Part shown: positions 1 to 32,129 of the stretch, piece by piece | Numbering within the stretch: position 1 is the first letter of the stretch | Layout of the letters: every line of letters begins with the position of its first letter | NCBI GenBank assembly: GCA_029881995.1 | Contig: JAOULO010000041.1 | Span: forward strand, 1 to 32,129 | Length of the DNA stretch: 32,129 bases | Source of the DNA: Gammaproteobacteria bacterium | Lineage (GTDB): Bacteria; Pseudomonadota; Gammaproteobacteria; UBA6429; Thiohalophilaceae | Direction: 5' to 3' | Translations under genes and position numbers: made by a program | The notes under the pieces: model-generated | What the model was told of the DNA's origin: nothing | Database searches by the model: none | The model's input: the letters and a program-made list of their open reading frames with translations, nothing else

Positions 1-330
1 GCAGTGCCCATCCTTATCCAGGTGTTCTTCAATTCCGGTGTGGCCTACCTGATGAACCGGGCCGTGGGGTCGCCCCATTGTGTGGCCGGGCCCTCAGCCC
101 TCATCGGGGCGAGTAACTTCTTCGAGCTGGCGGTGGCCACTGCCATTGCCATGTTCGGCTTTGAATCCGGCGCGGCCCTGGCCACGGTGGTGGGGGTGCT
201 GATCGAGGTGCCGGTGATGCTGCTGGCGGTGAAGGTGGTCAATAATTCCCGCAAGTGGTATGAGAGCAAGGAGGGGATTGTCCCGACCCATATTTGTTGT
301 CCCCCTGGCATTCATACGCACACAAATTAA
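1..330 (+). CDS. ACR3-family arsenite efflux permease, C-terminal part
   Basis: This is the 3' end of a gene that begins before the window; the reading frame is open from base 1. The 109 visible residues contain the ACR3 C-terminal signature: HCVAGPSALIGASNFFELAVA, then FGFESGAALATVVGVLIEVP, then a last membrane helix ending in NNSRKWYES. ACR3 proteins are inner-membrane carriers that export arsenite, usually from ars operons under ArsR control. The first 250 bases are clearly richer in G+C than the genes that follow, which suggests a separate origin. After the expected family end (about WYES) there is an extra tail of some 19 residues with a Cys-Cys pair and three His. The next gene, iscX, has its own promoter-like sequence, so the two are probably not one operon. 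The family call is firm; the rest of the protein and any arsC or arsR cannot be seen. Confidence 0.9.
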   Translation, partial: AVPILIQVFFNSGVAYLMNRAVGSPHCVAGPSALIGASNFFELAVATAIAMFGFESGAALATVVGVLIEVPVMLLAVKVVNNSRKWYESKEGIVPTHICCPPGIHTHTN

Positions 331-349
331 TAGGGATTTATCGCGATCT

Positions 350-378
350 TGTCGCGAATGTGCACGATCATGTAGAAT
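350..378 (+). promoter_or_regulatory. Predicted promoter of iscX with TCGCGA repeats
   Basis: TTGTCG (350-355), a 17-nt spacer and TAGAAT (373-378) match the sigma-70 pattern at 4/6 and 5/6. Two copies of the self-complementary hexamer TCGCGA, at 341-346 and 352-357, are spaced 11 bp apart, and the second overlaps the -35 box. A regulator could bind there, but none is identified. The site lies 42 nt upstream of iscX and separates it from the arsenite permease gene. Confidence 0.5.
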
Positions 379-419
379 GCCGGCTTCATTAGCATTTGAT
401 AATAATACGGAGCCACATG

Positions 420-620
420 ATGACCCTGAAGTGGACAGATAGCCTCGATATCGCCATCGAACTGGATGAAAACCACCCCGATGTAGACCCTAAAGTGCTG
501 CGTTTTACCGACCTGCATGCCTGGGTTATGGCCCTGGAGGAGTTTGAGGATGATCCCAATCGCTCCAATGAGAAGATCCTCGAAGCTATCCAAATGGCCT
601 GGATAGAGGAAAGAGAGTAA
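420..620 (+). CDS. iscX: IscX, Fe-S cluster assembly adaptor
   Basis: IscX (YfhJ) is a small acidic protein that binds the cysteine desulfurase IscS and ferrous iron and modulates Fe-S cluster assembly. The 66-residue product has the family length. It carries the hallmarks MTLKWTDS at the N-terminus, DPKVLRFTDLHAWV in the middle and DDPNRSNEKILEAIQMAW near the end. An ATG at 417 precedes the chosen ATG at 420. The second is preferred because GGAG at 409-412 is then 7 nt away and the protein matches the E. coli start (MGLKWTDS). In Pseudomonas and E. coli this gene is the last of the isc operon; here the isc genes are not next to it and an arsenite permease lies upstream. ndk follows, as in Pseudomonas. 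Confidence 0.93.
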   Translation: MTLKWTDSLDIAIELDENHPDVDPKVLRFTDLHAWVMALEEFEDDPNRSNEKILEAIQMAWIEERE

Positions 621-666
621 GTAAAAGGCCGCTTTTGCACCGAATTTCGCCTTGTCTGACGAGCTC

Positions 667-686
667 AAAGACCTTTTCGAGATTTT
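667..686 (+). repeat. Sequence element shared with the fimV upstream region (copy 1)
   Basis: AAAGAC, one extra C, then TTTTCGAGATTT. The same string without the extra C is found at 21237-21255. Both copies lie in non-coding DNA upstream of a gene (ndk here, fimV there). It may be a regulator site or a chance match between AT-rich leaders. Confidence 0.35.
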
Positions 687-724
687 GGCGATTGGCTAAT
701 TGGTTAAAAATTCACCGATTTTCA

Positions 725-753
725 TTGCTGCTTATCCCTCAAGAGGATAAAAT
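725..753 (+). promoter_or_regulatory. Predicted promoter of ndk
   Basis: TTGCTG (725-730), a 17-nt spacer and TAAAAT (748-753). The -10 matches 5/6 and the -35 only 3/6. Transcription would begin near 760, just before a strong hairpin. The -10 box lies inside a perfect odd palindrome (744-760). Confidence 0.4.
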
Positions 754-760
754 TTATCCT
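744..760. repeat. 17-nt palindrome over the ndk -10 box
   Basis: AGGATAAA and TTTATCCT are perfect 8-bp inverted arms around one central A. The position over the predicted -10 box fits an operator, but the sequence resembles no site I can name. Confidence 0.45.
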
Positions 761-773
761 TATATGTAATACG

Positions 774-795
774 AACCCGCGCCAGGTCGCGGGTT
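774..795 (+). other. Hairpin in the ndk leader
   Basis: AACCCGCG (774-781) and CGCGGGTT (788-795) form a perfect 8-bp stem with a 6-nt loop, followed by a T-rich but interrupted stretch (TATGTTATTTTG). It could end iscX transcription or act as an attenuator in the ndk leader. No other gene is seen between iscX and ndk. Confidence 0.5.
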
Positions 796-832
796 TATGT
801 TATTTTGTCCCATTGAATTCAGGAGCATGAAC

Positions 833-1264
833 ATGGCGATTGAACGCACTATTTCCATTATCAAACCCGATGCCGTGGCGAAGAACGTCATCGGTGAAAT
901 CTATACCCGTTTTGAGAAGGCCGGTCTGAAGATCATCGCCGCCAAAATGAAACATCTTTCAAAAGAAGAAGCCGAAGGTTTCTATGCCGTTCACAAGGAG
1001 CGTCCTTTCTTTGGTGAGCTGGTGGAATACATGACCTCTGGCCCGATTATGGTGCAGGTGCTGGAAGGCGAAGCTGCCATTGTCAAAAACCGTGAAGTGA
1101 TGGGCGCCACCAATCCTAAGGAAGCGGCCCCCGGAACTATTCGTGCTGATTTTGCCTCTGATATTACTGAAAATGCGGTACATGGTTCGGATGCACCTGA
1201 AACAGCGGCAACCGAAATCGCTTACTTCTTCGGTGAAAATGAAGTCTGCCCACGGACTCGCTAA
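833..1264 (+). CDS. ndk: Nucleoside diphosphate kinase
   Basis: The enzyme transfers the gamma-phosphate of ATP to nucleoside diphosphates through a phospho-histidine and balances cytosolic NTP and dNTP pools. The 143-residue product has the E. coli length. It shows [12 protein letters not shown] at the N-terminus, MTSGPIMV at about 68-75, GATNP at 91-95 and the active-site segment NAVHGSDA with His117. The ATG at 833 is chosen because AGGAG (821-825) is 7 nt upstream and the product starts MAIERT as in the family. An in-frame ATG at 827 is too close to the ribosome site. rlmN follows after 11 nt, so the two are probably co-transcribed. Confidence 0.97.
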
Positions 1265-1275
1265 GGAAAACAAAC

Positions 1276-2382
1276 TTGGATAAAACGCACGACAAGGTCA
1301 ATTTGCTCGATTTCGATCGGGCTGGACTGGAAGCTTTCTTCGCTGAGATAGGGGAGAAGCCTTTTCGTGCAACCCAGATTTTAAAATGGATCTACCAGTT
1401 CGGGGTCGATGACTTTGATGAGATGACGAATCTCAGCAAGGCTCTGCGGGAAAAGCTGAAAGAAATAGCCGAAGTCCGTTTACCGGAGATCGTCACCGAA
1501 CAATATTCAGCAGATGGTACCAGTAAGTGGTTACTCCGATTAGATAGCGGTAATTCGGTTGAGACCGTGTTCATTCCTGAAGATGACCGCGGCACGCTCT
1601 GTGTCTCGTCCCAGATCGGCTGCGCCCTCGAATGCAGTTTCTGCTCCACGGCCCAGCAGGGTTTTAATCGCAACCTGACGACGGGAGAGATCATCGGTCA
1701 GCTATGGGTGGCCAACCGAGCGATGGAAAATCGACCACGAGATAATCGCAAGATCAGCAATGTGGTGATGATGGGTATGGGCGAACCCCTGCTGAATTTT
1801 GATAACGTGGTCAGGGCCATGAACATCATGATGGATGATAATGCCTATGGCCTGTCCAAACGGCGTGTCACCCTGAGTACTGCGGGTGTGGTACCGGCCC
1901 TGATGCGCCTTAAACAGGTGAGTGATGTGAGCCTGGCGGTTTCACTGCATGCACCCAATGATGAGCTGCGTAATGAACTGGTGCCGCTGAACCGCAAATA
2001 CCCGATTAAAGAGTTACTCGAGGCCTGTCGTGAGTATGCCAGTGGTGAGGGGCGTCGTCATATTACTTTTGAGTATGTGATGCTGGATGGTATTAACGAT
2101 AGCCCGGAACATGCCAGACAATTAGTAAAACTCTTAAAAGGTATTCCAGCGAAAATGAATTTGATCCCATTCAATCCATTTCCGCAAAGCAGCTATCAGT
2201 GCTCTGACCGACCGACCATTGATCGCTTTCGTGATGTACTGATGAAAGCGGGTATCGTCACGGTAACACGTAAGACCCGTGGTGAAGATATTGATGCAGC
2301 CTGTGGCCAACTGGCCGGCAAGGTAAAAGACAAAACCAAACGGACACAACGAAAGATACTTATGGCAGGGGGAAGTGTGTAA
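1276..2382 (+). CDS. rlmN: Dual-specificity RNA methyltransferase RlmN
   Basis: RlmN is a radical-SAM enzyme that makes 2-methyladenosine at A2503 of 23S rRNA and at A37 of some tRNAs. The 368-residue product has the cluster motif C116-x3-C120-x2-C123 ([16 protein letters not shown]) binding the 4Fe-4S cluster. The GMGEPLLNF and [10 protein letters not shown] segments of the SAM-binding barrel follow, and a C-terminal Cys near 343 (DAACGQL) serves as the methyl-relay cysteine. The start is TTG, supported by AAGGA at 1263-1267 with an 8-nt gap. The stop overlaps the pilF start by one base (TAATG), indicating translational coupling. Confidence 0.96.
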
Positions 2383-3161
2383 TGCCACGATTGATATATT
2401 TATTTGGATTTTTGCTATCACTACAGATGATGTCAGCCTGTAGCACAACCACGGAAAGTGCCTACGGCAATATAAATTATAAAAAAGCGGCCGAGGTGAA
2501 TGCCAAGATGGGTGCGGGTTATATGAATCAGGGCAACTATGAATTGGCAATGACCAAGCTTAACAAGGCCATCAAGTTTGATGATGAGAACCTGCATGCC
2601 AACCATTATATGGGTGAACTCTACCGCAGGCTTGGTGACATGGATAAAGCCGATGAATTTTTTAAACGTGCCCTGGAGTTGAATAAGACCGATCCACAAT
2701 TATTAAATAATTACGGTGTTTTTCTTTGTGAAATTGATAAATACCAGGAAGCCGAAAATTATTTTGATCAAGTCCTGAAAGATCACTTATATCAGGGTAA
2801 AGCACTGGTTTATGAAAACCTGGGCCTGTGTGCCAAGTACAAAGGCAACCTGGCTGAGTCAGAAAAACATTTTCGTCGTGCCCTAACCATGAATCCCAAA
2901 CTGGCCAAATCACTATTATCACTGGCCCAGTTAAAGTTTGATCAGCGTAATAAAATTTCTGCTTACAGTTATTTCCAGCAATTTAGTAAAATATCCCGTC
3001 AGAGTCCTGAAAGCCTCTGGTTGGGAATATTGCTTGAGAAAGAGCGTGGCAATAGAAGTGGTATGGCAAGTTATGCACTGCGGTTGAAAAACCAGTTTCC
3101 TCTTTCGAAAGAGGCGGAGTTACTAGCGAAGCTGGAATTGCTGAAAAGAAAAAGAAAATAA
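2382..3161 (+). CDS. pilF: Type IV pilus biogenesis lipoprotein PilF (PilW), TPR
   Basis: This is an outer-membrane pilotin that helps the secretin PilQ assemble in type IV pilus systems. The 259-residue product begins with a lipoprotein signal ending MMSAC, so lipidation would be at Cys20. Tandem TPR units follow, for example KAAEVNAKMGAGYMNQGNYELAM, NLHANHYMGELYRRLGDMDKA and PQLLNNYGVFLCEIDKYQEA. Placement directly after rlmN is the usual gammaproteobacterial context. In most relatives rodZ and ispG come next; here hisS follows after 31 nt. Function is inferred from family and position. Confidence 0.9.
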   Translation: MPRLIYLFGFLLSLQMMSACSTTTESAYGNINYKKAAEVNAKMGAGYMNQGNYELAMTKLNKAIKFDDENLHANHYMGELYRRLGDMDKADEFFKRALELNKTDPQLLNNYGVFLCEIDKYQEAENYFDQVLKDHLYQGKALVYENLGLCAKYKGNLAESEKHFRRALTMNPKLAKSLLSLAQLKFDQRNKISAYSYFQQFSKISRQSPESLWLGILLEKERGNRSGMASYALRLKNQFPLSKEAELLAKLELLKRKRK

Positions 3162-3192
3162 CAATAAGTTTACATCGTTTTAAGGAATCAAA

Positions 3193-4464
3193 TTGGCCAA
3201 GACAATTCAGGCAATTCGGGGAATGAATGATATTTTGCCGACGATAACACCTCGTTGGCAGTTCGTTGAGCAGATCTTCCGAAATCTCATGCAATCCTAC
3301 GGCTATGGTGAAATTCGCCTGCCGATAGTGGAAAAGACAGAATTATTTAAACGTTCCATCGGTGAAGTGACCGATATCGTCGAGAAGGAAATGTATACCT
3401 TCGAAGATCGTAATGGTGATAGCCTGACACTGCGACCTGAAGGGACTGCCGGTTGTGTGCGAGCCTGTATCGAAAACGGCTTATTACACAACCAGACCCA
3501 ACGTCTCTGGTATGTAGGTCCCATGTTTCGTCATGAACGGCCTCAGAAAGGGCGTTATCGCCAGTTCCATCAATTGGGTGTCGAGGTGTTTGGCTTTGCC
3601 GGGCCGGATATTGATGCCGAACTGATCATGTTATCTGCGCGCCTGTTGAAAAATCTGGGGCTGGCCGAATTGGTCAAACTGGAAATAAATACCCTTGGGG
3701 TCAGCGAAGAGCGACAGGCTCATCGTGAACAGTTGATTGCCTATTTTGAACAGAATATGGAACTGCTGGATGAAGATGCCAAACGACGTTTGCATTCAAA
3801 TCCTTTGCGTATTCTTGATACCAAAAACCCTGCCATGCAGGAACTGGTAGAGAACGCACCTCAGCTATTTGATTTTCTGGGTGAGGAATCAAAGGCCCAT
3901 TTCAAAGGTGTGTGTGATTATCTGGAATCGGTTGGCATTGGCTATCATGTAAACCATCGCCTGGTTCGTGGTCTGGACTATTATTCAAAAACGGTTTTTG
4001 AGTGGGTAACGGATCACCTGGGTGCTCAGGGCACCGTCTGTGCTGGCGGCCGTTTTGATGCCCTCATAGAACAGCTGGGTAGTAAGCCATCACCAGCCGC
4101 AGGTTTTGCGGTGGGTATTGAGCGTATGGTTGCCTTACTGGAGGAGTTGTCAGAAAGCCCGGCGGAGGGACCTCATGCCTATTTATTACTGGCCGGTGAG
4201 ACGGCTATGCAACAGGGGCTGGCAATGGCCGAGTCCCTGCGAGACCAGATTTCAGGGCTTGGCATTGTAGTGAACTGTGGTGGTGGCAGCTTCAAAAGCC
4301 AGATGAAAAAGGCAGACAAGAGCGGTGCCAGGCTTGCACTGATTCTGGGTGAGGATGAAATCGAGAAGCAGTCTATAACAATCAAGAACTTACGTGAGGA
4401 CAAGCCACAACAGACTGTCCCACAGAGTGAAATAGATAGTATACTGCGCGACTTGATGGCATAA
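3193..4464 (+). CDS. hisS: Histidyl-tRNA synthetase
   Basis: This class II synthetase charges tRNA-His. The 423-residue product has the expected length. Visible hallmarks are the N-terminal [14 protein letters not shown] at 81-85, motif 2 with Arg113 ([17 protein letters not shown]), the HisRS signature [15 protein letters not shown] at about 257-271, motif 3 GFAVGIERM at 304-312 and a C-terminal anticodon-binding domain. The start is TTG with AAGGA at 3182-3186, 6 nt away; the product [10 protein letters not shown] fits the family. It lies in a run with pilF upstream and yfgM-bamB-der downstream, as in E. coli and Pseudomonas apart from the missing rodZ-ispG. Confidence 0.97.
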
Positions 4465-4493
4465 GTATTCGCAACGGGGTGAGAGAAGGTCTA

Positions 4494-5159
4494 GTGGAAA
4501 TTCAAAGAACGGAAGAAGAAACAGTCGAACATTTAAAACAGTGGCTACGTGAAAACGGAATGGCCATTGTGCTTGGTGTGGTTATCGGGGTATCCGGGAT
4601 TACTGGTGTACGTTACTGGTTTACCTATCAGCAGAGTCAGGCCGAAGAGGCCTCAGTCATTTATGACAAAATTGCTTCTTCACTGACAACACAAAACTAT
4701 CCTGATGTCTTGCACCAGGGGAAGAAACTTATCGATGCTTATGATGGCACGTCTTACGCCATACTGGGTTCATTTGCCATGGCCAAGGCCAGTCTTGCGA
4801 CGGGTGATGCAGCGGCTGCCAGAGATAGCCTGGCCTGGGCCCTGGATAAGGCCCGTGATGAAGCCATGCAGCATATTGCAAGAATTCGTCTGGCAAGATT
4901 GTTTTTTGATGCCAAAGACTATCCAGCGGCGTTGAAGTTGATCACCGATACTCAGCAGGGAGCCTTTGGTTCACTGTACGAAGAGTTACGGGGTGATATC
5001 TATACCATGACAGACAAGGTTGATCAGGCCCGCGAAGCCTATCGTCTGGCATTACTTGGTGCCAAGGATTCTTCCCGCCGTGAGTTTGTTCAAATGAAAC
5101 TGGATAACCTGGCTGCCATCGCACCTTCTAGCACACCTTCTACCCAGGACGAGAAATAG
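4494..5159 (+). CDS. yfgM: YfgM family membrane-anchored periplasmic TPR protein
   Basis: YfgM is an inner-membrane protein with a periplasmic TPR-like domain that associates with the SecYEG translocon and the chaperone PpiD. The product (221 residues; E. coli 206) has a short cytoplasmic start, one membrane helix at about 22-39 (NGMAIVLGVVIGVSGITGV) and a helical repeat domain with KARDEAMQHIARIRLARLFFD, a family hallmark. The GTG at 4494 is preferred over a GTG at 4479 because it gives MEIQRTEEET, which lines up with the E. coli start. A purine-rich GAGAGAAGG lies 4 nt upstream. bamB follows after 2 nt, matching the conserved hisS-yfgM-bamB-der order. Confidence 0.9.
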   Translation: MEIQRTEEETVEHLKQWLRENGMAIVLGVVIGVSGITGVRYWFTYQQSQAEEASVIYDKIASSLTTQNYPDVLHQGKKLIDAYDGTSYAILGSFAMAKASLATGDAAAARDSLAWALDKARDEAMQHIARIRLARLFFDAKDYPAALKLITDTQQGAFGSLYEELRGDIYTMTDKVDQAREAYRLALLGAKDSSRREFVQMKLDNLAAIAPSSTPSTQDEK

Positions 5160-5161
5160 CA

Positions 5162-6364
5162 GTGATCCGCATTTTGTTCTTTTTACTAGCCAGCAGTCTG
5201 CTGGGTTGTAGTACGTCTACACCGGTCCACCCACCAGTTGAACTGGTGGATATGGAAAATAAGATACATATCAAGCGAATTTGGCAGCGATATATCGGGT
5301 TTGGGGCCAGTGATAAATACCTCAAGCTGAAACCTTTGATCGTGGGTGATACGGGTTATTCCATTGACCATACAGGCCTGGTTGTGGCCTGGAATATCAG
5401 GGATGGTAGAGCCCTATGGCAGCAGGAATATCAAACCAGTGCCGCGACGGCTATCTCCACGGACAAAAAACATCTGTATTTTGGTACAAGCCTGGGCGAG
5501 GTGATTGCACTCAATTTGCAGACAGGTAAAAAAGTCTGGCAACAGCAATTAAGCAGTGAAATCTTATCTCCGCCAGTCAGTGCTTCCGGCCAACTGGTTG
5601 TCAGAACAGTTGATGGCCGTATTCATGCACTAAAGTCAGCTTCTGGCAATAAGCTGTGGTCACATGATCGGAACATGCCAACATTAAGCTTACGCGGTAC
5701 CAGTACACCCGTTATTACTCACGGCATCGTGGTCAGTGGTGCCGATAATGGAAAGGTCACGGCATTGGCACTGGATAATGGTAATGTGCTTTGGGAAACC
5801 ACCGTTTCTATTCCTCGTGGCAGAAATGAGATTGAAAGATTGATCGATATTGATGCAGACCCAGTCGTTAAAGATGGGGTCATTTACGTTGTCGCCTATC
5901 AGGGTCGCCTGGCGGCATTAAAGCTGGATTCAGGCAGAATTATGTGGGTACGAGATGTTTCTTCCTATTCTGGTATGGATGTGGATTCCCATAAGATTTT
6001 TCTAAGCGCTTCAGATGGTAATGTCTGGGCGCTGGACCGTTTTAATGGTGCAACACTCTGGAAGCAAGACCAGTTACACCGTCGCAGACTTTCCAAACCT
6101 GCTTTTCAGGGCCGGTATATATTAGTGGGCGACTTTAATGGCTACCTGCACTGGATGTCACGTGAAGATGGGCGCTTGCTGGCACGTACACAACTGGGCT
6201 TCAGTCTGGTCAATGATAAGGATGATGAAGAGTATATAGAAGACGAACGTGTCTTTAGTAAGTCCAGAAATATCCTGACCCAACCCCAGGTGAATGGTGA
6301 TATGGCGATCGCCCTGACTCGAGAAGGCCTGCTGTCTGCCTACATGGTTTCAGAGCTGGATTAG
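5162..6364 (+). CDS. bamB: Outer membrane assembly lipoprotein BamB
   Basis: BamB is the beta-propeller lipoprotein of the Bam complex that inserts outer-membrane proteins. The 400-residue product (E. coli 392) has a signal ending SSLLGC, giving lipidation at Cys16. A series of PQQ-like propeller blades follows, with repeats such as GLVVAWNIRDGRALWQQEY, GEVIALNLQTGKKVWQQQL and GRIHALKSASGNKLWSHD. The start is GTG, 2 nt after the yfgM stop and with only a weak ribosome site, so coupled translation is likely. The conserved neighbours yfgM and der support the assignment. Confidence 0.95.
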   Translation: MIRILFFLLASSLLGCSTSTPVHPPVELVDMENKIHIKRIWQRYIGFGASDKYLKLKPLIVGDTGYSIDHTGLVVAWNIRDGRALWQQEYQTSAATAISTDKKHLYFGTSLGEVIALNLQTGKKVWQQQLSSEILSPPVSASGQLVVRTVDGRIHALKSASGNKLWSHDRNMPTLSLRGTSTPVITHGIVVSGADNGKVTALALDNGNVLWETTVSIPRGRNEIERLIDIDADPVVKDGVIYVVAYQGRLAALKLDSGRIMWVRDVSSYSGMDVDSHKIFLSASDGNVWALDRFNGATLWKQDQLHRRRLSKPAFQGRYILVGDFNGYLHWMSREDGRLLARTQLGFSLVNDKDDEEYIEDERVFSKSRNILTQPQVNGDMAIALTREGLLSAYMVSELD

Positions 6365-6373
6365 TCCAGACTT

Positions 6374-6401
6374 TTGAATCCAGCCATGCCTTGCATATAA
6401 T
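6374..6401 (+). promoter_or_regulatory. Predicted promoter of der
   Basis: TTGAAT (6374-6379), a 16-nt spacer and a perfect TATAAT (6396-6401), 32 nt before the der ATG. der can therefore be transcribed apart from the hisS-yfgM-bamB run. Confidence 0.55.
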
Positions 6402-6433
6402 TTACATACCTTAGTCGATTAATACTCAATATT

Positions 6434-7831
6434 ATGAAACCCGTTATCGCCCTGGTGGGCCGCCCCAATGTGGGCAAGTCCACCTTATTCAACCGACTGA
6501 CCAAGTCACGTGATGCCCTGGTTGCTGACCAGCCGGGCCTGACCCGTGATCGTAAGTTTGGTGAAGGCAAGCTGGGTGATAAGCCTTATATCGTGATCGA
6601 CACCGGTGGTCTGAGTGGTGACGACGAGGGTGTTGATGCGGTTATGGCGACGCAATCCTGGTTGGCGGTAGAGCAGGCCGATATCGTTTTGTTTATGGCC
6701 GATGCCCGGGCAGGTCTGACCGGGGTTGATGAAGAGATTGCGCAGCGATTACGGATTTCCGGTAAAACGGTCCATCTCGTGGTCAACAAGATCGATGGAC
6801 TTAACGCGGATGTGGTGGTGGCAGAATTTCATGCCCTGGGTCTGGGTGAGCCGCATGGCATCGCAGCAGCCCATGGCCGTGGTGTGACGGCCCTGATCGG
6901 TGAAGTGCTGGATAATTTACCCGGCTCAGATGAAGAACAGGACCAGTTGGATGATTACAAGGGAATCCGGATTGCAGTTGTAGGTCGTCCTAACGTGGGC
7001 AAGTCCACCCTGGTAAACCGAATGCTGGGTGAAGAACGTGTTGTTACCTACGATTTACCCGGCACAACACGCGACAGTATTTATCTCCCCTTTGAGCGTG
7101 ATGATCAGGACTATGTTTTGATTGACACGGCAGGTGTCAGACGGCGTCGTAAGATCAATGAGGCCATCGAAAAATTCAGTGTTATTAAATCCCTGCAGGC
7201 CATTGAAGATGCCCATGTGGTGATCATGATGCTGGATGCCAGTGAAGGGATCACCGATCAGGATGCATCACTGCTGGGCTTTGTCCTTGATGTAGGTCGA
7301 GCGCTGGTCATTGCCGTGAATAAATGGGACGGTCTTGAAAGTGATCAGCGCGATAAGGTCAAGAGAGAGCTGGAAGTTAAACTGCCCTTTATCAACTTTG
7401 CTAAAGTTCATTTTATCTCTGCCCTGCATGGTAGTGGGGTAGGTGACCTGTTTGGCACGGTAAACGTGGCCTACAAGTCGGCCATGTCAAAGTTCACCAC
7501 GCCACGCCTGACTCGACTATTGGAAGATATGGTTAGTGCCAACCCGCCACCTATATCAAAAGGCAGGCGAATCAAACTTAAGTATGCTCACCAGGGTGGC
7601 TCAAACCCACCTATTATTGTCATTCATGGTTCACAGGTAACCGAAGTACCGGGTGCTTATAAACGTTTTCTGATGAATGCCTTCAGCAAACATCTCAAAC
7701 TGAAAGGTACACCACTGCGAATCGAATTCAAGGCAGGCAAGAATCCTTTTGAAGGTCGAAAAAACAAACTCACTGCTCGTCAGCAACAAAAACGCAAACG
7801 CCTAATGAAGCACGTCAAATCGAAGAAATAA
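6434..7831 (+). CDS. der: Ribosome biogenesis GTPase Der (EngA)
   Basis: Der has two tandem GTPase domains and acts in 50S subunit maturation. The 465-residue product shows G-domain 1 with GRPNVGKS at 9-16, DTGG at 56-59 and NKID at 118-121. G-domain 2 has GRPNVGKS at 184-191, DTAG at 231-234 and NKWD at 296-299. A KH-like C-terminal domain ([19 protein letters not shown]) and a basic tail follow. The gap to bamB (69 nt) holds a good promoter but no clear Shine-Dalgarno. The TAA stop shares a base with the ATG of the next gene. Confidence 0.97.
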
Positions 7832-8211
7832 TGGCCATAGAAACGCTCTATCTCTGGCTGGCAAATTTAATCATCGTTTTTCACTTCCTGTTTATTGTTT
7901 TTGTTTTATTAGGCGGCTTGCTTGTCCTTAAGTGGCCAAAGATGATCTGGCTGCATCTACCGGCTATCACATGGGGTTTCCTTGTGGAATTGAATGGCTG
8001 GATTTGTCCACTAACCCCGTGGGAGAACCACTTTCGTGAACTGGCTGGCAAGCTGGTTTATGAAGGAGACTTCATAGGGAAATATCTCATTCCCTTAATT
8101 TATCCTGATGGGCTGACGCGCGAGATGCAGTACGTATTCGCTGCAATTGTGGTGCTAATTAATGCAGTTATTTATTTTGTAATCTGGCAGCGAACAAAAA
8201 GCAAATACTAA
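7831..8211 (+). CDS. DUF2784 family membrane protein
   Basis: This is a 126-residue membrane protein of unknown function. Three or four hydrophobic segments are visible: LWLANLIIVFHFLFIVFVLL, the region around IWLHLPAITWGFLVE, and VFAAIVVLINAVIYFVIW. The conserved core ELNGWICPLTPWENHFRELAG and LIPLIYPDGLTREMQ identifies the DUF2784 family as I recall it. The ATG overlaps the der stop (TAATG), so it is translated in step with der. Its stop overlaps the convergent M23 peptidase stop by four bases. No function is proposed. Confidence 0.85.
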   Translation: MAIETLYLWLANLIIVFHFLFIVFVLLGGLLVLKWPKMIWLHLPAITWGFLVELNGWICPLTPWENHFRELAGKLVYEGDFIGKYLIPLIYPDGLTREMQYVFAAIVVLINAVIYFVIWQRTKSKY

Positions 8212-9038
8212 AGTTTTTCCTGCAAGAAGAGTTTTGGCTCGACCTTGGTATTATTTAAAGTCACCACCCAGTGTAAATGGGGCCCACTGACTCGACCGGT
8301 ACTACCGACTTCACCAATTTTCTCGCCCTGCTTCAGAATATCACCGGCTTTTACATCTGTTTTACTGAGGTGACAGTACATGGTGATCAGTCCCTGACCG
8401 TGATCGAGAAAGACGGTTCCACCGGTAAAGAAGTAGTCGCCGGTTCTAATCACTTTACCCTTAGCCGGTGCAATAATAGGTGTGCCATTAGGGGCGGCGA
8501 TATCCAGGCCGGTGTGGTTTCGAATGCGTTCCTGTTCATTATATTTTCGGCGCAGTCCAAACTGACTACTGAAGCGGCCCTGTACCGGTTTGATAAATGA
8601 CATGGGAACTTCATCCTGCTCAGTCCAGGTTTTGAGTGCTTTAACCATGAGTGGTTTTTCCTTGAAGTGTCGTTCAAGGTCTTTCTTGCTTGGTGAGACC
8701 ATGCGTTCATTAGGAATTCGAATATGTCTAAATTCATATTTCTTGTGTTTGATTTTGAAAGATTGCTTCGTCGTTGTAGCGGATTTAACAGTAATTGAAC
8801 GTTGACCCTTTTTCAGGGTCAGGGGGATGCCCACCACCGCGTGCCAGTTACCATTCTTGCCTTTGACCACCATGACACGGCGTTTCAGGAACTGAACCTC
8901 GGGAGGCTTTTCGCTGTTTGTTTTCAGGTCGACCACGGCAATTCCGCCCGGCACCGGATTATGACGTGGCAGGGCCTGGGCAAAAACAGTGGATGAAAAA
9001 GTGAAAAAGAAAATATAAACAAATATTTGCTGGGACAA
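8208..9038 (-). CDS. Secreted M23 (LytM-type) peptidase
   Basis: The 276-residue product has an N-terminal signal (IFVYIFFFTFSSTVFA, cleavage near residue 20-22) and a central beta-rich domain. Its C-terminal LytM/M23 domain has zinc and catalytic residues intact: His175 and Asp179 (NHTGLD), His223 (YCHLS) and His254/His256 (GPHLHW). Such enzymes cut peptidoglycan cross-links; an intact site argues against an EnvC/NlpD-like non-catalytic activator. The start is TTG, 1 nt after the xseA stop and with only a weak GAG upstream, so translation is probably coupled to xseA. The signal lacks the usual N-terminal lysines, leaving the exact start slightly uncertain. Confidence 0.88.
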   Translation of the reverse strand: MSQQIFVYIFFFTFSSTVFAQALPRHNPVPGGIAVVDLKTNSEKPPEVQFLKRRVMVVKGKNGNWHAVVGIPLTLKKGQRSITVKSATTTKQSFKIKHKKYEFRHIRIPNERMVSPSKKDLERHFKEKPLMVKALKTWTEQDEVPMSFIKPVQGRFSSQFGLRRKYNEQERIRNHTGLDIAAPNGTPIIAPAKGKVIRTGDYFFTGGTVFLDHGQGLITMYCHLSKTDVKAGDILKQGEKIGEVGSTGRVSGPHLHWVVTLNNTKVEPKLFLQEKL

Positions 9039-9039
9039 T

Positions 9040-10407
9040 TTACTCGTTACTCTCTTTGACTTCGGTTACCTGACAGTATAGCTGACCTTCAGCAAGGCGG
9101 GTCCGGACCGGGTCACCGGTTTTCAATTGTTTGGCCTGACGAATAATCTGTCCTTTCTCATTGGTGACAATGGCATAACCACGTCCCAGGGTGGCGAGGG
9201 GGCTGACGGCATCAAGGGAATGCACCAGACGGTATAAGGTCTGGTGTCGTAGTTTGAAGGAGTGCTGCATGGCAGTGGCCAGTCTCCGCGACAGATTGTG
9301 GTTTTTTTCATTTAGCCCAAGCAGTCGATGTGCTGGATTATGTTGTTGCAGGCGCTCATGAGAGTGTTGTAAGCGACTGCGTGTGTGGCGCAACAGGTTA
9401 TGCCCGGCACGTTGTAGCCGCAGCTCCAGCTCATCCAGGCGCTGAGCCATGTTGTGAAGTCGCCGCCCCGGGTGCTGGAGACGTTTTTCCAGATTTGTTA
9501 CTGCTTGTTGCTGTTGCCTTAACTGATTTTTCATCAACCAGCCAAGGCGTTGAGACAGATTCTTTAATTTAAGCAGCCATTCCTCCTGATCTGGACTGAT
9601 CAGTTCTGCTGCGGCCGTCGGGGTCGGTGCTCGCTGGTCAGCAACAAAGTCTGCGATAGTAAAGTCGATCTCATGGCCAACGCCGGTGACAATTGGGATC
9701 GAACTGGCATAGATGGCTCTGGCAACAATCTCTTCATTAAAGGCCCATAGATCTTCCAGCGAACCACCACCTCTAGCCAGAATAATAATGTCGCACTCAC
9801 CCCGTTGATTGACACGTTTGATCATCTCTGCAATCTGTGGACCTGCTCCTTCACCCTGCACACTAACTGGATAAACGATGATGGGTAAGGATGGGAAGCG
9901 GCGTTTTAAAGTGGTAATAATATCTCGAACGGCAGCACCACTGGGTGAGGTAATAACGCCGACACTGTTGGGCAGGGCTGGTAATGGCTTTTTATGGGCT
10001 GAATTGAACAGTCCTTCTTTATCAAGCCGCAGTTTGAGTTCATCAAAGGCCCTGCGCAGGGCCCCAGCGCCAGCTTCTTCCAGGTGTTCAATGATTAACT
10101 GAAAGTCACCACGGGGTTCGTACATGGTGACCTTGGCACGAACCAGTACTTGCATGCCATTCTGGGGCTTAAAACCCAGGTTGAGATTTCGGTTGCGGAA
10201 CATTGCACAACGTACCTGGGCCTTATCATCTTTAAGCGAAAAATACAGGTGTCCTGAGGCCGGGCGAACCAGATTGGAAATTTCTGCCTCCAGCCAAAGC
10301 AGGGGAAAACCACCGTCTAATAATTGGCGGACTTCACGGTTGAGGCGCGAAACATTATAGATATTTCGAAATTCCTGATTGCCTGAATCTGTTCCGAATG
10401 TACTCAT
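9040..10407 (-). CDS. xseA: Exodeoxyribonuclease VII large subunit
   Basis: XseA is the catalytic large subunit of ExoVII, which degrades single-stranded DNA to oligonucleotides together with XseB (not in the window). The 455-residue product matches E. coli XseA (456). It has an N-terminal OB fold (VSRLNREVRQLL, PASGHLYFSLKDD, AQVRCAMFR) and the catalytic core (KKPLPALPNSVGVITSPSGAA, ARGGGSLEDLWAFN, GHEIDFTIADFVADQRAPTP). A long Gln/Arg-rich coiled coil and a C-terminal segment (SPLATLGRGYAIV) complete it. The ATG at the right end gives MSTFGTDSG; no strong ribosome site precedes it. It lies upstream of the M23 gene and is divergent from guaB, a common gammaproteobacterial arrangement. Confidence 0.96.
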   Translation of the reverse strand: MSTFGTDSGNQEFRNIYNVSRLNREVRQLLDGGFPLLWLEAEISNLVRPASGHLYFSLKDDKAQVRCAMFRNRNLNLGFKPQNGMQVLVRAKVTMYEPRGDFQLIIEHLEEAGAGALRRAFDELKLRLDKEGLFNSAHKKPLPALPNSVGVITSPSGAAVRDIITTLKRRFPSLPIIVYPVSVQGEGAGPQIAEMIKRVNQRGECDIIILARGGGSLEDLWAFNEEIVARAIYASSIPIVTGVGHEIDFTIADFVADQRAPTPTAAAELISPDQEEWLLKLKNLSQRLGWLMKNQLRQQQQAVTNLEKRLQHPGRRLHNMAQRLDELELRLQRAGHNLLRHTRSRLQHSHERLQQHNPAHRLLGLNEKNHNLSRRLATAMQHSFKLRHQTLYRLVHSLDAVSPLATLGRGYAIVTNEKGQIIRQAKQLKTGDPVRTRLAEGQLYCQVTEVKESNE

Positions 10408-10448
10408 GGGATTAATACTAGCTAGCTGTTGAGTGAATTTGCAGACAC

Positions 10449-10475
10449 AAAAAAGCCGGGTAATTACCCGGCTTT
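10449..10475 (-). terminator. Rho-independent terminator of the small lipoprotein gene
   Basis: AAAGCCGGGTAA/TTACCCGGCTTT is a perfect palindrome (10452-10475). On the minus strand the stem is followed by a T run (CGGCTTTTTTG). It lies 24 nt after the lipoprotein stop and separates that gene from xseA. Confidence 0.85.
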
Positions 10476-10498
10476 CTGGTCGTTACCTGTTATCTGAA

Positions 10499-10801
10499 TT
10501 AGATACGAGGACGAGCACGTTTGGCAGCTTTTGCCTGTTGAAGTGCCATTTCAGCCTGTTTCTTGGCCTTATTAGCTTGCTTTACAGCTTCATCAAACTC
10601 GCCATCTTTGGCGGCAGCTTCAGCTTTTTTGATGATCTTGCCGGTGTCACGCCATTCGAACTCAGCTTTTTTGGCCTTTTTGTTCACGCTCTTAGCAGCA
10701 GAGATAGCCGCAGCAGCATCTTTGTCGGTGTGCTTTTGTTGTGCGCCACAGGCACCCAAAACCAGAGCTGCAGCGATAAATAATGGTACGAATTTTTTCA
10801 T
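10499..10801 (-). CDS. Small SoxXA-binding-protein-like (SoxK/SAXB-like) lipoprotein
   Basis: The 100-residue product begins MKKFVPLFIAAALVLGAC, a lipoprotein signal with Cys18. An Ala/Lys-rich helical domain follows with EFEWRDTGKIIKKAEAAAKD and EAVKQANKAKKQAEMA. The WRDTGK-x-I-x-x-A pattern followed by alanine-rich helices is what I remember of SoxXA-binding proteins (SAXB in Chlorobaculum, SoxK in purple sulfur bacteria). These bind the SoxXA cytochrome and aid thiosulfate oxidation. The ATG is chosen because GGAGGAG lies 3 nt upstream; an in-frame TTG four codons earlier lies within that site. It has its own terminator and a TATAAT upstream, so it is a single-gene unit. No sox gene is nearby. 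A structural Lpp-like role is an alternative. The lipoprotein call is firm, the family call moderate. Confidence 0.7.
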   Translation of the reverse strand: MKKFVPLFIAAALVLGACGAQQKHTDKDAAAAISAAKSVNKKAKKAEFEWRDTGKIIKKAEAAAKDGEFDEAVKQANKAKKQAEMALQQAKAAKRARPRI

Positions 10802-10833
10802 TTGCTCCTCCAAATCGGTTTTACTTGCAATAA

Positions 10834-10839
10834 ATTATA
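10834..10839 (-). promoter_or_regulatory. Candidate -10 box for the small lipoprotein gene
   Basis: A perfect TATAAT on the minus strand, about 32 nt upstream of the ATG. No good -35 is seen at the usual distance, so an activator may be needed or the match may be chance in an AT-rich leader. Confidence 0.35.
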
Positions 10840-10880
10840 TTTTTATCAGTTTCCATCTATTCCCAGGCCAGTTGCCTGAC

Positions 10881-10892
10881 CAGGGCGCCCTG
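10881..10892. repeat. 12-bp palindrome upstream of guaB and the lipoprotein gene
   Basis: CAGGGCGCCCTG is perfectly self-complementary and lies in the divergent non-coding region. Role unknown. Confidence 0.4.
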
Positions 10893-10914
10893 TATAGGCG
10901 CAAGAATCAGATTC

Positions 10915-10955
10915 CACAGTGAAATCCGTATACTGTGCAATTAGCGTCACAGTAT
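10915..10955. promoter_or_regulatory. Three alternating half-sites, possible operator
   Basis: CACAGT (10915-10920), ATACTGTG (10930-10937) and CACAGTAT (10948-10955) alternate in orientation about 16-17 bp apart. The last two form a perfect 8-bp inverted repeat with a 10-nt spacer. The spacing does not fit the CRP/FNR (TGTGA-N6-TCACA) or LexA (CTGT-N8-ACAG) consensus. The array is about 75-95 bp from the candidate promoters on either side. Confidence 0.4.
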
Positions 10956-11031
10956 GCCGACTTCGAACCCGCTTGGCAATGCCTGATAAAATTGACGATT
11001 TTCCAGATACTTGGCTATTTTATTTAGCGGA

Positions 11032-11060
11032 TTGTTCTAATATTACAAAAACTCTATAAT
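11032..11060 (+). promoter_or_regulatory. Predicted promoter of guaB
   Basis: TTGTTC (11032-11037), a 17-nt spacer and a perfect TATAAT (11055-11060), placing the start of transcription near 11067 in a short 26-nt leader. Confidence 0.6.
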
Positions 11061-11092
11061 CCCGCGTTTCACCTCAACCGGAATCTCGCTCA

Positions 11093-12556
11093 ATGCTTAG
11101 AATAGCCCAAGAAGCCCTTACATTCGATGATGTTTTGTTGGTGCCAGCTCATTCCAATGTCCTGCCCAAGGAAGTGGAACTGAAAACGCTGTTGACCCGG
11201 GATATAGAGCTGAACATCCCACTGCTGGCGGCAGCCATGGACACCGTCACCGAGGCTCGCCTGGCGATTGCCATGGCTCAGGAAGGGGGCATTGGCATCG
11301 TACACAAAAACATGGATGCCGAGAGTCAGGCCAATAATGTCCGTCAGGTGAAAAAATTTGAGAGCGGCGTGATTAAGAATCCATTGACTGTTAGCCCCAA
11401 GGCTTCAATTCGTGATGTCATGGAACTGACCCGGGCACACAATATTTCTGGTGTACCCGTGGTGGATGGCCCAGAACTGGTCGGTATCGTCACCAATCGC
11501 GATCTCCGCTTTGTTACCGAGATAGACAAGCCAGTCTCCAGCATTATGACACCTAAAGATCGACTGGTAACTGTCAAGGAAAGCGCTGATCGAGAAGAAG
11601 TACTGGCCACTCTGCACAAGTTTCGAATCGAAAAAGTGCTGGTCGTAAATGGCGCCTTTGAATTACGCGGCCTCATTACCGTAAAAGATATCCAGAAAGC
11701 CAGCGAGTTTCCCAATGCCTGCAAAGATGATCAGGGTAGCTTGCGCGTGGGCGCAGCGGTGGGTGTCGGTGAAGGTACAGATGAGCGTGTTGAGGCCCTG
11801 GCCGAGGCTGGTGTCGATGTGGTCGTGGTTGATACGGCCCATGGCCATTCTCAGGGTGTACTGGATCGTGTAGCCTGGGTGAAAAAGAATTTCCCGCAAA
11901 TCCAGGTGATAGGTGGAAACATTGCGACTGCGGAAGCAGCTAAGGCTCTGGCCAAGGCGGGAGCGGATGCCGTGAAAGTTGGTATTGGCCCAGGTTCCAT
12001 CTGTACCACCCGAATCGTAGCCGGTGTGGGTGTACCTCAGATTTCCGCCGTGGCCAATGTGGCCGAGGCCCTGAAAGGAACAGGTATCCCATTGATTGCC
12101 GACGGCGGTATTCGTTATTCAGGGGATGTCTCCAAGGCTATCGTGGCGGGTGCTCACTCCATCATGGTGGGTTCTATGTTTGCAGGTACTGAAGAATCGC
12201 CTGGTGATGTAGAACTCTTCCAAGGCCGTTCCTACAAGGCCTATCGTGGTATGGGATCCATGGGTGCCATGACAGCACGTCACGGCTCTTCAGATCGTTA
12301 TTTCCAGGAAGGGGGTGAGGCCGATAAGCTGGTTCCGGAAGGGATCGAAGGTCGTGTACCTTACAAAGGACCACTTGGAGCAGTTGTACATCAGCTACTG
12401 GGAGGTATTCGTTCCAGCATGGGTTATACCGGTTGTCGGACCATTGAAGAGATGCGCACCAAACCAGAGTTTGTACGTATCACCGGTGCTGGCATGAAGG
12501 AATCGCATGTGCACGATGTCACGATTACTAAGGAAGCACCGAATTATCGTGTTTGA
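11093..12556 (+). CDS. guaB: IMP dehydrogenase
   Basis: The enzyme oxidises IMP to XMP with NAD, the first step from IMP to guanine nucleotides. The 487-residue product (E. coli 488) has the barrel start [14 protein letters not shown] and two CBS domains at about 94-205 that respond to nucleotides. The catalytic loop [15 protein letters not shown] carries Cys304, and the [13 protein letters not shown] phosphate-binding segment and a mobile flap ([10 protein letters not shown]) follow. guaA is not downstream; instead a strong terminator ends the unit. The ribosome site is weak (GGA at 11080-11082). Confidence 0.98.
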
Positions 12557-12568
12557 TCTTTTCAGGAC

Positions 12569-12616
12569 ACACTAAAACACAAAGCCCGGCATATGCCGGG
12601 CTTTGTGTTTTAGTGT
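12569..12616. terminator. Bidirectional terminator, 48-nt perfect palindrome
   Basis: Each 24-nt half is the exact reverse complement of the other. The half starts ACACTAAAACACAAAG and continues into a GCCCGGCAT core centred on ATAT. A GC-rich stem flanked by A-rich and T-rich arms serves both guaB (ends 12556) and the convergent fusion gene (ends 12625). Confidence 0.9.
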
Positions 12617-12624
12617 CGCTAGTG

Positions 12625-14565
12625 TTAACTCGCCTTTTGTATCACTACCGTAGTGACAGCACTATTGGTATCACAAGCTTCCAGAATATGGCCGGTCTTT
12701 TTACACCAGACACTAATATCATTTACAAAACCGGGATCAGACGCGGATACCCTGAGTTTATGCCCCTGCTCAATGCTACGAATTTCCTTGTTGAGTTTCA
12801 TGATAGGGCCAGGGCAACTGAGACCTACCGCATCAATGAAAAGAATATTCTCATCTATTGTTTCGTTTTGCATCCTATTTCCATTCGATACAGCCAGTTT
12901 ATTTTCCTGATATGATTCTTGTTGCAAGGCTGGACTTATTGCAGAAAAGTATATTTTCAGTCCACCACTCAGACTGAAAACATGTTTAAAGCCATGTTGA
13001 CTCATGATTCGCCAGGCAAAATAACTTTTTTTACCCTGCTGACAACAAAGAATATATTTTTTGTTTTTGTCGAGTTGCTTCATTGAGGCCCGTAATTTCT
13101 CAAGTGGGATATTGATGGCTCCATCAATATGATTTAACTCAAACTCATCTGGCGTTCGAACATCGATAACAACCGCCTCATCCTGAACATGAAAATCCAG
13201 TTCGTCCCAGAACACCACCTGATAGCCATCGCGTAACATGTTTCTAGCAACCATTCCTGCGATATTTATTGGATCCTTAGCCGATGAATAGGGTGGTGCA
13301 TAGGCCAGTTCCATTTCAGCCATATCAAAAATCGTACCTTTAAGCTGAATTACGGATGCAATGACATCAATACGTTTATCAACACCCCGAACTCCCACTA
13401 TCTGAGCACCTAGTATCTTGCCTGAATTAGGGGAAAATAGCAGTTTTATGGTGAGAGGAAATGACTCAGGATAGAAAGAAGCATGTGCTGGAATATCGCT
13501 ATAGGATTTTTTATAGGCAATATTTTGTGCCCTTAATTGTTTTTCAGAATAACCGGTTGTTGCAGCGGTCATATCAAATACTTTAACGATACTGGTGGCC
13601 TGCATGGAGTGATATTTTTCATGGCCACCAAGGATATTACTGGCAACAATAGTAGCCTGCTTGTGGGCAGGTCCAGCTAATTGTATAACGGCCTTATTGT
13701 TATAAATCTGATCAACACTTTCTACTGCATCCCCCAGTACATAAATATTATCAACTGTTGAGAGCAGTCCTCGGTTTACATAAATGCCACCTGATTCTCC
13801 TATGCGGAGCCCTGCCTGCTCAGCAAGTTGAGTCTGCGGCTTGGCACCAATTGCCAGGATTACCAGATCGGCATCTATCTTCTTGCCATTCTCCAGTACA
13901 ATATGATCATCACATATTTCTATAACTTTGTTATTTAATAAGAGGTTAATCTGATGAGAGTGAATATGCTGATGTAGAAAGGAAGCCATTTCCGGATCCA
14001 GTGGTGCCATGACCTGACTGGATGCTTCAATTAACGATGTCTTTATTCCTCGTATCTTTAAATTGTCGGCGGCTTCAAGACCAATAAACCCACCACCAAT
14101 GACTACGGCATTTTTACAGTTGTGATCATTAATATACTGAGTGATTCGATCCATTTGTTCCAGGTTATTGAGAGTAAACACGGAAGCGTTGTCGACTCCT
14201 GGAATGGGAGGATAAACAGGACTGGCACCTGGCGATAGAACCAGTTTGTCATAGGTAATCTTCTTTTTATGGTTTTTTTTGTGATCTAGTACAGTCAACA
14301 GTCTTTTCTGTGGATCAATAGCGATAACCTCCATGCGTATCTGTACATCCACATTAAGCAGTTCGGCAAAAGACTCAGCTTCCACTACGACCATACGGTC
14401 GCGATCCTTAATAACTTCACCAATGTGATATGGAATACCGCAGGTTGCCTGGGATATGCTATCAGCCTTATCAACCAAAACTATTTCTGCAAATTCGTCT
14501 AGCCTGCGTAAACGTGCTGCGGTACTGGCACCACCGGCACCACCACCAATAATTACGATTTTCAT
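12625..14565 (-). CDS. CoA-disulfide/persulfide reductase fused to rhodanese and TusA domains
   Basis: The 646-residue product has three parts. Residues 1-445 are a flavoprotein of the CoA-disulfide reductase (CoADR) family. It has an FAD loop (IVIIGGGAGGASTAARLR), the catalytic Cys42 (ATCGIPYHIG), a second nucleotide loop (VVIGGGFIGLEAA), the FAD segment YVLGDA and the Tyr pair in AYAPPYSSAKDP (422, 426). Residues about 455-545 are a rhodanese domain with active loop Cys508-QQGKKS. Residues about 575-646 are a TusA domain with Cys584 in SCPGP. CoADR-rhodanese relatives reduce CoA or protein persulfides with NAD(P)H; an appended TusA suggests sulfur relay to a carrier. The ATG is set by AGGAG 6 nt upstream. 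The gene is visibly AT-richer than its neighbours and stands alone, so recent transfer is possible. Substrate unknown. Confidence 0.93.
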   Translation of the reverse strand: MKIVIIGGGAGGASTAARLRRLDEFAEIVLVDKADSISQATCGIPYHIGEVIKDRDRMVVVEAESFAELLNVDVQIRMEVIAIDPQKRLLTVLDHKKNHKKKITYDKLVLSPGASPVYPPIPGVDNASVFTLNNLEQMDRITQYINDHNCKNAVVIGGGFIGLEAADNLKIRGIKTSLIEASSQVMAPLDPEMASFLHQHIHSHQINLLLNNKVIEICDDHIVLENGKKIDADLVILAIGAKPQTQLAEQAGLRIGESGGIYVNRGLLSTVDNIYVLGDAVESVDQIYNNKAVIQLAGPAHKQATIVASNILGGHEKYHSMQATSIVKVFDMTAATTGYSEKQLRAQNIAYKKSYSDIPAHASFYPESFPLTIKLLFSPNSGKILGAQIVGVRGVDKRIDVIASVIQLKGTIFDMAEMELAYAPPYSSAKDPINIAGMVARNMLRDGYQVVFWDELDFHVQDEAVVIDVRTPDEFELNHIDGAINIPLEKLRASMKQLDKNKKYILCCQQGKKSYFAWRIMSQHGFKHVFSLSGGLKIYFSAISPALQQESYQENKLAVSNGNRMQNETIDENILFIDAVGLSCPGPIMKLNKEIRSIEQGHKLRVSASDPGFVNDISVWCKKTGHILEACDTNSAVTTVVIQKAS

Positions 14566-14919
14566 TAAACGCTCCTTGTCGGGTACTGCCCCCGATTTGT
14601 TGACAAGAAAAAAACAGACAAAAGCGTAATTCATAAAAATGAATACGCTATGACAATTGCCAGAAAACGCTTATCGTTGGTCCATGAATTTTCTGAAACT
14701 TGTGGTGGTTCACAGGATCAGAATAGAGATTAAAGCTATTTAATAATTAAACCTGTTCTAAAACTCCCTCTTAAAATTATTCCCTATAATGGTTATGGTT
14801 CAAAATTGTCGCTATTGTAGAGATGAAATCAGTCTGTGCACTGATACGATTAAAGCTGTCGTCAGTCTGAAATTTTATATGCATAGAACTTACGATCAAG
14901 TGACATTTATTACACAAGC
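14566..14919. other. 354-nt non-coding region between two minus-strand genes
   Basis: AT-rich, with no convincing coding frame. It holds TTGTCA on the minus strand (14656-14651), a plausible -35 for the fusion gene with only a weak -10 (TATGAA). A hairpin lies at 14623-14649 and a 6-bp stem ATCAGT/ACTGAT at 14828-14845 downstream of the LysR gene. No clear terminator is seen after the LysR stop. Confidence 0.5.
14623..14649 (-). repeat. Imperfect inverted repeat upstream of the fusion gene
   Basis: AGCGTAATTCAT and ATGAATACGCT pair around AAAA with a single bulged base. It lies 58 nt upstream of the ATG, just downstream of the candidate -35, so it may be an operator or leader hairpin. Confidence 0.45.
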
Positions 14920-15801
14920 TCAACTTTTATTTGATTTTTCTCGTTCAACGATGTGCATCATGGCTTCTGCAGCATTCGAAAGTGTTCTTCCAGCATGCCA
15001 GACAATTCCCAATGTGCGATGTAACGGTATCCCCTTTAGCGGTATTTTGACAATCTCTTTACTCAACATACTATCGGGTAACACACTCCAGCCAAGTCCA
15101 ACACTGACCATCATTTTTATCGTCTCAAGATAATTAGTCGCCAGCCCTACCTTGAGTTGTTTATCACTATGGGCAATAGCACGTTCCAGAACTTCACGGG
15201 TATAGGTACCTGTTGCCGGAAGGATGGCGGTGTGTTCACTGAGTATTTCCAGGCTCAGTTGTTTCTGTCTGGCCAGGGGATGGGCCTGACCAACAACGAT
15301 GGAAAGCGGATCGGGCCAGATTTCTTTGGTCTGTAAAAGATTTAATGGTGTTAAGGGCAGCGTCACAATTCCGATTTCCAGATCACCATGTTCTACGGCA
15401 CGACAGGCCTCTTCTGAATCCATGAAGTGAATATCCAGCTCGACCTCGGGGAAATCTTTATTGAATTGTCTTAGTACCGGTGGCAGTCGGTGCAGACCGA
15501 TGTGGTGGCTAGTACCAATACTCAGCTTGCCACTAACCTGGCCTGAGAGATTCGATATTGCTCGGCGACTATCTTCTACTTCCAGTAAAATACTGCGCGC
15601 CCTGGGTAACAGGGCCTGGCCTGCTTCCGTCAAACTGACTTTTCGGCCAATGCGATCGAACAAAGATGTACCCAGTTCCTCCTCTAGTGCTGCAACCCGT
15701 TTACTGATCGCCGGCTGGGTCAGAAAGAGTTGATTCGAGGCATGGGAAAAGGAGCCGGTTTCGGCTACGGTGACGAAGGTCTGTAAATTAGCGATATCCA
15801 T
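14920..15801 (-). CDS. LysR-family regulator divergent from leuC
   Basis: The 293-residue product has the LysR helix-turn-helix at about 1-60 (FVTVAETGSFSHASNQLFLTQPAISKRVAALEEELGTSLFDR) and a C-terminal effector domain (GKLSIGTSHHIGLHRLPPVL, LEIGIVTLPL). It lies back to back with leuC, as does a LysR gene in Pseudomonas, which suggests control of leuCDB, possibly with a leucine-pathway intermediate as effector; this is inference from position. The ATG has AGGA at a workable distance. An inverted repeat covers the start codon, which would allow self-repression. Confidence 0.93.
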   Translation of the reverse strand: MDIANLQTFVTVAETGSFSHASNQLFLTQPAISKRVAALEEELGTSLFDRIGRKVSLTEAGQALLPRARSILLEVEDSRRAISNLSGQVSGKLSIGTSHHIGLHRLPPVLRQFNKDFPEVELDIHFMDSEEACRAVEHGDLEIGIVTLPLTPLNLLQTKEIWPDPLSIVVGQAHPLARQKQLSLEILSEHTAILPATGTYTREVLERAIAHSDKQLKVGLATNYLETIKMMVSVGLGWSVLPDSMLSKEIVKIPLKGIPLHRTLGIVWHAGRTLSNAAEAMMHIVEREKSNKS

Positions 15802-15820
15802 AACTATTCCTATTAGTTAT
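15800..15820. promoter_or_regulatory. Inverted repeat over the lysR start, possible LysR operator
   Basis: ATAACTA (15800-15806) and TAGTTAT (15814-15820) form perfect 7-bp arms with a 7-nt centre in the 97-nt lysR-leuC gap. LysR proteins bind such dyads between divergent genes, though the strict T-N11-A form is absent. Confidence 0.5.
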
Positions 15821-15842
15821 AGAATACATGAAAATAATGAAT

Positions 15843-15871
15843 TTGTGTAATGTGATAAATATCCCTAGAAT
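15843..15871 (+). promoter_or_regulatory. Predicted promoter of leuCDB
   Basis: TTGTGT (15843-15848), a 17-nt spacer and TAGAAT (15866-15871). The -35 is 23 bp from the inverted repeat at 15800-15820, a usual distance for activation by a LysR protein. Confidence 0.5.
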
Positions 15872-15898
15872 CCTCCCATCAATTAAGAGGATGAAGAA

Positions 15899-17302
15899 AT
15901 GCCCGGCAAAACCTTATACGACAAATTATGGGATGCCCATGTGGTGCGCGACAATGGCGATGGCACTGCACTCTTATATATAGATCGGCACCTGGTGCAT
16001 GAGGTGACATCACCTCAGGCCTTTGAGGGGCTGCGTATGGCGGGTCGTAAGCCATGGCGAGTGAATGCAAACCTGGCCGTGCCGGATCATAACGTACCAA
16101 CCACGGATCGCAGTAAAGGTATCGAAGATGCGGTATCGCGTATCCAGGTAGAAACTCTCGACAGCAACTGCAGCGAGTTTGGCATCACCGAATTCAAGAT
16201 GGACGATATCCGTCAGGGTATTGTGCATGTCATCGGTCCAGAGCAGGGTGCGACCCTGCCCGGCATGACGGTGGTATGTGGTGATTCGCACACTTCGACG
16301 CACGGTGCCTTTGGTGCTTTGGCTCATGGTATCGGTACGTCTGAAGTGGAGCATGTATTGGCCACACAGTGCCTGGTACAGAAAAAATCCAACACCATGC
16401 TGGTGAGTGTGGATGGCAAGGTTGGTCCAGGTGTCACCGCAAAAGATATCGTGCTGGCCATCATTGGTGAAATCGGTACGGCCGGTGGGACCGGTTATGC
16501 CATCGAGTTTGGTGGTGAGGCGATTCGAGATCTTTCTATCGAGGGTCGTATGACCGTCTGCAATATGGCCATTGAGGCCGGTGCCCGTGCCGGTATGGTG
16601 GCCGTGGATGATAAGACCATTGAGTATGTCAAAGGTCGTCCCTATGCACCTACGGCAGAACAGTGGGATGCGGCGGTGAAAGAATGGAATGAGCTGCATA
16701 GTGATGCTGATGCGAAGTTTGATACGGTGGTACACCTCGATGCGGCTTCCATTCAACCACAGGTGACCTGGGGTACATCACCTGAGATGGTCGTACCTGT
16801 TGGAGCTAAGGTGCCGGATCCTGCCGGTGAGTCCGATGCGGTGAAGAGTGATGGCATGCAAAAGGCGTTGGCCTACATGGGACTGACTGCCAACACACCG
16901 ATTAGCGAGATTAAAGTTGATAAAGTCTTTATTGGCTCCTGCACCAATTCACGCATCGAAGACATTCGTGAAGCCGCCGCCGTGGCTAAAGGCCGCAAGG
17001 TGGCGGACAATATCAAGCTGGCCATGGTGGTTCCGGGCTCGGGTTTGGTGAAACAACAGGCCGAAGCCGAAGGCCTGGACAAGATTTTGCTCGAAGCCGG
17101 TTTTGAATGGCGTGAGCCCGGTTGTTCCATGTGTCTGGCCATGAACGCGGATCGCCTGGAGCCCGGCGAGCGGTGTGCATCAACATCGAACCGTAACTTC
17201 GAAGGTCGACAGGGGCAGGGTGGACGTACCCATCTGGTCAGTCCTGCTATGGCCGCGGCCGCTGCAGTCGCTGGTCACTTTGTCGATGTAAGAACTATTT
17301 AA
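15899..17302 (+). CDS. leuC: 3-isopropylmalate dehydratase large subunit
   Basis: With LeuD it isomerises 2- to 3-isopropylmalate in leucine synthesis. The 467-residue product (E. coli 466) has the aconitase-type 4Fe-4S cysteines at 348 (SCTNSRIED), 409 and 412 (PGCSMC). Substrate and core motifs include [18 protein letters not shown] and [17 protein letters not shown] at 15886-15890 is 8 nt from the ATG. leuD follows after 10 nt, making a leuCDB unit. leuA is not in the window. Confidence 0.98.
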
Positions 17303-17312
17303 GGAAGAGACG

Positions 17313-17951
17313 ATGGATAAATTTACCCAGTTAAAAGCGATTGTCGCACCCATGGATCGACCCAATGTCGATACTGATGCGATCATTCCCAAACAGTTTC
17401 TGAAATCGATCAAACGCAGTGGCTTTGGCCCCAATCTGTTCGATGAGTGGCGTTATCTGGATCACGGTGAGCCGGGCATGGACAATAGCCAGCGTCCCAT
17501 CAATCAGGATTTTGTCTTGAACCTGCCTCGTTATAAAGGTGCAGAGATCCTGATTGCGCGTGAGAATTTCGGTTGTGGTTCATCACGCGAACATGCTCCA
17601 TGGGCCTTGCTGGATTATGGCTTTCGCGTGATCATCGCACCCAGTTTTGCCGATATCTTTTATAACAACAGTTTTAAGAACGGCATCCTGCTTATCAAAC
17701 TGGATGCAGAAGTCGTAGACCAGCTATTCAAAGATGTTGCAGTCGAAGATGGTTATGAGCTGGATGTTAACCTTGCTGAGCAAACCATTACCAAGGCTGA
17801 CGGTGCTGTGATTAAATTTGATATCGATGAATTCCGTAAGCACCGTTTATTAAACGGTCTGGATGACATCGGACTGACTTTACAGCATGTCGACGACATC
17901 AAGGCTTACGAACAAAAACGTAGTGCTCAGGCACCCTGGCTATTCGTTTAA
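17313..17951 (+). CDS. leuD: 3-isopropylmalate dehydratase small subunit
   Basis: This swivel-domain partner of LeuC, at 212 residues, has the usual length. It shows [14 protein letters not shown] at the N-terminus and the conserved [15 protein letters not shown] loop, which completes the active site. AGGAAGAG lies just upstream of the ATG. leuB follows after 30 nt. Confidence 0.98.
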
Positions 17952-17981
17952 TTAAAAATTTAGTTTTAGAGCGGAAAGATT

Positions 17982-19052
17982 ATGACAAAGAAAATTGCAG
18001 TACTACCTGGTGACGGTATTGGTCAGGAGATCGTGGCCGAGGCCATTAAGGTAATCAAAAAGCTACAGGCCGATGGTCTTGATGTAGAAATGAATGAAGG
18101 CCTGGTAGGTGGTACCGCCTATGATGCCACTGGCACGCCACTGCCAGAAGAAACCTTAAAGCTGGCCAAAGAGTCCGATGCGATTTTGCTGGGGGCCGTG
18201 GGTGGTTATAAATGGGAATCGCTGGATATCTCGGTGCGTCCTGAAAAAGGTCTGTTGGGGCTGCGTAGTGAATTAGGCTTGTTTGCCAACCTGCGTCCCG
18301 CGATTCTCTATCCACAGCTGGCGGATGCATCGACCTTAAAACCCGAAGTGGTTTCAGGTCTGGATATCATGATCGTACGTGAACTGACTGGTGGTATCTA
18401 CTTTGGTCAACCACGTGGTGTACGTACGCTGGATAACGGTGAGCGTGAAGGCTTCAACACACTGGTATATCGCGAGTCCGAAGTAAAGCGTATTGCGGAA
18501 GTGGCATTTGACATTGCCCGCAAGCGTGGCAAGAAGGTTTGCTCAGTCGATAAGGCCAACGTACTGGAAGTGACTGAGATGTGGCGTGATGTGGTGAATG
18601 AACTGCACAAGGACAATAGCGACATCGAACTCAGCCATATGTATGTCGATAATGCGGCTATGCAACTGGTACGCGCGCCCAAACAGTTTGATGTAATGGT
18701 GACCACCAATATGTTCGGTGACATTCTTTCTGATTGTGCCGCTATGCTGACCGGTTCCATCGGTATGTTGCCATCGGCCTCGCTGAATGAAAAAGGTCAG
18801 GGCATGTATGAACCGATCCACGGTTCAGCACCCGACATTGCCGGTCAGAATGTGGCGAATCCATTGGCAACCATCCTGTCTGTGGCGATGATGTTGCGTT
18901 ATTCACTGGATGAACCGGCCATGGCAGATCGCATCGAGAAGGCAGTCGAGAAGGTACTGGATGATGGTTTACGTACGGCGGACATTTATTCCGATGGAAT
19001 GAAGAAAGTTAGTACATCAGAAATGGGGGATGCCGTTGTCGCGGCACTTTAA
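17982..19052 (+). CDS. leuB: 3-isopropylmalate dehydrogenase
   Basis: This NAD-dependent oxidative decarboxylase makes 2-ketoisocaproate, the leucine precursor. The 356-residue product carries [71 protein letters not shown] and the NAD-site motif [12 protein letters not shown]. It lies third in leuCDB, with asd 17 nt downstream, so leucine and aspartate-family genes may share a transcript. Confidence 0.98.
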
Positions 19053-19069
19053 TTAAAGAGGGTAGGATA

Positions 19070-20182
19070 ATGAAGCGAGTAGGTTTTGTAGGTTGGCGTG
19101 GCATGGTGGGCTCAGTACTCATGCAACGTATGCGTGATGAAAACGATTTTGCCGACATCGAGCCAGTCTTTTTCACCACATCACAGGCTGGGAAACCCGG
19201 TCCGGATGTGGGTAAAGACGTGCCACCATTAAAAGATGCGACCGATATTGATGAACTGAAGGCCATGGATGTGATCATCACCTGTCAGGGTGGTGACTAC
19301 ACCAAGCAGGTTTATAAACCACTTATGGATGCTGGTTGGAAAGGTTACTGGATCGACGCTGCTTCGACACTACGCATGGCCGATGACAGCATCATTGTAC
19401 TCGACCCGGTTAACAAGGACGTGATCGAGAGTGGTCTTAGTAGTGGTGTGAAAACCTATGTTGGTGGTAACTGTACCGTGAGCCTGATGCTGATGGCCAT
19501 CGGTGGTCTGTTTGAAAAAGATCTTATCGAATGGATTACACCCATGACCTATCAGGCAGCCTCGGGTGCTGGTGCGCAGAACATGCGTGAACTGATTCGT
19601 CAGATGGGCGCTATCAATGGCCAGGTGCAGTCGCTGAATGAAGACCCTGCTACCGCCATTCTGGATATCGACAGGAAGGTAACTGAATTCCTGCGTAGTG
19701 ACGCCTATCCAACTGAACACTGGCCCGTGCCACTGGCTGCCAGCCTGATTCCATGGATCGACGTGCAGTTGGATTCCGGTCAGTCCAAGGAAGAGTGGAA
19801 GGCCCAGGTGGAAACAAACAAGATCCTCGGCCGCAGCAATTCACCTGTGCCGATCGATGGTCTCTGTGTTCGCATCGGTGCCATGCGTTGCCATTCACAG
19901 GCGCTGACTATCAAGATGAAAAAAGATGTGCCCATGGATGAAATCAACAGCATGCTGGCCGAGCACAATGACTGGGTTAAAGTGGTACCGAATGATCGCC
20001 AGGTCACTATGGATGAACTGACTCCCGCCGCGGTAACAGGCACACTGACCGTACCCGTTGGACGTATGCGTAAGCTGACCATGGGACCAGAATACCTGTC
20101 GGCCTTTACCGTCGGTGACCAGTTACTCTGGGGTGCAGCGGAACCACTGCGCCGGATGCTGCGTATTTTACTGGAGCAATAA
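19070..20182 (+). CDS. asd: Aspartate-semialdehyde dehydrogenase
   Basis: It reduces aspartyl phosphate to aspartate semialdehyde, the branch point to lysine, methionine, threonine and diaminopimelate. The 370-residue product is the long gammaproteobacterial form. The NADP loop is [18 protein letters not shown], the catalytic Cys135 lies in [10 protein letters not shown], and Arg268 and His275 ([13 protein letters not shown]) are present. All key residues are intact, in contrast to the paralogue that follows after 6 nt. Confidence 0.97.
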
Positions 20183-20188
20183 AAACGC

Positions 20189-21214
20189 GTGACAAGCAAA
20201 CAAATTGATATTGCTATTGTGGGTGCCGCTTCCCTGGCTGGGGAAGCGGTTCTGTCCTTATTGGCGGAACGAAAATTCCCAGTTGGTAAACTCTATGCTG
20301 TTGACCTGGTGGAACAATCCGGAAGCCATGTTGAGTTTAAAGATGAACCAGTTGTTATTCATGAGTTAGCCGATTTTGATTTCTCAGTTGTACAGCTAGC
20401 CATTTTCCTACTGGATGGTCCTAAGGCCGTAGAATATGCTCCTAAAGCAACACAGTCCGGATGTATTGTGATAGACAGCAGTATTGGGTTTAGATATGAG
20501 GATGATGTCCCCTTGATCATTCCTGGTCTCAATGATGAGTTGATTGGCGATTATCGGGAGCGGATGATACTGTCGATCCCTTCAAGTGCGGCTTACCAGT
20601 TAATAAAGATTCTCGAGCCAATCCACCAGGCAGTAGGGGCCAATGAGGTGACAGTCTGTGTCATGCAGCCTGTTTCTGAACAGGGTAAGCCAGGACAGGA
20701 GGAACTGGGTCGGCAGACAGCACAGCTATTAAATTTTCAGAATGCGGATAAACAGGTATACCCGAGCCAGATTGCCTTCAATACAATTTTACATAGCGGG
20801 ATTCTGTTAGAAGGGGGCTACACCTCAGACGAGCTAGACATAGTCAAAGCTACGCATAAAATCCTTAATAATGATAAGATATCAATCTCACCAACAGTGG
20901 TGACGGTTCCGGTGTTTTTTGGGAATTCCTCAATAGTACAAATTGGGACTCAGGAACCACTAGGGGCAGACAAGGCAGCAGAAATATTAGACAATATACC
21001 GGGGGTGAGGCTGACTCAAACAACTCAAACACAGCCAATGACCCCGGTTGACAATGCATCAGGCAAATCTGAGCTTGTGGTCAGCCGAATACGTAACAGT
21101 ATTTCAGGAGACGAAAAGTATTTGAATCTTTGTAGTGTGGTCGACAATATTCAAGGTGGGGTGGCACTAAACAGTGTTCAAACTGCTGAAATTTTGGTAA
21201 AAGACTATCTCTAA
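20189..21214 (+). CDS. usg: USG-1-like paralogue of aspartate-semialdehyde dehydrogenase, probably inactive
   Basis: The 341-residue product has the Asd fold: the dinucleotide loop IAIVGAASLAGEAVLSLL, the VIDSSIGFRYEDDVPLIIPG segment and a dimerisation domain. The catalytic Asn-Cys is replaced by Ser132-Ser133 (IPSSAAYQL). The active-site His region reads VPVFFGNSSIVQIG, with Asn where active enzymes have His. It therefore cannot use the normal thioester mechanism. The order asd-usg-fimV-truA is conserved in Pseudomonas, and E. coli usg precedes truA. The start is GTG, 6 nt after the asd stop and without a strong ribosome site, so coupling to asd is likely. Its function is unknown. Confidence 0.88.
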   Translation: MTSKQIDIAIVGAASLAGEAVLSLLAERKFPVGKLYAVDLVEQSGSHVEFKDEPVVIHELADFDFSVVQLAIFLLDGPKAVEYAPKATQSGCIVIDSSIGFRYEDDVPLIIPGLNDELIGDYRERMILSIPSSAAYQLIKILEPIHQAVGANEVTVCVMQPVSEQGKPGQEELGRQTAQLLNFQNADKQVYPSQIAFNTILHSGILLEGGYTSDELDIVKATHKILNNDKISISPTVVTVPVFFGNSSIVQIGTQEPLGADKAAEILDNIPGVRLTQTTQTQPMTPVDNASGKSELVVSRIRNSISGDEKYLNLCSVVDNIQGGVALNSVQTAEILVKDYL

Positions 21215-21244
21215 ACTATAGTTATCAAAGACTTATAAAGACTT
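21214..21244. repeat. Palindrome and direct repeats upstream of fimV
   Basis: AACTATAGTT (21214-21223) is a 10-bp palindrome. AAAGACTT occurs at 21227-21234 and 21237-21244, one helical turn apart, and AAAGACT also at 21200-21206 in the end of usg. This is a possible regulator site just before the fimV promoter. Confidence 0.4.
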
Positions 21245-21255
21245 TTCGAGATTTG
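21237..21255 (+). repeat. Sequence element shared with the ndk upstream region (copy 2)
   Basis: AAAGAC followed directly by TTTTCGAGATTT. It matches 667-686 apart from one inserted C there. It overlaps the predicted fimV -35 box. Confidence 0.35.
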
Positions 21256-21281
21256 TAGTGTAACTTATTGAATGGTAAGAT
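21253..21281 (+). promoter_or_regulatory. Predicted promoter of fimV
   Basis: TTGTAG (21253-21258), a 17-nt spacer and TAAGAT (21276-21281), 28 nt before the ATG. The -10 is 4/6, so strength is probably modest. Confidence 0.4.
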
Positions 21282-21309
21282 ATTTCCGTTTGGTTGAAGG
21301 GAAGAGGAA

Positions 21310-24300
21310 ATGCGGATAGAAAATCGGGTGATTCGTCGGCTAGCAGTAACGCTGCTTTCTGCCTGTTTAGTTATTTTGCCCATGTCAGCCCACGCGCTTG
21401 GCTTCGGTAATATTCGAATTAAGTCTGCATTAAATGAACCGCTGGATGCAGAAATTGAACTGTTATCGGCAACCCGATCTGATCTGAAAGGGCTGAAGAT
21501 CCAGTTAGCTTCCCGTGAAGCCTTCCTGAGGGCCGGTATAGAAAGACCTGGCCATCTTTCTCAACTTCAATTCTCCTTAAAGACCCGCTCCAACGGACGG
21601 GCCTATCTAAAAATCACCACTAAGGATTCAATTCGTGAACCATTCCTGGACTTCCTCCTGGAAATGAACTGGAAAAATGGCCGTATGTTACGAGAATATA
21701 CGGTATTGCTTGACCCACCAGACCGTATGCGACAACAGCCGACCCTGGTGGAATCTCCACAGACTGAATCACCGGTTGAAGTTGCAAAACAGGAAACAGT
21801 TTCTGAACAGGAGCAGGAATCACCGTTTGTTGAACAGGAGCAAGCTCAGGTTATAGCGGATGTACCTGCAGAGACTTCACCAGAAGCTGAAGCGCTGATC
21901 GAAGATCCAGTCACAACCGACAGTATTGCTGTCGCTGAGATTGAAGCCGAACCCGTTCCTCTTGCCGAGTCAGTCCCAGAAAATGAACTGGCAGCGCCAA
22001 TTGAAGATTCAATTGCATCAACTGATGATATACAGGCTGAAGAAGCTGTAGAAGCAGATGTCCCGGAACCTGATCCATTTGCAGGTGAAAAATTCCCTCG
22101 TATACCTATAAAAGCTGATAAACGCTTAAGGAAGGCTGAAGAAGCTGAGTTGGCTGCCCTTAATGTTGAGCCCATTGCGGAAGATTCCTTAGCAAGTGAG
22201 TCCGCTGCACCTATAGTTGAGCCACAGCCAGAAGAAGAACCCCTGGCGCATGAGCCGCAACCTGAAGCTGTTATGGAAGATACCATGATGGCTGAGTCTG
22301 TTGGTCGGGATGCTGTAGATTCTGTTACAACCAAGCACAATGATAAATTATGGAATATCGCTGATTCTATGCGTCCCGATGAATCGATATCGATTTATCA
22401 GGTAATGATGGCGCTATTGCAAAGTAATCCTGATGCATTTGTTGCTGGCAATGTCCATCGTTTAAAGGTTGGCAAAGTATTACGTATTGAAGATCCCACG
22501 ATGCTCTCTACGATGAGTAAGAGTCAGGCTGCCCAGGAATATATTGCCCAAACTCAGGCCTGGGAAGATTATCGCAGTCAGTTCGCCAGTGCGGACGTGA
22601 CACCTGTACAGGCAGAATCGATTTCGGAGTTTGGAACGGACTCAGTTAGTTCTACTGAACCAGCATCAACGGGTGACACTTCTGGTGAACTTGTCTTGGC
22701 AGCGCCGGAAGGTGATAACCAGACAGCAGGTTCAACTGGCGATCAGCAGGCAACAGTGAATAACGAGGTTGTTATCCTGCGTGAAGAAATTAGACAGGCC
22801 CTGAATGAAGCCGAGGCAGAAGGTAACAAAAATATAATCCTCAATGAGAGACTGCGTGATCTGGAAAGTCAGTTACAGGATCTGCAGCGATCAATTACTG
22901 TGCAGGATGATGAACTGGCAACCCTACAGAAACAACTTAGTGATGTTAACCAACGCAATATAGAAGCTGAACAGGCTGAACTGGTAAAACAAGCTGAACA
23001 ACAAGAGCAGGCTGGACAAGAGCCTGAGTATTCAGAAATACCAGGGGTAGTGGTAAATGAGCCTCAAGCTGATCAGGAAGTTCTGAGTGAGGCTGAAATG
23101 CTGGCAAAAGCTGAACAGGAATCTGCAGCACCTGAGACAGCGGTTTCTGAGCAGCAAGGCAAAGATCAGAAACCAGGCTTCCTTGAAAATATTCGCAATA
23201 CACTAGCAAACCTGGCATCGAATCTACCTGTTAGCCCAATGATTCTTGCCATCGGTGGTGGGGTAATCGTTGTCCTTTTACTATTGATGTTGCTTCTGAT
23301 GCAAAGACGCCGCCAGGCTGCCAACTTCCAGGAAAGCATTCTATCTGGTATTCCTTCCCATGAAATCATGGCATCCGAAGAAGCTTCCATGGAAACAAAC
23401 CTTTCCGGTGAGTCTTCCTTCCTGAGTGATTTTGCCATCAGTGGTGCCAGTGCCCTGCAGGGTGATGACGGTGATGTGGATCCATTGACCGAGGCAGATG
23501 TATTTATGGCCTATGGCCGTTATGAAGCAGCGGAAGAACGTATTCAGGAAGCAATTAAGAAAGATCCTCAGCGTCAGGAATTGCGAATCAAATTACTTGA
23601 GCTTTATAACACGACCAAGAATAAGCCAGCATTTGAAGCAGCTGCCCAGGAAATGTATGACAATATTGGAAAGGATGCTTCCAATCCAATGTGGCAAAAA
23701 GCCCTTGTCATGGGGTCCATGCTGGCACCAGAAAATCCATTGTTTAGTGGTGCTGGAGAGGATGCAACTCGTATCCGTGAAATTGAAGATGTGACACGAA
23801 TTAAAAATATGCCTGGAGAAGATGAGAATAACGATATTCTTGATCTAGGCATGGATGATTTACCTGCTGACAGCAGGCAGGAAGCAGGTTTAGATGATAT
23901 TGGTCTGGATCTGGACTTTACAGCAGATTCATCCGACGAACCCAGCCAGGCCCTGGATTTCGATTTTGATGCCAGCGAGGAAACGGCTCAGGTAGAAGCC
24001 CCTATGGATCTGGATTTCAATCTGGATGATAGTGACAAGTCATCACAGATCGATGTCTCTGGACTGGATTTCGAGCTACCCACGAATAATACCGCTGAAG
24101 TTGATCTCTCTGACCTTGATTTGCCCATGGATGAGACAGCCGAAACTGAACTGGCCATCAATATAGAGGAAGAGCAGGCAATGGATGCTCTGGACAAGGA
24201 TACGGCTCAATTCAGTATGGAAGATTCTCTGGGACTTGATTTGAATACACCCGAGGAAAGCCTGGCCGATCTCAATCTGAATTTTGATGATAGTAATGAA

Positions 24301-24621
24301 AGCAGCCTGGGGCTAACACTGGATATGGATATTGAAACAGCCGTTGCCAACCAGACCAATGATGGTTTAACCATGGAAATAGCTCAGCCAACCGAAACCC
24401 AGATTGATATGCCCACAGTTGAAGCAGAAGTTGATGCCACTGACATGGCTGATTTAGATGCACCCTCCATGATGGATGAAGTGGGTACCAAACTGGATCT
24501 GGCCAAGGCCTATATTGATATGGGCGATCCTGACGGGGCAAAAAGTATTCTGGATGAAGTTATGGAAGAAGGTTCTGCCCCGCAGCAAGAGGAAGCTAAG
24601 GAATTACTGCAGCAGATCTGA
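21310..24621 (+). CDS. fimV: FimV, polar peptidoglycan-binding hub protein
   Basis: FimV is an inner-membrane protein that organises the cell pole and supports type IV pilus function and twitching. The 1103-residue product has a signal peptide ending near SAHA and the FimV N-terminal domain (LGFGNIRIKSALNEPLDAEIEL). A long acidic Pro/Glu-rich linker is followed by a LysM-like domain at about 338-395 (VTTKHNDKLWNIADSM) that should bind peptidoglycan. A coiled coil at about 490-560, one membrane helix at about 643-665, a cytoplasmic TPR-like part (AYGRYEAAEERIQEAIKKDP), an Asp-rich low-complexity region and the FimV C-terminal motif (KLDLAKAYIDMGDPDGAKSI) complete it. GAGGAA lies just before the ATG. 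Position between usg and truA is conserved. Confidence 0.95.
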   Translation: MRIENRVIRRLAVTLLSACLVILPMSAHALGFGNIRIKSALNEPLDAEIELLSATRSDLKGLKIQLASREAFLRAGIERPGHLSQLQFSLKTRSNGRAYLKITTKDSIREPFLDFLLEMNWKNGRMLREYTVLLDPPDRMRQQPTLVESPQTESPVEVAKQETVSEQEQESPFVEQEQAQVIADVPAETSPEAEALIEDPVTTDSIAVAEIEAEPVPLAESVPENELAAPIEDSIASTDDIQAEEAVEADVPEPDPFAGEKFPRIPIKADKRLRKAEEAELAALNVEPIAEDSLASESAAPIVEPQPEEEPLAHEPQPEAVMEDTMMAESVGRDAVDSVTTKHNDKLWNIADSMRPDESISIYQVMMALLQSNPDAFVAGNVHRLKVGKVLRIEDPTMLSTMSKSQAAQEYIAQTQAWEDYRSQFASADVTPVQAESISEFGTDSVSSTEPASTGDTSGELVLAAPEGDNQTAGSTGDQQATVNNEVVILREEIRQALNEAEAEGNKNIILNERLRDLESQLQDLQRSITVQDDELATLQKQLSDVNQRNIEAEQAELVKQAEQQEQAGQEPEYSEIPGVVVNEPQADQEVLSEAEMLAKAEQESAAPETAVSEQQGKDQKPGFLENIRNTLANLASNLPVSPMILAIGGGVIVVLLLLMLLLMQRRRQAANFQESILSGIPSHEIMASEEASMETNLSGESSFLSDFAISGASALQGDDGDVDPLTEADVFMAYGRYEAAEERIQEAIKKDPQRQELRIKLLELYNTTKNKPAFEAAAQEMYDNIGKDASNPMWQKALVMGSMLAPENPLFSGAGEDATRIREIEDVTRIKNMPGEDENNDILDLGMDDLPADSRQEAGLDDIGLDLDFTADSSDEPSQALDFDFDASEETAQVEAPMDLDFNLDDSDKSSQIDVSGLDFELPTNNTAEVDLSDLDLPMDETAETELAINIEEEQAMDALDKDTAQFSMEDSLGLDLNTPEESLADLNLNFDDSNESSLGLTLDMDIETAVANQTNDGLTMEIAQPTETQIDMPTVEAEVDATDMADLDAPSMMDEVGTKLDLAKAYIDMGDPDGAKSILDEVMEEGSAPQQEEAKELLQQI

Positions 24622-24646
24622 TTCTGTTGCAGGCAGTTTATCTTTT

Positions 24647-24668
24647 TCAGCCAACCTAACCTGGCTGA
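24647..24668 (+). other. Hairpin between fimV and truA
   Basis: TCAGCCA and TGGCTGA form a 7-bp stem with an 8-nt loop in the 79-nt gap. No T run follows, so it is more likely a leader or processing structure than a terminator. Confidence 0.35.
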
Positions 24669-24700
24669 CAATAATGTGGAACAAAGACGAGTAACGGTTG

Positions 24701-25480
24701 ATGCGTATTGCACTGGCAGTGGAATATGACGGTAGCCCCTTTTGTGGTTGGCAATATCAGGATCACAGCCCTTCGGTACAGGCTACAGTGGAAAAGGCAC
24801 TCTCTCGGGTTGCCAATCACCCGGTACGAGTCATTTGTGCAGGGCGTACCGATACTGGTGTACATGCCACTGAACAGATAATCCACTTTGATACCGAATC
24901 CCAACGTGATGACCACCAGTGGGTGTTGGGTGCTAATACCCATCTTCCTGATTCCATTTCTATTCTCTGGGCAAAGCAAGTGAGTGAGGATTTTCATGCC
25001 CGATTTTCAGCCACTCGGCGTCGTTACCGTTATGTCATTCTTAATCGCAGAATTCGACATGCCTTACTGGCACACCGTACGGTATGGGAATACCGGCCAC
25101 TGGATGAATCGAGAATGGCGGCAGCGGCAAAATATTTAGTGGGTGAACATGATTTTTCCTCTTACCGGGCACTGGCCTGTCAGGCCAAAAGTCCTGTCCG
25201 GACCCTGTATCAACTGGATGTAAAACGCCATGAAGAAATCATCACCCTGGATTTGGAGGCGAATGCCTTCCTACACCACATGGTACGGAACATTGCCGGG
25301 GTCCTGATGAGCATTGGGGCAGGGGAACAGGAACCCATCTGGGCAAAAGAAGTGCTGGAAAAGCAGGATCGGACCCTGGGTGGAGTAACAGCACCAGCCG
25401 GGGGATTGTATCTTACCGGAGTGGATTATCCCCCTGAGTTTGAAATTCCCCGTCTTTCACGTCTGCCCATGGTCTGGTAA
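24701..25480 (+). CDS. truA: tRNA pseudouridine(38-40) synthase TruA
   Basis: TruA isomerises uridines 38-40 in the anticodon arm. The 259-residue product has ALAVEYDGSPFCGWQYQ, the catalytic Asp51 in AGRTDTGVHA, FSATRRRYRYVI and FLHHMVRNIAGVLM. The ATG at 24701 gives MRIALAVEYDG and is preferred over a TTG one codon earlier. It lies in the conserved fimV-truA-trpF order. Confidence 0.97.
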   Translation: MRIALAVEYDGSPFCGWQYQDHSPSVQATVEKALSRVANHPVRVICAGRTDTGVHATEQIIHFDTESQRDDHQWVLGANTHLPDSISILWAKQVSEDFHARFSATRRRYRYVILNRRIRHALLAHRTVWEYRPLDESRMAAAAKYLVGEHDFSSYRALACQAKSPVRTLYQLDVKRHEEIITLDLEANAFLHHMVRNIAGVLMSIGAGEQEPIWAKEVLEKQDRTLGGVTAPAGGLYLTGVDYPPEFEIPRLSRLPMVW

Positions 25481-25501
25481 CCTGTTGCGCCCGTCTATAC
25501 C

Positions 25502-25510
25502 TGATAGAAT
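25502..25510 (+). promoter_or_regulatory. Candidate extended -10 promoter before trpF
   Basis: TGATAGAAT gives a TGn extension and a 5/6 -10 box but no good -35 at 17 nt. It is the only promoter-like sequence in the 40-nt truA-trpF gap. If used, the leader would be only a few bases long. Confidence 0.3.
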
Positions 25511-25520
25511 ATGTCCCTTG

Positions 25521-26147
25521 ATGCGAACACGAGTCAAAATATGCGGTCTCAGCCGCGAATCGGATATCCAGACCGCTGTAAAGGCTGGGGCGGATGCCAT
25601 TGGCCTGGTGTTTTATGAGCCAAGCCCACGTAATGTCAGCATTGCGCAAGCAGCTAAGCTTGTTAAACAAGTTCCAGCATTTGTGACTACCGTTGGCCTG
25701 TTTGTAAATGCGCAAAAGGCCGAGGTTGAAGAAGTTATACAACATACCGGCATCGACCTGTTGCAGTTTCATGGTGATGAATCGGCAGGGTTCTGTGAAC
25801 AATTTGACAGGCCCTATATCAAGGCACTGCGAGTTTCCGATGACACGGAGATTACCCACTTTGCCTCCCTGTACAGTTCAGCAACGGGTTTACTCCTGGA
25901 TACTTACCAGAAGGGCAAGCCTGGCGGGACTGGGGAAACATTTAACTGGGACCTGATACCAGAAAATCTGAATCTACCGGTTATTCTGGCGGGCGGTTTG
26001 AAGCAGGACAATGTTGCCCAGGCGATAGAAAAAGTCAGACCCTATGCAGTAGATGTCAGTGGTGGGGTAGAAATGGAAAAAGGTATCAAGGACAAAGATA
26101 AGATTTACGCTTTTATGAAAGAGGTACAAGGCGTTGACAGAAGTTAA
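25521..26147 (+). CDS. trpF: Phosphoribosylanthranilate isomerase
   Basis: It isomerises phosphoribosyl-anthranilate in tryptophan synthesis. The 208-residue product has the catalytic Cys in [12 protein letters not shown] and the general-acid Asp in [20 protein letters not shown], followed by the phosphate site [11 protein letters not shown] and VDVSGGVE. The ATG at 25521 is chosen because it gives [10 protein letters not shown]; an open frame extends further upstream into truA, but those residues do not fit the family. It overlaps the trpB start by 14 bases. Confidence 0.96.
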
Positions 26148-27360
26148 AACAAAACAGGCTGCAGGTACTTACAACCTGCCAGATGAGAAAGGTCATTTTG
26201 GACCTTATGGTGGGCGATTTATTGCTGAGACCTTGATGGGCCCCATTGAAGAACTGACAGAGGCCTATGAAACCTGTTGCAATGATCCCGCTTTTATTGC
26301 TGAACTGGATGAAGATTTACGCCAGTACGTAGGTCGTCCTTCACCTCTTTATTATGCCCAGCGTTGGTCGGAGACCCTTGGCGGGGCGAAGATTTATCTC
26401 AAGCGTGAAGATCTCAATCACACCGGGGCTCACAAGGTGAATAACACCGTCGGCCAGGCCCTGCTGGCCCGCTATATGGGCAAGACCCGCATTATTGCCG
26501 AGACCGGTGCCGGACAGCATGGTGTGGCGTCAGCTACAGTAGCTGCTCGTCTAGGACTGGAATGTGTGGTCTATATGGGCGAAGAAGATATCAAGCGCCA
26601 GGCCATTAATGTTTTTCGTATGAAGTTACTGGGTGCGAAAGTGGTACCCGTCACATCGGGTTCCAAAACCTTGAAAGATGCTCTCAACGAAGCAATGCGT
26701 GACTGGGTAACCAATGTTGATAACACTTTCTATATTATCGGCACCGTGGCAGGTCCCCATCCTTATCCCGCCATGGTGCGAGATTTTCAGGCCATTATCG
26801 GTCGGGAAGCCAAAGAACAGATTATGAAACAGGAAGGACGATTGCCCGATGCCCTGGTGGCCTGTGTAGGCGGTGGTTCCAATGCCATTGGTCTGTTCTA
26901 CCCCTTCATTGATGATAAGGATGTTGTCATGTACGGCGTTGAGGGCGCGGGTGAAGGTATCGAAACTGGCCATCATGCGGCTCCCCTGTGTGCGGGCAAA
27001 TCCGGTGTGCTGCATGGGAATCGTACCTATCTGGTGGAAGATGCCGATGGGCAAATTATCCCCACTCACTGTATTTCAGCGGGTCTGGACTATCCCGGTG
27101 TTGGCCCGGAGCATGCCTGGCTGAAAGACAGTGGTCGGGCCAATTATGTTTCAGTCACCGATGATGAGGCCCTGCAGGCCTTCCATGATCTGACCCGTAT
27201 TGAAGGAATCATGCCGGCCCTGGAGTCCAGCCATGCCCTGGCCTATGCCACCAAACTGGCACCGACCATGGAAAAGGACAAAATCATTATCGTGAATCTG
27301 TCCGGTCGAGGTGACAAGGATATCCACACTGTTGCAAATCTGGAGGGTATCTCCATATGA
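26134..27360 (+). CDS. trpB: Tryptophan synthase beta subunit
   Basis: This PLP enzyme condenses indole with serine. The 408-residue product has HTGAHKVNN with PLP-binding Lys101, the [13 protein letters not shown] loop, the phosphate-binding GGGSNAIG and [12 protein letters not shown]. The start is TTG inside the end of trpF, with GAGG and AAGG upstream, and gives MTEVKTKQ. Its stop overlaps the trpA start (ATGA), the usual coupling for an alpha-beta complex. Confidence 0.97.
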
Positions 27361-28166
27361 GCCGCATAAGTACACGATTTGGTGCCCTGCAGACCAAGGG
27401 GCGTAAGGCCCTGATTCCCTATGTGACAGCGGGTGATCCTCAACCCTCTGTCACCGTCTCCCTGATGCATGCCATGGTGTCAGCCGGGGCCGATATTCTG
27501 GAACTGGGTGTCCCATTCTCTGACCCCATGGCCGAAGGGCCGGTCATTCAGAAGGCCATGGAAAGGGCCCTTGAGCATCATGTGTCCCTGAAAGATGTGT
27601 TGGGGATGGTGGCTGAATTTCGTCAACATGACACAGAAACACCTGTCTTGCTGATGGGGTATCTCAATCCGGTCGAGGTCATGGGTTATGCCAGTTTTGC
27701 CGAGCGGGCCGCTAAAGCCGGTGTCGATGGTGTCTTGCTGGTCGATCTTCCACCAGAAGAGGCCGAGGCGCTGATAGTCGAGTTAAAAAAGACCGGTCTG
27801 GATATCGTATTTCTGGTTTCACCCACTACCAAGGACGAGCGTATCGCGAAAATTGCTCAGTTGAGTAGCGGTTTTATTTATTACGTCTCACTGAAAGGGG
27901 TGACTGGAGCGGGTCACCTGGACACGGAAGAGGTCGCGGAGCGGGTCAATCGGATTAAATCCCATAGTAAAATCCCAGTCGGGGTCGGTTTTGGGATCAA
28001 GGATGCTGAATCTGCTGCCAGAGTGGCAAAAGTCGCAGACGCGGTTGTGGTAGGCAGTGCCCTGGTAAAAAAAGTGGAGGAACATGCTGGTGATGCCGAT
28101 AAAATTCAGGAAGCCATATCGGCACTTTTAAGAGAAATTCGCGAAGGCATCGATGCAGTTGTATAA
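27357..28166 (+). CDS. trpA: Tryptophan synthase alpha subunit, Glu at the catalytic Asp60 position
   Basis: It cleaves indole-glycerol phosphate and passes indole to TrpB. The 269-residue product has [11 protein letters not shown], catalytic Glu49 in [11 protein letters not shown] and the phosphate-binding GVGFGIKD and VVGSALVK. The second catalytic residue, Asp60 in Salmonella (SDPLADGP), is Glu here (SDPMAEGP; codon 27534-27536 GAA). The change keeps the charge, and the rest of the site is intact, so the enzyme may still work with altered kinetics. The start overlaps trpB by four bases. Confidence 0.97.
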
Positions 28167-28225
28167 TAAGAAAAGTGTGATCTGGTCGCATCGATAAATA
28201 TATAAATATAAGCTAAGGTTAAAAA

Positions 28226-29089
28226 ATGAACTGGTTCAGCAAATTACTCCCCTCCCGAATTCGTACCGAGACCAGCACCTCGAAAAAGAGCGTGCCAGAG
28301 GGCCTTTGGGCCAAGTGTAATTCCTGTGGTGCGGTACTGTATCGTGCTGAATTACAAAGAAATCTCGATGTTTGTCCAAAATGTAGCCAGCATCAGCGTA
28401 TCGATGCCCGTACTCGGCTGGATCTGTTCCTTGACGAACATGGCCGTATTGAGATTGGCTCAGAAATTCGACCAGTGGATGCCCTGAAATTCAGGGATCT
28501 GAAAAAATATAAAGATCGTCTTGTCCAGGCCCAGAAGGCAACCGCAGAAACTGATGCCCTGGTCGTCATGCAGGGTAAAGTTAAAAATGTTCCCTTGGTG
28601 GCCGCAGCCTTTGAATTTAAATTCATGGGTGGCTCCATGGGGTCGGTTGTTGGAGAGCGTTTTGTTCGTGCTGTTAACACGGCCATGGAACACAATATGC
28701 CTTTAGTCTGTTTTTCCGCCAGTGGTGGTGCCCGTATGCAGGAGGCTCTGTTCTCCCTGATGCAAATGGCCAAGACCAGTGCTGCCCTGACACGTTTGCA
28801 AAAACGTGGTTTACCCTTTATCTCTGTCCTGACCGATCCCACCATGGGTGGTGTTTCGGCTTCCTTTGCTATGTTGGGCGATATCAATATTGCCGAGCCT
28901 AATGCTCTGATCGGTTTTGCCGGTCCTCGGGTTATCGAACAGACTGTTCGTGAAACCTTGCCAGAAGGTTTCCAACGTAGTGAATTCCTGCTTGAGCATG
29001 GTGCTATTGACATGGTTGTAGATCGCCGCGATATGCGCGACCGGATTGCCAATATACTGTCGATGCTGATGCACCGTTCTGTTGCCTAA
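28226..29089 (+). CDS. accD: Acetyl-CoA carboxylase carboxyltransferase beta subunit
   Basis: With AccA it moves the carboxyl group from biotin to acetyl-CoA, the first committed step of fatty-acid synthesis. The 287-residue product has the N-terminal zinc finger Cys31, Cys34, Cys50, Cys53 and the crotonase-type core ([51 protein letters not shown]). A 59-nt AT-rich gap after trpA carries AAGG before the ATG but no convincing promoter. Confidence 0.98.
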
Positions 29090-29126
29090 TCTCTCTTCTG
29101 ACTAATCAAAGCATTCGTGGTACAGG

Positions 29127-30389
29127 ATGCGTTTTAAAACTCTTGTCGAATGGCTAAACTGGCAGGAGAGCCTGCATCCCCAGACCATTGAACTCGGTCT
29201 GGAGCGGGTCAGCGAGGTTTTCCAGCGACTTCATTCAGATCCTCCCCCTTTTAAAATCATTACCGTTGCCGGTACGAATGGCAAAGGCTCAACAGTCGCT
29301 TTGCTGGAAAGCATTTTGAGAGCTGCCGGTTATAAAACCGGTGCCTATACCTCACCTCACTTACTCGAATACAACGAAAGAATCAGCTTAAATGGTGCTC
29401 ATGCCAGTGATGAGCAGATCTGTCAGGCATTTGATCGCATTGATCAGGCAAGAGGGGATACCTCCTTGACCTACTTTGAATTTGGTACGCTGGCGGCGCT
29501 GGATATCTTTTATCAAGCTGAACTTGATATAGCGATTCTCGAAGTAGGCCTGGGTGGTCGCCTCGATGCCGTCAATATCGTGGACAGTGATATCGCCATC
29601 ATCACTTCCATTGGTCTTGATCATACAGATTGGCTGGGTGATAACCGGGAATCTATTGCTCGAGAAAAGGCCGGCATCATGCGACAAAACAGGCCGGTGA
29701 TATGTAGTGAACAGGATATCCCCCAAACCATTTATAAAGAAGCAGAAAGAAGGGGTAGTGAACTATTCTGTCTTGGTCGAGAATTCCATTATGAGTTATA
29801 TGAAGAATTCTGGAGCTGGAGTGGGCCAGAGGAAGAATCCATTAATTTACCCTTTCCGATTCAAACAGGGGCACATCAGTTACGAAATGCCTCGGCTGTC
29901 ATAATGGCACTTAATTTATTAGCTGAAAGTTTTCCTGTCCGCTATGAGCACATCCAGCAAGGGCTGACCAGTGCCCAGTTAGCAGGGCGACTGCAGCACC
30001 TTCAAGATAAACAAAACTGGTTAGTCGATGTTGCCCACAATACCCAAAGTATCGAGGCCTTAGCCGCCCATTTCAAATCAGACTCTACGGAGAAGCAGGT
30101 CCATGCTGTGGTAGGGATGCTCAAAGATAAGGATATTCGCTCCAATTTAATGACCATGCAAGATGTGGTAACTGACTGGTATTGCGTAGAACTTGCCGGT
30201 CCGAGAGGGGCTTCTGCCGAAGAACTGAAACAAGTATTGCAAAACTTTGTTCCTGCCGACACTATCCAGTGCTTCGATAATGTACCTTCTGCAATGCAAG
30301 CCGTTGAAAATAGAGCAAATTCAGAGGATGTGAGACTTGTTTTTGGCTCATTTTATACAGTGGCAGAGGCCCTGCAACGGGGCGTATAA
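29127..30389 (+). CDS. folC: Folylpolyglutamate/dihydrofolate synthase
   Basis: It adds glutamate to dihydropteroate and to folates. The 420-residue product has the Mur-ligase-type P-loop AGTNGKGST at 48-56, SPHLLEYNERI, EVGLGGRLDAVN, SIGLDHTDWLG and, near the C-terminus, DVAHNTQS. Placement after accD is conserved in gammaproteobacteria. Confidence 0.96.
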   Translation: MRFKTLVEWLNWQESLHPQTIELGLERVSEVFQRLHSDPPPFKIITVAGTNGKGSTVALLESILRAAGYKTGAYTSPHLLEYNERISLNGAHASDEQICQAFDRIDQARGDTSLTYFEFGTLAALDIFYQAELDIAILEVGLGGRLDAVNIVDSDIAIITSIGLDHTDWLGDNRESIAREKAGIMRQNRPVICSEQDIPQTIYKEAERRGSELFCLGREFHYELYEEFWSWSGPEEESINLPFPIQTGAHQLRNASAVIMALNLLAESFPVRYEHIQQGLTSAQLAGRLQHLQDKQNWLVDVAHNTQSIEALAAHFKSDSTEKQVHAVVGMLKDKDIRSNLMTMQDVVTDWYCVELAGPRGASAEELKQVLQNFVPADTIQCFDNVPSAMQAVENRANSEDVRLVFGSFYTVAEALQRGV

Positions 30390-30429
30390 TAGATGATTGT
30401 CTCGAACTTTCAGGAAACGATATCTGCTT

Positions 30430-30999
30430 GTGGATAAACATTTATTAAAAAGGCGAATTATAGGCGCAGCGGTACTGGTTGGTCTTGGCGTAATTTTTAT
30501 CCCCATGATCCTCAGTGGTGGAAGAGACGAAATGCCCTTGTTTGGTAGTAATATCCCTAATAAGCCAGAATCAATTGCAAAATTGCGTTCTATCGAGATT
30601 CCCAGGCCTGTCCCTCCACCAGAACAGGAAACTATTCGCCTGCCAGTCAATGAACATATTCCTGCTACCAAAATTGAAAAAAAGGCGGCTGGCAAACCAG
30701 TCAATGAAGAAAGTCTGATTGATAAAGTGACCAGCCTGGCAACGATCAATACAAAACAAAATGGCAAAGCATGGGCCGTGCAGGTAGGAAGTTTTAGCCA
30801 ACGTAACAATGCCCTGGCATTGCAGAAAAAATTACGTAAGAAAAAATTTCCGGCCTTTGTTGAATTCGTGAAGAATAAAAAAGGTGGAGTCTATCGTGTA
30901 CGTGTGGGGCCCGAAGTAAAACGCGATAAGGCAAACAAGACACTAAAATCCATCGAGCAAAAACTGGGAATGAAAGGTGTGGTCGTTAACCATCCTTAA
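30430..30999 (+). CDS. dedD: DedD-like SPOR-domain protein
   Basis: The 189-residue inner-membrane protein has one N-terminal helix at about 10-27 (IIGAAVLVGLGVIFIPMI) and a Pro-rich periplasmic linker. A C-terminal SPOR domain at about 112-189 (WAVQVGSFSQRNNALALQKK, GGVYRVRVGPEVKR) binds denuded glycan at the septum. The GTG at 30430 gives MDKHLLKRRIIGA, which fits DedD proteins. Its AGGA is 14 nt away, longer than normal, and an in-frame TTG at 30397 is an alternative. folC and cvpA-purF as neighbours are the standard context. Confidence 0.88.
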   Translation: MDKHLLKRRIIGAAVLVGLGVIFIPMILSGGRDEMPLFGSNIPNKPESIAKLRSIEIPRPVPPPEQETIRLPVNEHIPATKIEKKAAGKPVNEESLIDKVTSLATINTKQNGKAWAVQVGSFSQRNNALALQKKLRKKKFPAFVEFVKNKKGGVYRVRVGPEVKRDKANKTLKSIEQKLGMKGVVVNHP

Positions 31000-31010
31000 G
31001 CGAAATTCTT

Positions 31011-31499
31011 ATGACCTGGATTGATATTGTTATTATTCTCATTATTTTCCTTTCTGCAGTAATCAGTTCTGTCAGGGGGTTTGCCAGAGAAGCACTTTCC
31101 CTGTTTGGCTGGATCCTGGCCTTCTGGGTTTCTATGAGTTTTTCAGGTGGTCTATCAGCGATGTTTATTGACACAATTCAGGATCCAATACTTCGTTTGA
31201 TTGTGGCCTTTCTGATTTTATTTATTGCGAGTCTGATCGTTTCCACCATTGTTAATTACTTCATTATCCAACTGGTGTTAAGGACGGGGATGACCGGGGC
31301 AGACAGGTCGATTGGTGTTGTATTTGGTGTATTGCGTGGCATTCTGATTGTGACTGCATTGGTCATGTTTTCAGGCCTGACACCTTTTCCCCAGACCCCA
31401 AGCTGGGACAATTCATTTTTCATGTATTATTTTGAAGGACTGGCGGTCTGGTTGCGCGATCTGATGCCATCGGATATGGCACATAGCTTTAAATTTTAA
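31011..31499 (+). CDS. cvpA: Colicin V production family membrane protein
   Basis: The 162-residue product has four predicted membrane helices. The first lies within WIDIVIILIIFLSAVISSVRG, followed by the typical short basic loop RGFAREALSLFGWILAFWV, and GVVFGVLRGILIVTALVMF is near the end. CvpA is needed for colicin V export and has been linked to envelope homeostasis; its biochemical role is unclear. It lies 87 nt upstream of purF, as in E. coli. Confidence 0.93.
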   Translation: MTWIDIVIILIIFLSAVISSVRGFAREALSLFGWILAFWVSMSFSGGLSAMFIDTIQDPILRLIVAFLILFIASLIVSTIVNYFIIQLVLRTGMTGADRSIGVVFGVLRGILIVTALVMFSGLTPFPQTPSWDNSFFMYYFEGLAVWLRDLMPSDMAHSFKF

Positions 31500-31586
31500 T
31501 GTAATTTGGATCGTGGACATCAAGAGATTACTGTAAAATGCCGTTATTCATTACTGAGCCTGCTGGCGAAACACTGAGGATTTAAT

Positions 31587-32129
31587 ATGTGTGGCATCAT
31601 TGGTATCGTGGCGAAAACGCCCGTGAATCAGGCCCTGTATGACGGCCTGACTGTATTGCAACACCGAGGCCAGGATGCTGCCGGAATCATGACCTGTGAT
31701 GATGACCGTATCTATCTTCGCAAAAGCAATGGCCTGGTCCGTGATGTATTTCATACCCGCCACATGCTGCGCCTACACGGTAATATGGGCATAGGACATG
31801 TGCGTTATCCCACGGCAGGTTGTTTTTCCTCAGCAGAAGCACAACCCTTTTATGTCAACTCTCCTTTTGGTATTGCTCTGGGCCATAATGGCAACCTCAC
31901 CAATGCTGAAGACCTGAAACGGGATCTGTTCCGTGAAGACCGCCGTCATATCAATACCGATTCGGACTCTGAAATCCTGCTCAACGTATTTGCCCATGAG
32001 TTACAAAACGCCAGCAAAATAGATATTAAGGCAGAAGACATCTTTTCTGCAGTCCAGGGGGTGCATCGTCGCTGCCGAGGGGCTTATGCCGTCGTGGCCA
32101 TGATTGCGGGCAAAGGACTGGCGGGTTTT
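31587..32129 (+). CDS. purF: Amidophosphoribosyltransferase, N-terminal part
   Basis: It starts de novo purine synthesis by making phosphoribosylamine from PRPP and glutamine. The 181 visible residues are the glutaminase domain: MCGIIGIV with the nucleophile Cys2 exposed after Met removal, [33 protein letters not shown] and [15 protein letters not shown] is 6 nt from the ATG. The gene runs off the window, so the PRPP domain is not seen. The upstream 87 nt contain TGTAAAAT but no well-spaced -35 and no PurR box that I can recognise. Confidence 0.97.

Follow-up and report, generated by a model that had tools for sequence, protein, structure and literature searches.

A DsrE-less fusion of a CoA-disulfide reductase-like protein with rhodanese and TusA domains in a gammaproteobacterium with dsr genes

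The three-domain gene and its locus

The stretch of DNA analysed here (32,129 nucleotides, hereafter called the window) contains a gene whose product joins a flavin reductase resembling CoA-disulfide reductase (CoADR), a rhodanese and a TusA domain. The following features were identified at this locus:

12625–14565, minus strand: three-domain gene, CoADR-like flavin reductase, rhodanese and TusA, 646 aa (open frame, Pfam)
14572–14576, minus strand: AGGAG, resembling a ribosome-binding site, 6 nt upstream of the ATG and favouring the 646-aa start
13657–14565, minus strand: Pyr_redox_2, FAD/NAD(P) domain, residues 1–303 (Pfam, 4e-59)
13279–13590, minus strand: Pyr_redox_dim, dimerisation domain, residues 326–429 (Pfam, 1e-13)
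12955–13203, minus strand: Rhodanese domain, residues 455–537 (Pfam, 1e-18)
12859–12927, minus strand: linker, residues 547–569 (pLDDT <50 in the AF2 model)
12634–12837, minus strand: TusA domain, residues 577–644 (Pfam, 1e-17)
12569–12616, no strand assigned: perfect inverted repeat of 24 nt, lacking a loop and containing runs of A and T, in the gap between guaB and the three-domain gene (repeat search)

The frame starts with an ATG at 14565–14563 and its stop codon ends at position 12625. A longer frame of 669 aa, starting at 14634, was dropped since the ribosome-binding-like sequence suits the 646-aa start. Cys42 lies in the motif ATCGIP (codon 14440–14442) and is preceded by Thr41, the rhodanese loop, CCQQGKKS, has Cys508 as its second Cys (codon 13042–13044) and Lys513 in place of an Arg, and Cys584 belongs to the CPGP motif of TusA (codon 12814–12816); the remaining cysteines are Cys507 and four others. 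The Pfam scan detected no DsrE match in this chain, which ends after TusA. The earlier note on this DNA had described a 646-residue protein with this domain order and with Cys42, Cys508 and Cys584, all of which is confirmed by the frame, by Pfam and by alignments to solved chains. The domain search it had proposed returned all four Pfam domains above their own cut-offs. We add that the gene lies on the minus strand and that the genome holds a second full-length three-domain copy.

Between the window protein and its orthologue in a congener (G001), protein identity is 72% and dN is 0.20 overall, while the dS estimate gave –1, which we took as saturation. Together with the domain E-values, this conservation argues against a chance frame. 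Divided by part, dN against the same orthologue amounts to 0.17 for the reductase, 0.25 for the rhodanese, 0.15 for TusA and 1.09 for the linker, the residues 546–575 of which are only 18% identical. Since dN in TusA is about that in the reductase, TusA is as tightly constrained as the enzyme.

The gene is flanked by a convergent guaB on one side and by a LysR gene, itself beside leuC, on the other, and the stop codons of guaB and the three-domain gene are separated by 68 nt. To judge from its sequence, the inverted repeat in this gap is perhaps a shared two-way terminator; the terminator scan, for which a loop of 3–8 was required, did not list it. When the two short flanks were each searched alone for repeats, only short weak pairs were found besides this repeat, and the promoter scan gave 8 sites, compared with 7.0 in shuffles. 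With 41.7% G+C, the gene lies below guaB (52.6%), lysR (48.2%), leuC (54.6%) and the window as a whole (48.0%), so that the lone, AT-rich gene between guaB and the leu regulator, as the earlier note had it, is borne out (neighbours 48–55%). Among the 17 window genes measured, the one at 2382–3161 is lower still (40.6%), and the second three-domain gene has 41.8% within a surrounding stretch of 40.3%; for these reasons the low G+C content carries less weight. No operon partner of the gene points to a pathway.

Similarity to characterised persulfide reductases

The solved enzymes most similar to the window protein are persulfide reductases. CoADR-RHD of Bacillus anthracis aligns in one stretch with residues 2–543 (phmmer 2e-142) and CoAPR of Enterococcus faecalis in one stretch with residues 2–539 (4e-125), whereas Npsr of Shewanella loihica aligns with residues 2–217 and 222–540 (6e-139). 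The likeness thus extends over residues 2 to ~540 and includes C42 and C508; the latter is aligned to the loop Cys of both CoADR-RHD and CoAPR. In contrast to the window protein, all three lack TusA and carry an Arg in the loop where it has Lys513, and Cys42 stands in NCG in Npsr and CoADR-RHD but in TCG in the window protein. E. coli TusA aligns with the C-terminal part at 7e-9, with Cys584 placed on its CP motif. According to PMC9405070, turnover by CoAPR needs both C42 and C508, and a swinging pantothenate/CoA arm is thought to act in it.

An AF2 model built from 39 sequences (mean pLDDT 88.7, pTM 0.83) shows the TusA-like element order beta-alpha-beta-alpha-beta-beta in residues 574–643. 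Foldseek searches with this model placed CoADR-RHD, Npsr and CoAPR at the top ranks, the Bacillus CoADR-RHD with a TM score by target of 0.95. Two curated NCBIfam equivalogs remain below their cut-offs: the CoA-disulfide reductase model TIGR03385 scores 448.1 bits (cut-off 578.8), a limit likewise missed by all eight relatives scanned, and the tRNA-thiolation TusA model PRK00299 scores 53.9 bits over residues 549–646 (cut-off 78). Judged by its architecture and its cysteines, the window protein is a CoADR-rhodanese protein.

Fusions with and without DsrE

Proteins of related architecture are already in print. Pcar_0429 of Pelobacter carbinolicus has four domains and is counted with the genes that are most strongly upregulated during sulfur reduction; a relay from rhodanese to TusA, with NADH reduction through FAD, was proposed for it in 2012 (PMC3543383). 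BF638R_0572 of Bacteroides fragilis was described in 2018 with the same four domains (PMC6158253), and both proteins share the reductase-rhodanese-TusA order of the window protein and add DsrE. A DsrE-Npsr-TusA fusion presented as a novel gene from lake bins in 2021 likewise unites reductase, rhodanese and TusA in one chain, and adds DsrE and two rhodanese regions (PMC7887784). The relay architecture put forward in the earlier note therefore stands, but the addition of TusA to a CoADR-rhodanese protein is not new. What distinguishes the window protein from the four-domain CoADR-Rhd-TusA-DsrE fusions is the absence of the C-terminal DsrE_2 domain, and our searches of the open-licence PMC literature brought up no description of a DsrE-less fusion.

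Fused TusA frames of more than 300 aa numbered 33 in the loci fetched and the window, two of them (L043 and L047) being only part of a chain; 29 carry DsrE and four do not. Besides the window protein, these four are its orthologue in G001 (L013), the second full-length three-domain copy of the window genome (L017, C18:68035–69975, 48% identical) and L014 from a genome of another gammaproteobacterial family (G072). All four stop after TusA. Four-domain proteins occur in several phyla. A search of named genome contigs with the window protein yielded no relative. A second contig search employed two patterns, one being the clade's own loop, and possibly left out records near the window genome; among the best 80 of its at least 261 confirmed loci there was no DsrE-less member, and DsrE was present in each of the 17 frames that combine rhodanese and TusA.

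Several single loci are also of note. In the four-domain frame of a Bacteroides MAG (L034), YLGP replaces the CPGP motif, so the TusA Cys is lost. In L024 (from G201), L057 and L059, the reductase is fused to two or three rhodanese domains, and TusA gave no match. The contig that carries the second three-domain gene also holds, at positions 14150–14677 (G000:C18), one match that spans the rhodanese and TusA portions of the query and contains an internal stop codon. The second gene itself lies tail to tail with a globin-type gene (positions 10032–10469 of locus L001, on G000:C18; Bac_globin, PF01152).

Could the window gene be a recently truncated four-domain gene? We rejected this idea: the gap between the stop codons of this gene and guaB measures only 68 nt, its TusA domain is whole and under constraint, and the four members all end after TusA.

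Phylogeny of the fusions

The main tree was calculated from the reductase and rhodanese parts (61 rows, 555 columns), without L034 and L043 (short), L093, L197, L199 and L200 (filtered out) and L201 (fetched later). Here, the four DsrE-less members form one clade, with support values of 100 (quick tree) and 100/100 (careful tree). A single origin of all TusA-bearing fusions was rejected on this reductase-rhodanese tree (AU test, p = 1e-37). With regard to a possible loss of DsrE in the ancestor of the four DsrE-less proteins, a group of these and 13 proteobacterial four-domain rows, named after the tree had been seen, was not rejected (AU test, p = 0.26).

With 42 rows and 62 columns, the alignment of the TusA domains by themselves is too short to tell where they come from: its tree does not group those of the four three-domain proteins (3 changes), and one clade of all fused TusA domains obtained p = 0.08 over these 62 columns. 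The CPGP motif is present in 32 of the 33 fused TusA domains, whereas CPLP is found in seven of nine stand-alone frames, including the separate host genes of this type at L003 and L005, which share the presence of a TusA domain with the fusions. Because of this difference in motif, a derivation of the fused TusA from the host's own TusA gene is not favoured.

Distribution and origin of the gene

Matches of 1e-100 or better are present in five of 96 relatives, in 17 of 369 genomes of the class and in 20 of 398 genomes of the phylum; at the stricter limit of 1e-150, four of 379 class genomes remain. All of these counts include the window genome, the genome sets overlap, and the class and phylum scans scored at most three candidates per genome, so that members could be missed. 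Within the family, full-length matches are confined to the window genome and G001 (two of 40 genomes, many of the 40 being incomplete), and the next best match (2e-30) covers the FAD/NAD part only.

The neighbouring genes were then used as anchors, with loci extending at most 1500 bases to each side. A LysR match was found in 35 genomes and 30 of these loci were fetched: leuC adjoins LysR in 29, the remaining locus being cut by a contig end, and the three-domain gene adjoins LysR in two, those of the window genome and G001. The same two are the only ones in which the gene adjoins guaB (30 loci, 34 genomes with a match). The earlier note had named close relatives at this same locus across the whole order as evidence against transfer; instead, the gene occurs in only two of 40 family genomes, in both at this locus. 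G010, from another genus of the family, shows the order leuC-LysR-guaB with a different frame in between, which has no match to the three-domain gene. This frame of ~226 codons fills the gap between LysR and guaB (L116, 2377–3338), and genes may thus come and go at this site. In the congener G002, the two anchor genes are located on separate contigs, and no match was found in the 705 and 1500 bases beyond them.

A late acquisition in the ancestor of the window genome and G001 is plausible. The acquisition suggested in the earlier note hence agrees with the patchy distribution, but the analysis brought up no donor, and the second copy shows that the lineage holds this type twice. Vertical inheritance with many losses, rather than acquisition at the locus, seems doubtful to us, although the deep clade unites two copies in one genome with one from another family, as such a history would predict. 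It has to be reconciled with the two family genomes of 40 (several incomplete) and the poor next best match, with the order of G010, which has leuC-LysR-guaB without the gene, and with a G+C content below that of the neighbours in both hosts, the orthologue in G001 having 54.0% compared with ~60% for guaB and the lysR piece.

Sulfur genes of the host organisms

A dsrA gene scores above the cut-off in the window genome (G000) and in G001, G002 and G010, and the dsrA match of G072 lies at a contig end (371.5 bits, cut-off 392.85); all three genomes with DsrE-less fusions therefore have dsrA, that of G072 being cut by the contig end. The reverse does not hold: dsrA does not imply the three-domain gene, as G002 and G010 have the former and not the latter. 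Taken with the 38 of 40 family genomes that give no full-length match, this makes the three-domain gene accessory. Of the 20 other hosts tested, dsrA exceeds the cut-off in none of 12 with four-domain and in one of eight with two-domain proteins, but a link between missing DsrE and dsr genes rests on few independent cases, because ten of the 12 hosts belong to one family and the eight are a selection.

Around dsrA in the window genome we read by eye frames for dsrB, dsrE, dsrF, dsrH, dsrC, dsrM, dsrK, dsrL and dsrJ, dsrA alone having been assigned by profile. This host also has two strong DsrE_2 genes and four stand-alone TusA-like frames. DsrE_2 (PF13686) is matched in 39 of the 40 family genomes, some matches being weak, by frames of 60 to 271 aa, which are hence unfused. 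On another contig of the window genome (L147, G000:C128), within the stretches 7735–10542 and 12283–13325, two DsrE_2 genes flank a frame of 489 aa that by eye resembles an outer-membrane porin, with two small membrane-like frames nearby, the first of which matches Sulf_transp (PF04143).

Proposed function and alternatives

We propose that the window protein acts as a soluble persulfide reductase of the Npsr/CoAPR type that depends on NAD(P)H, and that its TusA, attached to the rhodanese through a flexible linker, exchanges sulfur with cellular carriers; we put the probability of this reading at roughly 0.55. The FAD/CoA chemistry, the rhodanese-TusA transfer and the direction of flow are inferred from the relatives. 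By this analogy, NAD(P)H would reduce the FAD, which in turn would reduce Cys42. Persulfide would have two possible points of entry: Cys584 of TusA, onto which a carrier of the cell would load it, or Cys508 of the rhodanese itself. From Cys508 the sulfur would pass to bound CoA, the arm of which would swing to Cys42 of the partner subunit, where the persulfide would be reduced and H2S would leave. Through the TusA arm, the reductase could thereby tap or relieve the pool of carrier-bound sulfur in a Dsr-type sulfur oxidiser. CstA of Staphylococcus aureus is not known to include a flavin reductase. Like the window protein, CstA combines rhodanese and TusA in one chain, within which sulfur is transferred from the former to the latter, as told in PMC9918477.

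Since the reductase has been kept, reduction of carrier-bound persulfide to H2S is favoured over the loading of carriers, which we consider unlikely. In that case, Cys508 would take sulfane sulfur from CoA persulfide, glutathione persulfide or polysulfide and pass it to Cys584 of TusA, which in turn would supply DsrE2, DsrEFH and DsrC with sulfur to be oxidised; the task of the reductase would be limited to keeping thiols reduced. Such a route would suit a host of the Dsr type that has genes for DsrE_2 and TusA, and for DsrEFH as read by eye. The lack of a fused DsrE would suit it as well, because free DsrE could accept the sulfur, and in Allochromatium vinosum sulfur moves from rhodanese through TusA and DsrE to DsrC, as told in PMC9918477. 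Yet an NAD(P)H reductase that is intact in its main motifs would waste sulfur here, and two genomes of the family, G002 and G010, possess dsrA and show no full-length match.

The residues specific to the DsrE-less clade bear on the question whether the reductase has drifted to another task, as a disulfide reductase, an NADH oxidase or an inefficient reductase whose main activity is trans-sulfuration. Position 41 is T in all four three-domain rows and N in all 57 others, position 513 is K in all four and R in 54 of the 55 others with a letter, and position 364 is F in three of the four and Tyr in 53 of the 57 others. Tyr also occupies position 364 in the three solved persulfide reductases aligned. 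From the alignment offsets, we take this position to match the active-site residue Tyr361 of S. aureus CoADR, of which a Y361F mutant appears among the PDB titles. As these changes lie beside or in active sites, N41T, Y364F (3/4) and R513K might have changed or weakened the reduction. R18, R21, C42 and Y422 are retained in all four three-domain rows, the overall fold is kept, and T and K are mild changes, which makes a drifted reductase quite improbable. N41 and R513 are present in the four-domain rows aligned here; given that N and R are nearly universal elsewhere in the alignment, we treat T41 and K513 as a marker of the clade, not as family-defining.

An assimilatory role, with the TusA domain supplying sulfur for tRNA thiolation or the molybdenum cofactor as E. 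coli TusA does, is very improbable despite the alignment to that protein (7e-9), in view of the score of 53.9 bits against the equivalog cut-off of 78, a motif that is CPGP as in the fusions and not CPEP, the patchy distribution and the stand-alone TusA-like frames of the host.

Returning to the persulfide reductase, a highly speculative extension concerns the Dsr-type oxidisers. The DsrE-less clade might dock its tethered TusA on the free DsrE2/DsrEFH pool and tap the oxidative relay with NADH, as a reductive overflow valve, or, in reverse, gain NADH from carrier-bound sulfur, with T41 and K513 tuning the exchange.

Sulfur oxidisers hand sulfur on along protein persulfides, and to our knowledge there has been little study of how this stream connects with the NADH pool other than through the Dsr enzymes. 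With carrier and reductase in one chain, and this in genomes with dsrA, the protein offers a small, purifiable system for measuring the direction of sulfur flow between TusA, rhodanese, CoA and flavin. In one clade, the DsrE part of a known fusion is dispensable or was never present, and the window protein points to a site at which, in a sulfur oxidiser, electrons and sulfur carriers may come together within one polypeptide.
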